Source: Acidobacteriota bacterium (GTDB taxonomy: Bacteria > Acidobacteriota > Terriglobia > Bryobacterales > UBA6623). From it: a stretch of 64,000 bases of DNA. Both the position numbers and the translations under genes were made by a program. Shown in pieces: positions 1 through 64,000 of this stretch. The notes beneath the pieces are model-generated. The model made no database searches. It saw nothing but the letters and a program-made list of their open reading frames with translations, and was not told the DNA's origin. The stretch lies in assembly GCA_016125275.1 (NCBI GenBank), contig WGMB01000007.1:434001-498000 (forward strand). Reading direction: 5' to 3'. How positions within the stretch are numbered: the stretch's first letter is position 1; every line of letters starts with the position of its first letter.

Positions 1-195
1 ACCTACCATTGGAGCGTTCGGCGGAAAATAGGCTAACGATTCTCCAGCCTTCGACGATAAATGGGACAGGCGCCGCCCACGAGGCGTAGCGCCGGAGGCG
101 CCCGATCGAGAGTCCGTGCAAGCTCCCAGCCGGAGACCCGGCCCGGCTCGCCCGTCTCCCCTTCGTGTGTTTCCGATGGGCCAGGACGAAAGGTC

Positions 196-1734
196 ATGGA
201 AACCAAGCCGCTCAAGATCTTGTTGATCGAGGACCAGGAGGCCGACGCCGCCGCCATCCAGCGGCTGCTCGAGCGAGCCCCGGAGCTCTCGGTCGATCTG
301 GTGACCCGCGACAGCGCCACCGGCGGCTTGGCGGAGCTGTTCTGCAACGGCGCCGACTGCGTCCTGCTGGACTACCGCCTGGGCAACGTCGACGGTCTCG
401 AGACGCTGTCGAAGATCCGCGGCCAGGGCGTCGACAGCCCGGTCGTCTTCGTCACCGGCGAGGGCAGCGAGGACGTCGCCGTGGACGCCCTGCGGCGCGG
501 CGCCCAGGAGTACCTGGTCAAGTCCCACCTGAACCAGGAACGGCTGCGGCGCTCCATCCTCAACGCCACCCGCTCGGTCGAAAACGAGCGCCGCATGCGC
601 CAGAAGCAGCAGGAGCTCGAGGAGTTCGTCTCGGTGGTGGCGCACGACCTGCAACAGCCCCTGTGCGCCATCAAGGGCAACGTGGAACTGCTGCGCGACT
701 TCTACGGCGGCCAGCTCGACCGCCAGGGCCGCGAGTTCGTCGAGTCCGCCGTGCGCATGTCCACGCGGATGTCGCAGATGATCGAGGCCCTGCTCGGCTA
801 CGCCCGCGTCGGCAGGGCTTCGCGGCGCCATCGCCCGGTGGACTTCAACCGCGCGGCAGAGGCCGCCCTAAGCTCGTTGAGCGAGCTCATCCGCGCCCGC
901 TCCGCGGTCGTCGAAGTCGGCGAGCTGCCCACCGCCATGGGCGACGAAATCCTGCTCACTCAGTTGCTGCAGAACCTGGTGGCCAACGCCGTCAAGTTCT
1001 GCGAGGACGAGCCGCGGGTGGAGATCACCGGCGGGCTGGAGGGCTCGAACTGCCTGGTGCAGGTGCGCGACCACGGCATCGGCATCCCGGCCGATAAGCT
1101 CGAGGAGATCTTCGCCCCCTTCAAGCGACTGCACTCCCACCAGCGCTTCGAGGGCTCGGGCATTGGCCTGGCCACCTGCCGCCGCATCGTCGAAAACCAC
1201 ATGGGCCGCATCGGGGTGCGGTCGGAAGAGGGCGCCGGCTCGACCTTCTGGTTCACCGTGCCGGCCTTCCAGCAGGAGGCGACCCGCCACGCGCGCGTTC
1301 TGATCGCCGATGACGAGGAGGAGATCGTCCGGCTGACGGCCGCGGCGCTCGAGCTGCACGGCTACGAGACGTGCACCGCCACGAGCTGTCGCGACGCGGC
1401 CGAGATCCTCTCCCGCGAGGCCGTGGACCTGATGATCGCCGACGTCAACTTCCCCGGCGAAGACGGCCTGGCGTTCATCCGTGAGACCCAGCGCGGCGCC
1501 TCGCCGCCGCCCATCCTGGCCATCTCCGGCGGCGGCGCCACCGAATCTCCCGGCTCTCTGCTCTACCAGGCCCGCTGCGCCGGCGCCAGCCGCGTCCTCT
1601 CCAAGCCGTTCGACATGGACAAGCTCCTGCGCGCCGTCCGCGTGCTCATCGATGACGCTCCCCCGCCCGAGCTCACTCCCGCTCTCTCCGACGGGGCCGG
1701 AGCGCGGGAGAGCGGCGAGCATCTTCCCGGCTAG
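196..1734 (+). CDS. REC-histidine kinase-REC hybrid sensor protein
   Basis: Cytoplasmic two-component protein of 512 residues with no membrane segment. Receiver 1 spans about residues 7-125 (acidic pair E12/D13, phosphoacceptor D59 in LLDYR, K109). A HisKA domain follows, with H150 in VVAHDLQQPL. The HATPase_c domain carries an N box (LLQNLVANAVKF) and G boxes (DHGIGIP, GSGIGLATC). Receiver 2 covers about residues 370-490 with D416. Input is presumably phosphorylation of receiver 1 by another kinase, because no sensory domain is visible. The frame is open back to 61, but ATG 196 fits the receiver start and has a purine stretch (GAAAGG) just upstream. A protein of identical architecture lies at 31154. 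Architecture is certain; the signal and partner are unknown. Confidence 0.9.
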   Translation: METKPLKILLIEDQEADAAAIQRLLERAPELSVDLVTRDSATGGLAELFCNGADCVLLDYRLGNVDGLETLSKIRGQGVDSPVVFVTGEGSEDVAVDALRRGAQEYLVKSHLNQERLRRSILNATRSVENERRMRQKQQELEEFVSVVAHDLQQPLCAIKGNVELLRDFYGGQLDRQGREFVESAVRMSTRMSQMIEALLGYARVGRASRRHRPVDFNRAAEAALSSLSELIRARSAVVEVGELPTAMGDEILLTQLLQNLVANAVKFCEDEPRVEITGGLEGSNCLVQVRDHGIGIPADKLEEIFAPFKRLHSHQRFEGSGIGLATCRRIVENHMGRIGVRSEEGAGSTFWFTVPAFQQEATRHARVLIADDEEEIVRLTAAALELHGYETCTATSCRDAAEILSREAVDLMIADVNFPGEDGLAFIRETQRGASPPPILAISGGGATESPGSLLYQARCAGASRVLSKPFDMDKLLRAVRVLIDDAPPPELTPALSDGAGARESGEHLPG

Positions 1735-1799
1735 CGGGCCTCGTCGTGGGCCGCCCGGTTGACCGCCCGCCGAGCCGAATGAAATCATGAGCCTTGCCC

Positions 1800-2711
1800 A
1801 TGGCTCAGGTCGATCAAGCGGTTCTGGGACTCGTCCAGATGTCCTGCGAGGCCGATCCGGCGCGCAATCTCGCCAAGGCTCTCGACAGGATTCGGGAAGC
1901 GGCCGCGCGCGGCGCGCAGATCATCTGCACCCAGGAACTGTTCCTCACCCAGTACTTCTGCCAGGAGGAGAACGCCGATCTGTTCGACCTGGCCGAGCCG
2001 ATCCCCGGGCCCACCACGACGGCGCTGTCGGAGTTGGCCGCCGAGCTCGGCGTGGTCATCGTCGGCTCGCTGTTCGAGCGCCGCGCCGCCGGCCTCTACC
2101 ACAACACCGCCGTCGTGCTCGACGCCGACGGCTCCTTGCGCGGCGTGTATCGCAAGATGCACATCCCCGACGACCCGCTCTACTACGAAAAGTTCTACTT
2201 CACCCCCGGCGACCTCGGCTTCCGAGCCTTCGACACGCGTTTCGGCCGCATCGGGACGCTCGTCTGCTGGGATCAGTGGTACCCCGAAGGCGCTCGGCTG
2301 ACCGCCCTGCGCGGCGCCCAGTTGCTGGTCTACCCGACCGCCATCGGCTGGCATCCGGCCGAGAAAGCCGAGTGGGGCGACCGCCAGCGAGAGGCCTGGA
2401 AGACCATCCAGCGCTCCCACGCCATCGCCAACGGCGTCTACGTCGCCGCCATCAACCGCGTCGGCGTCGAAAAGCCCTTGGAAGCCAGCGCCGCCCGCCC
2501 GGCCGACTACCGCGGCATCGAGTTCTTCGGCGAATCCTTCGCTTGCGGGCCGCTGGGCGACGTTTTGGCCCAGGCCGGCCTCGGCGAGGAGACCCTGCTG
2601 GTGGAGTGCGACTTCCGCAGCATCGAGCAAACCCGCCGCGGCTGGCCCTTCCTGCGCGACCGCCGCATCGACGCCTACGAGGGCATCGAACGCCGGGCCA
2701 TCGACGGCTGA
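1800..2711 (+). CDS. aguB: N-carbamoylputrescine amidase-type carbon-nitrogen hydrolase
   Basis: Nitrilase-superfamily amidohydrolase of 303 residues with the full catalytic set: E46 (CTQELF), K119 (YRKMHIPDDP) and C156 (LVCWDQWYPE). The IPDDP...YYEKFYF and CWDQWYPE signatures are those of N-carbamoylputrescine amidases, which release putrescine, CO2 and ammonia in the agmatine route to polyamines. A TTG two codons upstream keeps the frame open, but ATG 1800 matches the family N-terminus. No agmatine deiminase is adjacent, so the pathway assignment rests on the protein alone. A second nitrilase-family gene occurs at 61210. Known for the family: homo-oligomeric cytoplasmic enzyme. Substrate here is inferred. 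Confidence 0.85.
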   Translation: MAQVDQAVLGLVQMSCEADPARNLAKALDRIREAAARGAQIICTQELFLTQYFCQEENADLFDLAEPIPGPTTTALSELAAELGVVIVGSLFERRAAGLYHNTAVVLDADGSLRGVYRKMHIPDDPLYYEKFYFTPGDLGFRAFDTRFGRIGTLVCWDQWYPEGARLTALRGAQLLVYPTAIGWHPAEKAEWGDRQREAWKTIQRSHAIANGVYVAAINRVGVEKPLEASAARPADYRGIEFFGESFACGPLGDVLAQAGLGEETLLVECDFRSIEQTRRGWPFLRDRRIDAYEGIERRAIDG

Positions 2712-2778
2712 GTCGGTTTCGGAATTGCATCTGGACGGGAACTTTGCTCGAATGAGCGCGTATCAACGAAGCGAAGCC

Positions 2779-3765
2779 ATGCGAGCCCGTTCGATCGCTA
2801 TCTGGTTGCTGACCGCCTTCGTCTCGGTCGGCGCGGCGGCCGCCTCGGAGCGAGTGATGGTCGGCGAAGACATCTACGTCGCCGCCGGCGAAGAGCTCGA
2901 CGACGCCGTCTGCATCGGCTGCTCCATCCGTATTGACGGCAAGGTGCGCGACGCCGTCGCCATCGGCGGCAGCATCGACGTCAACGGCGAGGTCAGCGGC
3001 GACGCCGTCTCCATCTTCGGCTCGATGCGCCTGGACGGCGACGTGCGCGGCGACGCCGTGGTCATCGGCGACGGCATGACGATCTCTTCCAAGGTCGGCG
3101 GCGACGCCGTGGCCGTGTTGGGCGCCATCGAGCTCAATTCCGGTGCGGAAGTCGATGGCGACACGGTTTCCGTGCTCGGCGGCGTCACCGGCAAGGCCGT
3201 TGCCAAGCTCGGCGGCAAGGTTCACGAGAGCCAGGCGTTCAAGGCGCTGGCCGTCTCCGGGGCGGCGCTGCTGTTTCTGCTGATCCTGCTGTTCTCGATG
3301 CTCGCCGGGCCGTTCGTGACCTTCGTGGTCGTCTCGATTCTGGGGCCGACGCGCGTGGAGATCGTGCAGCAGACGGCGGCGCAGCGCGCCGGAATGAGCT
3401 TCTTGATCGGGCTGGCCGTCTGGGTCGCCTCGGTCGTCACGCCGGTCACCATGTTCTGGGCGCCGGGCGTGGAAAGCTTGGTCACGCTGGCGTTCTTCGT
3501 CGTGGCGGCGGTCGGCTACGCCGGCCTCGGCCTGTGGGTCGGCCGCGGATTCATCCGCAGCGAGGGCGTCCTGGCCCCCGCGGTGGTCGGGTCGGGCGTC
3601 ATCGGCATCATCCAACTGATCCCCGTGCTGGGCTGGTTCATCGCCTGGCCGCTGTTTGGGCTGCTGGCCCTCGGCGCGGCGACCTTGAGCGGCTTCGGCA
3701 CCTCCATCGACTGGATGCTGCGGCGCTCGGAGATGGAGCCCACCCCGCGTCCCACCCACACCTAG
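2779..3765 (+). CDS. Bactofilin-like repeat protein with C-terminal membrane domain
   Basis: Protein of 328 residues that I recognise only by architecture. A signal-like N-terminus (charged start, then an Ala-rich core) leads into about 125 residues of short repeats of the form xGDAVxIxGSxxLDGxV, which should fold as a beta-solenoid like polymer-forming bactofilins (DUF583). The C-terminal half has four or five hydrophobic segments with Gly/Pro-rich turns. An in-frame ATG at 2752 is an alternative start, but 2779 gives the cleaner signal peptide. If exported, the solenoid lies in the periplasm, unlike classical cytosolic bactofilins. It follows the amidase by 67 bases. Role unknown; a polymer-forming or envelope scaffold is an inference. 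Confidence 0.7.
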   Translation: MRARSIAIWLLTAFVSVGAAAASERVMVGEDIYVAAGEELDDAVCIGCSIRIDGKVRDAVAIGGSIDVNGEVSGDAVSIFGSMRLDGDVRGDAVVIGDGMTISSKVGGDAVAVLGAIELNSGAEVDGDTVSVLGGVTGKAVAKLGGKVHESQAFKALAVSGAALLFLLILLFSMLAGPFVTFVVVSILGPTRVEIVQQTAAQRAGMSFLIGLAVWVASVVTPVTMFWAPGVESLVTLAFFVVAAVGYAGLGLWVGRGFIRSEGVLAPAVVGSGVIGIIQLIPVLGWFIAWPLFGLLALGAATLSGFGTSIDWMLRRSEMEPTPRPTHT

Positions 3766-3804
3766 GCCCAGCCCCCGGCCGCTTTCTTCTAAGCTGAACG
3801 GGTA

Positions 3805-5352
3805 GTGCAACCCCGTCTCGTGCGCGCCCATCCCGCCGACAACGTCGGCGTCGTCGTCCAGCCCGAAGGCCTTCGCGCCGGCGCTGAGCCCGTCGATGCG
3901 CCGCGCCTGGTCGAAGACGTTCCCCTGGCGCACAAGGTCTCCCTCACGCCCTTGGCGGCCGGCGATCCGGTGCGCCGCTACAACGAGGTGATCGGCTACG
4001 CCGCCCAAGACCTGCCCGCCGGCTCCTGGGTGCGGGAAGAGCTGCTGGAGATGCCGACCGCTCCGCCGCTCGACACGCTGGAGCGCGCCACCCGTCCCGC
4101 CTCCAAGCTGGAACCCCTGGAGGGCTACACCTTCGAGGGCTACCGCCACGCGGACGGCTCCGTCGGCACGAAGAACATCCTGGGGCTGACCACGACGGTA
4201 CAGTGCGTCGCTCCGACCGTGGCGCACGCCGTCACGCGCATCCGCCAGGAGCTGCTGCCGCGCTTTCCGAACGTCGACGACGTCACCGCGCTCACCCACT
4301 CCTACGGCTGCGGCGTGGCCATCAACGCGCCGGACGCCCCCATCCCGATCCGCTCGATCGGCAACCTCGGCCTCAACCCCAACTTCGGCGGCGCCCCCTT
4401 GGTCGTCAGCCTCGGCTGCGAGAAGATGCAGCCCGACCGCCTCTACCCGGCGGAAGCGCTGACAAACGGCCTGCTGCCCGTGGTCGGCGGCGCGCCCACC
4501 GTCCTGCGCCTGCAGGAGAACGCCGGTTTCCAGGCGACCGTGGCGGCCATCCTGGAGTTTGCCGAAAAGCGTCTGGCGGAGCTCGACCGGCGGCGGCGCG
4601 TGACCTGCCCGGCGGCGGACCTGGTCGTCGGCCTGCAATGCGGCGGCAGCGACGCTCTCTCCGGCATCACGGCGAATCCGGCGGTCGGCTTCGCCGCGGA
4701 TCTGCTGGTCCGCGCCGGGGCGACCGTTATGTTCTCCGAGGTCACCGAGGTGCGCGACGCCGTGCATCTGCTGACCCCCCGCTGCGCCACGCCGGAGATC
4801 GCCGACGCCCTCATCCGCGAAATGCGCTGGTACGACGAGTACCTGGCGCGCGGCGGCGCCGACCGCAGCGCCAACACCAGCCCGGGCAACAAGCGCGGCG
4901 GGCTGGCGAACATCGTCGAGAAGGCCTTGGGCTCGACCGCCAAGTCAGGAACCTCGGCGCTCTCCTTCGTCACCACCCACGGCGAGCGGGCCCCCCGCCG
5001 CGCCGGGCTCGGCTTCGCCGCCACCCCCGCCAGCGACTTCGTCTGCGGCACGCAGCAGTTGGCCGCCGGCATGAACCTGCACGTCTTCACCACCGGCCGC
5101 GGCACGCCCTACGGGCTGGTCTTGTGCCCGGTCGTGAAGGTCTCCACGAACACGCCGTTGGCCGAGCGCTGGCCCGATCTGATCGATCTGGACGCCGGCC
5201 CGATCGCCACCGGCGCAAAGAGTATCGAAGACGTCGGCTGGGAACTCTTCCAACTCATGCTGGACGTCGCGAGCGGCCGCAAGCAAACCTGGAGCGACCG
5301 CTGGCGGCTGCACAACGACTTGGCGCCGTTCAATCCCGGGCCGGTGACTTGA
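3805..5352 (+). CDS. garD: Galactarate dehydratase / UxaA-family sugar-acid dehydratase
   Basis: Protein of 515 residues matching the full-length UxaA/GarD family. It has an N-terminal SAF-like part (about 1-95), then a central segment with the family signature [13 protein letters not shown] and metal-site regions HSYGCG and SLGCEKMQ. Further conserved blocks are [14 protein letters not shown] and [10 protein letters not shown]. The reaction is dehydration of D-galactarate (or altronate) to a keto-deoxy acid, iron-dependent in the cytoplasm. The start is a GTG; it leaves a short N-terminus, so a small start error is possible. No GarK/GarL or transporter follows, but a second sugar-acid-type enzyme (enolase superfamily) begins at 63481. 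GarD is favoured over UxaA by length, but the distinction is not firm. Confidence 0.82.
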
Positions 5353-5355
5353 AGA

Positions 5356-5503
5356 AGTGAGCAGTGAACGGTGAGCAGTGAGCAGTGGACCGCTGACCGT
5401 TGACCGGGCAAGGAAGGGCGACCGAAATGCGGAGCGGATCGGTCCACGGTCAACGGTCCACTGTCTACCGTTGACTGCTCACTGCTCACTGCTCACTGCT
5501 CAC
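5356..5503. repeat. Facing heptanucleotide tandem arrays (inverted repeat)
   Basis: Left array 5356-5404 holds seven units in exact 7-base phase: AGTGAGC, AGTGAAC, GGTGAGC, AGTGAGC, AGTGGAC, CGCTGAC, CGTTGAC. Right array 5441-5503 holds nine units in the opposite sense: GGTCCAC, GGTCAAC, GGTCCAC, TGTCTAC, CGTTGAC and four TGCTCAC. A 36-base spacer separates them. The arms can pair over most of their length. The array lies between convergent genes, begins three bases after the garD stop, and its right arm contains the stop and last codons of the minus-strand gene. It could act as a bidirectional terminator. Confidence 0.9.
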
Positions 5504-7706
5504 TGACCGCAATCGTCAACGGCGTCTGGCTGGCCTGCTCGCCCTCCCTCGCCCGGACATAGATCTGGAGCCAATGCCCGCTGTCCGCCGCCAGGTCTCC
5601 CGGAACCCGGGCGCGAATCTGCCACGCTCCCGCGACCAAGCCCGGCGCCGGACGCAGCTCCAGGATCTCCGCATCCTTGCCGCCGATCGTCAGCCGGATC
5701 GGCAGCAGCGGCCGGATCGCCTCTTCCGTGTCCCCGCTGATCGAGCCCGGCGCCGGCTGCAGGTTCACCGGGCCCAGCCCGGTCGCGAAGAACGTGACCG
5801 TCGAGCCTGGCGCCGCCGGGTTGGAATAGGCGTTGCTCGCCCCGTCCTGGTTGAAGATCACGCCCTGCCCGCGGCCCGAGAAATTCTCGGAGAACACGCC
5901 CGGCCGAGCCTCGGAAACATAGAGGCTGAACGGATCGGCCTCGATCCCGTCGCGCTCGAACCGCACGGTCGTGAACTCCCCGGGGTCCAGATCGAACGGC
6001 GCTACCACGTTCACTTCGCTCCCGGAGACCCACAGCAGCGGGGCCTCCACGCCGTCGAACAGCACCCGCACGCCGCCCGCCTGCGTCGGGAAGCGGTTGT
6101 TCTCCGGCTGCGGCACCACGCCCCCATCCGGACCCAGCCCTCCGCCGACGAAGCTCACGATCTCGCCCGGAGACACATAGGGGCGAAAGCCGTCCTGCCG
6201 CGAGGCCGTATTGAGCGAGCAATCCACGCGCGGCGCCGCTGGCGCGAACCGGTCGCGGCTCAGGATCAGCGCATCCCGGGTGCGCTCGGCCGGCAGCGGC
6301 TGGAACGCGTTCGACGGCGCGCCCGCGAACAGGATGGTTCCGGCGCCGCCCACGACGGCGCGGCCGTCGGCGTCGAGCCCCAGCGCGCGGGCGTCCAGCG
6401 GGAGCGGCTGCTCCACCACGCCGTCCTCGGCCAACGTCACCAGCAGGCTCTGCGGGGCCAGGCAGCTCTGGCTGGACTGCGGCATGCTCTCGCCGTTGGT
6501 GATCACGATCTGGATCGGCTGTCGCCAAGCCAGAACGCTGAAGCGGCCCTCGGCGTCCACGGCGGCGTCGGTCGGCAGGACCCCTAGCGGGATCGTTCGC
6601 TCGGTCTCCCCCTCGGCGGTCAGGTGCGACGCCAGCCCCGTGTAGCTGCTGCCCGAGTTGACGTTCCGGTAGGACGCCGCGGCCACGAACACGCCGTCGC
6701 CGCCGTCTCCGCCCAGAGCCACGACGCTCTCGTCCCCGTCGCCCCCCACCAAGGTGGAAAACGCCAGGCTGAAGTCCGGCCGCAGCCGTGTCACAAAGGC
6801 GTCGTCGCCCAGCGGGACCAGTGGCTCCTGCTCCGCTCCGCCCGGAAAGCCCGGCGTCTCCGTCCGTCCGCCGATCCAAACCCCGCCGTCCTCGGCCAGC
6901 TCGATCGCCGTCGCGTCGTCATTGCCCTTGGCGAGCTCCGTGATGGTGGTAAAGCTCAGAGCGGCCGTCTCCCCGGCGGGCGGGTCGGCCCCCAGATACG
7001 TTGCATAGTCCAGGCGGTCGCCGTCCGGGCCCAGCACGGCGAAGAAGGCGTCCCGGCAGACGAGATCGTTGCAGCCGCTGAAGCCGAGGAAGTTGAAATA
7101 GCAGCTCTGCTCGCAAATGTTGCGGGTATTCTCGGCGTCGAAGGCGTCGGCGGTCACGGGCAGGTCCTGCGAGTCCGACGAGCCGACCAGGTGGGCCCGG
7201 CCCTCTCCGTCGACGGCCAGATCCCCCAGCGTCTCGCTGCCCGCGCCCCCGAAATAGGTCGCCCACAGGACCGCGCCCTGCGGGTCGAGCTTCATCACGA
7301 AGGCGTCGGTGGTCCCCTGGCCCGCCACCGCCGGCTGGAAGGCGTCGGGCGCGGTGGGCAAGTTCGCCGAGGCCGTCTCGCCGGCCAAATAGAAGTTCCC
7401 CTCGGCGTCGGCGGCCAACGCCCCGACCGTCAGGTAGAGGTCGTCGGGAAAGACCACCGACCAGCGCAACTGGGTCAGATCACCGCTCAGGCGAGACACG
7501 AAGACACGTTCCCGGTAAGGGCCCGCTTCCATCGGATCCACGCCGGGAAAATCCGTCGATGAGGTGCGTCCGGCGACGACGACATCGCCGTCGGGAGCCA
7601 GCACCAGCTTCTCCGCGGCCTCTTGCAGCGAGCCGCCGAGAAACGTCGCCGGGCCGGCCGCCAGCGCGGAGCCGGCGAAGACAAACAAAACAATCGAGCG
7701 CATCAT
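5493..7706 (-). CDS. Secreted SBBP-repeat beta-propeller with TIGR03437 C-terminal domain
   Basis: Protein of 737 residues with a signal peptide (short basic start, hydrophobic core ending ALAAG). About 500 residues of SBBP-type propeller repeats follow (DAFVxKLDPxG, YATYLGG-like, LAVDxEGxxxLVG), and the last ~220 residues form the TIGR03437 'Solibacter' domain (PYVSPGEIVSFVGGGLGP, GVEAPLLWVSGSEVNVVAPF, NPAAPGSTVTFFATGLGP). This domain is essentially restricted to Solibacter/Bryobacter-type Acidobacteriota and is the main lineage clue. Two Cys-rich stretches sit in the propeller. ATG at 7706 or 7703 both work. The last codons (E, Q, stop) lie inside the heptad array. Function unknown; surface or secreted binding protein inferred. 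Confidence 0.85.
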   Translation of the reverse strand: MMRSIVLFVFAGSALAAGPATFLGGSLQEAAEKLVLAPDGDVVVAGRTSSTDFPGVDPMEAGPYRERVFVSRLSGDLTQLRWSVVFPDDLYLTVGALAADAEGNFYLAGETASANLPTAPDAFQPAVAGQGTTDAFVMKLDPQGAVLWATYFGGAGSETLGDLAVDGEGRAHLVGSSDSQDLPVTADAFDAENTRNICEQSCYFNFLGFSGCNDLVCRDAFFAVLGPDGDRLDYATYLGADPPAGETAALSFTTITELAKGNDDATAIELAEDGGVWIGGRTETPGFPGGAEQEPLVPLGDDAFVTRLRPDFSLAFSTLVGGDGDESVVALGGDGGDGVFVAAASYRNVNSGSSYTGLASHLTAEGETERTIPLGVLPTDAAVDAEGRFSVLAWRQPIQIVITNGESMPQSSQSCLAPQSLLVTLAEDGVVEQPLPLDARALGLDADGRAVVGGAGTILFAGAPSNAFQPLPAERTRDALILSRDRFAPAAPRVDCSLNTASRQDGFRPYVSPGEIVSFVGGGLGPDGGVVPQPENNRFPTQAGGVRVLFDGVEAPLLWVSGSEVNVVAPFDLDPGEFTTVRFERDGIEADPFSLYVSEARPGVFSENFSGRGQGVIFNQDGASNAYSNPAAPGSTVTFFATGLGPVNLQPAPGSISGDTEEAIRPLLPIRLTIGGKDAEILELRPAPGLVAGAWQIRARVPGDLAADSGHWLQIYVRAREGEQASQTPLTIAVSEQ

Positions 7707-7793
7707 GGCCGTCACGCCCGCTGTGAGGCATTCCAGGCGCCAATCAATGTGAGACCATAGAAGGTTCCCGAGATTCGAAGGAGACCCAACGCC

Positions 7794-10556
<2,763 letters not shown>

Positions 10557-10573
10557 CCGGGCCCGATTCGCCC

Positions 10574-11179
10574 GTGGAGTGGTACGAATCCGAGGTCGCC
10601 GACTTGGAGCGGCGGCTGCATGAGCAGCCGCCGTCTCCCGGCGCCGTTCTTTTCTACGGCAGCTCCAGCATTCGGCTGTGGACCAGCGCCGCCGCCGACC
10701 TCGACGAGCCCCGCCTCGTCAACGCCGGCTTCGGCGGTTCCACCCTCGAAGCTTGCGCCTGGTACTTCGACCGCCTGGTCGCCCCCTGGAAGCCCTCCGT
10801 CCTCACGCTCTACGCCGGCGACAACGACCTCGGCGACGGCCAGAGCGTCGAGCGCACCCTGCTGTTCTTCGACGCCTTTCTGTGGCGTTTCGGTCTGCGC
10901 TGCCCCCATACCCGCCTGGCCGTCCTGTCGGTCAAGCCCAGCCCCGCCCGCAGCCACCTGCAAAAAAGCATCGCCCGCGTCAATCGCGGCATCGCGCAAC
11001 GCCTTGCCGCCATGCCCGACGCCGTCTACGTGGACGTCCACGGCCCCATGCTCGACCGCAACGGCGACCCCCGCCCCGAGCTCTACGCCGCCGACGGCCT
11101 GCACCTGAGCCCCGCCGGCTACGACCTCTGGACGCAGATCCTCCGGGCCCGGCGTGACGAGATCTTTACCGTTTCGTAG
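10574..11179 (+). CDS. SGNH/GDSL-type hydrolase
   Basis: Protein of 201 residues with the SGNH blocks in order: nucleophile Ser in YGSSSIRLW (S31), Gly in NAGFGGS (block II), Asn in AGDND (block III, 82-85) and D174/H177 in DGLHLSPAGY (block V). No signal peptide, so a cytoplasmic esterase, thioesterase or deacetylase is likely. The start is GTG 10574, 17 bases after the acnA stop, which suggests a shared transcript. The family covers many ester substrates; the actual one cannot be read from sequence. Confidence 0.85.
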   Translation: MEWYESEVADLERRLHEQPPSPGAVLFYGSSSIRLWTSAAADLDEPRLVNAGFGGSTLEACAWYFDRLVAPWKPSVLTLYAGDNDLGDGQSVERTLLFFDAFLWRFGLRCPHTRLAVLSVKPSPARSHLQKSIARVNRGIAQRLAAMPDAVYVDVHGPMLDRNGDPRPELYAADGLHLSPAGYDLWTQILRARRDEIFTVS

Positions 11180-11229
11180 CGGAACGGCGACGGTCCCGAC
11201 TGTAGTTTGGGTTACCCTGCGGTGCGACA

Positions 11230-11958
11230 GTGCGCCGCGAATACCACCAGTGGTTCAGCCCTCGTTTGGGGCGCTCGATGGAGCTGCTCGTGTTCGGTCA
11301 CGCCGGGGCGCGCACGCTGGTCTTCCCCACGCGGATGGGGCGCTTCTATGATTACGAGAACTGGCGCCTGCTCGACTGGGCCCGCGAGCACGTGGACCGC
11401 GGCTGGCTGCAGCTCTACTGCCTCGACAGCGTAGACGCCGAAAGCCTCTACAACGCTTCCGTCTCGCCCGTTGAGCGCATCCGCCGTCACAACGCCTACG
11501 AGGGCTACATCCTCGAAGAAGTTCTGCCGTTGACCCGCTCGCTCAACCCGAACCCGGCTCTGCTGGCTCACGGCTGCAGCATCGGCGCCTATCACGCGGT
11601 GAACCTGGCCTTCCGCCATCCGCACCTGTTCCAAAAGGTCGTAGCCTTCAGCGGACGTTACGACCTCACCACCCCCATGGGCTGGTTCCCGGACCTGTTC
11701 GGCGGCTTCTACAACCAGGACATCTACTTCCACACCCCCAGCCACTTCATCCCGAACCTGGCGGACTCCTGCCGGCTGGAAGCGCTGCGGCGCATGGAGA
11801 TCATCCTGGCCGTGGGCGAAGACGACGCCTTCCGCTGGGACAACCAGCGCCTCAGCCAAGCGCTGTGGGACAAAGGCGTCTGGCACGCCTTGCACGTGCT
11901 GCCCGGCGAAGCCCACTCGCCGCACCACTGGCGGCGCTGGATCCGCGACTATCTTTGA
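11230..11958 (+). CDS. Alpha/beta-hydrolase esterase (esterase D-like)
   Basis: Protein of 242 residues of the putative-esterase family (PF00756-like). Nucleophile elbow G-C-S-I-G with S117, acid in VGEDDAF (D198 or D199) and His in GEAHSPHHW (H229). No signal peptide. The start is a GTG at 11230; the frame is closed shortly upstream and the protein begins like its relatives (REYHQWFSPRLGR). It lies 50 bases after the SGNH gene on the same strand and ends three bases before the stop of the convergent membrane protein. Substrate unknown. Confidence 0.8.
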   Translation: MRREYHQWFSPRLGRSMELLVFGHAGARTLVFPTRMGRFYDYENWRLLDWAREHVDRGWLQLYCLDSVDAESLYNASVSPVERIRRHNAYEGYILEEVLPLTRSLNPNPALLAHGCSIGAYHAVNLAFRHPHLFQKVVAFSGRYDLTTPMGWFPDLFGGFYNQDIYFHTPSHFIPNLADSCRLEALRRMEIILAVGEDDAFRWDNQRLSQALWDKGVWHALHVLPGEAHSPHHWRRWIRDYL

Positions 11959-11961
11959 TCG

Positions 11962-13623
11962 TCACCGCCCGCCGGCCAACCGCCGCGCCATCTCCAAGTT
12001 TTGGCGGATGCGGTCCGAGTCCGGCTGCCAGGCGGCGGCTTGCTCGAAGGCCCCGACGGCTTCGGCGAAGCGGCGTTGCTGCAGCAGCACCGTCCCCAGG
12101 TCGTTGGCGGCGATGGCCGCTTCCTCGCGCAGCTTCGGTCCCGGCGCGACCTTTTCGAGCGTCGGCGCCATCGCCACGAACGCCCGCACCACGTTCAGGT
12201 CCGGCGTAGGCGTCGTAAACGACTGGTAGAACGCGATCTGCACATGCAGCAGGAACGACGCCGCCAGCACGGCCCAGGCCGCCGGCGCCCAGCGGCCCCA
12301 ACTCTTCGTCACCCCCGCGCACAACCCCGCTCCCACAAAGGCCAGCAGCATCCACGCCGGCATGAAGTCCTGCGCGTAGCGCCGGCTCACCGCGCCGAAC
12401 ATCACCATCGCCAGCGTGGTCAGCAAGCCCGCGCCGGCGACCACCCGCGCCACCGTCCGCAGCGCCGGCTGGGCCGCGCCGCCGGGCCGCAACGCCGGCC
12501 AGGCGCAAACGATCAGAACCAGCCACGGCGAAGCCAGCAGCAGCGACGAGGCGGCCTCGGCCCGCCGCACCCGCACCGCCTCGCCCAAGCCCGTGTGCTC
12601 CATGTAGGGGAAGTCGCCGGGAAAGTGGATCGGCGCCAGAAAGTAGTGCCCCAAGCTCTCCGGAATGCGCGCCGCCGACATCAGCGGGTAACCCGGCGTG
12701 TGCTCCGGCTTGTAGCGGTTGCCGAAGTCGAACGGCGCGTCGAACCGAGCGTCGTTGAAGCCCATCTGCAAAAAGCCGCATAGCAGGATCGGCAGGCTGT
12801 AGACCGTCAGCCGGCCCAGCAGCCGCGACCACTCCGGCCGGGAACGGCCCGCCAGGTCCGTCGCCGCGATCCCCGCGAAGAAGACCACGCCGTACAGGCA
12901 CAGCGTAATGCGCGTCAGCAGCGCCAACCCCACCGCCAGCCCGCACAGCGCCGCCCATCCCAGGCTCGGCCGCTCGGAATCCTTCAGCCAAGCCCAGAAC
13001 CCCGCCAGCACGCAGGCCACCCCCACTCCGATGTTCTCGTTGTAGATCGTGCCGCGAAACACCGTCAGCGCCAGCGGCGTTCCCAGCGCAAAGGCGAACA
13101 GGAACCAGCCCACGAACCGCTCCGGCATCTGCGGAAAGAACCGCCGCCGCAGCTCGCTCAGGATCGCCAGGAACACCCCGCACGAAGCCAGCCCTGCCAG
13201 CAGCGCCGCCACGCGGTCTGACAGCCGCAGCCCCGCCAGCCGCGGCAGCCAGTGGAACAGCGCCGGAAACGGCCCCCAGTTGAAGTGCCACTTGCCTTGG
13301 TACGGCACCATGTCCACCAGATTCACCTGATCCGGCGTCATCGTCAGGTACAGGTGTCCGGCGTCGACCCCGTCCAGGAACAGGTCGTAGTAGCCCATCA
13401 TCTGGCCGAAGTCGAACTGGCCCCAGGTGGAGACCACCGCGAAGATCGCCGCCAGCGCCCCGAGCCAGATCCAACGCCGCCGCAAAGGCACGCCGTCCGA
13501 GGCGGGGGAGCCGGCCGAGCCGGGCGCTGCCGTCGCATCGGCCGAAGCGGCGGAGACGGGTCCCGCCGGCTGCGGCTTCTCGGCTTCCGCCGGGCGAGTC
13601 GGAGTACGTTTGCGGCGGCTCAT
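11962..13623 (-). CDS. Polytopic membrane protein with C-terminal TPR-like segment, glycosyltransferase-like
   Basis: Protein of 553 residues. A basic, Ala/Pro-rich cytoplasmic N-terminus of about 55 residues is followed by roughly ten to twelve hydrophobic segments, and the C-terminal ~80 residues are soluble and resemble a TPR hairpin pair (NDLGTVLLQQRRFAEAVGAFEQA...). Its layout resembles GT39/GT-C mannosyltransferase relatives, and it is divergent from two such genes. I do not see the GDE motif of those neighbours, so enzymatic status is open. ATG 13623 was chosen because the longer frame would overlap the divergent gene. The TPR tail might mediate complex assembly (inference). Confidence 0.7.
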   Translation of the reverse strand: MSRRKRTPTRPAEAEKPQPAGPVSAASADATAAPGSAGSPASDGVPLRRRWIWLGALAAIFAVVSTWGQFDFGQMMGYYDLFLDGVDAGHLYLTMTPDQVNLVDMVPYQGKWHFNWGPFPALFHWLPRLAGLRLSDRVAALLAGLASCGVFLAILSELRRRFFPQMPERFVGWFLFAFALGTPLALTVFRGTIYNENIGVGVACVLAGFWAWLKDSERPSLGWAALCGLAVGLALLTRITLCLYGVVFFAGIAATDLAGRSRPEWSRLLGRLTVYSLPILLCGFLQMGFNDARFDAPFDFGNRYKPEHTPGYPLMSAARIPESLGHYFLAPIHFPGDFPYMEHTGLGEAVRVRRAEAASSLLLASPWLVLIVCAWPALRPGGAAQPALRTVARVVAGAGLLTTLAMVMFGAVSRRYAQDFMPAWMLLAFVGAGLCAGVTKSWGRWAPAAWAVLAASFLLHVQIAFYQSFTTPTPDLNVVRAFVAMAPTLEKVAPGPKLREEAAIAANDLGTVLLQQRRFAEAVGAFEQAAAWQPDSDRIRQNLEMARRLAGGR

Positions 13624-13690
13624 CGCGGGGCTGCTTGGTGCGGCGCGGGCGAGGGACTTCCTAGAATAGCGAAGAGCCCCTCGATCGCTC

Positions 13691-15385
13691 ATGCCCTCCA
13701 CAGCTCCTCCGACAGGGAAGAAAGCGCGCCCGGAACGTCGCCGACGGGTCGCCGCCGAGCCCGCCCAGAGCCCCGCCGCGGCGGCTCCGTCGGCGTGGCG
13801 CAGCCCGGAGCGGCTGGCCCTGCTCGGCATCCTGCTGCTGGCGCTGGGCCTGCGCCTCTATCGCCTGATGACCGACTACCCGATCGTCGGAGACGAGGGC
13901 ATCTACCTGCGCTGGGCCGAGATCATCGACCACCAGGGCCAGTGGTTCATCTCGCTGCTCGACGGCAAGCAACCGCTCAGCTACTGGCTCTACGCCCTCG
14001 AGCGCATGGCCTTGCCGAACGCCGACCCCTTGTGGACCGGCCGGCTGGTTTCGGTCGCCGCCGGCGTGGCGACCACGGCGGTCATCTGGCGCGTCGGCGT
14101 CAAGCTCGGCAGCTCGCTGGGCGGCCTGTTGGGCGCGGCGCTGTACGCCGTCTTTCCCTGGGCGATGATGTACGACCGGCTCATCTACACCGAGGCGCTC
14201 GTGAACTTGGCCGGAGCCTCCTTCGCCTGGGCCTGCCTGTGGGCCTTCGAGACCGAGCGCCCCACCTGGAAGCGCGAAGCCTTGGCCGGCCTGATCCTGG
14301 GCCTGGGCTACTTCCTCAAGTCCACCGCGCTGCTGTTCGCTGCCATCCCGCTGGCCGTGGGCCTGTGGAAGGGTCGCGGCCGGCCGCTGGAGCTGCTGGC
14401 GCGCTGGGCCGTCATGGGCCTCGTGGCGCTCGTCTTCCCGGTCATCTCCTGGGTCGGCAAGCCCGACGCGCCGATGTTCGAGACCCAGAGCACCGTGCTG
14501 CACCAGACGGGCTTCTTCGTCGACCCCGCCAAGTTCCTCGAAGACCCCTTCTACCGCATGGTCATCAACGGACCCCGGCTCGGCGAATACCTGCCCTATC
14601 TGCTCGGCTGGCCCGCCACGGCGGCCGTCTTCCTGTCGCTCGGCTACCTGTTGTGGCGCCGCTCGGCCCCGGGCCTGGTCCTGCTGGTCGCCGGCGGAGC
14701 CCCGCTGCTGTTCGAAGTCTTCGTGCTCACCTTCCTGCCCACCCGCTACCCCTTCCCGCACCTGTGGCCCTGGCTGCTGATGGTGGGTTTGGCGGCGGCC
14801 GGGTTGCGGGAGGATCTCCGCGAGCGCCTGCCCGAGCCGAAGGCCCTGCAGGCCGCCCTGGCCGCCTTCGTCCTGCTGGCCGCCGGACCGATGCTCGTGC
14901 GCTCCTGGCTGGTGCTCAACGACCCCAAGAACAACATCTCGCCGCATGACAGCGGCTACTACTTCGGAACCTACTCGCACGCCGGCTTCGGCGTCCGCGA
15001 GGCCGTCGACTTCCTGCGCAACGAAGCCCTCGTTCACGGCCCGTTCCTGCTGCTGGTCGACCCCATCTGGAGCGTCCCGGCCGACGCCATCTTCCCCTAC
15101 CTCAACGAGAAGTACGGCATCCGCGTGCACGAAGCCTGGTGGACCCAGCTCTCCGGCGACCACCCCATCATGCCCCTCACCGAGGTCGAGCTCATGCGCT
15201 CGCAGTACGAACGCATCCCGGCCGGCAAGATCGACTTCCGCCGCGAGCCCCGCGTCTTCTACCTGACCGACACCAACTACTACAAGCCCGAAGCCGTGGC
15301 GATCCGCCAGCCCACCGCGCGGATGGTCCGCCGCTTCGTCAAGCCCGGCGGCGACCACTCGGTCGACATCTACCGCCTCAAGTAG
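13691..15385 (+). CDS. GT39/PMT-like membrane glycosyltransferase, copy 1
   Basis: Inner-membrane protein of 564 residues. After a basic N-terminal tail there is a first membrane segment and then the acidic pair D68/E69 in IVGDEG on the first external loop. This is the catalytic signature of the GT-C fold (ArnT, PMT, GT39), which uses a polyprenyl-phosphate sugar donor. About ten membrane helices follow, then a periplasmic C-terminal domain of some 170 residues. The next gene is a close paralog, with 23 identical residues after GDE interrupted by a single change. The adjoining pyruvyltransferase fusion suggests a cell-surface glycan role. Donor and acceptor are unknown. Confidence 0.82.
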   Translation: MPSTAPPTGKKARPERRRRVAAEPAQSPAAAAPSAWRSPERLALLGILLLALGLRLYRLMTDYPIVGDEGIYLRWAEIIDHQGQWFISLLDGKQPLSYWLYALERMALPNADPLWTGRLVSVAAGVATTAVIWRVGVKLGSSLGGLLGAALYAVFPWAMMYDRLIYTEALVNLAGASFAWACLWAFETERPTWKREALAGLILGLGYFLKSTALLFAAIPLAVGLWKGRGRPLELLARWAVMGLVALVFPVISWVGKPDAPMFETQSTVLHQTGFFVDPAKFLEDPFYRMVINGPRLGEYLPYLLGWPATAAVFLSLGYLLWRRSAPGLVLLVAGGAPLLFEVFVLTFLPTRYPFPHLWPWLLMVGLAAAGLREDLRERLPEPKALQAALAAFVLLAAGPMLVRSWLVLNDPKNNISPHDSGYYFGTYSHAGFGVREAVDFLRNEALVHGPFLLLVDPIWSVPADAIFPYLNEKYGIRVHEAWWTQLSGDHPIMPLTEVELMRSQYERIPAGKIDFRREPRVFYLTDTNYYKPEAVAIRQPTARMVRRFVKPGGDHSVDIYRLK

Positions 15386-15394
15386 GCCGGGCCG

Positions 15395-17038
15395 ATGGCA
15401 CGCACCCAGCGCAGCCCGCGGGCCCGAGAAGCCGCCCCGCAGCCCGCCTCCAAGGCCCCGTCCCAGTCACCCCCGCCCTCCTGGGGGCCGCTAGTAGCTA
15501 TCCTGCTGCTGGCCGCCTTCCTGCGGCTGTGGCGGCTGCTCGACGCCTTTCCGATCGTGGGCGACGAGGCCATCTACCTGCGCTGGGCCGAGATCATCGA
15601 CCACCAGGGCCAGTGGCTCATCTCCTTGCTCGACGGCAAGCAGCCGCTCAGCTACTGGATCTACGCCGTCGAGCGCATGCTCTTCGCCGGCGCGGACCCG
15701 CTCTGGATGGGCCGGCTCGTCTCGGCCGCCGCGGGCGTGGCGACGGCGGCGCTGCTCTACGCCATCGGAGAGCGGCTGGCCGACCGCCGCGCCGGATTGC
15801 TGGCGGCGGCGCTGTACGCGGTCTTCCCCTGGGGCGTCATGTACGACCGGCTGGTCTACACCGAAGCGCTGGTCAACCTCGCCGGCGCGGCCGTCGTACT
15901 GGTTTCGCTGTGGGCCTTCGAGCCCGAGCGAGCCGGTTGGCGGCGGGCCGCCCTGGTGGGGCTCGCGCTCGGGCTCGGCTATCTGCTCAAGTCCACCGCC
16001 TTGCAGTACGCCTCGGCCCCCGTGCTCATCGCCGCCTGGAAGCTGCGTCCGCGCTGGGCCGAGGCCGCCCGGCTGCTCGCGATCGCCTTCGCCGTGGCCG
16101 CCCTGTTTCCGATTTTCTGCATCCTAGCCACGCCCGCGGCTCCCACCCTCGAAACGCACAGCCTCGTCCTGCACAGCACCAACTTCTTCGTGCACCAGGA
16201 GGACTTTCTCAAGAATCCTTTCGTCGTGCTGCCGCAGAACCTCGGCACGCTCGGCGAATACCTGGGCTCCTTCCTCACCTGGCCGGCGACGGCGGCCTTG
16301 GCGGCTGCCCTGGCGTACCTGGCTTGGCGGCGATCGGCCGCGGGGCTGTTGCTGGTCGCCGTCAGCGGGGCGGCGCTGCTGTTCCAAACCACCGCCCTGG
16401 TCTTCTTCCCGTCGCGCTATCCCTTTCCGCAGATGTGGCCCTTGCTGGTCGCGCTGGCGATCGCCGCCAGCGATCTGGCCCGGCGCCTGCCCTCCCGAAG
16501 ACAGTCCCAGGCTCTGCTGGCGGGTTTTGCGGTCGTCGTCGTCCTGCCGATGCTGGCGCGCTCGCTCGGCGTCGTGCTGGCGCCCCGAGAATCCATCTGG
16601 CCCTCGGACGCCCGCTACTACTTCGGCGTCCACGCCCACAACGGCGCCGGTATGCGCGAGGCCATCGAGTTTTTGCGCGCCGAAGCCGCCCAGGGCCCCC
16701 TGGTCGTGCTGGTCGACCCCATCTGGGGCCTGCCCGCCGACGGCGTCTTCCCGTACCTCAACCAGTGGAAGGGCGCCCGCGTCTACGAGGCCTGGTGGAC
16801 CACCGAGCCCGGCCAGCCGATCCTGCCGCGCGGCGAGGCCGAGGTCATCCGCTCGCACTACGAGCGCGTCAGCGCCGGGACCGTGGATTTCCGCACCGCC
16901 GGCAAGGTCTACTATCTGACGGCCACCAACTATCACCCTCGCGCCGAGGTGCAAGCGCGTCAGCCCGGCGCCCGGCTGGCCCTCTCCACGCCCAAGGGCG
17001 ACGGCTCCGAGTCGCTCGACCTGTGGCGCTTGCGGTAG
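15395..17038 (+). CDS. GT39/PMT-like membrane glycosyltransferase, copy 2
   Basis: Protein of 547 residues, a tandem paralog of the preceding gene and starting nine bases after it. It keeps the acidic pair D57/E58 (IVGDEA), the helix pattern and the C-terminal periplasmic domain. Examples are YYFG..H.., LLVDPIW-like VVLVDPIWG and the closing YYLTATNYHPR. Conservation is strongest in the first loop (WAEIIDHQGQW) and drops toward the end. Retention of the catalytic acids in both copies argues for two active enzymes, perhaps adding successive sugars. Probably one operon with copy 1 and the following fusion gene. Confidence 0.82.
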   Translation: MARTQRSPRAREAAPQPASKAPSQSPPPSWGPLVAILLLAAFLRLWRLLDAFPIVGDEAIYLRWAEIIDHQGQWLISLLDGKQPLSYWIYAVERMLFAGADPLWMGRLVSAAAGVATAALLYAIGERLADRRAGLLAAALYAVFPWGVMYDRLVYTEALVNLAGAAVVLVSLWAFEPERAGWRRAALVGLALGLGYLLKSTALQYASAPVLIAAWKLRPRWAEAARLLAIAFAVAALFPIFCILATPAAPTLETHSLVLHSTNFFVHQEDFLKNPFVVLPQNLGTLGEYLGSFLTWPATAALAAALAYLAWRRSAAGLLLVAVSGAALLFQTTALVFFPSRYPFPQMWPLLVALAIAASDLARRLPSRRQSQALLAGFAVVVVLPMLARSLGVVLAPRESIWPSDARYYFGVHAHNGAGMREAIEFLRAEAAQGPLVVLVDPIWGLPADGVFPYLNQWKGARVYEAWWTTEPGQPILPRGEAEVIRSHYERVSAGTVDFRTAGKVYYLTATNYHPRAEVQARQPGARLALSTPKGDGSESLDLWRLR

Positions 17039-17071
17039 CATCGGCCCAACCTCTCCGGCGGCGCCACACCG

Positions 17072-19222
17072 ATGCGGATACTCATCGAACCCAGCGGCTA
17101 CAAGCTCGGCAACCTCGGCGACGCCGCCATGCTGGTCGCCTCCGTCGAGCGCCTGCGGGCTCTGTGGCCCGGCGCCGAGCTCGGCGTGGTGACGCGCGCC
17201 CCCGACGCGCTCGTGCGGCTTTGCCCCGGCGTCCGGCCGCTCGACGCCGGCGCGCGCAGCCAGTTCATCCGCTCCGCCCAAATGCTGCCGCTGCCCCTGC
17301 TGGCCCGCAACCTGGCCGAAGCCGGCGAGGCCGAGCAGGCGGTTCGCCTGCGGGAGTTCCTCCAGTTCTTTCGCGAATCCGACCTGCTGTTCGTCAGCGG
17401 CGCCGGCGGCTTCACCGACCCCTTTCGCGACCACGCCCTCACGACCCTGCTGTTTCTCGAAACCGCGCAGCGCGTCGGCAAACCGACCGTGCTGGTCGGC
17501 CAAGGCCTCGGCCCTTGGGACGATCCGGGTCTTCGCGCGATGGCCGAAGTCGCTCTGCCTCGCGCGCGAGCCCTGTTTCTGCGGGAGCGCAAGCTCAGCG
17601 AGCCGCTGGCGCGCGCCTTGCCGGCGAACTGGGGAGAGCGGCTGCGGGTGACCGGCGACGACGCCTTGGAGATGGCCTCCTCCCGCCGCCCGGCCACTCT
17701 TGGCGCGGCCCTCGGCGTCAACCTGCGCCAGGCCGACTACAGCGCCGTCCCGCCGGAAGCCGTCGAGCGCCTGCGCACGCTGCTTGCCGGCTTGGGCGAC
17801 CGCTTCGGCGCCGACCTGCTGCCGGTTCCCATCTCCCACCCGCCGAACTCGTCCGATCCGGCGGCGATCGCCGGTCTGCTCGGCGGCGACGGCGGCGCGA
17901 ACCTTTCCTCGCCCCAGGCGGTCATCGACCAAGTCGGCTGCTGCCGCTTGGTCGTCACCGGCAGCTACCACGCCGCCGTGTTCGCGCTGGCGCAGGGGAT
18001 TCCCGCCATCGGGCTCATCGGCTCGCCCTACTACGCCGGCAAGTTCGAAGGCCTCGCGGACCTTTTTGGCCCCGCCTGCGCGCCGCTGCCGTTCGCCGAG
18101 CTCGAGCGGCTGCCCGCCCTGGCCGACGATCTCTGGAGCCGCGCCGACGCCCTGCGCCCGGCCCTGCTCGACGAGACCTCACGCCAAATCGAAGCCGGCC
18201 GGGCTGCCTATCAAGCCTTACCGGAGCTCATCACCCCGCCGCCACGGCCCCGCTCCTCTGCCGGCGCCCTCGGCGTCTCCGGCCGTCCGGCGGTCTCCGT
18301 CGTCATCCCGGCCTACAACCAGACCGAGCTGCTGGCCGACGCCCTGGCCTCTGTGCGGGCCCAGACTCTCGAGGATTGGGAAGCCATTGTGGTCGACGAC
18401 TGCTCCACCGAAGGCGACGTGGCGGCGGCCGCGGCCGCCTTCGGCGACCAGCGCATCCGCGTAGGGCGCCACGACCGCAACCGGGGCTTGGCGGCGGCCC
18501 GCAACAGCGGCTTTCGCGAGGCCCGCGCCGACTGGGTGCTGCCGCTCGACGCCGACGACCTGCTCGACCCGATCTTCCTCGAAACCCTGCTCGAGCGGGC
18601 GGACGAGAACCCCTCGGCCGACGCCCTGTTCGCCCGCCTGCGCTACTTCGGCGCCAAGTCCGGCGTCTGGCGCACCGAGGCGCAGGACGCCGCCGCCTTC
18701 CTGCGCCGCAAGCGCATGCCCGGCGCAGGAACGCTGCTGCGCAAGTCGCTGTGGGAGGCCTCCGGCGGATACTGCGAGGACCCCATCCTGCGCGGCGGCC
18801 AAGAGGACACCGACTTCTGGCTCTCCGCCTTCGCCGCCGGCGCCCGCACCGCCCGCGAGCCCCTGGCTCTGTACTGGTATCGCCGGCACGAGCAGTCGAT
18901 GACCGGCGCCATCCCCGAGAGCTACCACCGCATCCGCGAGTTCCTCTACGAGCGCCACCAGGCGCTGATCGACGCCCACAACGCCGGCGGACAGTTTCTC
19001 GCCGACGGCTACTGGCGCGCCGCCCTCGGCCGCCTGCGGGCCGGCCGCAAGGCCGCCGCGATGGTCTTCGTCAGCCGCGCCAAGTGGGCCGCGCGCGACG
19101 CGGAGGTCCGCAAGCTCACCGGCGCCGAGCTGTGGCGCGAGCTCGAGAGCGGCGCCTGGTACTATCCGCCCTGTCAGCCCAAGGCCCAGGTAACCTCTCC
19201 GGGGGCCTCTCCGCCGTTGTGA
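17072..19222 (+). CDS. Pyruvyltransferase-like/GT2 glycosyltransferase fusion
   Basis: Protein of 716 residues. Residues 1 to about 370 are a polysaccharide pyruvyltransferase (CsaB/WcaK type): GNLGDAAML at the start, SGAGGF, VGQGLGP and GSYHAAVFALAQGIPAIGL. About 35 Pro/Ser-rich residues link it to a family 2 glycosyltransferase from residue 408 (VSVVIPAYNQ, VVDDCST, RGLAAARNSG, DADD at 491-494, GGQEDTDFW). The tail of about 90 residues is helical. Known for the families: ketal-linked pyruvate transfer from PEP, and nucleotide-sugar transfer. Combining them would couple sugar addition to pyruvylation of the same polymer (inference). It follows the GT39 copy by 33 bases. Confidence 0.85.
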   Translation: MRILIEPSGYKLGNLGDAAMLVASVERLRALWPGAELGVVTRAPDALVRLCPGVRPLDAGARSQFIRSAQMLPLPLLARNLAEAGEAEQAVRLREFLQFFRESDLLFVSGAGGFTDPFRDHALTTLLFLETAQRVGKPTVLVGQGLGPWDDPGLRAMAEVALPRARALFLRERKLSEPLARALPANWGERLRVTGDDALEMASSRRPATLGAALGVNLRQADYSAVPPEAVERLRTLLAGLGDRFGADLLPVPISHPPNSSDPAAIAGLLGGDGGANLSSPQAVIDQVGCCRLVVTGSYHAAVFALAQGIPAIGLIGSPYYAGKFEGLADLFGPACAPLPFAELERLPALADDLWSRADALRPALLDETSRQIEAGRAAYQALPELITPPPRPRSSAGALGVSGRPAVSVVIPAYNQTELLADALASVRAQTLEDWEAIVVDDCSTEGDVAAAAAAFGDQRIRVGRHDRNRGLAAARNSGFREARADWVLPLDADDLLDPIFLETLLERADENPSADALFARLRYFGAKSGVWRTEAQDAAAFLRRKRMPGAGTLLRKSLWEASGGYCEDPILRGGQEDTDFWLSAFAAGARTAREPLALYWYRRHEQSMTGAIPESYHRIREFLYERHQALIDAHNAGGQFLADGYWRAALGRLRAGRKAAAMVFVSRAKWAARDAEVRKLTGAELWRELESGAWYYPPCQPKAQVTSPGASPPL

Positions 19223-19269
19223 AGAGACACGCCGGAATTTCGATGAGCGGAAAATTGACGAGGGAACGG

Positions 19270-20658
19270 ATGCGAGCGAGCTTCAAGCACCCTGCGGCGG
19301 CGGCCGCCCTAGCGCTGGCGATGCTGCTGGCGGCCACGGCCGCCGAACCGGCCGGCAACTGGACCCAGTGGCGCGGACCCGAACACAACGGCTCCTCGCC
19401 CGACGCCCATGACCTGCCCGTGAGCTGGGGCCCCGCCACCAACGTTTTGTGGAAGGTGGAGCTGCCGAGCTGGAGCGCGGCCACCCCCATCGTCTACGGC
19501 AACACGGTCTTCATCACTTCCGCGCAGGAAGGCTTCAACGAGCCCGCCAGCTACGAGCAGCGTCCCGGCGGCGGCCCCGGCAAGAAGGGCGGCCCGCCGC
19601 CTCCTCCGCCCCCCGCCCAGAACGGGGGAGGGAAGGACCAGATCCTGCTGCTCGCCATCGACCGCTCCAACGGCGCAATCAAGTGGACCAAGGTAATCGG
19701 CGGCGGCAACCGCATCTACCGCAAGCAGAACCTCGCCTCGCCGTCTCCGGTGACGGACGGCCGCCACGTCTGGACCATGACCGGCTCCGGCGCGCTGCGC
19801 TGCTTCGACTTCCAGGGCGCCCAGGTCTGGGCTCGCGACATCCAGGCCGACTACGGCGAGTTCGGCCTCAACCACGGCTACGCTTCCACGCCGCTGCTCG
19901 ACCAGGGACGCCTCTACATCCAGGTGCTCCACGGCATGAAGACCGACGACCCCTCCTACGTCTTCGCCGTCGACGCCAAGAGCGGCAAGACCCTCTGGAA
20001 GGTCGAGCGGCCCACCGACGCCCCCAACGAGTCGCCCGACGACTACTCCACGCCGCTGATTGTCAACGTCGACGGCCAGCGCCAGCTCATCGTCTCCGGC
20101 GGCGACTACGTCACCGGCCACGACCTCGCCAGCGGCAAGGAGCTTTGGCGCATGGGCGGCTTCAACCCCAACGGCGAGCGCTTCTACCGCACCATCGCCT
20201 CCTCCATCAACATCGGCGACGTGATCTATACCACCAGCACGCGCGGCAAGCCCTTCATCGCCTTCCGCGCCGGCGGCCATGGCGACATCACCTCCAAGGC
20301 CACCGTCTGGAGCAATGACCTGGGGTCGGACGTGCCCACGCCCACCACCGACGGCAAGCTGATCTACGTGATCAACGACCGCGGCATCGCCTTCGCGCTC
20401 GACGCCAAAACCGGCAAGCCCGTTTGGGGACCCGAACGCACCGAACCGGGGACCTACAGTTCCTCTCCCTTGCTGGCGGATGGTAAGCTCTACGCTACGA
20501 ACGAGGACGGCACAACGACCGTCCTCAAGGCCGGATCGACGTTCGAGATCCTCAGCGTCAACCGGCTGGACAGCCACACGCTGGCGAGCCCGGTCGCCGT
20601 CGGCAACCAACTGTTTCTGCGCACCGCCGACCGGCTCTACTGCTTCCAGAACCAGTAG
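19270..20658 (+). CDS. Exported PQQ-like beta-propeller protein
   Basis: Protein of 462 residues with a signal peptide (RASFKHP, then an Ala/Leu core ending ATAAEPAG). It is an outer-membrane-assembly/quinoprotein-like propeller: repeats such as [58 protein letters not shown] and [16 protein letters not shown] Gly/Pro insertion with seven prolines lies near residue 110. The PQQ-binding and catalytic residues of true alcohol dehydrogenases are not evident, so a structural or binding role is likelier. ATG 19270 has GAGGGA six bases upstream; ATG 19243 is an alternative. Confidence 0.8.
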
Positions 20659-20705
20659 CGGCCGCTACGGCGCGGCGATCTTCGAGCGGAGAGGGGGAGA
20701 GGTCT

Positions 20706-20981
20706 ATGTCCGAGTATCGTCTCGGCGACATCATCGACGACTATTGCACCAAGTGCCGCCTGCTGACCAACCATGCCATCGCGGCCCTGGTCAATGAGGA
20801 GCCGGCCATGGTGCGCTGCCGCACCTGCTATTTTGAGCACAAGTACCGCCACGGCAAGGGCGGGGCTGTGAAGAAGAAGTCGAAGAAGCAAGAGCTCTTT
20901 GACCAGGTGCTGGCGAAAATGGACGTCGAGCTGGACTTGCCGGAGAGGGCGCCCGCCAAGAAGAAGAGCTCCAAATCCTGA
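20706..20981 (+). CDS. Small zinc-ribbon-like protein
   Basis: Protein of 91 residues with an excellent ribosome site (GGGGGAGAGG) before ATG 20706. Two CxxC pairs (CTKC at about 14-17 and CRTC at about 38-41) about 20 residues apart are arranged as a zinc ribbon. The rest is a Lys-rich tail with KKKSKKQELFDQVLAKMD and a KKKSSKS end, which suggests nucleic-acid or ribosome contact. It stands alone between the propeller and the DUF1800 gene, each about 50-70 bases away. I do not recognise a named family. Confidence 0.75.
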   Translation: MSEYRLGDIIDDYCTKCRLLTNHAIAALVNEEPAMVRCRTCYFEHKYRHGKGGAVKKKSKKQELFDQVLAKMDVELDLPERAPAKKKSSKS

Positions 20982-21051
20982 GCGGGGCTGTTGGGCCGCC
21001 CGCAACTTTCCGGTCTGCGCAGGGTTTGGGCTTGTCGGTGAGGCAAGACCG

Positions 21052-22737
21052 ATGAAGCGTCGGAATTTCCTGTTCTACGCCGTCGCCGGGGGTTTCTCCT
21101 CCGGCCTCCTCCGCGCAGGCTCCAAGAAAGGCCCCCGCAAGCTCCCCGGCAACGACTGGTCCCGCCCGCAGCGGGCCGAGCATCTGCTCAACCGCCTCGG
21201 CTACGGACCCCGCCCCGGCGATGTCGAGCGCCTGGTCGCCCAAGGCGAGCGCGCCTGGATCGAGAGCCAGCTCGACCCCGCGAGCATCCCGGACGACGCC
21301 TTCGAGCAGCGCGTCGCCAGCTACTCCACCCTGACGATGAGCACCGGCGAGCTGCTGGCGCTGTTTCCGCAGTTCGGCGCCGTGCGGCGGTTGGTCGAGG
21401 GCGGCGAGCTGGACCCCGACCAGGTGCGGGGCCTGCCCGGCTTGGACCGGAAAATGGCCGTCCGCTTCGACCCTCTCGACTGGGAGGTCCATCGCCTGGA
21501 CGAGCCGGTCGAGCCCCCGAAACGCGGCAACGTCCGGCTCCGCGGCCGTCCCATCGAAGGCGTCAATCCGCAAACCGTCGTCACCGCCCAGCTCCAGGCC
21601 GCCAAGCTCACCCGCGCCGTCGCCAGCGAGCGGCAGCTCCAGGCGCTGATGGCCGACTTCTGGTTCAACCACTTCAACGTCTTCGCCGGCAAGCAGCAGA
21701 GCCGCCTGCTGCTCACCGAGTACGAGCGCGACGTCATCCTGCCGAACGCCTTCGGCAAGTTCCGCACGCTGCTGGGCGCGGTGGCGCACTCGCCCGCCAT
21801 GCTGACCTACCTCGACCACGCCCAGAGCTTCGGCCCGGACTCGGCGCTGGGCAAGCGGCGCAAGAAGGGGCTCAACGAGAACTACGCCCGCGAGCTCATG
21901 GAGCTCCACACCCTCGGCGTTGACGGCGGCTACACCCAGTCCGACGTGACCGAGGCGGCCCGCGTCCTCACCGGCTGGACCGTCGGCGGCCCCGGCTTCG
22001 ACGACGACAGCTTTCACTTCCTCGAGCCGGCGCACGACACCGGCGTCAAGACCATCCTCGGCGAGAGCTTCGAGCCGACGGGCCGGGCCGAGGGAGAGCG
22101 CCTGCTCGATCTGCTGGCGGAGCACCCATCCACCGCGCGCTTCCTGGCCCAAAAGCTCGTGCGCCGCTTCGTCGCCGACGAGCCGCCCCCCAAGCTGGTG
22201 GACGCCGTCGCCGCCGCCTACCAGCGCACCGACGGCGACATCTCCGCGATGCTGCGGGCGATCTTCTACTCCAAGGAGTTCTGGGCCGACGACGCCTACC
22301 GCGCCAAGACCAAGAAGCCGCTCGAGCTCGTCGCCTCGACGATCCGAGCTCTGGGCTCCGATTTCCAGGCGACCACGGCGCTGCTCAAGATCCTCGAGCG
22401 CATGGGAGAGCCGCTCTACCTGTGCCAGCCTCCCACCGGGTACGCCGACGTTGCGGAAGCCTGGACCGGCGGTGACGCCCTGGTCTCCCGCTGGAACTTC
22501 GCGCTCATGGCCGCCCGGGGACGCACCCCCGGCGTCAGCCCGCCCGACGATCTGGCGCCGATCGACACGGCCGCTCCCGACCAGGCCCTCGACGCCTTGG
22601 CGTCTCGCTATCTGCAAACGCCCTTGGAGGCGGAGTCCCAGCAGCGGCTGCTGGCCGCGGTCGGAGATCTGACGCCGCGTTCAGGCCCCTATCTGCTGGG
22701 TCTCGTGTTGGCCTCGCCCGAATTTCAGCGCCGTTGA
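21052..22737 (+). CDS. DUF1800 family protein
   Basis: Protein of 561 residues of the DUF1800 family (PF08811), recognised by AEHLLNRLGYGPRPGDVERL near the start, FWFNHFNVF, NENYARELMELHTLGVDGGYTQSDV, ARVLTGWT and the RFLAQKLVRRFVAD block. The N-terminus (KRRNFLFYAVAGGF) looks like a weak Tat or Sec leader. ATG 21052 is the first start that gives this leader. It is followed 18 bases later by its usual partner, DUF1501. Known: the two families are linked in many Acidobacteriota, Planctomycetes and Proteobacteria; biochemical role is unknown. Confidence 0.88.
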   Translation: MKRRNFLFYAVAGGFSSGLLRAGSKKGPRKLPGNDWSRPQRAEHLLNRLGYGPRPGDVERLVAQGERAWIESQLDPASIPDDAFEQRVASYSTLTMSTGELLALFPQFGAVRRLVEGGELDPDQVRGLPGLDRKMAVRFDPLDWEVHRLDEPVEPPKRGNVRLRGRPIEGVNPQTVVTAQLQAAKLTRAVASERQLQALMADFWFNHFNVFAGKQQSRLLLTEYERDVILPNAFGKFRTLLGAVAHSPAMLTYLDHAQSFGPDSALGKRRKKGLNENYARELMELHTLGVDGGYTQSDVTEAARVLTGWTVGGPGFDDDSFHFLEPAHDTGVKTILGESFEPTGRAEGERLLDLLAEHPSTARFLAQKLVRRFVADEPPPKLVDAVAAAYQRTDGDISAMLRAIFYSKEFWADDAYRAKTKKPLELVASTIRALGSDFQATTALLKILERMGEPLYLCQPPTGYADVAEAWTGGDALVSRWNFALMAARGRTPGVSPPDDLAPIDTAAPDQALDALASRYLQTPLEAESQQRLLAAVGDLTPRSGPYLLGLVLASPEFQRR

Positions 22738-22755
22738 GACAGGAGAGGAACCGCC

Positions 22756-23979
22756 ATGATCTGGTCCCGACGCAGTTTTCTCACTCGCTCCGGCCTGGCC
22801 CTGGCCGCCACCGCTGCCGCTCCCGGCTTTCTCTGCCGCGCCGCGGCGCTGGAGGGCAAGCGGCCCAAGACCCTGGTCGCGCTGTTTCTGCGCGGCGCCG
22901 CCGACGGCCTCAACGTCGTCGTCCCCAGCTTCGACGAGGCCTACTCCTCGCTCCGTCCCAACCTGGCGATTCCCCGCGCGGGCTCCGGCGCCGCCCTCGA
23001 CCTCGACGGCTCGTTCGGGCTGCATCCGGCCCTGCGATCGCTCACCGGCTTGTGGAACGACAAGGCGCTCGCCGCGATCCAGGCCACCGGCTCCCCGGAC
23101 CCGACGCGTTCTCACTTCGACGCCCAAGACTATATGGAGTCCGCCACGCCGGGCCGCAAGGGCGTCACGGACGGCTGGCTCAACCGCTTCATGACCCTCG
23201 AACAGGTTCCGGAGGAGTCGCCGCTCCGCGCCGTCGCGATCGCCACCAAGCCGCCCCGGGCGTTGCAAGGTTCGGCTCCCGCCACGGTGCTGCCGAATGT
23301 CAATCGGTTCCGTCTCGCCGCCGGCGCGCCGCAGGTCGCCAAGGCCTTCGGGGCGCTCTACGGTGAGCAGCCGACGGCTGAGCTCAACCGCTCCGGCCGG
23401 AACGCCCTGGAGTCCCTGCGCCTCATCGAAGACATCCAGAAAACCGCCTACCAGCCCGCCAACGGCGCCCGCTATCCGCGCGGCCGCTTCGGCGACAAGA
23501 TGTTGCAGATCGCGCAACTGCTCAAGGCCGACGTGGGGCTCGAAATCGCCTTCGCCGACGGCGGCGGCTGGGACAGCCACACCAACCAGGAGCAGCAGAT
23601 CGAGCCCTTGTTGCGCGACCTCGGCGACTCCCTGGCCGCCTTCGCCCAAGACCTCGGCTCGCGGATGGAGGACGTGCTGGTGCTGACCATGTCCGAGTTC
23701 GGACGCACCGCCGCTGAAAACGGCAATCGCGGCACCGACCACGGTCACGGCAACTGCATGTTCGTCCTCGGCGGCGGCGTGCGCGGCGGGCAAGTCTACG
23801 GCGATTGGCCCGGCCTGGGCCCCGACCAGCTCTACCAGCGCCGCGACCTGGCCGTGACCACCGACTTCCGCGATATCTTCGCCGAAGCCCTCGTCGGCCA
23901 CTTCGGCGCCGACCGAATCGACGCCGTCTTTCCCGGCTACCAACCCCAAAAGACCCTCGGCTTTTTGCGCTCCGCCTAG
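22756..23979 (+). CDS. DUF1501 family Tat-exported protein
   Basis: Protein of 407 residues of the DUF1501 family (PF07394), related to the alkaline phosphatase/sulfatase fold. A twin-arginine leader (SRRSFLTRSGLALAATA) predicts export in folded form. Family motifs: LVALFLRGAADGLNVVVP, GSPDPTRSHFDAQDYMES, GGGWDSHTNQ, LVLTMSEFGRTAAENGNRGTDHGHGNCMFVLGG. The conserved D/H residues could hold metal. GGAGAGGAA precedes the ATG. It forms a two-gene unit with DUF1800. Function unknown. Confidence 0.9.
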   Translation: MIWSRRSFLTRSGLALAATAAAPGFLCRAAALEGKRPKTLVALFLRGAADGLNVVVPSFDEAYSSLRPNLAIPRAGSGAALDLDGSFGLHPALRSLTGLWNDKALAAIQATGSPDPTRSHFDAQDYMESATPGRKGVTDGWLNRFMTLEQVPEESPLRAVAIATKPPRALQGSAPATVLPNVNRFRLAAGAPQVAKAFGALYGEQPTAELNRSGRNALESLRLIEDIQKTAYQPANGARYPRGRFGDKMLQIAQLLKADVGLEIAFADGGGWDSHTNQEQQIEPLLRDLGDSLAAFAQDLGSRMEDVLVLTMSEFGRTAAENGNRGTDHGHGNCMFVLGGGVRGGQVYGDWPGLGPDQLYQRRDLAVTTDFRDIFAEALVGHFGADRIDAVFPGYQPQKTLGFLRSA

Positions 23980-24003
23980 AGCCGCGTCCGCGGCGGGCGG
24001 GGT

Positions 24004-24033
24004 TTGGCAAAACCGCTACCGTTGTATTACACT
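24004..24033 (+). promoter_or_regulatory. Candidate sigma70-type promoter for the EF-G paralog
   Basis: TTGGCA at 24004-24009 and TACACT at 24028-24033, spaced by 18 bases. Predicted start near 24040 would give a leader of about 39 bases containing the GGAGGA site at 24062-24067. Read by eye; not confirmed. Confidence 0.5.
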
Positions 24034-24078
24034 CCCGCTCGCGTCCCCCCGTTCGGGCGATGGAGGAAATCCACGAGT

Positions 24079-26166
24079 ATGACGGTCTACCAAAGCAAGG
24101 ACATCCGCAACATCGGCGTCATCGGACACGGCGACCACGGCAAGACCAGCCTGGTCGCCGCGATGCTTCATACCGCCGGGGTCACCAACCGCTTGTTGCG
24201 GGTTGACGAAGGCAACACCGTCACCGACTTCGACGAGGAGGAGGTCTCCCGCAAGGTCTCCGTCTCCTCCGCCCTGGCCCACGTGGACTGGAAGGGCGTC
24301 AAGATCAACCTCATCGATACGCCCGGCTACAACATCTTCATCAATGACGCCAAGGCCGCCCTCATCGCCGCCGACTGCGCCCTGACCGTGGTCGACGCCG
24401 TCGCCGGCGTCGAAGTGCAGACCGAAAAGGTCTGGGGCTACGCCGCTGACTACGGCATCCCGCGGCTGGTCTTCGTCAACAAGCTCGCCCGCGAGCGCGC
24501 CGACTTCGTCGGCGCCGTCGAGCAGGTCCAGGACGTGCTGGGCTCCGGCGCCGTAGCGGTGCAGTGGCCCATCGGCCTCGAAAAGAGCTTCCGCGGCATC
24601 ATCGACCTCATCTCCAAGAAAGCCTGGGAGTACACCCCCGACGGCGACGGCAAGGGCCGCGAGATCCCCATCCCCGCCGAGCTCGAAGCCGAGGTCGAGG
24701 AGGCCCGCGAAGCGCTGCTCGAAGCCGTCGCCGAGACCGACGAGACCCTGCTCAACGCCTATCTCGAAGAGATGACGCTGACCGACGAGCAGCTCATGGA
24801 CGGCCTGCGCCGCGCCTTCGCCGCCGGCGACCTGTTTCCCGTGCTCTGCGGCGGCGGCCTGCACAACATCGGCGTCGATCGCCTGATGGACTTCCTGGTC
24901 GAGGAGGCCCCCTCGCCGGTCGTCCGCGGAGGCGTCGCCACCACCGGCGGCTCGGTTCGCAAGATCGCCGATGACGAGCCCCTCGCGCTCTACGTCTTCA
25001 AGACCGCCGCCGACCCCTTCGCCGGCCGCGTCACCTACTTCCGGCTCGTCTCCGGCGTGCTCCATACCGACGAGGTGGTCCAGAACTTCACACGCTCCAC
25101 GAGCGAGAAGTTCGCCCGCCTGTCCATCCCGCAAGGCAAGGAGATGCAACAGGTTCCGGAGCTTCACGCCGGCGACATCGGCGTCGTGGCCAAGCTCCAC
25201 GAGACGCTCACCGGCGACAGCCTCGGCGCCAAGGATTCGCCCATCGAGTTCCCCAAGGTCGAGATCCCGCCGCCGGCCATCTCCTTCGCCATCGAGCCCA
25301 AGACCCGCCAAGACGAGGATCGCCTCAGCGCGGCCGTCCACAAGGTGCTCGAAGAGGACCTCTCGCTGAGCTTCTACCGCGACGAGCGCACCGGCGAGTT
25401 CCTGCTGGGCGGCAACGGCCAGCAGCACCTCGACGTCGTGGTCAGCAAGCTGGCCAAGCGCTACAACTGCGAGGTCTCCCTCAAGGCTCCCAAGATTCCC
25501 TATCGCGAGACGATTCGCGGCCACGCCGACGCCCACGGCCGTCACAAGAAGCAGACCGGCGGCCACGGCCAGTTCGGCGACTGTAAAATCCGCATGGACC
25601 CTCTGGAGCGCGGCGCCGACTTCGAGTTCTCCGACGAGATCTTCGGCGGAGCGATCCCCAAGACCTACATCCCGGCCGTCGAGAAGGGCATCCGCGAAGC
25701 CGCCGAGCACGGCTACCTGGCCGGCTACCCCGTGGTCGACTTCAAGGTGACCCTCTACGACGGCGCCTTCCACGACGTGGACTCCTCCGAGCTGGCCTTC
25801 AAGCTCGCCGGCCGCAAGGCCTTCCGCCTCGGGATGGAGCAAGCCAAGCCCGCCCTGCTGGAGCCCTTGATGAATGTGGAAGTCGTTGCTCCCATGGACT
25901 TTGCGGGCGACCTGATGGGCGACTTGAACCAGCGCCGCGGCCGCATCCAGGGCATGGAAACCAAGGGCCAGAACCAGGTCATCAAGGCCGAGGCGCCGAT
26001 GTCGGAGATGCTCACCTACGCCAACGATCTGACCTCGATGACGCAAGGCCGGGGCTCCTTTTCCATGGAGTTCAGCCACTACGATTACATGCCCCAGCAG
26101 ATGGCCGAAAAGGTCATCGAAGCGGCCCGCCGCGAGCGCGGCGACGCCGACGTGGACGACGAATGA
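24079..26166 (+). CDS. Divergent elongation factor G paralog
   Basis: Protein of 695 residues with the complete EF-G domain order: GTPase (1-~280), domain II, III, IV (GGHGQFGDCKIRMDP) and V. Its G motifs are unusual. The P-loop is GHGDHGKTS (16-24), G3 is DTPGYNIF with Tyr84 where translational GTPases have His, and G4 is NKLA (134-137) where the guanine-reading Asp is expected. Domain IV lacks the acidic loop tip pattern I know from canonical EF-G. It is therefore a paralog, not the housekeeping fusA; no rpsL/rpsG/tuf genes are adjacent. Start ATG 24079 follows GGAGGA by eleven bases. Possible roles are ribosome recycling, a GTP-independent factor, or a regulator (inference). Confidence 0.88.
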   Translation: MTVYQSKDIRNIGVIGHGDHGKTSLVAAMLHTAGVTNRLLRVDEGNTVTDFDEEEVSRKVSVSSALAHVDWKGVKINLIDTPGYNIFINDAKAALIAADCALTVVDAVAGVEVQTEKVWGYAADYGIPRLVFVNKLARERADFVGAVEQVQDVLGSGAVAVQWPIGLEKSFRGIIDLISKKAWEYTPDGDGKGREIPIPAELEAEVEEAREALLEAVAETDETLLNAYLEEMTLTDEQLMDGLRRAFAAGDLFPVLCGGGLHNIGVDRLMDFLVEEAPSPVVRGGVATTGGSVRKIADDEPLALYVFKTAADPFAGRVTYFRLVSGVLHTDEVVQNFTRSTSEKFARLSIPQGKEMQQVPELHAGDIGVVAKLHETLTGDSLGAKDSPIEFPKVEIPPPAISFAIEPKTRQDEDRLSAAVHKVLEEDLSLSFYRDERTGEFLLGGNGQQHLDVVVSKLAKRYNCEVSLKAPKIPYRETIRGHADAHGRHKKQTGGHGQFGDCKIRMDPLERGADFEFSDEIFGGAIPKTYIPAVEKGIREAAEHGYLAGYPVVDFKVTLYDGAFHDVDSSELAFKLAGRKAFRLGMEQAKPALLEPLMNVEVVAPMDFAGDLMGDLNQRRGRIQGMETKGQNQVIKAEAPMSEMLTYANDLTSMTQGRGSFSMEFSHYDYMPQQMAEKVIEAARRERGDADVDDE

Positions 26167-26247
26167 GGCGCGTCCGCGTCGGCCTTGGAACGGTTCGGCC
26201 GCGGTCCGGACGCCGTGCGTCGGAGTCCCGCCGGGGCGGTCCCTGGA

Positions 26248-26276
26248 TTGACCTCCCCGGGGGGGTCTGTTACGAT
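26248..26276 (+). promoter_or_regulatory. Candidate sigma70 promoter for the LysM lipoprotein gene
   Basis: TTGACC at 26248-26253, a 17-base spacer and TACGAT at 26271-26276, one of the best matches to the -35/-10 consensus in the window. Predicted start near 26283 leaves a leader of about 87 bases. Upstream, GCGTCCG (26170-26176) and CGGACGC (26207-26213) can pair and may end the EF-G transcript. Confidence 0.6.
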
Positions 26277-26369
26277 CGCCTTTAACTCGTACGAATGAGA
26301 GCGGCTAGTCAGTCCCAAGCCGCCGAGCGAGTTCCTAATTCCGTGATGCGAGTCTTGAGCGGGGGGAGA

Positions 26370-29195
26370 ATGCGCCGCTTCCTTTGCGTTTGGAGCATGT
26401 GCCTGTTTTGGGCTGCATGCGGCGAGCGAACCTTCCAATCCTCGACCGCACCGCGGCCGGCGGCGCCCGCGCCGCGAGCCGCTGCGGCCGCTCCCCAGGC
26501 GCAACCGCCGGTGCGTCCGGCGTCCGCCGCACCCCAGCCCGTACGGGCTGCCGCCCCGCCGCCTCCGGCCGCGCCGCAGCAGCCCCTCCAAACGGAAGCC
26601 GAGGAGCCTGAGGAAGTCGCCGTCGAGCTGCTCTCCGACGAGGAGATCCTGGCCCAGCGGCTGGAAGATCTCGAGCTCGAGGCGTTGCGCCAGTCCTTCA
26701 CGCCCACCGAGCTGCAGGACCCCGATCTGCCGGCGCTGGCCGCCGAAGACGGCTCCTTGCTCGATGAGATCGAGCAGGACGCCATCCCGGAAAACTACGA
26801 CCTCGAGCGCGACCGCGAAAAGATCCTGCTGGCCACCCAGTCCGACCTGCCGCTCACGCTCAACGATCAGGTCGCTCGGATGATCAACTACTTCTCCGGG
26901 CGGGGCGCCAAGACCTACCGCATCACCATGGGGCGGGCGGCGGCTTACCGCGAGATGATCGAGCGCATCCTCGACGAGGAAGGCGTGCCGGCCGAGCTGA
27001 TCCACCTGGCCCAAGCCGAGTCGGGCTTCCGCCCCAAGGCCGTCTCTTACGCCCGCGCCACCGGCATGTGGCAGTTCATGGCGTTTCGCGGCAAGCAGTA
27101 CGGGTTGCGGCAGGACCGCTACCTGGAAGAGCGCTACGACTTCGAGTCGGCCACCCGCGCCGCCGCCCGCCACCTCAAGGATCTCTACATCGAGTTCGGC
27201 GATTGGAACCTCGCCATGGCCGCCTACAACTCCGGCCCCGGCCGGGTGAAGCGCGCCATCGAACGCGGCGGCGGAACCCGCGACTACTGGGAGCTGTGCC
27301 GCCGGCAGTTGCTCCCCCGCCAGACCCGCGACTACGTGCCCATCATCCAGGCGATGACCTACATCGCCAAGCACCCCGAGCTCTATGACGTGGGCGAGAT
27401 CGACCCCGCGCCGCCGCTGCGCTACGACGTCGTCGAAACCGAAGAGGAGATCTCGCTCGAGCTCATCGCCGACATCACCGGCACCAACGTCGCCGAGATC
27501 GAGCAGCTCAACGAGGCCCTGCTGCGCTCGGCCACGCCGCCCTACCGCTACGCCTTGCGCCTGCCCGACGGCACGGCCTCGGCCTTCCGCAACGAGATCT
27601 CGATGGTCCCGTCGGACAAGCGCCTCTCCTGGCGCCGCCACGAGGTCGACGAGGGCGAGTCGGTTTCCGGCATCGCCAAGCAGTACGGCGTCTCAACCGA
27701 ACAGCTCATGGCCGTCAACGGCCTCAGCCCCGACGACGACGCCCTCAACGCCGGCGAGCGGCTGACCATCCCAGCCGAGACCAAGCTGCGGCTGTTCCGC
27801 AGCTACGGCGGAGCCGGCGGCCTCGTCGAGTCCGGCGCCGGCCGCTACCGCGTCGCCAATGGCGACACCCTGGGCGGCATCGCGCGCCGCTTCGGCGTCA
27901 GCGTCGGCAGCCTGCGGGAGTGGAACGGCCTGTCGAGCTCGCTCATCCGCGCCGGCCGCTACCTCATCGTGCGGCCTGACGGCGTCGGCGCTCCCTCGGC
28001 CGCCGCGCCGGACGGCAGCTACCGCGTCGCCCGCGGCGACACCCTAGGCAAGATCGCCGCCCGCTACCACACCAGCGTGGGCCAATTGCAGGCCTGGAAC
28101 GGCATGTCCTCCACGCGCATCCACGTCGGCGACCTGCTGCGAGTCCCCGGCTCCGGCTCCAGCGAGAGCGCCTCTGCCTCCTCCTCTAACTCCTCGGCTC
28201 CGGCCCCGGGCGGCAAGTACCGCATCCGCTCCGGCGACACCCTGGGCCGCATCGCCAGCCGCCACGGCGTCTCCGTCAGCGAGCTCCAGCGTTGGAACGG
28301 TCTGCGCGGCAACACCATCCACGCCGGCGACTGGCTGCACGTCTCCGAGCCCGGCTCGGCCCCGCGCGCCGCGGCGCCCGCCCCGGTTTCGAGCGCCGCC
28401 TCGTCCGGCGACGCCGAGATCCGCTACCGCATTCGTTCCGGCGATTCGCTGGCGACCATCGCCTCCAGCCATCACGTCTCCGTCTCTGACCTCAAGGCCT
28501 GGAACGGCTTGCGCAGCTCGCGCATCCAGGCCGGCGCCACCCTGACGATTCGCAATCAGCCCGGCTCGGGCGCCGCGCCGTCCGCATCGTCTGCGCCGGA
28601 GCCCGCCGCCGCCGAGCCCGTCGTCGCCCGCAACGCGCCGCCGGCGCCGTCCACCTCGGAGACGCGCTACAAGATCCGCCCGGGCGACAACCTCGGCGCC
28701 ATCGCCGAGACCTTCGGCGTCACCGCCTCGGACCTGCGTGAGTGGAACCACATGCGCGGTAGCCGGATCACCGCCGGCGACTACCTCGTCGTGCGGCCGC
28801 CCTCCTCGGCGCCGCGCGCCGACTCCCCCGCTCCGGTCGCAACCGCCGCGGTCGCCGAAGCTCCCAAGCCGGCCTCCGGCGGCGGCCTCTACGTCGTCCG
28901 CTCCGGCGACACCCTCGGCGCCATCGCCACCCGCCACGGCGTCACCGTCAGCGACCTGCGCGCCTGGAACGGCCTTCGCTCCACCCGCCTGAGCATCGGC
29001 CAGAAGCTGCACACCGCCGCGCCGCGCGCCGCCGGCGGCGACTACCAGATCCGCCCCGGCGACACCTTGGCCGTCATCGCCCGCCGCTTCAACGTCAGCG
29101 TGCAGGAACTGATGAGCTGGAACGGTCTGACCTCCACCGAGATCACAGCCGGCCGCAGCCTCCGCGTGCGGCCCGAAGCCGGCGGCGACAATTAG
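26370..29195 (+). CDS. mltD: MltD-type lytic transglycosylase lipoprotein with eight LysM repeats
   Basis: Protein of 941 residues. A lipoprotein leader ends in FWAAC-G, so the mature protein should be anchored by its Cys. A Pro/Ala-rich stretch and an acidic helical region lead to an SLT domain at about residues 190-335 with catalytic E217 (AQAESGF) and the companion motifs ATGMWQFM and AMAAYNSGPGRV. From residue ~420 onward there are eight LysM units (each near GDTLGxIAxRxxVSVxxLxxWNGL) joined by Ala/Pro/Ser linkers. E. coli MltD has two. The enzyme cleaves peptidoglycan glycan strands to anhydro-muropeptides. GGGGGGAGA directly precedes ATG 26370; a longer frame from 26295 would spoil the lipobox. 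Confidence 0.92.
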   Translation: MRRFLCVWSMCLFWAACGERTFQSSTAPRPAAPAPRAAAAAPQAQPPVRPASAAPQPVRAAAPPPPAAPQQPLQTEAEEPEEVAVELLSDEEILAQRLEDLELEALRQSFTPTELQDPDLPALAAEDGSLLDEIEQDAIPENYDLERDREKILLATQSDLPLTLNDQVARMINYFSGRGAKTYRITMGRAAAYREMIERILDEEGVPAELIHLAQAESGFRPKAVSYARATGMWQFMAFRGKQYGLRQDRYLEERYDFESATRAAARHLKDLYIEFGDWNLAMAAYNSGPGRVKRAIERGGGTRDYWELCRRQLLPRQTRDYVPIIQAMTYIAKHPELYDVGEIDPAPPLRYDVVETEEEISLELIADITGTNVAEIEQLNEALLRSATPPYRYALRLPDGTASAFRNEISMVPSDKRLSWRRHEVDEGESVSGIAKQYGVSTEQLMAVNGLSPDDDALNAGERLTIPAETKLRLFRSYGGAGGLVESGAGRYRVANGDTLGGIARRFGVSVGSLREWNGLSSSLIRAGRYLIVRPDGVGAPSAAAPDGSYRVARGDTLGKIAARYHTSVGQLQAWNGMSSTRIHVGDLLRVPGSGSSESASASSSNSSAPAPGGKYRIRSGDTLGRIASRHGVSVSELQRWNGLRGNTIHAGDWLHVSEPGSAPRAAAPAPVSSAASSGDAEIRYRIRSGDSLATIASSHHVSVSDLKAWNGLRSSRIQAGATLTIRNQPGSGAAPSASSAPEPAAAEPVVARNAPPAPSTSETRYKIRPGDNLGAIAETFGVTASDLREWNHMRGSRITAGDYLVVRPPSSAPRADSPAPVATAAVAEAPKPASGGGLYVVRSGDTLGAIATRHGVTVSDLRAWNGLRSTRLSIGQKLHTAAPRAAGGDYQIRPGDTLAVIARRFNVSVQELMSWNGLTSTEITAGRSLRVRPEAGGDN

Positions 29196-29202
29196 CCGCC
29201 CG

Positions 29203-29235
29203 CCTGTCCGGAATTTCTTCGTCCGGATGGACAGG
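29203..29235. repeat. Inverted repeat between mltD-like and HipA-like genes
   Basis: CCTGTCC (29203-29209) pairs with GGACAGG (29229-29235), and an inner CCGGA (29208-29212) with TCCGG (29222-29226). It begins seven bases after the upstream stop. A -10-like TATACT follows at 29239-29244, only 16 bases before the next start codon. It may end the upstream transcript or serve as an operator for the downstream pair. Confidence 0.6.
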
Positions 29236-29260
29236 TCGTATACTGGGATCGGTCGGATCC

Positions 29261-30139
29261 GTGACTGTTCGCGCTCGGCAGCACATCCGGCGGATGCGGG
29301 GCGGCGCCGCTTCACATCTGATGTTGACTGACGACGAGTGTCACTACGTCGTCAAGTTCCGGAACAATCCGCAGCATGCTCGCGTGCTCGTGAACGAGCT
29401 GGTCAGCTATGTGCTGCTCGAACACCTGGGGCTGCCTCAGCCGGGTTGGGCGATCGTCAACGTGCCTGCGTCTCTGGTGGACAGCACTCCCGCCCTTGAG
29501 ATGGAAGCCGGCGCCACGATCCGGCGCTGCGAGCCCGGGCTCCACTTCGGCTCGCGCTTTCCCGTCGACCCCGCCCGCCAAGCCGTCTACGACTACGTGC
29601 CCCTGTCGATGCTGCGCGTGGTCGCCAACCTCGACAGCTTTCTCGGCATGGTCTGCTTTGACAAGTGGCTCAGTAACGCCGACGGCCGGCAAGCCATCTT
29701 CTTCCGCGACCGCGCCAAGCGCTGGCTCGACGCAGACGCTGTGGCCGAAGGTCGTCCAGTCGGGCCGCGCTCGCTGATCTACGTCGTCAACATGATTGAC
29801 CACGGCTTCGTCTTCAACGCCCAGCGCTGGGAGTTCTCCGACCTGCCGGAGATGGGCCTCTACAGCCGCCGGGAGGTCTACGAGGGCGTCGCCGGGTACG
29901 ACAGTTTCGAGCCCTGGCTCAGCCGCATCCTCAACCTCTCGCCCGACGTGCTCGACCAGGCCTACAAGCAGATTCCGGCCGAATGGCACGGCGGCGAATG
30001 GGACCGCTTGGAAGCGCTGCTCGAAACGCTCTACAATCGTCGCCACAAGCTTCCGGACCTGCTCGCCGCCGGCAAGCAGGCCGACCGCGACCCGTTTCCA
30101 AAATGGTCGACCGCGGCCGCCAGGGGGGCTTCGCGATGA
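29261..30139 (+). CDS. HipA-like kinase-fold protein
   Basis: Protein of 292 residues with a truncated HipA-type kinase fold (HipA_2-like). Visible parts are an ATP-site Lys in YVVKFRNN, the hinge region, the catalytic-like stretch FDKWLSNADGRQ and the metal-binding-like MIDHGFVF. The N-terminal HipB-contact domain of classical HipA is absent. The GTG start at 29261 has a TATACT box 16 bases upstream, so the leader would be very short. The gene overlaps the DUF3037 gene by ATGA. Known: this small HipA-like family is commonly paired with DUF3037. A toxin-antitoxin role is speculative. Confidence 0.7.
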   Translation: MTVRARQHIRRMRGGAASHLMLTDDECHYVVKFRNNPQHARVLVNELVSYVLLEHLGLPQPGWAIVNVPASLVDSTPALEMEAGATIRRCEPGLHFGSRFPVDPARQAVYDYVPLSMLRVVANLDSFLGMVCFDKWLSNADGRQAIFFRDRAKRWLDADAVAEGRPVGPRSLIYVVNMIDHGFVFNAQRWEFSDLPEMGLYSRREVYEGVAGYDSFEPWLSRILNLSPDVLDQAYKQIPAEWHGGEWDRLEALLETLYNRRHKLPDLLAAGKQADRDPFPKWSTAAARGASR

Positions 30140-30954
30140 AGCCGCCGATCCAGCCCGGCCCCCAGCCGGACCCGACCCCCTACCGCTTTCAACTGCTGCG
30201 TCTGCGTCCCGTCCCAGCCTCCGACGAGTTCTACAACCTCGCCGTCGTCCTGCTGTCGGCGGACGGCCGCGTGCTCGACGCCCGCTTCAGCCCCGACCTG
30301 AGCCGTCTGCGCTGCCATCCGGCCGTCGAGATGCCGTTTGTTGAGGCTCTCCGCGAAGAGTTCGAGGAGCGTCTGCTGGCCGGCGAAGGTTTCGCCGACT
30401 ACTACCTCGAGCTGCGCAGCCAGCTCTCCGGCTCGCTCGACGTCTCCGACGAGCGAGCCCTCGAAGCCATCGACCCGGTCGTCGAGATCGAACGGCTCGT
30501 GGCGGCCTATATCGCCCCGCGGGGCCTCGCCGAGGGCGATGCGGCCGACAGCCCCGGCGCGCCCGGCAGCCGTCTGTTCGTTCGCAAGCGGCTCGAGCAG
30601 GCCCTGGCCGACCAGCGCCTGTTCCTCAACGGTCACGGCGTCCAGCGGGGCGTGCGCCGCGCCTACGGTCCCGGTCGGCTGGCGCAGACCTTCGACTTCG
30701 GCTACCTGCCCGCTGACTCCTCCGGCGAGCGGCTGCTGCACGCCCTCGGAGCCCGCGATGAAGCCAATGAGGCGACGCGCCTCTGTTTTGTCTTTGAGAA
30801 GCTCCGCGCCGGGCTCGGCGGACTGACCATCGTCGCCCACGACGGCTTGGCCGACGAGACTCGCGATCTTCTGGAATCCAGCGCCATCGAACCCGTCCTC
30901 GTCTCCCACGCCGGCGCCCTGGCCGAGCGCGTCCGCCGCGACCTCGGCCTATAG
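30136..30954 (+). CDS. DUF3037 family protein
   Basis: Protein of 272 residues starting inside the stop of the preceding gene (ATGA), so translation is probably coupled. The N-terminus (YRFQLLRLRPVPASDEFYNLAVVLLSADGRVLDARF) matches DUF3037, which resembles the N-terminal beta-structure contributed by HipA partners. A helical middle part (about 75-150) and a C-terminal section (FVFEKLRAGLGGLTIVAHD) are not assignable. No signal peptide. It likely completes the HipA-like protein as a two-part module. Downstream 30955-31153 holds only a short AT-rich palindrome (CTTTTACAAAAG at 30969-30980). Confidence 0.72.
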   Translation: MKPPIQPGPQPDPTPYRFQLLRLRPVPASDEFYNLAVVLLSADGRVLDARFSPDLSRLRCHPAVEMPFVEALREEFEERLLAGEGFADYYLELRSQLSGSLDVSDERALEAIDPVVEIERLVAAYIAPRGLAEGDAADSPGAPGSRLFVRKRLEQALADQRLFLNGHGVQRGVRRAYGPGRLAQTFDFGYLPADSSGERLLHALGARDEANEATRLCFVFEKLRAGLGGLTIVAHDGLADETRDLLESSAIEPVLVSHAGALAERVRRDLGL

Positions 30955-31153
30955 CAAGCGAGTACTTTCTTTTACAAAAGCTAAGGATCGCCCCCCGGTT
31001 GGCCGATGCTACCTCACGAGGGACCCGTCGCGAGGCGACCCCCTCGGGGAGCGCGACTTGGCCGCCGTTCGGGCGAACGCTTTCGCCTGGACGGCGCCTG
31101 TTCGCTCGTCGGCATGCTATTGCGAGGCTGGTCGTGACCTGAGGGCGCTGTCT

Positions 31154-32680
31154 ATGCCCATCGATGTAGTGGTCGTGGACGACAATGAAGCCGACGCTCG
31201 ATTGATCCAGCGCCGGCTCAGGGCGTCGCCCAAGTATGAATTTACCGTCCGGCACTTCCTAGACCCTGCTCCGGTTTGGGAAGTCTTTCGCGGCCGGCCG
31301 CCGGATTGCCTCCTGCTGGACTACCATCTGGCGGGTTCGACCGGGCTCGACTTCCTGGCCAGGATGCGCGAGGCCAACCTCGACGTGCCCGTCATCGCGG
31401 TCACCGGCGAGGGCAACGAGGATATCGCCACCGAGGCCCTCAAGCTCGGCGCCGGCGACTACCTGCCCAAGGCCCGCATCACCACCGAGTCGTTGACCCG
31501 CGCCATCCTCAACGTCATCGAGAAAACCGACCTGCAGCGCCGCCTGCACAAGCAGCAGACCGAGCTCCAGAACTTCGTCTCCGTCGTCGCCCACGACCTG
31601 CAGCAGCCCCTGGCGGCCGTGCGCGGCTGCATCGAGGTCGTCCGCGACTTCTATGGCAACTGCCTCGACGAGCGCGGCCGCGACATGTTGGAAACCGCCG
31701 TCCGTACCAACCAGCGCATGGCGACCATGGTCGACGCCCTGCTGAGCCACTCCCGATTCGGCCAGGTCTCCCGTCAACTCGATCCCGTGGACCTCGACGT
31801 CGTGCTCGACGGCGTGCGCAAGAACCTCGCCCAGGCGCTGGAAGACTCCGGCGGAACCCTCCACGTGGGACGGCTGCCCGCCGTCGTCGGCGACGACATG
31901 GCGCTCACCCGGCTCTTCCAGAACCTCGTCGCCAACGCCCTCAAGTTCCGCGGCGACCACGCCCCCATCGTCGAAGTCACCGGCCGGGAAGCGGACAATC
32001 AAGCCGAGATCGTCGTTCGTGACAACGGCATCGGCATCGACCCGGACCGCCGCGACGAGATCTTCCTGCCCTTCCGCCGCCTGCACAAGGACCGCTACCC
32101 CGGCAGCGGCGTCGGGCTAGCCACCTGCGCCCGCATCGTCGAGCTGCACCAAGGCGAGATCCGCGTCGAGTCGGAGGTCGGCAAAGGCTCCAGGTTCATC
32201 ATTACCTTGCAGCGCCCGCTCGAGTCGGCCGAAGCTGGTCGGCGCGGCAGAGGCCGCACCATCTTGGTCGTCGACGACGATATCGCCATCCTCCGCCTGC
32301 TTCGCAGCTTGCTCGAACGCGAGGGCTTTCAGGTGGAGACCGCCGCATCGGTAGCCGAAGCCCGGGCCATCCAGGTGGGCAACCGCGTCGACCTGCTCGT
32401 CACCGATCTCATCCTGCCGGGCGAAAGCGGTTTCGACATGATCCGCGCCATCCGCGAACTGAACCGGGACCTCCCGATCATCGGCTTCTCCGGCGGCGGT
32501 GTGGCCCAGTCCGAAATCTCCCCGCTGCTCGAGAGAGCGCACGAGCTTGGCGCGGACCGCGTCCTTGGCAAGCCCTTTGATCGCGGCCAACTGCTTGGCG
32601 CGATCGGCGACCTCCTCTCCGGCGGCTCGGCCGGCGAAGCCCCCGAACCTTCGCCCGAGCCCGTTGGCGCCGGCTCCTAG
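31154..32680 (+). CDS. REC-histidine kinase-REC hybrid sensor protein (paralog)
   Basis: Protein of 508 residues with the same order as the gene at 196: receiver 1 (D9/D10, D56 in LLLDYHL, K106), HisKA with H147 in the identical block VVAHDLQQPL, HATPase_c (N box FQNLVANALKF, G boxes DNGIGID and GSGVGLATC) and receiver 2 (DLLVTDLILPGESG). No membrane or sensory domain. The frame extends to 31058, but ATG 31154 opens the receiver directly. It ends 616 bases before the polysaccharide operon and could regulate it (inference from position only). Confidence 0.9.
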   Translation: MPIDVVVVDDNEADARLIQRRLRASPKYEFTVRHFLDPAPVWEVFRGRPPDCLLLDYHLAGSTGLDFLARMREANLDVPVIAVTGEGNEDIATEALKLGAGDYLPKARITTESLTRAILNVIEKTDLQRRLHKQQTELQNFVSVVAHDLQQPLAAVRGCIEVVRDFYGNCLDERGRDMLETAVRTNQRMATMVDALLSHSRFGQVSRQLDPVDLDVVLDGVRKNLAQALEDSGGTLHVGRLPAVVGDDMALTRLFQNLVANALKFRGDHAPIVEVTGREADNQAEIVVRDNGIGIDPDRRDEIFLPFRRLHKDRYPGSGVGLATCARIVELHQGEIRVESEVGKGSRFIITLQRPLESAEAGRRGRGRTILVVDDDIAILRLLRSLLEREGFQVETAASVAEARAIQVGNRVDLLVTDLILPGESGFDMIRAIRELNRDLPIIGFSGGGVAQSEISPLLERAHELGADRVLGKPFDRGQLLGAIGDLLSGGSAGEAPEPSPEPVGAGS

Positions 32681-32806
32681 CCCTTCTTGGCGTGCGGCAA
32701 AATACGTCGTCGAAATCGCCGCAATCGGTCGCGCCAGACGTCCGAATATGTGCAGACTCGCTCCAAAACTCTGCGGGGATTCGGTGATCGGAGCCTGGCC
32801 CGATCG

Positions 32807-32847
32807 TTGACAGATCCGCGGAGATACTGGTAACACTAGTGGTATCT
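32807..32847 (+). promoter_or_regulatory. Promoter/operator candidate
   Basis: A consensus -35 TTGACA (32807-32812) is followed 18 bases later by a poor -10, TAACAC (32831-32836). An interrupted palindrome overlays it: AGATAC (32822-32827) with GTATCT (32842-32847), enclosing the perfect palindrome CACTAGTG. The overlap suggests a repressor or activator site. If real, the operon mRNA has a leader of about 450 bases. Confidence 0.45.
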
Positions 32848-33217
32848 GGAGTGTCGCCTGGGCTTCGTCCTAGGGGAACGAAAAGGCGGTAGCATGTCTC
32901 GGAGCCCGAGACGATCGACCCGCAACCGGCGTGCGAATCCCGGCTTCCGCTCCAGCCGCCTCTGCGCCCCCCTTTCCTCCCAGGCGGAACCCTCCGACGC
33001 GATGAACTTGCGATTTGCCCGAAGAATGCGCTGATCGCGCGTGAGCCTCGGGCGAGACCGGCGTTGTAGCGACGCCTCGGTCGAGGTCTTCCCGCCTTTC
33101 GCGTCGAGCAAGCAACGTCGCAAAGGCTCCTCCGGTCGCTCTCCTTGGGGAACTCTGACGCCGAACGTAGGGCTTCGACTGATTCTGCGGCTTGGGCGCG
33201 ATCTGGTTTGATGGATC

Positions 33218-33279
33218 TGTAACCCAATCCGTAGAAAATTCCGTATCGCTTGTCGGAATTTTCGGATCTTTGGATTACA
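33218..33279 (+). promoter_or_regulatory. Stem-loop in the leader of the polysaccharide operon
   Basis: GAAAATTCCG (33234-33243) pairs perfectly with CGGAATTTTC (33254-33263) around a ten-base loop. An outer helix TGTA..ATCC / GGATTACA adds to it with a four-base bulge. It ends 17 bases before the first start codon, so in RNA it could modulate translation or attenuate transcription; as DNA it could be an operator. Confidence 0.6.
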
Positions 33280-33296
33280 GAGAGCGTGTGAGCTCG

Positions 33297-35105
33297 ATGA
33301 TCACTGCTTGTAAACAGGCTTGGAAATTGCTGGATGCACGGGAGCGTCGGAACGCCTTCCTGGTGTTGGGGATTCTCATTCTCTCCGCCCTGGCGTCCGC
33401 CGTCATGGTGGCGTCGATTCTGCCGTTCCTCTCCGTGCTCGCCGAGCCGGAACGCATTCACACGCGGCAGTTTACGTCGTACCTGTACCGGGCGTTCGGC
33501 TTTACCAGCGACTTCCGCTTTCTGGTGGCGCTCGGCGTCGCCTCGACCGTGGTGATCTTGCTCGCCGCCGTCGTCCAAGTCGTCCGTTCGTTCGCCGTCG
33601 CGCGATTCGCGATGATGCGAACGTACTCCATCAGCTCCCGCCTCGTGGAAGTGTACCTGGGGCAGCCCTACGAATTCTTTCTCAATCGGCACTCCGGAAC
33701 CCTGAGCACCCAGATCCTGTCGGAGAGCCAGCAGGTCGTCACGCAGTTCTTCCGGCCCGCGGCGGAGGCCATCGCTTCCGGTCTGACCGTGACCGCAGTC
33801 GTGGCCCTTCTCTTCTGGATCAACCCGACTGTGGCGCTGATCACCTTCGGTTTGCTCGGGGGAACTTACGGCATTGCGCTGATGTTCAGCCGCCAGATGC
33901 TGGCCCGTATGGGCTTGCGCCGCCTGGAAGCCAACAAGGCCCGCTTCAAGGTCGTCAATGAGGCGCTGGGCGGCGTGAAGTACCTCAAGCTGACCGGCCG
34001 CGAACGCGCTTACCTCAACCGCTACGCACGCCCTGCGCGTGACTATGCCGCGGCCCAGGTGGGGGTCATGGCTCTGGGCGAAATGCCGCAGTACGTCCTG
34101 CAGGCCATCGCCTTCGGCGGCGCCATCCTGTTCTGCCTCGCCCTGCTCGAACCCGAGGATTTGGGCTCCGGCGCGGCGCTCGGCGGCATCGTGCCGCTGG
34201 TCGGCGTGTTCGCCTTCGGCGCCCAGCGCATGATGCCGGAGCTCTCGCGACTCTACCGCGGCATCACGCAGATGCGCTACGCCGCCCCTGCCGTGGAAGC
34301 CGTCTACAAGGACATGCAGCGTCCCATCGACGACCTCCCGAAGTCGCCTCCGGCGCCGCTGCGCTTCCGCCATGAGATGCGGCTCGACAACGTCTGCTAC
34401 CGCTACCCCAACTCGAGCGCGGGTCTCGACCGCGTCTCGATGTCGATTCGCGCCGGCGAGAAGATCGGCATCGTCGGCAGCACCGGGTCCGGCAAGACCA
34501 CCCTGGCTGACGTCGTGCTCGGCCTGCTCTGGCCGCAGTCCGGGACCATCACGGTGGACGGCGCGCCGATCACGAAAGAAAACCAGCGCGCTTGGCGCCA
34601 AGCCGTCGGCTACGTCCCGCAGGAGATCTTCCTCACCGACTCCAGCGTGGCGGAGAACATCGCCCTCGGCCTGCCCCGCAAGCAGATCGACATCGAGAAG
34701 GTCGTCCGCGCCGCCGAGGCCGCCCAGATCGACGCCTTCGTGCGGGAGAGCATGCCCCAGGGGTACGAAACCTTCGTGGGCGAGCGCGGCGTCCGTCTTT
34801 CCGGCGGACAGCGCCAGCGCCTCGGCATTGCCCGGGCGCTCTACGGGGACGCGGATCTGATCCTCTTCGACGAGGCGACCAGCGCTCTCGACAATCTCAC
34901 CGAACGCGAGGTGATCTCAGCGATCAACGCGCTGCCGGGCGACAAGACGATCTTGATGATCGCCCATCGCCTGTCGACCCTCGGCGTGTGCGACCGGATC
35001 TTGGTCCTCAAGAACGGACGCGTCGCCGGCCTGGGGACCTTCCAAGAGCTCCTCGAGTCGAACGGTGAGTTTCGGGCGATCGCCCACGCGGTGGAGGCTG
35101 CATGA
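33297..35105 (+). CDS. ABC transporter, fused permease and ATPase (MsbA/PglK type)
   Basis: Half-transporter of 602 residues: a six-helix membrane domain (1-~330) and an ATPase with Walker A GSTGSGKTT (394-402), Q loop YVPQEIF, signature LSGGQRQRLG (from 501), Walker B LILFDEATSALD and switch His (IAHRLST). Works as a homodimer. In this setting (glycosyltransferases, sulfotransferases) it probably flips a lipid-linked saccharide or exports a polymer, as PglK and MsbA do for their lipids. First gene of the operon; its stop overlaps the next start by ATGA. ATG 33297 was preferred to the upstream frame because of the leader stem-loop. Confidence 0.9.
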   Translation: MITACKQAWKLLDARERRNAFLVLGILILSALASAVMVASILPFLSVLAEPERIHTRQFTSYLYRAFGFTSDFRFLVALGVASTVVILLAAVVQVVRSFAVARFAMMRTYSISSRLVEVYLGQPYEFFLNRHSGTLSTQILSESQQVVTQFFRPAAEAIASGLTVTAVVALLFWINPTVALITFGLLGGTYGIALMFSRQMLARMGLRRLEANKARFKVVNEALGGVKYLKLTGRERAYLNRYARPARDYAAAQVGVMALGEMPQYVLQAIAFGGAILFCLALLEPEDLGSGAALGGIVPLVGVFAFGAQRMMPELSRLYRGITQMRYAAPAVEAVYKDMQRPIDDLPKSPPAPLRFRHEMRLDNVCYRYPNSSAGLDRVSMSIRAGEKIGIVGSTGSGKTTLADVVLGLLWPQSGTITVDGAPITKENQRAWRQAVGYVPQEIFLTDSSVAENIALGLPRKQIDIEKVVRAAEAAQIDAFVRESMPQGYETFVGERGVRLSGGQRQRLGIARALYGDADLILFDEATSALDNLTEREVISAINALPGDKTILMIAHRLSTLGVCDRILVLKNGRVAGLGTFQELLESNGEFRAIAHAVEAA

Positions 35106-35944
35106 CAGGCGTTGCTTCAGTAGCTCAGGCCCGATCCGGTGCGCAAGGCCGGGGACTCTTCTTGCGGCAGCGCACCCACGCCGCCTTGCGGCTGATGGAG
35201 CTGCGCGCCTATCTGGCCGACAAAACGCGGCCGGCACCTGCCAACTCCAAGCACGTTCTGATCTTCGCCCAGGGTCGGACCGGCACGACTCTGCTCGAAA
35301 GCCTGCTGTGCTCCACCGGCCATTTCGACGGCCGGGGCGAGGTTCTGAACACCTACACGCGCGAAGTCTGGAAGCCGATCCCCTACGTGCGGGGCCTTGG
35401 ACGCGCGGCCGACGGGACGAACCTCGTTGTGCACGTCAAGGGTTCGCATCTCACGCGGGCGCGCCGCCGCCTCGGTTCGGTTGATGCGGTGGACCTCTTG
35501 CGGGCGCTCGACGCCGACGGGTGGACCATCGTCAACATCGGCCGCTCCAGCATCGCCGATCAGGTCCTTTCCGAATGCGTCGCTCTGGCGCGCGGCGGCT
35601 ACCACAAGACCAACGATCGCCAAGAGATGGTTCGGGTCCGCATCGACCCGGCGGAGTTCATGAGGCGCTATGACGTGCGCCTCCGGTTCGGTCAAGAAGA
35701 TCGCGCCGCGCTCGACCAGTTCCCGCACCTCCAGCTTACCTACGAGCAGGACTTGGCGGACGCCTCAGGCCATCAGAGCGCCGTGGACCGCATTCTCGAC
35801 GCCGTGGGGCTGCCGCACAAGCCCGTCCGTACGTCCCTGCGCAAGATCAATCGGGCCGCGCCCACCGAGATCTTGGAGAACTTCGACGAGATCGACGCCG
35901 CTCTGCGCGGGCGAGGGTTCGAGTGGTCTTCGAAAGTCGCATGA
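35102..35944 (+). CDS. Sulfotransferase-like protein 1
   Basis: Protein of 280 residues, translationally coupled to the ABC gene (ATGA). It carries a PAPS-loop-like motif FAQGRTGTTLLESLL (residues 55-69) and a second motif IVNIGRSSIADQVLSE that fits the 3'-phosphate-binding Arg/Ser of sulfotransferases. Soluble, no leader. Likely transfers sulfate from PAPS to a sugar hydroxyl of the operon's polymer or lipid intermediate. The two sulfotransferases of this operon are only distantly alike. Acceptor unknown. Confidence 0.75.
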   Translation: MTGVASVAQARSGAQGRGLFLRQRTHAALRLMELRAYLADKTRPAPANSKHVLIFAQGRTGTTLLESLLCSTGHFDGRGEVLNTYTREVWKPIPYVRGLGRAADGTNLVVHVKGSHLTRARRRLGSVDAVDLLRALDADGWTIVNIGRSSIADQVLSECVALARGGYHKTNDRQEMVRVRIDPAEFMRRYDVRLRFGQEDRAALDQFPHLQLTYEQDLADASGHQSAVDRILDAVGLPHKPVRTSLRKINRAAPTEILENFDEIDAALRGRGFEWSSKVA

Positions 35945-35994
35945 GGTTCCAACGGCCCGCTTCGGCAAAGCCCGCGTAGAGGTTTATCAACACC

Positions 35995-36771
35995 ATGGCC
36001 AGCAATATCAATGCGCTTACCTCGAGCATGATCAGCGGCGCCCGGCGCGCCGGCCTGCTGCCGTATCTGCGCTACCGCTACTTGTCCTACCGCGGCGTGC
36101 GCAATCCCATCCGGGTCAACGTCTCCAATGTCGAGATCCAGGTGCGGCCCAGCACGCCCGACCTGCGCGTCGCCTTTCAGAGCCTCGGGTCCGAGCTGCT
36201 CCCCCTGGCTCAATTGCTGCCCCAGTCCTTCGACGGCCTGATCGTCGACGCCGGAGGCTATATCGGAACCGCGGCGATCAAGCTCGCCACCATGTATCCG
36301 AACGCGACGGTGGTTTCGGTCGAGCCGTCTTCCTCCAACTTCGCGATCCTCACCCAGAACACGCGCCCCTATCCCAACATCAAGTGCATCAACGCCGCCC
36401 TGTTCACCACGGCCGGCCGGCGGATCAGCCTGGCCGATCGCGGCACCGGCGACTGGGGCTTCACCGTCGCGATGCAGGCCGACCAGACCTCCCGCGGAGC
36501 CATGGAAGAGGTGGAGACCGTCACCTTCGGCTCCATCAAGGCGCTCTTCCCGAACAAGGAGATCGGGCTCGTAAAGCTCGACATCGAGGGCGGGGAACAC
36601 GCCATCTTCCTCAATGACGATCCGGACCTCCGCGCGGCGCCGGCCGTCTTTACGGAGCTCCACGACCGCATCGTGCCCGGATGCAGCGCGGCGTTTCACG
36701 CCTTTTTCCGCGACTGCTGGATCGTCGACGTCGGCGGCGAGAAGCTCCTCGCCCTCCGAAAGAGCTGCTAG
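35995..36771 (+). CDS. FkbM-family SAM-dependent methyltransferase
   Basis: Protein of 258 residues. The SAM site is IVDAGGYIGTAAI, followed by the acidic residue in VVSVEPSSSNF. LVKLDIEGGEHAIF is the hallmark of FkbM methyltransferases, which methylate sugar or polyketide hydroxyls. No leader. It lies between two sulfotransferase genes, which suggests O-methylation of the same polysaccharide. The start follows the previous stop by about 50 bases. Confidence 0.9.
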   Translation: MASNINALTSSMISGARRAGLLPYLRYRYLSYRGVRNPIRVNVSNVEIQVRPSTPDLRVAFQSLGSELLPLAQLLPQSFDGLIVDAGGYIGTAAIKLATMYPNATVVSVEPSSSNFAILTQNTRPYPNIKCINAALFTTAGRRISLADRGTGDWGFTVAMQADQTSRGAMEEVETVTFGSIKALFPNKEIGLVKLDIEGGEHAIFLNDDPDLRAAPAVFTELHDRIVPGCSAAFHAFFRDCWIVDVGGEKLLALRKSC

Positions 36772-36806
36772 CGCGGACCACCGCGATTGCCAAGGACGGA
36801 ACTGCT

Positions 36807-37673
36807 GTGACTGCAAACCCAAACATCGCCCGCCCGACTCCGCGCATCGGCGCCCGAGTCCAACGCATGTTCAAGAAGGCCACGTGGCGGCAGCGGTGCC
36901 TCCCGGACTTTCTCATCGTGGGCTGTCAGAAAGGCGGCACCAGTAGCCTGCACAGCTACCTGACGCAGCACGAGCGCTTGCTGCCCGCGGACATCAAAGA
37001 GGTCCACTATTTCGATGGCGGCCTGGACGCAGGCTGGGACAAGTTCGCTGACGGCGAGCCTCTCTACCGCAGCTACTTTCCGCTGCGCCAGGACGTCGCC
37101 CGCGCCTCGGCGCTGACCTTCGAGGCGTCCCCGTGCTACATGTTCAATCCGCTCGCCCCGGGACGCATGGCCGAGCTGGTGCCCGACGCGAAGCTGATCG
37201 TGCTGCTGCGCGACCCCGTCGAGCGCGCCATCTCCCACTACTTCCACGAAGTCCGGCGCGGCCGCGAGGACCTGCCGATCATGGACGCCCTGCACGCCGA
37301 GCAAGAGCGCCTGACCGCCGCCATCGCCACCAATAACTACAAGGACCTTCGCTGGATCAACCAGTCGTACGTCAAGCGCGGCCGCTACGCCGAGCAGCTC
37401 CAGTGCCTCTTCGCCTCCTTCGACCGCAGCCGGGTCCTGGTGATCGATTCGGCGGACTTCTTCTCGGACCCCGGCCGGGTCCTCTCACAGGTCCTCGACT
37501 TCGTCGGCGTCGACGCCGCGGGCTTCAAGGCTGACCTCAAGCCGGTCGGCGTGGCTTCCAACAAGAAGGCCGCTCCCGACGAGGTCTACGCCTTCCTCAC
37601 GGAGGCCTTCGAGGAGCCGAACCAAGAGCTCGCCGATCTGCTGCAAAGGGACTTCTCCTGGTTGCGCCAATGA
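36807..37673 (+). CDS. Sulfotransferase 2 (heparan-type)
   Basis: Protein of 288 residues with classical sulfotransferase motifs: PAPS 5'-phosphate loop QKGGTSSL (41-48), the KEVHYFD catalytic-region block and 3'-phosphate site LRDPVERAISHYFHE. These are characteristic of glycan N/O-sulfotransferases. A GTG at 36807 (after AAGGAC) gives a sensible start 36 bases after the FkbM gene; ATG 36867 is also possible. Its stop overlaps the next start (ATGA). Predicts a sulfated exopolysaccharide or glycolipid. Confidence 0.85.
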   Translation: MTANPNIARPTPRIGARVQRMFKKATWRQRCLPDFLIVGCQKGGTSSLHSYLTQHERLLPADIKEVHYFDGGLDAGWDKFADGEPLYRSYFPLRQDVARASALTFEASPCYMFNPLAPGRMAELVPDAKLIVLLRDPVERAISHYFHEVRRGREDLPIMDALHAEQERLTAAIATNNYKDLRWINQSYVKRGRYAEQLQCLFASFDRSRVLVIDSADFFSDPGRVLSQVLDFVGVDAAGFKADLKPVGVASNKKAAPDEVYAFLTEAFEEPNQELADLLQRDFSWLRQ

Positions 37674-40174
37674 CGGCTCTCGCCACAGGGAACGTCCTCG
37701 TTCCGAACCGGGTCTCGATCGTCGCGCCGTGTTACAACGTCGAGCAGTTCCTGACCGAGTTCCTGGACTCCCTGCTGGCCCAAACCTACAAAGACCTCGA
37801 GATCATCCTCGTCAATGACGGCGCCACCGACCGGACCGGCGAGATGCTGCGCGAGGCCAAGCCCCGGCTCGAAGCCGAAGGCTATCTCGTCAAGCTGATC
37901 GAACAGCAGAACAAAGGCCTCGGCGGGGCCGTCGACACAGGGCTCAAGCACTTCACCGGCGAGTTCCTGATGTGGCCGGACCCCGACGACTGGCTGACCC
38001 CCGAGTCCGTCGAGCGGCGCGTGCAGATCATGCGCCAGAACCCCGACGTCGGGCTCCTGCGCACCAACGCGCGCCTGTTCGTGCAGGACCGCGGCGAGTT
38101 TGACGGCCACTGGTTCCCGGTCGACACGCCCGCGCACCGGCCGGTCCGCCTGTTCGAAGACTTCCTCTACATGCGCTACTTCTTCGCGCCCGTGTGCCAC
38201 ATGGTGCGCAGCGAGATGTTCCTGCGCGTGCATCCGGACCGCTCGATCTTCTTCACGCGCGCCTCGTCGCAGAACTTCCAGCTCCTGGTGCCGCTCGTCG
38301 AGGCCTACCCCGTGCTGCAGGTCGGCGAGCCCCTGGCGAACTACCGCGTGCGCGAAGACTCCCGCTCCCGGGCCACCAAGACGCACGAATCCCTGATGCG
38401 TCGTTTCGATCAGCTCTACGAGCTGGCCGACCAGACCATTCCGCGGCTGCGGACCTACCGCTCGGACGCCCACCAGACGCTGCGCAACTTCCACTGGCGC
38501 ATGCGCATGCTGCCGACGGCGTTTCGCGGCGCCATGTACGAGCGAGCCTCCGGGCTCGTGGAAAAGAGCGCCATCCCGCGGCCCCGCAAGGTCTTCGCCC
38601 AGACCCTGTTGCGCGTCCGCTGCAACCCGGTCTTCCGCAAGGTCGACCAAGTCTCCGGCCGAATCGCCTCGCGCGCCCTCGCGCGCACCTTCGACGCCAC
38701 CGTCCGGATGCCGGCCGACGAGATGCGTTGGGGCCGCGATCCCGTCTGGGCCGAGCCCGAGGCCGGCGTCGGCGGTCTGCAAAGCGTCGTGTCCGGCGGC
38801 TACTGCGTGGGCTGCGGCGTCTGTTCCGCCCTGGACCCGCGCATCCGCATGGAGCGCGACGAAATGGAGCGCTATCAAGCCCTCCTCCCCCAGGGCCCCG
38901 TGCGGAAGGAGGCCGAGCGAGCCTGTCCCTTCGCCGACGGGACCGCCAGCGAGGACGAGATCGCCGGCGAGCTCTACACCGATCCCGAGCTACGGCGCGA
39001 CTCGAACCTCGGCGTTCACCTGGAAACCTTCGCCGGCTGGGTGGAAGAGGAAGACTTCCGCAAGCAAGGCTCCTCCGGCGGCATGGGCGCCTGGTTGCTC
39101 TGCGAGCTCCTGCGCAAGGGGCTGGTGGATCAAGTCGTGCACGTCGCGGAGATGCCGCGCACGCCCGATGACGCCGACGCTCCGCTGTTCGCCTTCAAGG
39201 TCTCGACCACCGAAGCCGAAGTGCGCGCTCACGCCAAGTCCCGCTATTACCCGGTCGAGCTCTCCGATGTCGTCTCCCACATCTTGGCCACACCCGGGCG
39301 CTACGCCGTCGTCGCCGTGCCCTGCTTCGCCAAGGCTCTGCGGCTGGCGGCGCGCCAGTCGGCGCCGCTTGCCGAGCGGCTGGCCTTCGTGGTGGGCATC
39401 GTGTGCGGCCACCTCAAGAGCGGAGCCTTCGCTGAATCCTTGGCCTGGCAGTGCGGCATAGCCCCGCCGGACCTGGTTGACGTGGACTTTCGCATGAAGC
39501 TCGAAGGGCGTCCCGCCAGCCGCTACGGCCTGCGCGTCGACGGCTTGGTCGACGGGCGCCCGGTCAGCGTCACGCGCCCCATGGAGGGCCTCATCGGCGC
39601 CAACTGGGGCCACGGCCTCTTCAAGCTCAAGGCCTGCGAGTTTTGCGACGACGTGCTGGCCGAGACCGCTGACGTCACGGTCGGCGACGCCTGGCTGCCG
39701 CAGTACGACGCCGACTCGCGCGGTACGAACGTGGCCGTCGTCCGCCACCGCCAGGTCCTCACGCTCATGCAGGAGGCGGCCGCGGAAGGGCGCCTTCGCC
39801 TGGACGACCTCTCCGCCCAAGCCGTCGCCGCGTCCCAAGCCGGCGGCCTGCGCCACCGCCGCGACGGCCTCGCCTATCGGCTCTGGTTGGCGGACCGGGA
39901 AGGCGTCTGGCGGCCCAACAAGCGCGTCTCGCCCAAGGCTTCGCACCTCACGCCCAAGCTCCAGCGCATCCACCGCCTGCGCTACGCCCTGGGACAAGCC
40001 AGCCACGCAGCCTTTCTCCAGGCCAAGCAGGCCGGCGATTTCACTGTGTTTACTGACAAGCTCACGCCGCTGATCCGTCGCTACGATCGCGAGCAGAGCC
40101 GCTCGCTGGCCCGCCGGGTCGCCGGCTACGCCAAGCGAACCCTATTCGGTTCCAAACGGGCCGCCGGGGCCTGA
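37670..40174 (+). CDS. GT2 glycosyltransferase fused to FrhB-like iron-sulfur domain
   Basis: Protein of 834 residues. Residues 14 to about 235 are a family 2 glycosyltransferase (VSIVAPCYNVEQF, LVNDGATD, DPDDW at 104-108). A basic helical linker (~240-365) leads to a coenzyme F420 hydrogenase beta-subunit (FrhB)-like domain. That domain has Cys ligands 379, 382 and 385 (CVGCGVC) plus C419-P for a 4Fe-4S cluster, then the FrhB N and C blocks (GSSGGM, SRYYPVEL, VAVPCFAKALRL, VGIVCGHLKS, KACEFCDDVLAETADVTVGDAW). FrhB-like genes often sit beside pyruvyltransferases in polysaccharide loci, as here, but I know them mainly as separate proteins. The redox partner (F420 or flavin) is not evident. Confidence 0.87.
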   Translation: MTALATGNVLVPNRVSIVAPCYNVEQFLTEFLDSLLAQTYKDLEIILVNDGATDRTGEMLREAKPRLEAEGYLVKLIEQQNKGLGGAVDTGLKHFTGEFLMWPDPDDWLTPESVERRVQIMRQNPDVGLLRTNARLFVQDRGEFDGHWFPVDTPAHRPVRLFEDFLYMRYFFAPVCHMVRSEMFLRVHPDRSIFFTRASSQNFQLLVPLVEAYPVLQVGEPLANYRVREDSRSRATKTHESLMRRFDQLYELADQTIPRLRTYRSDAHQTLRNFHWRMRMLPTAFRGAMYERASGLVEKSAIPRPRKVFAQTLLRVRCNPVFRKVDQVSGRIASRALARTFDATVRMPADEMRWGRDPVWAEPEAGVGGLQSVVSGGYCVGCGVCSALDPRIRMERDEMERYQALLPQGPVRKEAERACPFADGTASEDEIAGELYTDPELRRDSNLGVHLETFAGWVEEEDFRKQGSSGGMGAWLLCELLRKGLVDQVVHVAEMPRTPDDADAPLFAFKVSTTEAEVRAHAKSRYYPVELSDVVSHILATPGRYAVVAVPCFAKALRLAARQSAPLAERLAFVVGIVCGHLKSGAFAESLAWQCGIAPPDLVDVDFRMKLEGRPASRYGLRVDGLVDGRPVSVTRPMEGLIGANWGHGLFKLKACEFCDDVLAETADVTVGDAWLPQYDADSRGTNVAVVRHRQVLTLMQEAAAEGRLRLDDLSAQAVAASQAGGLRHRRDGLAYRLWLADREGVWRPNKRVSPKASHLTPKLQRIHRLRYALGQASHAAFLQAKQAGDFTVFTDKLTPLIRRYDREQSRSLARRVAGYAKRTLFGSKRAAGA

Positions 40175-40204
40175 GAACCGTCTCCGCCCACCCACCCCAC
40201 TGCC

Positions 40205-41476
40205 ATGAGCCAAACAGCATCCGCCACCCTGCCGACTCCGCCGACGGCCCCCCCGACCCGGATTCTCCTGGTCGGCAACGCGCCCCACCGCAACCGCGGT
40301 TGCGAAGCGATCGTCCGCGGCACGATGGAGATCCTCGAGGCGACTTTCGGGCCGAATCTCGTGGTCTCGTCCGGCGTCATGGCGGCGCCGAGCACCGTGG
40401 AAGCGCAGCAGGCTCGGGAGCTCGACCCGCGCGTCACGTCCTTCTCGGTCTCGCAGATCGGCCCCCGCGGCTCCCTGAAGTGGTGGCTCTCGCAGGCGAA
40501 CGCCCGCCTCGGCGCCGACTTCAACCACCACGTGCGCGACCTCGCCGGCCGCGTCCAGGGCTCCGTGGCCGCTCTCGAGGTCGGCGGCGACAACTACTCC
40601 TTGGACTACGGCCGGCCCACCAAGTACATGGCCGTCGACAACGCCCTGATGGCGCAGGGCATCCCTGTCGTGATCTGGGGCGCTTCGGTGGGGCCCTTCG
40701 ACAAGGACCCCTCCTTCGCGCCAAAGATCTTCGCCCATCTCAAGCGTCTCGACGGCATCTTCGTCCGCGAGCCGAAGACCCTGCGGTACCTGCGCGAGAA
40801 CGGCGTCGAGCACAACGTTCGCCAGGTCGCCGATCCCGCCTTCGTGATGCGGCCCGTGGCGCCGCGCGACGAGAGCCTCCGTACGCTGGTTCGCGACGGC
40901 AGCATCGGCATCAACATCAGTCCGCTGATCGCCCGCTACATGGAAGGCGACCTGGACCAGTGGCGGGACCGCGCCGCGGAGCTCGTCGCCGCCGCGGCGC
41001 GCTTGGGACGCCCCATCTTGCTGGCGCCCCACGTCGGCGCCACGCTCGAGAAGGACGACGACTTCTCCTTCCTGCGCAGCATCCAGCGCAAGCTCGCCTC
41101 TTCCCTGCCGGTCCCCATCGACATCCTGCCCGATGGGCTCAGCGCCGGGGAGAGCAAGTGGCTCATCGCCCGCTGCTCCATCTTCGCCGGCGCGCGCACG
41201 CACGCGACCATCGCCGCCTTGTCGACCGCGGTCCCGACCCTCAGCTTGAGCTACAGCGTCAAGGCTCTGGGGATCAACGAAGACCTGTTCGGTCACCAGG
41301 AGTTCTGCCAATCCATCAAGACCCTGACGCCCGAACCCTTCGTCGCCGGCCTCTCTCGGTTGCTTGCCGAGGAGAGCTCGATCCGCAAACACCTCGAAGA
41401 GGTCCTGCCCGGCGTGCGGCGCCGCGTGATGAGCGCCGGACCGCTGCTGGCGGACATTCTCTCGGGCGGACGCTAG
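40205..41476 (+). CDS. Polysaccharide pyruvyltransferase family protein
   Basis: Protein of 423 residues of the WcaK/CsaB family: NRGCEAIVRGTMEIL near the start, EVGGDNYSLDYG, PVVIWGASVGPF, the central block FVREPKTLRYLRENG, SIGINISPL and the C-terminal GARTHATIAALSTAVPTLSLSYSVKALG. Family members add pyruvate ketals to sugars using PEP, though many are uncharacterised. It follows the FrhB fusion by 30 bases. It is unlike the pyruvyltransferase half of the protein at 17072, so the window has two distinct members. Confidence 0.85.
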   Translation: MSQTASATLPTPPTAPPTRILLVGNAPHRNRGCEAIVRGTMEILEATFGPNLVVSSGVMAAPSTVEAQQARELDPRVTSFSVSQIGPRGSLKWWLSQANARLGADFNHHVRDLAGRVQGSVAALEVGGDNYSLDYGRPTKYMAVDNALMAQGIPVVIWGASVGPFDKDPSFAPKIFAHLKRLDGIFVREPKTLRYLRENGVEHNVRQVADPAFVMRPVAPRDESLRTLVRDGSIGINISPLIARYMEGDLDQWRDRAAELVAAAARLGRPILLAPHVGATLEKDDDFSFLRSIQRKLASSLPVPIDILPDGLSAGESKWLIARCSIFAGARTHATIAALSTAVPTLSLSYSVKALGINEDLFGHQEFCQSIKTLTPEPFVAGLSRLLAEESSIRKHLEEVLPGVRRRVMSAGPLLADILSGGR

Positions 41477-41486
41477 AGGAGTGAGC

Positions 41487-42419
41487 GTGTCGGTCTCGAT
41501 CGTCATCCCTTGCTTCAACAAGCGCGCCTACGTGGCCGAGGCCATCGAGAGCGCCCTGGCGCAGACCTACGCCTGCGAGGTGATCGTCGTCGACGACGGC
41601 TCCACCGACGGCAGTCTCGAGGTCGTCCGGCGCTACGAGGGACGCATCCGCTGGGTCACCGGGCCCAACCAAGGCGGCAGCGCCGCGCGCAACCGAGGCA
41701 TCGAGCTGGCCTCCGGTTCCCTGATCCAGTTCTTGGACGCCGACGACGCCCTGGCGCCTGACAAGGTCGAGGCCCAAGTCCGCGCTCTGGAAACCGAGCC
41801 CGCCCACAGCGTCGCCTTCTGCCCTTGGTCGCTGTTTCACGACGACGGCTCCGTCGACAAACCCGATCCCCGCCCCTACTGGAAGAGCTACGACGAGGGC
41901 CTGGACCTGCTGCTGGACATGTGGCGCCTCGGGGGCTTCTTCCCTCCCCACGCCTGGCTGGTGCCTAAGTCGCTGATCGAGGTCGCCGGCGCTTGGAACA
42001 CCCGGCTGACCGGCGACGACGACGGCGAGTTCTTCGCAAGAATCCTCATGCGCGGCGCCCGCATCGTCTTCACCCCGCAGACCGGCGTCCGCTACCGCAA
42101 TCCGCCCGACGGCTCCGTCAGCCGGAACCGTTCCATGAAGTCCGCGCTCAGCTTCTTCGCCGCCTATGAGATGGTCGCCTCGGCCATCGCGGCCCGGCGC
42201 TGGGACGGCGCCGCGCGCCGCGCCTGCCTCAGCCGCGTGCGCAAGACCGCCTACGCCTGGCGCGACGTGGACGAGATCGTCGACCGCGCCGCCGCCTACG
42301 AAAAGGAGATCGGCGGCTTCGACTTCAGCCCCTCGCTCCCCCGCGGCGCGCGCTATCTGATCGGATTGTTCGGCATCAAGCAGGGACTCCGCATCCGCGA
42401 CGCCATCCAGAGCCGCTAA
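41487..42419 (+). CDS. Family 2 glycosyltransferase
   Basis: Protein of 310 residues with the GT-A fold: VSIVIPCFNKRAYVAEAIESAL, VVDDGSTDGS, NQGGSAARNRGIELASG, DADD for the metal and nucleotide-sugar, then GDDDGEFFARIL. No membrane helices. GTG 41487 lies six bases after GAGGA; a GTG two codons earlier would leave no spacing, so 41487 is preferred. Last gene of the operon, directly followed by a hairpin. Confidence 0.88.
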   Translation: MSVSIVIPCFNKRAYVAEAIESALAQTYACEVIVVDDGSTDGSLEVVRRYEGRIRWVTGPNQGGSAARNRGIELASGSLIQFLDADDALAPDKVEAQVRALETEPAHSVAFCPWSLFHDDGSVDKPDPRPYWKSYDEGLDLLLDMWRLGGFFPPHAWLVPKSLIEVAGAWNTRLTGDDDGEFFARILMRGARIVFTPQTGVRYRNPPDGSVSRNRSMKSALSFFAAYEMVASAIAARRWDGAARRACLSRVRKTAYAWRDVDEIVDRAAAYEKEIGGFDFSPSLPRGARYLIGLFGIKQGLRIRDAIQSR

Positions 42420-42438
42420 CGGCGTCCCCGCGACGCCG
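42420..42438. terminator. Hairpin between convergent genes
   Basis: CGGCGTC (42420-42426) and GACGCCG (42432-42438) form a perfect seven-pair stem with a five-base loop right after the glycosyltransferase stop. There is no T run, so it is a weak or factor-assisted terminator for either strand. Confidence 0.55.
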
Positions 42439-42471
42439 AATCCCCTCCGCCGCTCGCTCCCTCCGCCCGCC

Positions 42472-43134
42472 TCAGGCCTTGCGGCCGACGCTGATGCGTT
42501 CCAGCAGCTCGGTCATCGAATCCACCAGCAGGTCCGGCGGCGTCTCCACCAAGCTTTCGGGCCGCAGGCCGTAGGTCACGCCCGCTGACGTCGTGCCGGC
42601 GTTGCGCGCCGTCAGGATGTCCACCGAGCTGTCGCCGATCATCAGCGTCTGCTCCGGCCCGAGCTCCGTCTCCTGCATGATCCGCTGCAGCCCGTACGGG
42701 TCCGGCTTCTTCGTCTCGAAGCTGTTGCCGCCGTAGACGCACACAAAGCGGTCCCCCAGCCCCAGCCCCTCCAGAATCCGCTCGCTCGCCCGCACCGGCT
42801 TGTTCGTCAGCACCGCCAGCGTCCGGCCCTCGGCCGTCCAGGCGTCCAGAGACTCCTGCACGCCCGGGTACAGCCGCGTGTGGTCCAGCAGGTGGTTGCT
42901 GTAGTAGTCCAGGAACAGCTCCAGCCCGCGCGCCGCCAGCTCGTCGGTCGCCGCCGTTCCCAGGGCCCGCCGAATCAGCGTCGGAGCGCCGTCGCCCACG
43001 TAGCTGTGCACCACCTCGTCGGGCAGCACGGGCAAATCCAGCATCTGCAGCACGGCGTTCACGGACACCGCCAAGTCCTTGGCCGAGTCGATCAGCGTGC
43101 CGTCGAGGTCGAAAACGAGGCGGTTGAAGCTCAA
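42472..43134 (-). CDS. gph: HAD-family phosphatase, phosphoglycolate phosphatase-like
   Basis: Protein of 220 residues with HAD motifs I (D9/D11 in VFDLDGT), II (LTNKP), III (KKPDP) and IV (GDSSVD). The cap domain and overall length match Gph, which dephosphorylates 2-phosphoglycolate, although sister enzymes act on other sugar or nucleotide phosphates. The start appears to be TTG (43134), giving the typical SFNRLVFDLDGT opening. Convergent with the polysaccharide operon and divergent from the small propeller gene. Confidence 0.82.
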   Translation of the reverse strand: MSFNRLVFDLDGTLIDSAKDLAVSVNAVLQMLDLPVLPDEVVHSYVGDGAPTLIRRALGTAATDELAARGLELFLDYYSNHLLDHTRLYPGVQESLDAWTAEGRTLAVLTNKPVRASERILEGLGLGDRFVCVYGGNSFETKKPDPYGLQRIMQETELGPEQTLMIGDSSVDILTARNAGTTSAGVTYGLRPESLVETPPDLLVDSMTELLERISVGRKA

Positions 43135-43164
43135 CTTGTCAGTCTATCAACCCTCGTTCGGCTA

Positions 43165-43170
43165 TATACT
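43165..43170 (+). promoter_or_regulatory. -10 element of small propeller gene
   Basis: TATACT, 27 bases before ATG 43198, with the strong GGAGGA site (43184-43189) between them. No good -35 at the right spacing (TTGTCA at 43136 is 23 bases away). Confidence 0.4.
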
Positions 43171-43197
43171 GTCGGGCGAACCCGGAGGAAACTCGCC

Positions 43198-43944
43198 ATG
43201 ACGCGCCGCCATCTTCTACTGTCCGCCACGATCTTCGCCGGAGTCGGGCGCGCCACCGTCCCCACCCGCCAGGCCAAGCCCGAAAGGATGTTCGACTCCC
43301 CCGGCGGCCACCCCAACGGCCTGCAGGCCACCGCCGACGGCCTTTGGATCCTCGACCAGGGCGACAACCACGCCTACCTGGTGAGCTGGAAGAAGGGCAA
43401 GCTGCTGCGCAGCCTCGAAACCGAGTCCGACCGCGGCAGCGGCATCGGCTTCGACGGCTCCGCCATCTGGATCGCCTCCACCTACAACTGCAAGACCATC
43501 AAGGCCGACCCGAAAACCGGCAAGACCCTCGCCGTCTTCGAGACGCCCGGCTGCGGGCAGGTGAGCTGGGGCGACAACCCCAACCGGCCCCGCACCGGCG
43601 CTCACGGCATCGAGTTCAAGGACGGCAAAATGTGGATCGCCGTGCCGCCGTCGGAGACCATCTACCGCCTCGACCCGGCCACCCAGAAGGTCGAGCATCA
43701 GATCCCCGCGCCCGGCCACCGGCCGCACGGCATCAGCTTTCAGGGAGATTGGCTTTGGTGTACGGAATCCAATCACATGGCTTTCTACCGGCTCGACCCC
43801 AAGACCGGCGAGCAGACCGCCAAGCTCGAGCTGGCCAAGGACGCTCCCACGCCCCACGGCATGAGCATCTGGGACGGCGCCATCTGGTACTCCGACGCCG
43901 ACGGGACCGGCGCCATCTACCGCGTCCCGCTGCCGTCTCTGTAA
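43198..43944 (+). CDS. Vgb/SMP-30-like six-bladed propeller protein
   Basis: Protein of 248 residues with a Tat-like or Sec leader (TRRHLLLSATIFAGVGRA). Repeated blades read GLQATADGLWILDQGDN, GIGFDGSAIWIAST, GIEFKDGKMWIAVPPS, GISFQGDWLWCTES and GMSIWDGAIWYSDADG: an NHL/SMP-30/virginiamycin-lyase-type propeller. Metal-binding or catalytic residues cannot be assigned by eye. The ATG has an ideal GGAGGA eight bases upstream. Likely a periplasmic or secreted lactonase-like or binding protein. Confidence 0.7.
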   Translation: MTRRHLLLSATIFAGVGRATVPTRQAKPERMFDSPGGHPNGLQATADGLWILDQGDNHAYLVSWKKGKLLRSLETESDRGSGIGFDGSAIWIASTYNCKTIKADPKTGKTLAVFETPGCGQVSWGDNPNRPRTGAHGIEFKDGKMWIAVPPSETIYRLDPATQKVEHQIPAPGHRPHGISFQGDWLWCTESNHMAFYRLDPKTGEQTAKLELAKDAPTPHGMSIWDGAIWYSDADGTGAIYRVPLPSL

Positions 43945-43980
43945 CCCCGCGCGGGTCGATACACTGAGGGCGAGGGGCCC

Positions 43981-44811
43981 ATGTCCTCCGTCCGCAGTCG
44001 GCGCTTGGACCGATTCGCTCGCGAGGCGACCCAGGCGCGCATCCAGGCGCTTCGCCTCGAGATGAAGCGCGCCCGCCGCTCGCAACACCCCGACCAAGTC
44101 CACGACCTGCGGGTCAGCATCCGCCGTCTGCGCGCCTGCCTGGCCGCCTTCCCCACCGTCTTCTCTCGTCACCGGACCCGCTCCTTGCGCAAGCGGCTGC
44201 GGCGCCTGTTTCACCTCGCCGGCCGCGTCCGCGACGCCGACATCGCCGTCGAACTGCGTTCCGGCGACCCGCGCGCCTGCAAGGACCTCCGCGCCGCCCG
44301 GCGCAAGGACGCCCGCCGCCTCCGCCGCAAGCTGCGCAAGGGCCCCCGCCGGAGCATCCTGCGCCGCGCCCGGGCCGCGCTCCGCCACGCCGCCCCCGAC
44401 CCCCGCGACGCCGCCGCCCTGGCCGCCGAAAACCTCGGCGCCGAGATGGCCGCGCTGCTCGCCCACGGCGAGCGCGCCGTCCCCTCCGACGCTCCCCCCC
44501 AACAGCTCCATCAGCTCCGCATCCGCGTCAAGAAGCTGCGCTACGCCTGCGAGATCTTCGAGCCGCTGCTGGGCCGCGCGGCGCGCGAGCGCATCGACCT
44601 GCTCAGCGGCCTCCAAGACGTTCTCGGCGCCATTCAGGACTGCCAAACCGCCCTGGCCCACGCCGCGCCCGACGATCTGAGCTTCCGCGCCGACGCCGAA
44701 GCCCGCCGGGAGAGCCTCCGCGGCCGCCTGCGGGAGTATTGGCGCCGCCGATTGGACGACGCCGCCCCGGCCGTTTTCCGCGCCGCAACCGGGTCGGCCG
44801 GAGCGACGTAG
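43981..44811 (+). CDS. CHAD domain protein
   Basis: Protein of 276 residues, very rich in Arg. CHAD signatures: VHDLRVSIRRLRACLAAF and the repeat copy LHQLRIRVKKLRYACEIFEPLLG, then LQDVLGAIQDCQ. The helical bundle with conserved basic residues binds inorganic polyphosphate in characterised members. No signal, no CYTH partner. A TACACT box lies 16 bases before ATG 43981. Target to polyphosphate granules is an inference. Confidence 0.88.
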   Translation: MSSVRSRRLDRFAREATQARIQALRLEMKRARRSQHPDQVHDLRVSIRRLRACLAAFPTVFSRHRTRSLRKRLRRLFHLAGRVRDADIAVELRSGDPRACKDLRAARRKDARRLRRKLRKGPRRSILRRARAALRHAAPDPRDAAALAAENLGAEMAALLAHGERAVPSDAPPQQLHQLRIRVKKLRYACEIFEPLLGRAARERIDLLSGLQDVLGAIQDCQTALAHAAPDDLSFRADAEARRESLRGRLREYWRRRLDDAAPAVFRAATGSAGAT

Positions 44812-44817
44812 TATGAT
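44812..44817 (+). promoter_or_regulatory. -10-like element before the S41 homolog
   Basis: TATGAT immediately after the CHAD stop codon. If used, transcription would begin near 44824, which supports ATG 44864 rather than the in-frame ATG 44813 as the start of the next gene. Confidence 0.35.
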
Positions 44818-44863
44818 AAGGCGCAAGGTTTTCCGACAGCCTTTCAGGAGTCGCTTTCCACTC

Positions 44864-46084
44864 ATGAGCTCACGCGTAAAAGCCAGTGTCGTCTTCACGT
44901 CGATGCTGCTCACCATCATGCTGGTCGTTGGCGCCGTCATCGGCCGCAGCGAGGAGAAGACGGACGGAGCCTACCGGCCTCTGTCGGTCTACACCGAGGT
45001 CCTGGCGCGCATCAAGAGCGACTACGTCGAAGAGCCCGACGTCAAGAAAGTCACCCGCGGCGCCCTGCAAGGCCTGGTCGAGTACCTCGATCCGATGTCG
45101 AGCTACCTCTCGGCCGAGCAGTACTCCGAATACAAGGAGCGCATCGGCTTCCAGGACAAGGGCCGCGGCTGGTCCACCGGCATGGTCGCCCACAAGCGCG
45201 GCATGTACACGGCCGTCCTCTCGGTGCTGCCCGGCTCCCCGGCGGACAAGGCCGGCATCAAGCCCGGCGACCTCATCGAGGCCATCGACGACAAGGGCAC
45301 CCGCCTCATGCCCCCCGCGCTGCTCTACGCCCGCCTCAGCGGCGAGCCCGGCTCCTCGGTGCGCGTGCTCATCCGCTCCTCCAAGGACTATGAGGACCCG
45401 GTCGAGCATCGCCTTGAGCGCGCCAAGATCCAGCTCCCCGCCGTCCGCAGCGAGATGCTCGACGGCGACCTCGGACTGATCGACGTGAGCGTGTTCGACG
45501 ACAACACCGCCGCCGAGACCGCCGCCGCCGTCAAGAAGCTCGCCAAGGCCGGCGCCAAGGGCCTGATCCTCGACCTGCGCGAGAACTCCATCGGCGACAC
45601 CAAGCTGGGCTACAAGCTGGCCGAGCTGTTCGTCTCCGGCAAGGAGCTCGGCACGCTCGAGGGCCAGCGCTTCGAAAAGCAGACCTTCACCGCCGGCCCG
45701 AAGTCGGCCATCACCGACCTGCCGCTGTCGATCCTCATCGACCGCCCGGCCTCCGGCGCGGCCGAAGTCGCCGCCGCCGCCCTGCTCGACAATCACCGCG
45801 CCGACGTCATCGGCGAGACCACCTACGGGCTGGCCGCGCACCAGGAGACCATCGAGCTCGAGGACGGCGGCGCCCTGATCCTGTCGGTCGCCAAGTTCCA
45901 TCGCCCCGACGGCAAGTCGCTGCACGACGACGGCTTGGAGCCGAACTATCCGCTCGAGCCGGCGCAACTGCGGCTCTACCGCAACCCCGATCAGCGCGAG
46001 GAGGGCTACGAGGATCCCTTCCTCAAGAAGGCCCGCGAAGTGCTCAACGGGACCGCCGAGGCTCCGGCCGCCAAGGCCGCCTAA
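44864..46084 (+). CDS. S41 (CtpA/Tsp)-family protease homolog lacking the catalytic dyad
   Basis: Protein of 406 residues: an N-terminal membrane anchor, an S41 N-domain (VYTEVLARIKSDYVEEPD), PDZ (GMYTAVLSVLPGSPADKAGIKPGDLIEAID) and the S41 core. In Tsp the catalytic Ser sits in the SASASE block and Lys 25 residues later in FGKGTVQ. Here the corresponding block is RPASGAAE with Gly298 at the Ser position, and YGLAAHQ has Leu323 at the Lys position. Spacing is exactly conserved. It should therefore be non-proteolytic and may act as a PDZ adaptor or protease regulator. Ser297 is next to the site but Lys is absent. Confidence 0.82.
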   Translation: MSSRVKASVVFTSMLLTIMLVVGAVIGRSEEKTDGAYRPLSVYTEVLARIKSDYVEEPDVKKVTRGALQGLVEYLDPMSSYLSAEQYSEYKERIGFQDKGRGWSTGMVAHKRGMYTAVLSVLPGSPADKAGIKPGDLIEAIDDKGTRLMPPALLYARLSGEPGSSVRVLIRSSKDYEDPVEHRLERAKIQLPAVRSEMLDGDLGLIDVSVFDDNTAAETAAAVKKLAKAGAKGLILDLRENSIGDTKLGYKLAELFVSGKELGTLEGQRFEKQTFTAGPKSAITDLPLSILIDRPASGAAEVAAAALLDNHRADVIGETTYGLAAHQETIELEDGGALILSVAKFHRPDGKSLHDDGLEPNYPLEPAQLRLYRNPDQREEGYEDPFLKKAREVLNGTAEAPAAKAA

Positions 46085-46107
46085 CCGGCCCGCCTCCGCA
46101 AGACGGA

Positions 46108-46143
46108 AACGCCGCCCAACGCTGTGCGCAGCCGGGCGGCGTT
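46108..46143. terminator. Strong hairpin between convergent genes
   Basis: AACGCCGCCC (46108-46117) pairs perfectly with GGGCGGCGTT (46134-46143) around a 16-base loop; CGTCGTTTC follows. It lies between the S41 homolog and the convergent sulfatase and could serve both. Confidence 0.75.
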
Positions 46144-46168
46144 CGTCGTTTCTAGGGCTGGTTCCGGG

Positions 46169-47518
46169 CTAGGTTCCCCGCGTCTCTTCGGACTCGAACC
46201 ACAGCTTGTCCTCGGTGGCCTTGGCGTGAGCCTCCAGCCGCTTGAGCAGGTCCTTTTCGATCTGGGAGTGGTCGTCGGTCCCTGACAGGTTCCGCAGCTC
46301 GTGCGGGTCGCGCTTCAGGTCGTACAGCTCCTGGCCGCCGTCCAGGTAGACGTTCAGCTTCCAGCGCTCCGTCCGCACCGTGCGGATCGGGTTCGCCCAC
46401 TTCTGCTTGGAGTGGTACTCGGCGAACAGCTCTTGCCGCTCGAAGCGTTCGCCGCGCAACACCGGCCGCAGGCTCACGCCGTCCACGCCCGTCGGCGCCG
46501 CCACCCCCGCCATGTCGCACAGCGTCGGCAGCAAGTCGACCTGCGAGGCCAGCGCCGGGCTTACCCGCGCGCGCAGATGCCCCGCGTGCGAGATCGTCAG
46601 CGGGATGTTCAGCAGCTCCTCATACTGGAACGGCCCCTTGAACGGCAGCCCGTGCTCGCCCTGCCCGTCGCCGTGGTCGGAGGTGTAGGCCACCACCGTG
46701 CGCGTCGTCTGCCCGGCCCGGTCCAGCGCGTCCAGCACCACGCCCAGCGAACGGTCGGCCGCCTCGATCAGCTCGTAGTAGTAGCTGCGGTAGCGGCGCC
46801 AGTCCTGCGCGTCCCAGCCGGCCACCGCCGTGCCCTGGTCCTGTGTGAGGAAAAGGCTCTGCGGCTCCGGCCGCGACTTCAGGTCGGTCTCGTCGCTCTT
46901 CGGCGCCGGCATGCCCTTGCGGATCGGGTACGGCGGCTCGTTCGCCTCCCGCCGCTTCTTCGCCTCGTCGGGGTAGTGGTAGATGTCGTGCGGCTGCAGG
47001 ATCGATACGATCGCCAGCCACGGCTGGTCGCCCTGCGCCTCGATCCACTCCGCCGCCTTTCTGGCCACTCCGTCGTCGCCCTCGGCGTTGCTGCGCTGAT
47101 CGAGCGTGTCAAAGCCGAACGCCTCGCCTTTCGCCTGCGAGTTCTCGGTCAGGTGCCACTTGCCGAAGTAGCCCGTCCGGTAGCCTGCGTCCCGGAACAC
47201 CCGGCCGATGCTGGGCGTCTTCGGCGTCAGCGGATGCGCGCCCACCGCGTCGATGTTCGCCACCAGCCCCGTCCGGTGCGGCCACAGCCCCGTCCACAGC
47301 GCGCCCCTCGCCGGGGAGCACTGTGGGGTCGCGCACCAAGCCTGCCGAAAGTGCGTTCCATGACGGTCCAGACGGTCTCGGTGCGGCCGCGCCAGCAGCG
47401 AGGCGTCCACCCGCTCGGTCTCCTGGTCGGACAGAAATACCAGAACATTGGGCCGCTCTTTTGGCGCTGCAGCGGACAATGCCGCGGCGCCCAGAAATTC
47501 ACGTCGATTTAGTTGCAT
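46169..47518 (-). CDS. Sulfatase (formylglycine type)
   Basis: Protein of 449 residues with a Tat-like leader (NRREFLGAAALSAAAP). The sulfatase active-site block is CSPARGALWTG with C67, to be oxidised to formylglycine, then R71. NVLVFLSDQE supplies metal ligands and TSDHGDGQGEHG the second metal site. Hydrolyses sulfate esters, probably in the periplasm; FGE maturase is not in the window. Its coexistence with a sulfotransferase operon suggests the organism both makes and breaks sulfated glycans. Substrate not assignable. Confidence 0.9.
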   Translation of the reverse strand: MQLNRREFLGAAALSAAAPKERPNVLVFLSDQETERVDASLLARPHRDRLDRHGTHFRQAWCATPQCSPARGALWTGLWPHRTGLVANIDAVGAHPLTPKTPSIGRVFRDAGYRTGYFGKWHLTENSQAKGEAFGFDTLDQRSNAEGDDGVARKAAEWIEAQGDQPWLAIVSILQPHDIYHYPDEAKKRREANEPPYPIRKGMPAPKSDETDLKSRPEPQSLFLTQDQGTAVAGWDAQDWRRYRSYYYELIEAADRSLGVVLDALDRAGQTTRTVVAYTSDHGDGQGEHGLPFKGPFQYEELLNIPLTISHAGHLRARVSPALASQVDLLPTLCDMAGVAAPTGVDGVSLRPVLRGERFERQELFAEYHSKQKWANPIRTVRTERWKLNVYLDGGQELYDLKRDPHELRNLSGTDDHSQIEKDLLKRLEAHAKATEDKLWFESEETRGT

Positions 47519-47599
47519 CGCTCAGGTATTGGTCCTTCTCAACTAAGGCGATTTGTGGAAGTCGTAGGTGTGCTTGAGTTTGGCTTAGTACGGACGAGC

Positions 47600-47605
47600 T
47601 ATATA
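47600..47605 (+). promoter_or_regulatory. -10-like element before the lone receiver gene
   Basis: TATATA, 66 bases upstream of ATG 47672, with TTGAGT (47574-47579) 20 bases further up. Spacing is longer than ideal. Confidence 0.35.
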
Positions 47606-47671
47606 CAAGGGCTGCCCGGTTGCCGTTTACTAAGCGTAGGGGAGGAAGCTGTCGCGGTTTCCTCTGACATC

Positions 47672-48130
47672 ATGCCCGAATCCACATCGAACCCGCGTCG
47701 TATTTCCGTCGCTATTGCTGACGACCACCCGGTCTTTCGGCAAGGCGTCACGACCCTTCTCGCACTGGAGGATGATATCGAAGTCATCGCGATGGCGGAG
47801 AACGGCCTCGAAGCCATCGACATGCTCGGGCGGGCCGATCCGGACATCCTTCTGCTCGATCTTCGCATGCCCGGGCTGGACGGTCTCGGCGCCCTTCGTC
47901 GGCTGGCGCACAAGGACCTGCGCACCCGCATCATCGTCCTCACCGCGTCCGAGGACCAGATCGAATACGTCCAGGCCATCTCCGACGGAGCCCACGGCGT
48001 GCTGCTCAAACAGACCGCCGTCGATTGTCTGGCCGACTGCATCCGGGCGGTCCACTCCGGCGACCTCTGGGTCGACAACGCCGCCCTGCCGCTGCCCGAC
48101 GAATCGACCGAGCCCGCGTTCCGCTTCTAG
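47672..48130 (+). CDS. Single-domain response regulator (NarL-type receiver without HTH)
   Basis: Protein of 152 residues: a NarL/FixJ-like receiver with acidic pair D17/D18, phosphoacceptor D63 (LLLDLRMPGLDG), T/A switch region VLTAS and Lys (LLKQ). It continues through AVHSGDLWVDNAAL, where NarL proteins enter the linker to the LuxR HTH, then stops. The HTH is missing. Its TAG and the stop of the convergent NfrB-like gene share the palindrome CTAG (48127-48130). It may serve a kinase in the window (inference). Confidence 0.85.
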   Translation: MPESTSNPRRISVAIADDHPVFRQGVTTLLALEDDIEVIAMAENGLEAIDMLGRADPDILLLDLRMPGLDGLGALRRLAHKDLRTRIIVLTASEDQIEYVQAISDGAHGVLLKQTAVDCLADCIRAVHSGDLWVDNAALPLPDESTEPAFRF

Positions 48131-49770
48131 CTCGACTCCCGCAGGGACGCCGACGGAGCGAGCGGCCCGCCGCCGAGCTCTCGGTGTTGCCGACGCAGCG
48201 CCGCCATCTGGACCTCGCTCACCTGCACCAATCGCAGATTGGCTCTCCGCAACAGCTTGCGCGCCTGCCTCTCCGCCGCCAGCGTGGGCGGGGCCGGCTG
48301 AGCCAGCACCAGCGTCTCGCCTTCCAGCCGCCACGGCGTCGCCCCCACCCGCTGCGCCTGCTCCCACCTCACCAGCGCCGCCGCCCGCGGGTCCAGCCTC
48401 GGCTCCCGCGCGCCGCCTCCGGGCGCCTCTTGGGGATAGGCGTGCTGCGTCTTGGACCAGTGCAGCGGCCGCCGCCTCAGCTTGGCGCCGCAGAAGATTA
48501 GCCCCGCCCGCGCCGCCGCCGCTACGTTCAGCCCGTTCGCCCACACCGCGCGCAGCGGAGCCGCCGCCGCAAATCTCCAGCCGTAGAGCCGTCCGCTCCA
48601 CCAGATGCGCGCCCCCTGCCGCCAAACCAGCAGCGCCGCCGTCGCCGCCAGCGCCTCCTCCAGGCCCGTCCGCCCGGAGATCGCCGCGCCCAGCGCCCAC
48701 GGCTGGCCGTGCGCCGCGTCCCTTAGCCAGCTCCAAGCCCCCCAGCAGAACACCGCGTTCGCCGCCAGCGCCGCCGGGTTGTTGAACAGCCCCTTGCGGT
48801 CGCGCCACAGCCAATAGAGCTGGCCGCGCCGCCAGCCGAAGCGCTCCCAGGATTGCAGCACGTTCCCAATCGTCCAGCGCGTCCTCTGCCGGATCGCACT
48901 GCGCAGCGTTTGTGGAAAGTACGCCCGCGTGGCGATCGGCCGCCCGTCCTGGCCGCGCTCGAAGGCGAAGGCCTGTGAGAAGCCGAGCTGCCGCAGCCGC
49001 AGCCCCAGAAAGTAGTCCTCGGTCAGGCTGCTGGGGTCGAACACCTGCCTCCCGTAGCTGATCCGCAACTGGTCCACTGCTTCGCGCCGCAACGCCGTGC
49101 CTACGCCGGCTGACGGCACGAAGCCTCCCAGCCGCCAGCGCACCGGCAGCTCTCGCTGGTGCACGTCCGCAAAGTCGTCGCAGTACACCCCATGCGTCCA
49201 GTCGCGCAGCGGCGTCGGCCAGGCGAACACCGGCAACTGCACCATGTCGTACGTCCGCGTCCAGCGCGCCGCCTGCTCGAGCGCGAGCGGATGGATCACG
49301 TCCTCGGCGTCATGCTGCAGGAACAGCTCGTAGTACTCCCCCGAGCGCTCCTCGTGCGCCAGCACGCCCTCGATCGCCTGGTTCAGGCAGTCCGCCTTCG
49401 TCGTCGGGCCGGGCCGCGGGCCCACCACGTAGCGCACCCTCGGGTGACGCGCGGCGCAGCGCCGCACCCGCTCGATCGACTCCGGGTCGTTCGGATACAG
49501 CCCCAGCCAGATGTCGTAGTTTTCGTAGCGCAGCGCGGCCAGATTCCGCTCGAGCATCTGCTCGATCACGTCGGCCTCGCGCCAACATGGAATCAGCAGC
49601 GCCGCCCGCGGCTCCCGCTCCAGGGGCGGGGGAGCGGCCGGTCGCCGCAACTCCCACAGCCACAGCCCCAAACGCGCGCAGTCGACGAACAGGTCATCGA
49701 CCCCGTTGAGCAAAATCCAAAGCGACAGCGGCGCCAGCCACTCCAGTACGAGTTGGTCGCCCCATGCCAT
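48127..49770 (-). CDS. NfrB-like membrane glycosyltransferase
   Basis: Protein of 547 residues with an N-terminal membrane segment, a family 2 glycosyltransferase domain and C-terminal helices. Motifs: LLIPCWREADVI, TKADCLNQAI, HDAED, LTEDYFLGLRL and RQRTRWTIG (the Q-x-x-RW of processive synthases). This order matches NfrB (phage N4 adsorption protein B), whose MshEN-like C-terminal ~100 residues is also present (GATPWRLEGETLVLAQP). NfrB makes the N4 receptor glycan in E. coli. ATG 49770 has GGGAG eight bases upstream; a GTG at 49797 is possible. NfrA is not adjacent. Confidence 0.82.
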   Translation of the reverse strand: MAWGDQLVLEWLAPLSLWILLNGVDDLFVDCARLGLWLWELRRPAAPPPLEREPRAALLIPCWREADVIEQMLERNLAALRYENYDIWLGLYPNDPESIERVRRCAARHPRVRYVVGPRPGPTTKADCLNQAIEGVLAHEERSGEYYELFLQHDAEDVIHPLALEQAARWTRTYDMVQLPVFAWPTPLRDWTHGVYCDDFADVHQRELPVRWRLGGFVPSAGVGTALRREAVDQLRISYGRQVFDPSSLTEDYFLGLRLRQLGFSQAFAFERGQDGRPIATRAYFPQTLRSAIRQRTRWTIGNVLQSWERFGWRRGQLYWLWRDRKGLFNNPAALAANAVFCWGAWSWLRDAAHGQPWALGAAISGRTGLEEALAATAALLVWRQGARIWWSGRLYGWRFAAAAPLRAVWANGLNVAAAARAGLIFCGAKLRRRPLHWSKTQHAYPQEAPGGGAREPRLDPRAAALVRWEQAQRVGATPWRLEGETLVLAQPAPPTLAAERQARKLLRRANLRLVQVSEVQMAALRRQHRELGGGPLAPSASLRESS

Positions 49771-49832
49771 GGAGTCCGCTCCCACGGGCTTGACCACGCC
49801 CGCCGCGCCCGTGAGCGTAACATGGACGACGA

Positions 49833-49858
49833 ACGGGGCCCCAGGGGGCCCCGTCGAC
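49833..49858. terminator. G/C palindrome with T run
   Basis: ACGGGGCC (49833-49840) and GGCCCCGT (49847-49854) form a stem with a six-base loop; CGACTTTT follows on the plus strand. It lies downstream of the coiled-coil gene and upstream of the NfrB-like gene, both minus strand, so its natural role as a terminator would have to act in the strand lacking the T run. Confidence 0.5.
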
Positions 49859-49903
49859 TTTTACGGAGACTTTATGGCGGGCCGATCCAGCCCTTGCGCC
49901 GCT

Positions 49904-52687
49904 CTAACCCTTGGTCAGGTAGATGAACAAGAACAGCACCGCCAGCGCCAGCAGCGTGCCGATCGCAAAGTACACGAAGTACATCTGCTGCCGCAGGCTG
50001 CGCACCTCGCCCTTGCTCAAGCCGGTGGAGATCGTCACGCCCAAGGCTTCCACCGCCTCGGCGTCCAGCCCTCCGCCGCCCTGCGCCGGCTGCTTCTGCA
50101 AGTCCTCGACGCTGCGTCGCAGCTCCCCGATCTCTTCCAGCGTGCTGCGCGCCCACTGGCTCCAGCGCTCGCTTTCCTTGTGCAGCGCGGCCGAGTCGCC
50201 GCCGGGGCCGGAGTTCTCCAGCCTCTCCAGCCGGTCCAGAATCTCCGTGATCCGAGCCGCTCCCTCCGCGGAACCGCCGCCCGCCACAACCGCCGGCCTC
50301 GATTCCAACGCCGCCAGCCGGTCCAGCACCGGCGAAAGATCGGTCGACGACGCGTCCGAGTTCTGCTCCAGCCAGTTGAGCCGGCCGATCACCTCGCTGA
50401 TCCGCGGATCGCTGCCGGCCGGCGCGGAATCCTGCGTGTCGGCCCGGTCGCGCAGGTCGTCCAGTTGCACCGCCAGCGACTCGATGCGGGCGCGCAGATC
50501 CGCGTCCACCACCACGTCCCCGGCTTCGCCCGTGCGCGCCTCCAGCTCCGCCAAGCGCTGCGAGAGCTGCTCCATCCGGCTGTCGTCGACTTCCGCCGCC
50601 GCGCCGCCGTTCTGCTCCACCACGCCCAGGCGCGCTTCCAGAGCCTCCAGCGCGGCGCTCCAGCGCTCCTCGGACGAGGGCGACGAATCCACCGAAAGCC
50701 CGCGCGCCTCCAGCGCCTCGACCCGCTCGGCCAAGTCGTCCGGACGCGGCCCCGCCAGCGTGTCCTGCGGGCTCATCTCGAGCACCGTCAGCCGCCGCCG
50801 CAGCTCCGCCACGTCGTCCAGGCCGCGCAGCTTCTCTTCCACCGAATCCAGCCGCGAGCCCCAGCCTTCGATGCGGCTCAGCGACTCGATGTCGGTCAGC
50901 CGAGCCTCTAGGTCCGCCAAGCGCGTACGGAGGGGCCCGGCGTCCTCGCGTTCCGCCTGCGCCCGCAGCGACTCCAGCTCGTCGCGCAGGTCGGCCACGG
51001 GCGGATTCTCCGGCCGCGCTGCCAGCTCGGCCCGCAGGGCCTCCACCTGCGCCCGCACCTCGGCCAAGCCCGCGCCCTCGGACTCCAGCGTCCGCAGCCG
51101 GCTGGTCAGCTCCATCAGCCCCGCCGGACTGGCGCCGTCCACGGCGTCGGCCTCGAGCTGGGTCACGCGGCCGGTCAGCGACTCGAAGTCGTCCAGCCGC
51201 GCCTGCAGGGCGTCCAAGCGGTCGGTCCAAGGGTCCTCGGCCTCGCCGGCCCGGGCGATCTCTTCCTCCAGCGCCGACAGCCGGCTCACCGCGCCTTGCT
51301 CGCCGGTCACCTTCTCTTCCAGCTCGAAGAGCCGCTCGCGCAGCGCAATCGTCTCTTCGTCGGGTTCGGCGCGCCCGGCCGTTTCCGCCACCTTCTCGAG
51401 CCGCTCTTCCAGCGCCGCCAGGCGCTCGGCCGAAGGCGCTTCCTCCACCTTCTCGCGCAGGCTCTCCAGGCTCGACCGCAGCTCGGTCAAGGCCTCTTCC
51501 GGCGCCGCCGCCGGCTGCTGTTCCAGCAGCGTCAGCCGCCCTTCCAGCGCCTCCCAGCGTTGCGCCTCGATCTCTTTCTGTTCGGCTCCGGGGAGCTGCT
51601 CGAGCGTCTCGTCAAGGCGCGTCCGCAGCTCCTCCTGCGCCTCCGCGCGGGCGCTGTCGGCGCCGTCCAAGCGCTCGGCCAGCGCGTCCAGCCCCACCGT
51701 CCACGGCGCCGCCTCCAGCCGGTCGTGCAGGTCGTCGATCCGCACGTTCCACGGCGCGGCGTTCATCCGCTCGCGCAAGCCTTCCAGCTCGCTCGTCCAC
51801 GGCGCGGCGTCCATGGTCTGCCGCACCGCGTCAAAATCTTCCCGCAGCGCCTGCGAGTCCTGCCGCAGGCCGTCCAGATCCTGCCGCACGGCCTCGGCGT
51901 CGGCCGTCCAGGGAGCCGCGTTCAAGCGGTCGCTGATCTCGTCGAGCCGATCCTGGAGAGCGGTGTCCTCGCGCGCTTCCCGCGCCTCGGCCTGCAACGC
52001 CCCGACCTTGCTGCTCAGCTCCCGCAGCTCCCCTTGGAACCGTTCCAGGTCCGTGCGCCGCGCCTCTTCCAGCTCACTCCGCAAGCTCTCCAGCCGCGCG
52101 GAAAGATTCTCGATCTCCCCGGCCGGGTTCGCGCGCCGATAGGCGCTCTCCACCGAGGCGATCCGCAGCACCACGTCGTCCACGCGGGCGTCGTCGCTCG
52201 GTTCGGAGGCCCGCTTGCGCAGCTTCTCCACCTGGGCGACCAGCTCGTCCACCCGGCGGTCCGGCCCGCCGTTCTTCTGCCGGCCGCTGTTCTCCAGCGC
52301 CGCCAGCCGATGCACGATCTCATTGAGCAGCGGGTCGGGCGCGCCCTCGCCCATCTTGCGTTCCAGCTCCGACAGCCGCAGAAAGACCGCGTCGAGCTGG
52401 GGCGTCCGCCCGGGGTAGGCGGCCGAGTCCGACAGCTCCGACAAACGGATCTTCTGCGTCCGGATCTCTTCCCTCAACTGCTTTAGCGTCTCTTCGTGCA
52501 GCAGTTGCGCGTCCTGGATCGCTCGATACTGTTTGCCTACGCCGTCGTAGCCGCTCGAGAATCCGTTGTCCGTCTCCGGCCGCGGGGGAAACGGCGGCAG
52601 CTCTCGCTGTTCGTGATCGCCCAGGATGGTCGCGGATGCCCGCTCCTCTTGTTCCGTGTTGGCAGGCGTCTCGGTCTCGTTTGGCAC
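49904..52687 (-). CDS. Large tail-anchored coiled-coil protein
   Basis: Protein of 927 residues that I cannot assign to a family. Apart from about 45 disordered N-terminal residues it is almost wholly heptad-rich Leu/Glu/Arg coiled coil. Its single membrane helix is at the extreme C-terminus (about 902-924, MYFVYFAIGTLLALAVLFLF), so it is tail-anchored with the rod in the cytoplasm. Residues 255-345 carry four AAPW motifs (Trp at 260, 297, 313, 329); the last three are spaced by exactly 16. Start is GTG 52687 after GGAGGG. A scaffold, polarity or chromosome/cell-division factor is possible, but this is guesswork. Confidence 0.8.
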   Translation of the reverse strand: MPNETETPANTEQEERASATILGDHEQRELPPFPPRPETDNGFSSGYDGVGKQYRAIQDAQLLHEETLKQLREEIRTQKIRLSELSDSAAYPGRTPQLDAVFLRLSELERKMGEGAPDPLLNEIVHRLAALENSGRQKNGGPDRRVDELVAQVEKLRKRASEPSDDARVDDVVLRIASVESAYRRANPAGEIENLSARLESLRSELEEARRTDLERFQGELRELSSKVGALQAEAREAREDTALQDRLDEISDRLNAAPWTADAEAVRQDLDGLRQDSQALREDFDAVRQTMDAAPWTSELEGLRERMNAAPWNVRIDDLHDRLEAAPWTVGLDALAERLDGADSARAEAQEELRTRLDETLEQLPGAEQKEIEAQRWEALEGRLTLLEQQPAAAPEEALTELRSSLESLREKVEEAPSAERLAALEERLEKVAETAGRAEPDEETIALRERLFELEEKVTGEQGAVSRLSALEEEIARAGEAEDPWTDRLDALQARLDDFESLTGRVTQLEADAVDGASPAGLMELTSRLRTLESEGAGLAEVRAQVEALRAELAARPENPPVADLRDELESLRAQAEREDAGPLRTRLADLEARLTDIESLSRIEGWGSRLDSVEEKLRGLDDVAELRRRLTVLEMSPQDTLAGPRPDDLAERVEALEARGLSVDSSPSSEERWSAALEALEARLGVVEQNGGAAAEVDDSRMEQLSQRLAELEARTGEAGDVVVDADLRARIESLAVQLDDLRDRADTQDSAPAGSDPRISEVIGRLNWLEQNSDASSTDLSPVLDRLAALESRPAVVAGGGSAEGAARITEILDRLERLENSGPGGDSAALHKESERWSQWARSTLEEIGELRRSVEDLQKQPAQGGGGLDAEAVEALGVTISTGLSKGEVRSLRQQMYFVYFAIGTLLALAVLFLFIYLTKG

Positions 52688-52786
52688 GTTCTTCCCTCCG
52701 CAGAAGGCGAGTCGGAGCCGCCCTCAGGAGGGTGCGGCGCCCACAACTCGCCTCATACAGGAGTGTCGGCGGGAAGCCCCCAGCCC

Positions 52787-52814
52787 TCAATAGGAACCTT
52801 TCCTTAATTGGCAA
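52787..52814 (-). promoter_or_regulatory. Candidate promoter of the coiled-coil gene
   Basis: On the minus strand: TTGCCA (complement of 52809-52814), 16 bases, TATTGA (complement of 52787-52792). The leader would be about 90 bases. The rest of 52688-52871 shows only a small GGGTC/GACCC hairpin (52839-52854) after the symporter stop. Confidence 0.4.
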
Positions 52815-52871
52815 TCGTGAGACGACCTACGGCCCCGGGGGTCCCTATAGACCCTCCATTTCCTTCGGCGT

Positions 52872-54464
52872 TTACCGAAAATGGAACCACAAGGCCAAAA
52901 TCGCGACCGCCACCGTCGCGCTCGCCGCCGAAAGTCGCCGCTGCTCGGCCGCCGACATCTCCTGCTCGGCCGCCCGCCACGAGGTCCAATCCACGGTCAG
53001 CCGCTCGACCTGAGCCAGCAAGGGCTTCTCCCCGAGCTTGCTCACCGCCACCATCAGCCCCAGGCAGAATACGAACACATACACGCTGAAGTTCAGAAAG
53101 CTGTACTCGACCACGCCGTTGAGCAGCGGGCCCAGGTCGACCCCGAAAGCCGAGTGCGCCACGTCCAGAAAGAACCGCCCAAAGCCCAGCACGCCGCCCA
53201 CGATCAGCGTCGTCAGCGCCGCCCGCGCCGTGGCGCCCCGCCACAGAATGCCGCACAGGAATACCGCCGTGATCGGCGCCCCGATCGAAGCCTGCACGCT
53301 CTGCAAATACTGATAGACCTGATCGTTCATGTACTGGATCAGCGGAATCCAGGCGATGCTCAGCCCCACGATGATCGCCGTGTTGGCCCGCCCGATGAAC
53401 ACCAGCCGCCGCTCGCTGGCCTCCGGGCGCAGCTTCTTGTAGAGGTCCAGCGTGATCAGCGTGGAGCAGGAGTTGAACACCGAGCTCAGCGACGACATCA
53501 GCGCCGCCAGCAGTGCTGCGATCATCAGCCCGCGCAGCCCCGGCGGTAGCAAGTTCTGCACCAGCAGCGGAAAGGCGTTGTCGCCGGTCGTCTCGTTGGG
53601 CCACAGCGCCTTGGCGATCAACCCCGGCAGCACCAGAATGAACACCGGCAGAATCTTCAGCGCCGAGGCGAACACCGCGCCGCCCCGTGCGTCCGCCAAG
53701 CCCTTGGCCGCCAACGTCTTCTGCACGATCACCTGGTCGGTGCACCAATACCAGGTCCCCAGGATGATCGTGCCCACCGTCGTGCCCAGCCAGGGATACG
53801 CCGGGTCGTCGATCGGCCGAATCATGTGGAAGTAGTCGGCCGGCAGAGCCTCCCGCAGCCCGGCGAAGCCGCCCGTTTCCTCCAGCCCCAGCACCGTGAT
53901 CAGGATCGCGCCGCCGATCATCACAAAGGCCTGAAAAAGGTCCGTGTAGATCACCGCCGACAGCCCGCCGGCCACCGTGTAGACGCCCGTGGCGACCACC
54001 AGCAGAATCGCCGACGTCATGTAGTCCCAACCAAACAGCTCCCGAATCAAGATGCCGCCGGCGAACAGCGACACCGAGATCTTCGTGAGGATGTAGGCCA
54101 GGATCGAGACCGTCGTAAGGTAATAGCGCGCCCCGGGGCTGAAGCGTTGCTCCAGAAACTCCGGCATCGTAAAGACCTTCGACCGCAGATAATGCGGCAC
54201 GAAAACCCAGCCCAGCGCCAGCAGACAGAAGCTCGCCGACCACTCATAGCAGCCCACCGGCAGACCGGTCGCGGCTCCCGAGCCGGCCAGCCCGATCACG
54301 TGCTCGCTGCCGATGTTCGTCGCAAACAGCGTCGCCCCCACGGCGAACCAGCCGGCATGGCGCCCGGCCAGAAAGTAGTCCTCCGAAGTTTTCTGCTTCC
54401 GGGCTTGGGAGAAGCCGATCCAGAAGACGGCGACGAAGTAGGCGGCAATGATCAGCAGGTCCAT
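52872..54464 (-). CDS. Sodium:solute symporter (SSS family)
   Basis: Protein of 530 residues with about 14 helices, resembling SglT/SLC5 transporters: SEDYFLAGRHAGWFAVGATLFATNIGSEH near the start, AGGLSAVIYTDLFQAFVM and LMSSLSSVFNSCSTLITLDLYK. It imports a sugar, carboxylate or other small solute with Na+. Starts 25 bases after the permease stop, so it is probably the last gene of the amine operon, although its substrate need not match. Confidence 0.88.
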   Translation of the reverse strand: MDLLIIAAYFVAVFWIGFSQARKQKTSEDYFLAGRHAGWFAVGATLFATNIGSEHVIGLAGSGAATGLPVGCYEWSASFCLLALGWVFVPHYLRSKVFTMPEFLEQRFSPGARYYLTTVSILAYILTKISVSLFAGGILIRELFGWDYMTSAILLVVATGVYTVAGGLSAVIYTDLFQAFVMIGGAILITVLGLEETGGFAGLREALPADYFHMIRPIDDPAYPWLGTTVGTIILGTWYWCTDQVIVQKTLAAKGLADARGGAVFASALKILPVFILVLPGLIAKALWPNETTGDNAFPLLVQNLLPPGLRGLMIAALLAALMSSLSSVFNSCSTLITLDLYKKLRPEASERRLVFIGRANTAIIVGLSIAWIPLIQYMNDQVYQYLQSVQASIGAPITAVFLCGILWRGATARAALTTLIVGGVLGFGRFFLDVAHSAFGVDLGPLLNGVVEYSFLNFSVYVFVFCLGLMVAVSKLGEKPLLAQVERLTVDWTSWRAAEQEMSAAEQRRLSAASATVAVAILALWFHFR

Positions 54465-54489
54465 CGTGGGAAGGCGCTAGTCTAGCAGC

Positions 54490-55911
54490 TCAGCGTCCCA
54501 GAATGAGCGACTTGCGCTCATCCTCCGGCATCGTCGCCCGGCCGGCCGCCCCCATCTTCCAAGCCGCCGCCCCCGCCGCCAGGAACCCTCCCAGAATCAG
54601 CCACTCGGTCGGCCAAGCCAGCGCCGCCGGGCTCGCCGGCAAGACCATGCAGCCCAGAATGAACGCCGCCCCTACGGCAGCCAGCCGCGGCGGCCAATCG
54701 CCGCCCGGAGGCCGATACGGCCGCGGCAGCTCCGGTCGCTTGCGCCGCAGCTCCAGCGTCGAAACCGCCACGCCCAGGAACGCGACGGCAATGCAGAACG
54801 ACCCCACGTTGACGAACGGCAGCAGCGCCCCGCGCCCCAGCAGCGCCCCCAGCAGCGTCACCGCGCCGCTGAGCAGCACCGCCGCCGATGGCGAGCCGTA
54901 GCGAGCGTGGGTGACCCCCAGCCCGGCCGTCGCGATCCCGCCGCGCCCCAACGCAAACAGCACCCGCGACCCCGCCAGGAAGAATCCGTTCCAACTCGTC
55001 AGCAGCCCCAGCAAGGCGCTCAGCAGCACCGCCCGCGCCAGCCACGGCGCTCCCAGCGCCCGCTCGAACGCCTCCGCCGTCGGCAGCTTGGCGTCCACTA
55101 GGCTCTGCCAGGGCCCCGTCATCGACACCGACAGCACCAGCACGGCATAGAACGCCGTCGCCGCCCCAATCGACGCCAGAATCAGCAGCCCCAGCCGCCG
55201 TGGCGAAACCGTCGCCTCGGCCTCCTCGGCCGCCTGCGGAATCGTGTCGAAGCCCACGAACCAGAACGGGATCGTCACGAACACGCCCAGAAACCCGCCC
55301 CAGCCCTGCCCCGGCGCCAGCCAAGGCCGCACGCTGCCGATGTCGCCCAACGCCAGCCCGGCGCCCACGAACACCACCGTCAGCGCCACGAAGATCGCCG
55401 TCAGCCAGGTCTGCAGCGCCGCCGCCGCCTGCACCCCTCGGTAGTTGATGCCGGTGATCGCCGCCGTCAGCGCCACGCCCAGCAGCAGGTGCGCCCCATA
55501 CACCGGTTCGCCCGCCACCGTATACAAAGGCCAAGCGTCGATCGCCGGCAGCAGATAGCTCAGCACCCGGCCCACCGAAATCGCCTCGAAGGCCGAAACC
55601 GACAGGTAGCCGAACGCCAGAAACCAGCCCACCACGAACGCCCGCCCCGTCCCCGAAGCCGCGTACGCGTAGGCCACCTCGCCGCCCGCCACCGGCAGCA
55701 TCGGCGTCAGCTCGGCGTAGCACAGCCCCACCAGCAGCATCAGCCCGCCGCCGGCCACGAACGCCGCGATCGCGCCGCCCGGCCCCGCGCCCGCCAGCCA
55801 CGAGCCCAGCGCCGTCACCCAGCCCACCCCGATCATCGACCCGAACGCCAGCGCGAAGAAGCCGCTCAGCTTCACCGACCGCTGCAGCTCGGGCCGCCCC
55901 GGGGCGCTCAT
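54490..55911 (-). CDS. APC-family amino acid/amine permease
   Basis: Protein of 473 residues with about 12 helices. Helix 1 has the unwound GSMIGVGW motif of APC transporters, and the FVTIPFWFVGFDTIPQAAEEA segment is typical of amino acid and polyamine porters. Its ATG overlaps the stop of the C45 gene (ATGA), so the two are translationally coupled. This suggests that it moves the substrate or product of that enzyme. Direction of transport cannot be told. Confidence 0.88.
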   Translation of the reverse strand: MSAPGRPELQRSVKLSGFFALAFGSMIGVGWVTALGSWLAGAGPGGAIAAFVAGGGLMLLVGLCYAELTPMLPVAGGEVAYAYAASGTGRAFVVGWFLAFGYLSVSAFEAISVGRVLSYLLPAIDAWPLYTVAGEPVYGAHLLLGVALTAAITGINYRGVQAAAALQTWLTAIFVALTVVFVGAGLALGDIGSVRPWLAPGQGWGGFLGVFVTIPFWFVGFDTIPQAAEEAEATVSPRRLGLLILASIGAATAFYAVLVLSVSMTGPWQSLVDAKLPTAEAFERALGAPWLARAVLLSALLGLLTSWNGFFLAGSRVLFALGRGGIATAGLGVTHARYGSPSAAVLLSGAVTLLGALLGRGALLPFVNVGSFCIAVAFLGVAVSTLELRRKRPELPRPYRPPGGDWPPRLAAVGAAFILGCMVLPASPAALAWPTEWLILGGFLAAGAAAWKMGAAGRATMPEDERKSLILGR

Positions 55912-56879
55912 GTCGGGTACTGAATCAACAGCTCGGACTCATCGAACCGCTCGAACGACTGCGTCCAGGAGTGGTTCGGCCAGCGGTAGGTCGCCGTCCG
56001 CGCCACCGGGTCGTAGACGGCCGTGTACAGAGTCCCAAATCCCTCTTTGAAGCGGGTGTTGTAGAGCGGCTTGTCGAGAAAGCGGTCCACGAAGGCCTCC
56101 CGGGACTCGGCGTCGTCGTCGAGCCGGTCGAGCAGATAGCGCTCCCGCTCCAGGCTGTGGGTCGCTTCGGCGTGGCGGGTCCACTCGATCTCGCGCTGGT
56201 GGTTGGTCGCCACCGGGCTGTTGGCCACCTGCGCCGGCCGGTCCGGCCCCACGTGTACGTTGGCAAAGCGGCCCGATCCGTCCAGTAGCGTCACGTTGTA
56301 GGCCATGTGCGAGGGGATGCGCTCCAGCGCCTCCACCCCCGACTCCACGTCGCGGCACAGCTCCAGGATGTAGCGCAGCACCAGCGGAATCCCGAACCCG
56401 TCGCCCACCACCTTGCGCCCGCCGAAGGCCAGCGACGCCACCAGCCCATGCTCGTTGATGCCGTCGAGCACCCCCCACAAACTGTCCGACTGCGCGATCA
56501 CCCGCGTGCCGTTCCAGGCGCTGTAGAGGATCAGCCCCTCGCAGTGGTTGGGGTGGTAGTCGTAGTTGCGCGCCAGCAACGGCCGCTCGCGCGTCCACAC
56601 CGCCTGCGAACAGCCCGAAAGGTACGGCGTCGGCCGATACAGGCTCAGCAGCCGCGCCTCCTGGTCGCCGCCGCCGGCCAAATCCACGAGCTTCTCCCAC
56701 GTCGGGACCAGCTCGGGCATATAGCGCTGCAGCGCCTGCCGGCACGAAACATAGCCGGGCCGCTTGCCCTCGCCCTCCCGCAAAAACCAATCCTGGTAAG
56801 CGGGCCACGAGCGCTCGAAGCGTTCCTTGGTCTTCTCGCCGGGCTCGAGCTGGTAAACGCCTCGGAAGTACAGATGCAT
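55908..56879 (-). CDS. C45-family (acyl-CoA:6-APA acyltransferase-like) Ntn hydrolase
   Basis: Protein of 323 residues. After a propeptide-like segment of 89 residues stands C90 (LSGCSQAVW), the expected autoproteolysis point and nucleophile. PLLARNYDYHP, GINEHGLVASLAFGG, VTLLDGSG and ATNH are the conserved blocks of the C45/choloylglycine-like Ntn fold. Relatives hydrolyse or form amides: isopenicillin N acyltransferase, Tan beta-alanyl-amine hydrolase, acyl-homoserine-type amidases. No signal peptide. No ribosome site is visible before ATG 56879; a heptad array takes its place. Confidence 0.82.
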   Translation of the reverse strand: MHLYFRGVYQLEPGEKTKERFERSWPAYQDWFLREGEGKRPGYVSCRQALQRYMPELVPTWEKLVDLAGGGDQEARLLSLYRPTPYLSGCSQAVWTRERPLLARNYDYHPNHCEGLILYSAWNGTRVIAQSDSLWGVLDGINEHGLVASLAFGGRKVVGDGFGIPLVLRYILELCRDVESGVEALERIPSHMAYNVTLLDGSGRFANVHVGPDRPAQVANSPVATNHQREIEWTRHAEATHSLERERYLLDRLDDDAESREAFVDRFLDKPLYNTRFKEGFGTLYTAVYDPVARTATYRWPNHSWTQSFERFDESELLIQYPT

Positions 56880-56883
56880 GATT

Positions 56884-56966
56884 CGTGAGCCGTTATCCGT
56901 GAGCCGTAAGCCGTGGGCGCGTCCTTCAGCGGCGGCTCACGGTTCACGGTTCACGGTTCACGATCA
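56884..56966. repeat. Second facing heptanucleotide array
   Basis: Left units (56884-56918): CGTGAGC, CGTTATC, CGTGAGC, CGTAAGC, CGTGGGC. Right units (56934-56961): GGCTCAC followed by three GGTTCAC; a partial GATCA ends at 56966. A 15-base spacer separates them. Same family as the array at 5356-5503 (core GTGAGC). It sits between two genes of one operon: the last three bases of the ATP-grasp gene are inside it and the C45 start is five bases beyond it. A hairpin forms in the operon mRNA. Confidence 0.9.
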
Positions 56967-58427
56967 AAGGAACTTGAACCCCCCAACCTCGGCCACCCTC
57001 TCCGCCGCCGTCGTCTCGGCCGCCTGCAACGGTCGCGCCCGGTACTGGCCGCGAATGCCCGAGATCCAGGCCTTCGCTCGGTCGGTCAACTGGAACTCTT
57101 CGGTCATCAGCCGCCCCGGCGTCACCAGAATGCCCAGCTCGGCGCCCTCGTAGAAGTAGTCGCCCACGCCGTTGATCCGCAGGAAGAACGCTTCGTACTC
57201 GTCCTCCACCGTGCGCCGGTGCGTCTGCACCCGCCGGAACTGCATGCCGCCGTCGGGATGCAGCCGCCAAATGCCCGTCCGCGGAGCCTCCGTGATGAAC
57301 TCCACCGAGTCCCGCGTGTGCTTGATGATGAGCTGGCTCCACGAGTCGATGTTCTCCGGATCGGCCCAGCGTGCGTTCAGCTCCGCCACGTCCAGCTCGA
57401 AGTCCACGCCCGAAAACTCCAGCAGGTGGAACAGGAACAGCGGCGCGTCGGCCTGCGCGAACGACGCCAGATTCGTCATCGAGCTCGCTCCCGTGATGCG
57501 CGGGTTCACTTCGCCCAGAAACAGGTCGTCGCTGTCGAGGTCGTATAGGTAGTCCACCTCGAAGTAGCCCCGGTAGCCCCTCTTGCGTAGCGCTTCGCCG
57601 AACTGGAACGTGTAGCGCCGCGCCTTGTCGCGCACCTCTTGCGAAAACGCCCCCGCGAAGACCTCGTTGCCGGCCCAGCCGCCCTTGTACGGCGTCAGCT
57701 CCTTGAAGCCCACCACCTCCGTCATCAGCGGCCCCACGATCGTGCCGTGCCGCGTCACGCAGGCCTCCAGCGCCGCCTGCTTGGGGCGGATGCGGCGCAT
57801 GATCTTCACCTCGTCCTCGCGCTCGATCTCCTCGGCGTACTCCTCGTAGTCTTCCTTGTTGGAGATGAAGTACGTCGTGTGGCCGGAGTCCCCGAAGGCG
57901 CTCTGCACCACCAGATGCTCGCCCAGGCCGCCCTTTTCGGCCAGCTTGCGCAGCGTCTCGTAGCTGTCCACCTTGCCCATCCAGTTGGGTACGGACGGCA
58001 CGCCCGCCTCGTCGCCCAGCCGCGTGGTCTCGAGCTTCGAGTCCATCGCCTGCCGCAAGTTCGCCGGCGGAAAGCACACGTCCAGCCCCAGCTCCCGGCA
58101 CAGCTCCTCGGTGCGCTCGTCGAAGAACAGGAACACCGCCTTGCCGCCCGGACCGCGCGACTGGATGTAGTCCACGATCTCCTTGTGCTCGAGCAGGTAG
58201 TTGTTGATCTCCTCGATCGACTGGAACACCTGGTCAGTCTTCTGCGACGGGGTCACCACGTTCGGGTGCGCCCCGTCGAAGCAGTCGATGTAGTTGATGA
58301 ACTTGAAGTTGCGAACCCACTCATCCATGCCGAGCAGATTGAAGTTCGTCGCCGAAACGAAGTAGATCGGTTCGGTATTGCGGTAGAAGTAGCGGCGGAT
58401 GTCGGAGATGCCCTTCAGTGTCTTCAT
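56964..58427 (-). CDS. ATP-grasp ligase
   Basis: Protein of 487 residues with an ATP-grasp core at about 120-330. Recognisable parts are SKLETTRLGDEAGVPSVPNW, an ATP-binding Lys/Gln region (LVVQSAFGDSGHTTYF), the metal-ligand stretch GYFEVDYLYD and FLGEVNPRITGASSM. The family forms amide or peptide bonds from a carboxylate (acyl-phosphate) and an amine; automatic annotation often labels such proteins biotin carboxylase-like, but no BCCP partner is visible. An unassigned C-terminal domain of ~130 residues follows. It starts 20 bases after the decarboxylase stop. Likely the amide-forming enzyme of the operon (inference). Confidence 0.82.
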   Translation of the reverse strand: MKTLKGISDIRRYFYRNTEPIYFVSATNFNLLGMDEWVRNFKFINYIDCFDGAHPNVVTPSQKTDQVFQSIEEINNYLLEHKEIVDYIQSRGPGGKAVFLFFDERTEELCRELGLDVCFPPANLRQAMDSKLETTRLGDEAGVPSVPNWMGKVDSYETLRKLAEKGGLGEHLVVQSAFGDSGHTTYFISNKEDYEEYAEEIEREDEVKIMRRIRPKQAALEACVTRHGTIVGPLMTEVVGFKELTPYKGGWAGNEVFAGAFSQEVRDKARRYTFQFGEALRKRGYRGYFEVDYLYDLDSDDLFLGEVNPRITGASSMTNLASFAQADAPLFLFHLLEFSGVDFELDVAELNARWADPENIDSWSQLIIKHTRDSVEFITEAPRTGIWRLHPDGGMQFRRVQTHRRTVEDEYEAFFLRINGVGDYFYEGAELGILVTPGRLMTEEFQLTDRAKAWISGIRGQYRARPLQAAETTAAERVAEVGGFKFL

Positions 58428-58447
58428 CGTTGCTTCCCTGGGGTTTT

Positions 58448-61213
58448 TTAGAGGTTGTCGATCACATCTTGCCGAAAGACGCGCAACCCGAACGTCGGAT
58501 TGTAGCCGTGGATCTCTTTCACGTCGAGCGCTTTGAGGTAGGCCAAGATCTGCTCGCTGATCACCTGGCCCGGCACCAGGATCGGATAGCCCGGCGGATA
58601 CGGCGTCACGAACGACGCCGACACCACCTCTTGGCCGTCCGCCATCGCCTTGGCGATCGAGCCGTCGGTGTGCAGGTATTCGCAGGCGTTGCTGTCATAG
58701 GCCAGGAAGAAGGCCTTGCGCAAATCGCCTTCCGGCGTCCCGCTGGCCGGGTCCGGCCGGAACTTTGGGTGGAAGTGGCTGAACTCCGGCAACGGCGGCA
58801 GCCGTTCGGTCAGCAGCTCCACGCTGCCTTCGAAGATCGACTGCTCCATCGGGCTGTGCTCTTCCACGTCCTCTTCGATCTCGCACGCGATCTGCATCAG
58901 CACTTCCAGCAGATAGGCGATCGCGCCGCGCGAGGAACCGATGTTCAGCATGAACAGCACGGTGTTGCGCGACGTCTTGTTGATCTGGATGTCGAAGCGC
59001 TCGATCAGCATCTTGCGGACCGCGTCGCCCTCGATGCCCGTCGCGCCCACATGCACGGTCACCCGCAGTGGGTCGAGCGCGAACTCGTCCTCGCGCCACG
59101 ACGCGCTCATGCCCAAGAAGCCGCTCTCCTTCGAGTAGTACTGTTCCAGGCCCGACGAGCGGTACTCCGCCGGCACCAGATCCTTCACCCGCAGCAGCCG
59201 GAAGTATTTGCGCAGCAGCGGTTGCTCCTCGATCCGCTCGCGCAGCGTCATCGCCAGCTCCACGCTCTTCTTGACGAGCTCGTAGCCCTCCAGCTCCACC
59301 TGCCGCCGGCCTACGTCGAGCGACGCCAGAATCTGGTAGTTCGGCGAGGTCGAGGTGTGCGTCATGTACGCCTCTTCAAAGGCGTCGTGCGCCTGCCGCG
59401 CGAAATCCTGGTCGTAGACGTGGATCGCCGAGCCCTGCCGCAGCGACGTCAGCGTCTTGTGCGTGGACTGCGTGGCGTACACCCGCACCCGCGCCCGCGC
59501 GGGATCGGGCAGCAGCCGCCGGTCCAGCCACGTCGCCGGATCGTCGGGGTCGAGCTGGTCGAACTCCTTCTTCCAGGCCTCGTAGCGCGCGCAGTACTCC
59601 GGATCGCGCAGCTCGTCGCGCAGCGTCTCCGCCGCTTCCATGCCGCTGCGGCGGCGGTAGGTGGGCACGAAGCGCGCAAAGGCGTACCAGGCCTCGTCCC
59701 ACACGAAGATCATGTCCGGCTTGATCGCCAGCACCTCGCGCATCACCATCTCCGGGTGATACACGATGCCGTCGAAGGTGCAGTTGGTCAGCAGCAGCAT
59801 CCGCACCTTGTCGAGCTTTCCGGCGGCCTTGAGCTCCAGCAGCCGATGCTTGATCGTCCGCAGCGAGACCCCGCCGGAGATCGAGTACTCCTGCAGCGGA
59901 TAGGCGTCCATGTACACCGGGAACGCCCCCGCCAGCACCAGCGCGTAGTGGTGCGACTTGTGGCAGTCGTGCGACACCAGCACGATGTCGCCCGGCCGGC
60001 ACAGCGCCTGCATCACGATCTTGTTCGCCGTCGAGGTGCCGTTGGTGACGAAGTAGCTGTGCTTGGCGCCGTACGCCCTCGCCAGCTTCTCCTGCGCGCT
60101 CTTCAGCGGCCCCGTGGGCTGCAGTAGCGAATCCAGCCCGCCCGTCGTCGACGACGTCTCGGCCATGAAGATGTTCGGCCCGTAGAAGTCACCCATGTCG
60201 CGAATCCAGTGCGACTTCCAGATCGACTTGCCGCGCGAGATCGGCAGCGCGTGGAACACGCCGGTGGGCTTCTTGGCGTACTCGGTCAGCGCCGTGAAGA
60301 ACGGCGCGTCGAAGCGGTCGTCGATGCCTTTCAGAATCGACAGGTGCAGCTCCAGATAGTCTTCCTGGCGATAGAACACCCGCCGGAAGATCCCGTTCGT
60401 GCGGCCGGCGATGTTCTCGATGCGGTCGTCGGTGACGATGAACAGGTCCAGCTCCGGCCGCAGGTCCTTCAGCGCCGCTCCCAGCAGCAGGCTCGGGTCG
60501 GGCTGATCGAGCGCCTCGAGCACGTCGTCATCCACCAGATCCAGGTACCGCCGCAGCTCGGGCAGGTCCATCGAGGAGCGTTTGGGAAAGCTGTAGCGCA
60601 GCACGCACGACTGGATGTTGTGGTTGAACAGGACCGCGATCAGCGCGTCCTCGCAGGTTGGAGCGACCACCACGTCGTAGATGAACTCGTCCTCGTCCCG
60701 CCGCATCGCCAGCAACGACTCGCGGACCTCGTCCTCCTCGTTGCGGCTGATGTTGTCGATGACCAGAACTTCGAAGTACGGCCGCGTCTCGGCGTTGGCC
60801 CCGCCGTCTTCGGAGCCGTCGGCGCGCGTCCCCGTCTCGGTCTCTTCGATCTCGCGGACGATCTCGCTCACCGCCCGCCGGCGGTAGCCGTCGCTCTCCA
60901 GCAACCGCGCGATCCGCGTCGTGCGCCCGGCCAGCGCCGCCATGAAGCCTCGGTCGAAGGCCCGCCGCAGCTCCGAACACGTCTTGTGGCCTGGGAACGC
61001 CCAGTAGCGCTCGACCTTCTCGAGCACGCCCAGCGTGCGGTCGATCGTTTCGCGGAGCTCTTCGGTGTTGTCGTCCGCGCTCGCCCTAGCCAGCCTCGTC
61101 GTCTCCAACTTGAGCTGATTCCAGGCATCGGCTCGAAACAGGGAGGCGTCGTAGTAGGCTCGGAAGGCTTTCTCGGGAGAAGCCGCCCTGGCTTGGGCTG
61201 AGAGTAGGCTCAT
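58448..61213 (-). CDS. Long Orn/Lys/Arg decarboxylase (AdiA-type, PLP)
   Basis: Protein of 921 residues, about 170 longer than E. coli AdiA/CadA. Residues 1-~145 are an extra helical region. Then comes the CheY-like wing domain (YFEVLVIDNISR) and the PLP fold-I core: NGTSTANKIV (391-400), HDCHKSHHYAL, WDEAWYAFARF (505-515) and PLP Lys586 (TQSTHKTLTSLRQGS). An insertion of about 55 residues separates the Asp and Lys blocks. The reaction is decarboxylation of Arg, Orn or Lys to agmatine, putrescine or cadaverine; the substrate cannot be decided. The ATG overlaps the stop of the amidase (ATGA). Confidence 0.9.
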   Translation of the reverse strand: MSLLSAQARAASPEKAFRAYYDASLFRADAWNQLKLETTRLARASADDNTEELRETIDRTLGVLEKVERYWAFPGHKTCSELRRAFDRGFMAALAGRTTRIARLLESDGYRRRAVSEIVREIEETETGTRADGSEDGGANAETRPYFEVLVIDNISRNEEDEVRESLLAMRRDEDEFIYDVVVAPTCEDALIAVLFNHNIQSCVLRYSFPKRSSMDLPELRRYLDLVDDDVLEALDQPDPSLLLGAALKDLRPELDLFIVTDDRIENIAGRTNGIFRRVFYRQEDYLELHLSILKGIDDRFDAPFFTALTEYAKKPTGVFHALPISRGKSIWKSHWIRDMGDFYGPNIFMAETSSTTGGLDSLLQPTGPLKSAQEKLARAYGAKHSYFVTNGTSTANKIVMQALCRPGDIVLVSHDCHKSHHYALVLAGAFPVYMDAYPLQEYSISGGVSLRTIKHRLLELKAAGKLDKVRMLLLTNCTFDGIVYHPEMVMREVLAIKPDMIFVWDEAWYAFARFVPTYRRRSGMEAAETLRDELRDPEYCARYEAWKKEFDQLDPDDPATWLDRRLLPDPARARVRVYATQSTHKTLTSLRQGSAIHVYDQDFARQAHDAFEEAYMTHTSTSPNYQILASLDVGRRQVELEGYELVKKSVELAMTLRERIEEQPLLRKYFRLLRVKDLVPAEYRSSGLEQYYSKESGFLGMSASWREDEFALDPLRVTVHVGATGIEGDAVRKMLIERFDIQINKTSRNTVLFMLNIGSSRGAIAYLLEVLMQIACEIEEDVEEHSPMEQSIFEGSVELLTERLPPLPEFSHFHPKFRPDPASGTPEGDLRKAFFLAYDSNACEYLHTDGSIAKAMADGQEVVSASFVTPYPPGYPILVPGQVISEQILAYLKALDVKEIHGYNPTFGLRVFRQDVIDNL

Positions 61214-62103
61214 TTTCGCTGAGGTTCCTTCTGCAGTTGCGCTGCAGGTCGTCGCTGCGGTTTTTGCAGCGGGCCCAATTCTTTGAAGTGTGACCGCGCC
61301 TGTGGGTTGTCTCCGTACACCGGAAAGCGCACCTTGCGGTCACGAAAGCTCTTCAACGGCTGGCCCAGGCCGCGCAATCCGACTTCCCGGCTCCGACGCA
61401 CACGGTCGATGTCGATCTCGATCGGAATCATCTCTTCGGAGTGGCCCGCTTGGTAGAGCACGTCTCCGTACGGCCCCACCACGATCGAGCGGCCGTTGCC
61501 GCCGTCGCCGGCGCCGTTGATGTCGAACATGAACACTTGCTGCTGCGCCGCCGTCGCTTGCGCGATCGCCAGCTCCACGCTGCGGTCGATCGTACCCGTC
61601 AGCGAAGGGTGCAGAATCACTTCCGCGCCCATCGCCGCCAGCGTCCGGCTGGTCTCGGGAAACCACATGTCGTAGCAGATCGAGACTCCGAAACGAGCGA
61701 TCCCCGGCACGTCGAACACCAGGAACTCCTCGCCCGCCTCGATGCCTTCCTCGTACGGCCGGAACGGGAACATCTTGCGGTAGCGCCCGACCACTTCGCC
61801 GTACGGGTCGATCACCATCGCCGTGTTGTAGATCTTCTCGTCCTCGGTCTTCTCGAAGACAGACCCCGGCAACAGCCAGATCCCGTGCCGCCGGGCCATC
61901 TCGCGGAACTCGTCCTCCACCGGCCCGGGCAGCTTCTGCGCCCGCCGCGGCGACGGGCCGAACGCCGCCAACTCGCTGAACACCACCATCTCCACCCAGG
62001 GGTAGATGTGCATCAGCAGGTCCAGCCGGCCCCGCATGTACGCTACGTTGTCGTGTACCGCCGACAGGCTCATCTGCATGCCGGCAATCGCGATCGGCGT
62101 CAT
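61210..62103 (-). CDS. Nitrilase-family amidase (second copy type)
   Basis: Protein of 297 residues with E44 (VFSELAAFG), K110 (RYRKMFPF) and C143 (SICYDMWFPE), the complete catalytic triad. CYDMWFPETSR differs from the N-carbamoylputrescine type at 1800, so the substrate is probably another amide, carbamoyl or nitrile compound. Coupled on both sides by ATGA overlaps: its start with the aminotransferase stop and its stop with the decarboxylase start. Confidence 0.87.
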   Translation of the reverse strand: MTPIAIAGMQMSLSAVHDNVAYMRGRLDLLMHIYPWVEMVVFSELAAFGPSPRRAQKLPGPVEDEFREMARRHGIWLLPGSVFEKTEDEKIYNTAMVIDPYGEVVGRYRKMFPFRPYEEGIEAGEEFLVFDVPGIARFGVSICYDMWFPETSRTLAAMGAEVILHPSLTGTIDRSVELAIAQATAAQQQVFMFDINGAGDGGNGRSIVVGPYGDVLYQAGHSEEMIPIEIDIDRVRRSREVGLRGLGQPLKSFRDRKVRFPVYGDNPQARSHFKELGPLQKPQRRPAAQLQKEPQRK

Positions 62104-63413
62104 CGAACGGCGACCTCGGCGGCGGCAAGAATCGATTCGGTCATCACTGCGAGCGCTCTCTCCAAGTCGGCATCCTCGATCACCAGCGGCGACAGCGTCC
62201 GGATGATGTTGCCGTGCGCTCCCGCCGGCAGCACCAGCACGCCGTTGTCCCGGCAACGGGCCAACGCGTCGGCCGTTACCGACCCCGCCGGTCGATGCGG
62301 GTCCCCATCGTAGCAGAGCTCCATGCCGATCATGGCGCCCAATCCGCGTACGTCCGCCACCACGTCGGTCTGCGTTTGCAAGCCCTCGAAAGCCTCGCGC
62401 ACCCGCGCTCCGATCCGCTGCGCCCGACCGTTCAGGTCGAGCTTCTCCATCACTGAGATCGTCGCCAGCGAAGCCGCGCAGGCCACCGGGTTGCCGCCGT
62501 ACGTCCCGCCGATCGTACCCGGCCGGGCGGCGTCCATCACATCGGCCCGCCCGATCACCGCGCCGATCGGTAGACCCGACCCCATCGACTTGGCCCAAGT
62601 CGACAAGTCCGGCGTCACCTCGTAGTGTTCGTAAGCCGCCCAACGTCCGGTCCGGCAGAACCCCGACTGCACTTCATCGCAGATGAGCAAGATGCCGTGT
62701 CTGTTACAGATTTCCCGCAAGCCCTGCAGATAGCCCTTCGGAACCGGCAAGAAGCCGCCCTCGCCCTGCACCACCTCCAGAATCACCGCCGCCACCTGGT
62801 CCGCCGGCGCGTAATAGTAGAACGCGTCCTCGAAGCGTTGCAGCTCGCGCCGCACCAGCTCCGCCTCGGTCAGTCCGTCGCCGTCATGGAACAGGCTCGG
62901 GAACGGCAGCCGGTAGACCTCCGGCGCAAACGGTCCGCAGCCGAGCTTGTAGCTCGTCTTCGACGTCAGCGCCATGCCCATCATCGTGCGCCCGTGGAAG
63001 GCCCCGGTGTAGCAGAAGATCGCCGGCCTGCCGGTCGCCTGCCGCGCGATCTTGATGGCGTTCTCCACCGCCTCGGCGCCGGTGTTCACCAGCATCGTCT
63101 TGGTCGGCCCGCCGTGCGGAAACAGCGCGTTGAGCTTCTCGCACAGCTCCACATACGGCTCGTAGGTGGCTACGTGGATGCACGCGTGCATCAGCTTGGC
63201 GGCCTGCTGCTGCACGGCCTCCACCACCTCCGGCGCACAGTGGCCGGCGTTGACCACGCCGATGCCTCCGGCGAAGTCGATCAGCTCGCGCCCGTCGGCG
63301 TTCACCAGCCGGGCGCCGTGGCCCGACTCCGCCGTGGTCTCTCCGGCAAAAATGCCCACGCCGCGCGGCACGGCCCGCAGCCGGCGATCGATCCATTCCT
63401 TGTTGAGGCTCAT
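62100..63413 (-). CDS. Class III aminotransferase (GabT/ArgD-like)
   Basis: Protein of 437 residues, class III PLP aminotransferase: NTGAEAVENAIKIAR, GAFHGRTMMGMALTSK, ICDEVQSGFCRTG with the PLP Asp, and Lys275 in TWAKSMGSGLPIGAVIG. Conservation is typical of 4-aminobutyrate/putrescine-type omega-aminotransferases. First gene of the seven-gene operon. ATG 63413 has GGGAGAG eight bases upstream. It would deaminate an amine or omega-amino acid to an aldehyde or semialdehyde. Confidence 0.92.
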   Translation of the reverse strand: MSLNKEWIDRRLRAVPRGVGIFAGETTAESGHGARLVNADGRELIDFAGGIGVVNAGHCAPEVVEAVQQQAAKLMHACIHVATYEPYVELCEKLNALFPHGGPTKTMLVNTGAEAVENAIKIARQATGRPAIFCYTGAFHGRTMMGMALTSKTSYKLGCGPFAPEVYRLPFPSLFHDGDGLTEAELVRRELQRFEDAFYYYAPADQVAAVILEVVQGEGGFLPVPKGYLQGLREICNRHGILLICDEVQSGFCRTGRWAAYEHYEVTPDLSTWAKSMGSGLPIGAVIGRADVMDAARPGTIGGTYGGNPVACAASLATISVMEKLDLNGRAQRIGARVREAFEGLQTQTDVVADVRGLGAMIGMELCYDGDPHRPAGSVTADALARCRDNGVLVLPAGAHGNIIRTLSPLVIEDADLERALAVMTESILAAAEVAVR

Positions 63414-63480
63414 AAGCGACTCTCCCTATTATCCCGCTTGTCCGCTTTCGGCCCGGCGGAGTCCTTATAATGGCGACACC
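63414..63480. promoter_or_regulatory. Divergent promoter region
   Basis: Plus strand: perfect TATAAT at 63466-63471, only nine bases before ATG 63481, so the mRNA would be leaderless or nearly so. Minus strand: GATAAT (complement of 63428-63433) before the aminotransferase. Neither has a clear -35. Confidence 0.5.
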
Positions 63481-64000
63481 ATGAACCGGACTCCCGTGAC
63501 GAACCGGCCTGCTTCGACGCTTTCCCGGCCCCTGACGCGCCGCGATCTCTTCCGCCTCGCCTCCGGCTCCGCCGCCGCCGGGCTCGCCGCTCTCACCGGC
63601 CCCCAATCCGCCCTGGCGCAGGCCATGGCCAAGGCCAAGCCGCTCAATCTCCAGATCACGGACCTCAAGAGCTGGATCGTCAACGACTCCTCGTCCAAGA
63701 ACTACGTCTTCTGCAAAATCTTCACCAACCAAGGCCTGGTCGGCGTCGGCGAAGGCTCGGTCACCTCCAAGGCCGCCACCATGAAGGCCGCCATCGACGA
63801 GCATCACCGCTACCTCGTCGGCAAGGACCCCACCGACATCGAGATGCACTGGCAGGCCATGTACCGCTGGCCTCGCTGGCGCGGCGGCCCCATCCTCAAC
63901 TCCGCCATCTCCGCCGTCGAGATCGCCCTGTGGGACATCCTCGGCCAAGCCCTCGGCCAGCCCATCTACAAGCTCCTCGGCGGCAAGGCCCGCGACAAGG
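63481..64000 (+). CDS. Enolase-superfamily (MR/MLE) enzyme, 3' end outside the window
   Basis: First 173 codons of a longer gene. The N-terminus has a Tat-type leader (TRRDLFRLASGSAAAGLAALTG, with A-L-A-Q-A cleavage). The N-terminal capping domain of mandelate racemase/muconate-lactonising enzymes follows (FTNQGLVGVGEGS, AISAVEIALWDILGQALGQ, IYKLLGGKARDK). Members include sugar-acid dehydratases such as galactonate dehydratase. The catalytic barrel lies beyond the edge, so the reaction cannot be named. Export of an MR/MLE enzyme is unusual. Confidence 0.85.
   Translation, partial: MNRTPVTNRPASTLSRPLTRRDLFRLASGSAAAGLAALTGPQSALAQAMAKAKPLNLQITDLKSWIVNDSSSKNYVFCKIFTNQGLVGVGEGSVTSKAATMKAAIDEHHRYLVGKDPTDIEMHWQAMYRWPRWRGGPILNSAISAVEIALWDILGQALGQPIYKLLGGKARDK

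What the first reader, a model, noticed from the sequence alone, without database searches (positions are those of the whole stretch)
52872..63413. Seven-gene amine/amide operon, possibly an undescribed pathway
Aminotransferase, nitrilase-family amidase, AdiA-type decarboxylase, ATP-grasp ligase, C45 Ntn hydrolase, APC permease and SSS symporter run on one strand, with ATGA coupling at three junctions and short gaps elsewhere. The set contains an enzyme that makes an amine, one that could join it to a carboxylate, one that could cleave the amide, and one that oxidises omega-amines. Ligase plus Ntn hydrolase recalls the Ebony/Tan or carnosine-type cycle of amine conjugation and release. The conjugate itself is inferred, not shown.
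Basis: partly seen in the sequence, partly recalled or inferred. Interest (0 to 1): 0.78.

Follow-up and report, generated by a model that had tools for sequence, protein, structure and literature searches.

The report
Conserved bacterial GABA-linked amine gene module
Five of the seven genes form an amine-handling gene set that recurs side by side in many distantly related bacteria, probably feeds a known route for breaking down GABA, and contains a decarboxylase that may not use the substrates its family name suggests.

Summary
The seven genes are real, on the minus strand, with ATGA overlaps at three junctions. Among 76 related loci, where contigs allow the test, the decarboxylase (DEC) lies within 1.5 kb of the ATP-grasp gene in 63 of 69, C45 in 44 of 63; the nitrilase relative (NIT) is in 42 of 49, the aminotransferase (AT) in 39 of 59. 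An aldehyde dehydrogenase, absent from the window's operon, is in 32 of 56; the APC permease in 1 of 56. AT keeps GabT I50, R141, E211 and R398 in 43 of 43 rows; one of six dehydrogenases examined passes the succinate-semialdehyde dehydrogenase cut-off. So GABA to succinate is the likely outlet. DEC keeps the PLP site but has Asn, Gln and Arg where E. coli lysine and ornithine enzymes have Glu, Glu and Ser, in 66 of 66 rows, hinting at an amide or carboxylate side chain. The ATP-grasp protein is named biotin carboxylase but lacks its motif in 71 of 71 rows. Favoured, inferred route: glutamine-type amide, 4-aminobutanamide, GABA, succinate; ATP-grasp and C45 make and cleave a conjugate. An arginine route is the main rival.

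The parts
62100..63413 (-). AT: class III aminotransferase, GabT/PuuE type, core gene
   Evidence: PF00202; TIGR00700 487.8 bits, under its 506.65 cut-off; nearest solved structure E. coli GabT 1sf2, 382 bits; GabT I50, R141, E211, R398 kept in 43 of 43 rows, but Q79 is His in 38 of 43
61210..62103 (-). NIT: carbon-nitrogen hydrolase (nitrilase superfamily), core gene
   Evidence: PF00795; E44, K110 and C143 invariant in 32 rows; ATGA overlap with AT
58448..61213 (-). DEC: Orn/Lys/Arg-family PLP decarboxylase of the Rv2531c type, core gene, with changed residues where E. coli Lys/Orn enzymes are acidic
   Evidence: PF01276; best solved relatives 9n0n and 9n0o, 842 bits; K586, H418, D506 kept; N745, Q883, R592, Q743 in 66 of 66 rows
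56964..58427 (-). ATP-grasp ligase (NCBIfam NF005096, named biotin carboxylase), core gene
   Evidence: 761.9 bits vs cut-off 684; K131, E306, N308, R310, G313, S315 in 71 of 71 rows, no Glu at position 314; model mean pLDDT 90.6
55908..56879 (-). C45: Ntn-type acyltransferase/hydrolase, core gene in most loci outside Bacteroidota
   Evidence: NF040521 180.6 bits vs cut-off 85; C90, D107, N226, R245 in 47 of 47 rows, R104 in 46 of 47; Z 30.3, rmsd 3.0, 301 aligned to 2x1c
54490..55911 (-). APC-family permease, overlapping C45 here but not core
   Evidence: PF13520; ATGA overlap with C45; in 1 of 56 testable loci, L013 at 61% identity
52872..54464 (-). SSS-family sodium/solute symporter, co-directional, not core
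   Evidence: TIGR00813 373 bits over cut-off 184; only 25-34% identical symporters, in 4 of 76 loci

Best explanation
A recurrent amine module that drains into GABA breakdown. Shown by sequence: AT, NIT, DEC, ATP-grasp and C45 of the window, plus an ALDH in relatives, form a recurrent gene set; AT is of the GabT type and most of the ALDHs examined are nearest to succinate-semialdehyde dehydrogenases; DEC has an intact PLP site but differs from E. coli Lys/Orn enzymes at conserved acidic positions; the ATP-grasp protein keeps the ATP/Mg residues but not the biotin-carboxylase motif; C45 is an IAT-type Ntn protein. Inferred: DEC decarboxylates an amino acid with an amide or carboxylate side chain, most simply glutamine or a gamma-glutamyl amide, to 4-aminobutanamide (or an N-substituted GABA amide). 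NIT, whose superfamily mostly acts on small primary amides (recalled), hydrolyses it to GABA, which AT and ALDH turn into succinate. The ATP-grasp enzyme joins the DEC product or its precursor to a carboxylate, forming a conjugate that C45 cleaves. The Bacteroidota genomes examined lack NIT and C45, so there the conjugate would be an end product. My confidence is about 0.85 for the module, about 0.7 for GABA to succinate as its outlet, and 0.32 for the amide route as a whole (lowered from 0.35 on checking, because the place of the second changed Glu in the pocket is not established).
For: Synteny k of n: DEC 63/69, NIT 42/49, C45 44/63, AT 39/59, ALDH 32/56. In 297 genomes of the phylum the ATP-grasp family, a full-length DEC and a full-score NIT occur in the same two genomes, G000 and G198. 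GabT residues I50, R141, E211, R398 43/43; SSADH positions R165 28/37, R283 19/37, S446 28/37 (roles recalled); the L043 ALDH is over the GabD equivalog cut-off, 864 vs 828. DEC changes 66/66. [quoted passage not shown] The genome has a SpeA over cut-off (712 vs 624), so agmatine needs no DEC, and no GadB-type match at E 1e-10.
Against: No substrate was tested. That CadA E526 / SpeF E532 bind the distal amino group is recalled and was not found in print; E. coli AdiA itself has Thr there, and whether the second changed residue (Q883 for CadA E663) lies in the pocket is not established here. An agmatinase-family gene (over the equivalog cut-off in L031) lies 0.9-1.9 kb upstream of NIT in four related loci, and a urea-transporter gene lies beside DEC in seven Bacteroidota loci: both suit arginine. 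The glutamine route gives ATP-grasp no obligatory role although it is DEC's closest partner. AT scores under the GabT equivalog cut-off and differs at Q79. R283 of GabD is kept in only 19 of 37 ALDH rows, and five of six ALDHs examined pass no cut-off shown.
Confidence: 0.32

Rival explanations
1. Arginine/polyamine route: DEC is an arginine (or ornithine/lysine) decarboxylase after all; ATP-grasp caps the resulting amine (agmatine, putrescine or cadaverine) as an amide, in the manner of gamma-glutamyl-putrescine; the free end is oxidised by enzymes partly outside the cluster, and C45 or NIT releases GABA, which AT and ALDH degrade.
For: DEC's family PF01276; an agmatinase-family gene 0.9-1.9 kb upstream of NIT in L022, L031, L072, L074 and an arginase-family gene 3.4 kb downstream of ATP-grasp in L065; urea-transporter gene beside DEC in seven Bacteroidota loci; XRE-cupin regulators in L010, L019, L026, a layout recalled from PuuR.
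Against: Changed residues in 66 of 66 DEC rows; no amine oxidase or diamine-type aminotransferase seen among the seven genes or recognised in the recurrent neighbour clusters; another frame lies between agmatinase and NIT in L022 and L031, and the four copies are 86-94% identical to the L031 one, so they are one lineage; the window's genome already has SpeA.
Confidence: 0.27
2. GABA shunt with a storage conjugate: DEC is a glutamate decarboxylase of the Orn/Lys/Arg family, AT and ALDH complete the GABA shunt, and ATP-grasp plus NIT/C45 make and break a GABA-containing peptide or amide (homocarnosine-like).
For: Invariant R592 and near-invariant R749 (64 of 66) could bind a carboxylate; DEC+AT+ALDH would equal a GABA shunt; no GadB-type match in the window's genome.
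Against: Leaves two amidases, NIT and C45, for one conjugate; no glutamate decarboxylase of this family is known to me (recalled).
Confidence: 0.15
3. Acyl-protected lysine/ornithine route: ATP-grasp acylates the side-chain amine of Lys or Orn first, DEC removes the alpha carboxylate of the neutralised amino acid, AT and ALDH oxidise the new amine, and NIT or C45 removes the cap.
For: A neutral amide side chain would also suit N745 and Q883; gives every enzyme a step and explains the tight pairing of ATP-grasp and DEC.
Against: AT keeps the GabT Arg141, recalled as a carboxylate ligand, in 43 of 43 rows, which a carboxylate-free amine would not need; Bacteroidota genomes lack NIT and C45 for uncapping.
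Confidence: 0.1
4. ATP-grasp is a carboxylase-type enzyme (biotin- or PurK-like amine carboxylation) and no amide conjugate exists.
For: NF005096 name and score; biotin carboxylases and carboxylase subunits are the best sequence matches in the PDB; Z for PurK, biotin carboxylase and PylC is tied at about 22-24.
Against: The RIQVEH stretch reads R-I-T-G-A-S here, with no Glu at that place in 71 of 71 rows (role recalled); no biotin carrier or carboxyltransferase among the seven genes. The motif argument does not touch a PurK-like reaction.
Confidence: 0.1

Closest known systems
Lysine delta-aminovaleramide (Dav) pathway (recalled; of PMC12930585 only the search listing with the start of its abstract was seen)
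   Same: An omega-amino amide is hydrolysed by a carbon-nitrogen hydrolase, then a GabT-family aminotransferase and a semialdehyde dehydrogenase make a dicarboxylate.
   Different: No lysine 2-monooxygenase among the seven genes; a decarboxylase stands in its place; ATP-grasp and C45 are extra; GabT/SSADH types point to a C4 chain.
Puu pathway of putrescine breakdown (E. coli genes and names fetched)
   Same: ATP-dependent amide capping, oxidation, de-capping, then GABA aminotransferase.
   Different: PuuA is a glutamine-synthetase-type ligase, PuuB an oxidase and PuuD another hydrolase family (families recalled); none is among the seven genes.
Ebony/Tan and carnosine-type cycles (recalled)
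   Same: A ligase plus a C45 hydrolase that could make and cleave an aminoacyl amine; carnosine synthase is also an ATP-grasp enzyme.
   Different: Ebony is not an ATP-grasp enzyme; here a GABA outlet and a nitrilase relative accompany the pair.
M. tuberculosis Rv2531c (PDB 9n0n/9n0o; activity not clarified per PMC12910592, passages)
   Same: Closest solved relative of DEC over almost its whole length, with Asn and Gln at the same two positions in the printed alignment.
   Different: Its gene neighbourhood was not examined here.

Membership tests
Orn/Lys/Arg decarboxylase family (PF01276) | profile match and PLP-site residues | tested here: met
   269 bits vs cut-off 27; K586, H418, D506 align with CadA K367, H245, D330
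Lysine/ornithine decarboxylase by substrate | Glu of CadA E526 / SpeF E532 (role recalled) and CadA E663 / SpeF E671 | tested here: not met
   N745 and Q883 in 66 of 66 rows; the role of the second position is not established
Arginine decarboxylase AdiA by substrate | substrate-contacting residues of AdiA | tested here: inconclusive
   AdiA has T571 at the first place and E708 at the second; DEC has N745 and Q883; AdiA's contacts were not found in print here
Biotin carboxylase (NF005096 name) | curated model score | tested here: met
   761.9 vs 684 bits; the relative in G198 scores 587, under the cut-off
Biotin carboxylase (NF005096 name) | catalytic RIQVEH stretch with Glu (role recalled) | tested here: not met
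   RITGAS; position 314 is A 61, V 8, L 2 of 71
ATP-grasp amide/peptide ligase | amide product from amine and carboxylate | not testable with these tools
   ATP/Mg residues kept; substrates unknown
4-aminobutyrate aminotransferase (GabT/PuuE) | I50, R141, E211, R398 of E. coli GabT (roles recalled) | tested here: met
   43 of 43 rows; PatA has F and K at the first two; Q79 is His in 38 of 43 rows
4-aminobutyrate aminotransferase (GabT/PuuE) | equivalog score | tested here: not met
   TIGR00700 487.8 vs 506.65 bits
Nitrilase superfamily | Glu-Lys-Cys triad | tested here: met
   E44, K110, C143 invariant in 32 rows
C45 Ntn hydrolase/acyltransferase | curated score, Cys nucleophile, IAT fold | tested here: met
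   180.6 vs 85 bits; C90 47/47; Z 30.3, rmsd 3.0, 301 aligned to 2x1c
Dav pathway | lysine 2-monooxygenase in the gene set | tested here: not met
   none among the seven genes; recurrent neighbour clusters were only partly annotated; not sought elsewhere in the genome
Puu pathway | GS-type gamma-glutamylputrescine ligase and its oxidase in the gene set | tested here: not met
   ligase is ATP-grasp; no oxidase among the seven genes; not sought elsewhere in the genome
Ebony/Tan cycle | NRPS-type Ebony ligase (recalled) | tested here: not met
   ligase is ATP-grasp

The most novel reading that the evidence does not exclude
DEC is a new kind of decarboxylase for an amide side chain (glutamine or a gamma-glutamyl amide), opening a GABA route through 4-aminobutanamide, and its ATP-grasp partner makes an unknown GABA-type amide conjugate that Bacteroidota keep as a product and other bacteria recycle to succinate with C45, NIT, AT and ALDH.
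Probability: 0.23. Interest if true: 0.82.

Novelty: new variant of a known kind. Interest (0 to 1): 0.6.

Why it matters
It gives a testable function to families filed under unclear or doubtful names: the Rv2531c-type decarboxylases (activity not clarified, PMC12910592), the NF005096 'biotin carboxylases', and a nitrilase branch. The DEC/ATP-grasp pair recurs in at least six phyla by record title, so the pathway is not a local oddity. If the amide route is right, there is a glutamine-to-GABA route and a conjugate metabolite that genome annotation has missed.

Tried and rejected
Biotin carboxylase subunit: not favoured (motif lost, no partner genes among the seven). Riboswitch clue: Rfam gave no match at gathering score in window 50000-64000 or in 8 of the 76 loci. 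Literature, held library only: no paper holds PRK06524 or the family combinations searched; none holds Glu532 with ornithine decarboxylase or E526 with LdcI; nothing relevant to bacterial glutamine decarboxylation in the 25 of 41 papers listed (listing only); one gut decarboxylase survey gave no pocket information (passages); the Rv2531c cryoEM paper and one decarboxylase phylogeny are not held. Fold search could not tell ligase from carboxylase: PurK, biotin carboxylase and PylC are tied in Z. Of 193 flanking frames listed (150 printed), 20 were annotated besides 10 earlier; apart from the agmatinase and urea-transporter cases told above, they gave no recurring substrate clue (sulfate permease, peroxidase, transaldolase, CoA transferases, L-asparaginase II, a saccharopine-dehydrogenase relative, TRAP parts and others, in one or a few loci). 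Genes that look like reductive pyrimidine breakdown beside the module in L014 and L025 were judged a neighbouring pathway. A C45 open frame of 926 aa in L069 runs on into an FAD-dependent protein; I did not treat it as a fusion.

Limits: the 76 loci were found through two N-terminal peptide patterns of ATP-grasp, so they over-represent close relatives (54-71% identity for near-full-length matches), many are metagenome bins and some are near-duplicates; the k-of-n values are not independent. Taxa are from record titles; L051 and L074 carry Bacteroidota names but a non-Bacteroidota arrangement and may be mis-binned. Denominators leave out loci whose contig ends too near; NIT, AT and ALDH count anywhere in the fetched locus, DEC and C45 within 1.5 kb. 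The Mantel correlations (0.56-0.88, 0 of 999 permutations each) also reflect shared species history. ATP-grasp loci without a full DEC alongside: of 7 genomes checked, 4 have DEC elsewhere or in pieces, G300 has only a weak relative (167 bits), G299 and G316 have none at E 1e-30. C45 and NIT absences are in genomes of untold completeness; AT and ALDH were not sought genome-wide in Bacteroidota. The 37 ALDH rows are machine-called frames and include the second copies in L014 and L025.
Full report
What is there. Seven genes lie on the minus strand at 52872-63413, in the order AT, NIT, DEC, ATP-grasp, C45, APC, SSS, with ATGA overlaps at AT/NIT, NIT/DEC and C45/APC and gaps of 20, 84 and 25 bases elsewhere. 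The AT start codon is 67 bases from the likely start (63481) of a divergent gene with a Tat-like leader, so one promoter region could serve the whole run; this is inference. The window lies in a 7.55 Mb genome. Its phylum includes G198, whose contig agrees in length and match position with the record of 'Acidobacteria bacterium HKST-UBA04' (L065), so the organism is very probably an Acidobacteriota.

Is the set real. The ATP-grasp family NF005096 is rare in the phylum: 2 of 297 genomes at E 1e-30, one of them (G198, 587 bits) under the family's cut-off of 684. A full-length DEC (1509 and 1417 bits) and a full-score NIT (516 and 505 bits) occur in the same two genomes; eleven weaker DEC matches in ten other genomes (141-248 bits, each over about a third of the model or less) look like ordinary family members, and one further NIT match scores 213 bits. 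A scan of named bacterial genomes gave 76 loci, titled Planctomycetota, Gemmatimonadota, Myxococcota, Acidobacteriota, Pseudomonadota, Bacteroidota and Sumerlaeota. Where the contig is long enough, DEC is within 1.5 kb of ATP-grasp in 63 of 69 loci, C45 in 44 of 63, NIT is in the locus in 42 of 49 and AT in 39 of 59; DEC+NIT+AT+C45 are all in the locus in 28 of 50. Protein identities of the five genes correlate across loci (Mantel r 0.56 to 0.88), as expected if they descend or travel together.

What belongs to it and what does not. Clustering of neighbouring frames found one more recurrent gene, an aldehyde dehydrogenase, in 35 loci, usually next to AT: often upstream on the same strand, in some loci on the other strand or between AT and NIT; it is in 32 of 56 testable loci. 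The window's operon lacks it; the genome has four relatives elsewhere at E 1e-60, none over the SSADH cut-off. APC is in 1 of 56 (L013, 61% identical), and symporters in 4 of 76 loci are only 25-34% identical to SSS: the transporters are a local addition. The set is nested. Eight Bacteroidota genomes have DEC plus ATP-grasp but no C45 match and no strong NIT match (one of 83 bits); five genomes with AT, NIT, DEC and ATP-grasp together (L062-L065, L079) have no C45 match.

The outlet. AT is closest to E. coli GabT among solved structures (382 bits). I50, R141, E211 and R398 of GabT are kept in 43 of 43 rows, whereas the diamine enzyme PatA has Phe and Lys at the first two; on the other side, Q79 of GabT is His in 38 of 43 rows and some other positions vary (roles recalled), and AT is under the GabT equivalog cut-off. 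Of six dehydrogenases examined, L043's passes the NADP-dependent SSADH equivalog cut-off (864 vs 828) and TIGR01780 (751 vs 646); L025's is nearest to TIGR01780 and just under it (619), three are nearest to the PRK09406 succinic semialdehyde dehydrogenase model but well under its cut-off, and L017's is nearest to lactaldehyde dehydrogenase. Positions R165, R283 and S446 of GabD are kept in 28, 19 and 28 of 37 rows; PuuC has none of them. GABA to succinate is therefore the likely outlet, not a proven one.

The decarboxylase. DEC is a near full-length relative of Rv2531c (842 bits), whose activity has not been clarified according to PMC12910592 (passages). Against E. coli AdiA, CadA, SpeF and LdcC, DEC keeps the PLP lysine, the His and the Asp, but shows N745 where CadA, LdcC and SpeF have Glu (AdiA Thr), Q883 where all four have Glu, R592 (six residues after the PLP lysine) where all four have Ser and Q743 where all four have Val, each in 66 of 66 rows; R749 is in 64 of 66. 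[quoted passage not shown] I infer that DEC's substrate lacks a free positive side chain. This step is the weakest link that carries weight: the role of E526/E532 is recalled, the place of the second Glu was not checked on a structure, and AdiA's Thr shows that an arginine enzyme can do without the first.

The ligase and the hydrolases. NCBIfam names the ATP-grasp protein biotin carboxylase (762 vs 684 bits). The printed alignment with a pyruvate carboxylase puts this motif's R-I-T-G-A-S against R-I-Q-V-E-H (window letters); G313 and S315 are invariant and no row of 71 has Glu at 314. The model (mean pLDDT 90.6) matches PurK, biotin carboxylases and PylC with tied Z of about 22-24 at 10-16% identity, so fold does not decide. 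C45 is an IAT-type Ntn protein: Z 30.3, rmsd 3.0, 301 residues aligned to 2x1c, ahead of NAAA (23.9) and acid ceramidase (22.9), with C90, D107, N226 and R245 in 47 of 47 rows. IAT is an acyltransferase as well as an amidase (recalled), so C45 may transfer an acyl group rather than only hydrolyse. NIT has its triad but only distant solved relatives (best 82 bits).

Mechanism. I favour: glutamine-type amide, to 4-aminobutanamide (DEC), to GABA (NIT), to succinate semialdehyde (AT), to succinate (ALDH), with ATP-grasp and C45 forming and cleaving a conjugate of the amine. It resembles the lysine delta-aminovaleramide route (recalled) with a decarboxylase in place of the oxygenase. Supporting context: the genome has SpeA over its cut-off and no GadB-type match at E 1e-10. 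Against: agmatinase-family genes near the module in four related loci and a urea-transporter gene next to it in seven Bacteroidota loci, which suit an arginine route. I give the amide route 0.32 and the arginine route 0.27. These moved from 0.35 and 0.25 when I re-read my calls: the agmatinase lies 0.9-1.9 kb from NIT, nearer than I had written, and the pocket position of Q883 is not established.

Verdict. It should be corrected in three ways: drop the transporters from the core, add the dehydrogenase, and do not assume Arg/Orn/Lys as the substrate.

Noticed in passing
L058:1339-6121, and like genes in L053, L055, L056, L059, L067, L076: In Bacteroidota a protein with a urea-transporter and an M23-peptidase domain (Pfam on the L058 copy), mostly with TPR proteins, sits divergently beside a small conserved protein of unassigned family and DEC-ATP-grasp.
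   Followed up: partly
L022, L031, L072, L074 upstream of NIT: An agmatinase-family gene (over the TIGR01230 cut-off in L031) lies 0.9-1.9 kb upstream of NIT in four closely related loci.
   Followed up: partly
L014:11843-19167 and L025:11561-19445: Beside the module lies what looks like a reductive pyrimidine breakdown cluster (dihydropyrimidinase-like gene, second aminotransferase, second nitrilase relative, second aldehyde dehydrogenase).
   Followed up: no
L019 and L026: Both loci carry a TAXI/NMT1-type substrate receptor and an XRE-cupin regulator, in L019 right beside ALDH-AT: a possible uptake system and regulator for the module's substrate.
   Followed up: partly
L036:3686-4765 and L042:3759-4784: A second ATP-grasp gene (D-Ala-D-Ala-ligase C-terminal domain in L036) lies upstream of the module in two Kiloniellaceae loci.
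   Followed up: no
window 49904-52687, minus strand: A 927-aa frame rich in repeated 'LEERLE'-like, coiled-coil-looking stretches follows the operon; nature not examined.
   Followed up: no
L069:10473-13250: The C45 frame stays open into an FAD-dependent protein (926 aa in all); may be a sequencing frame effect or a true fusion.
   Followed up: partly
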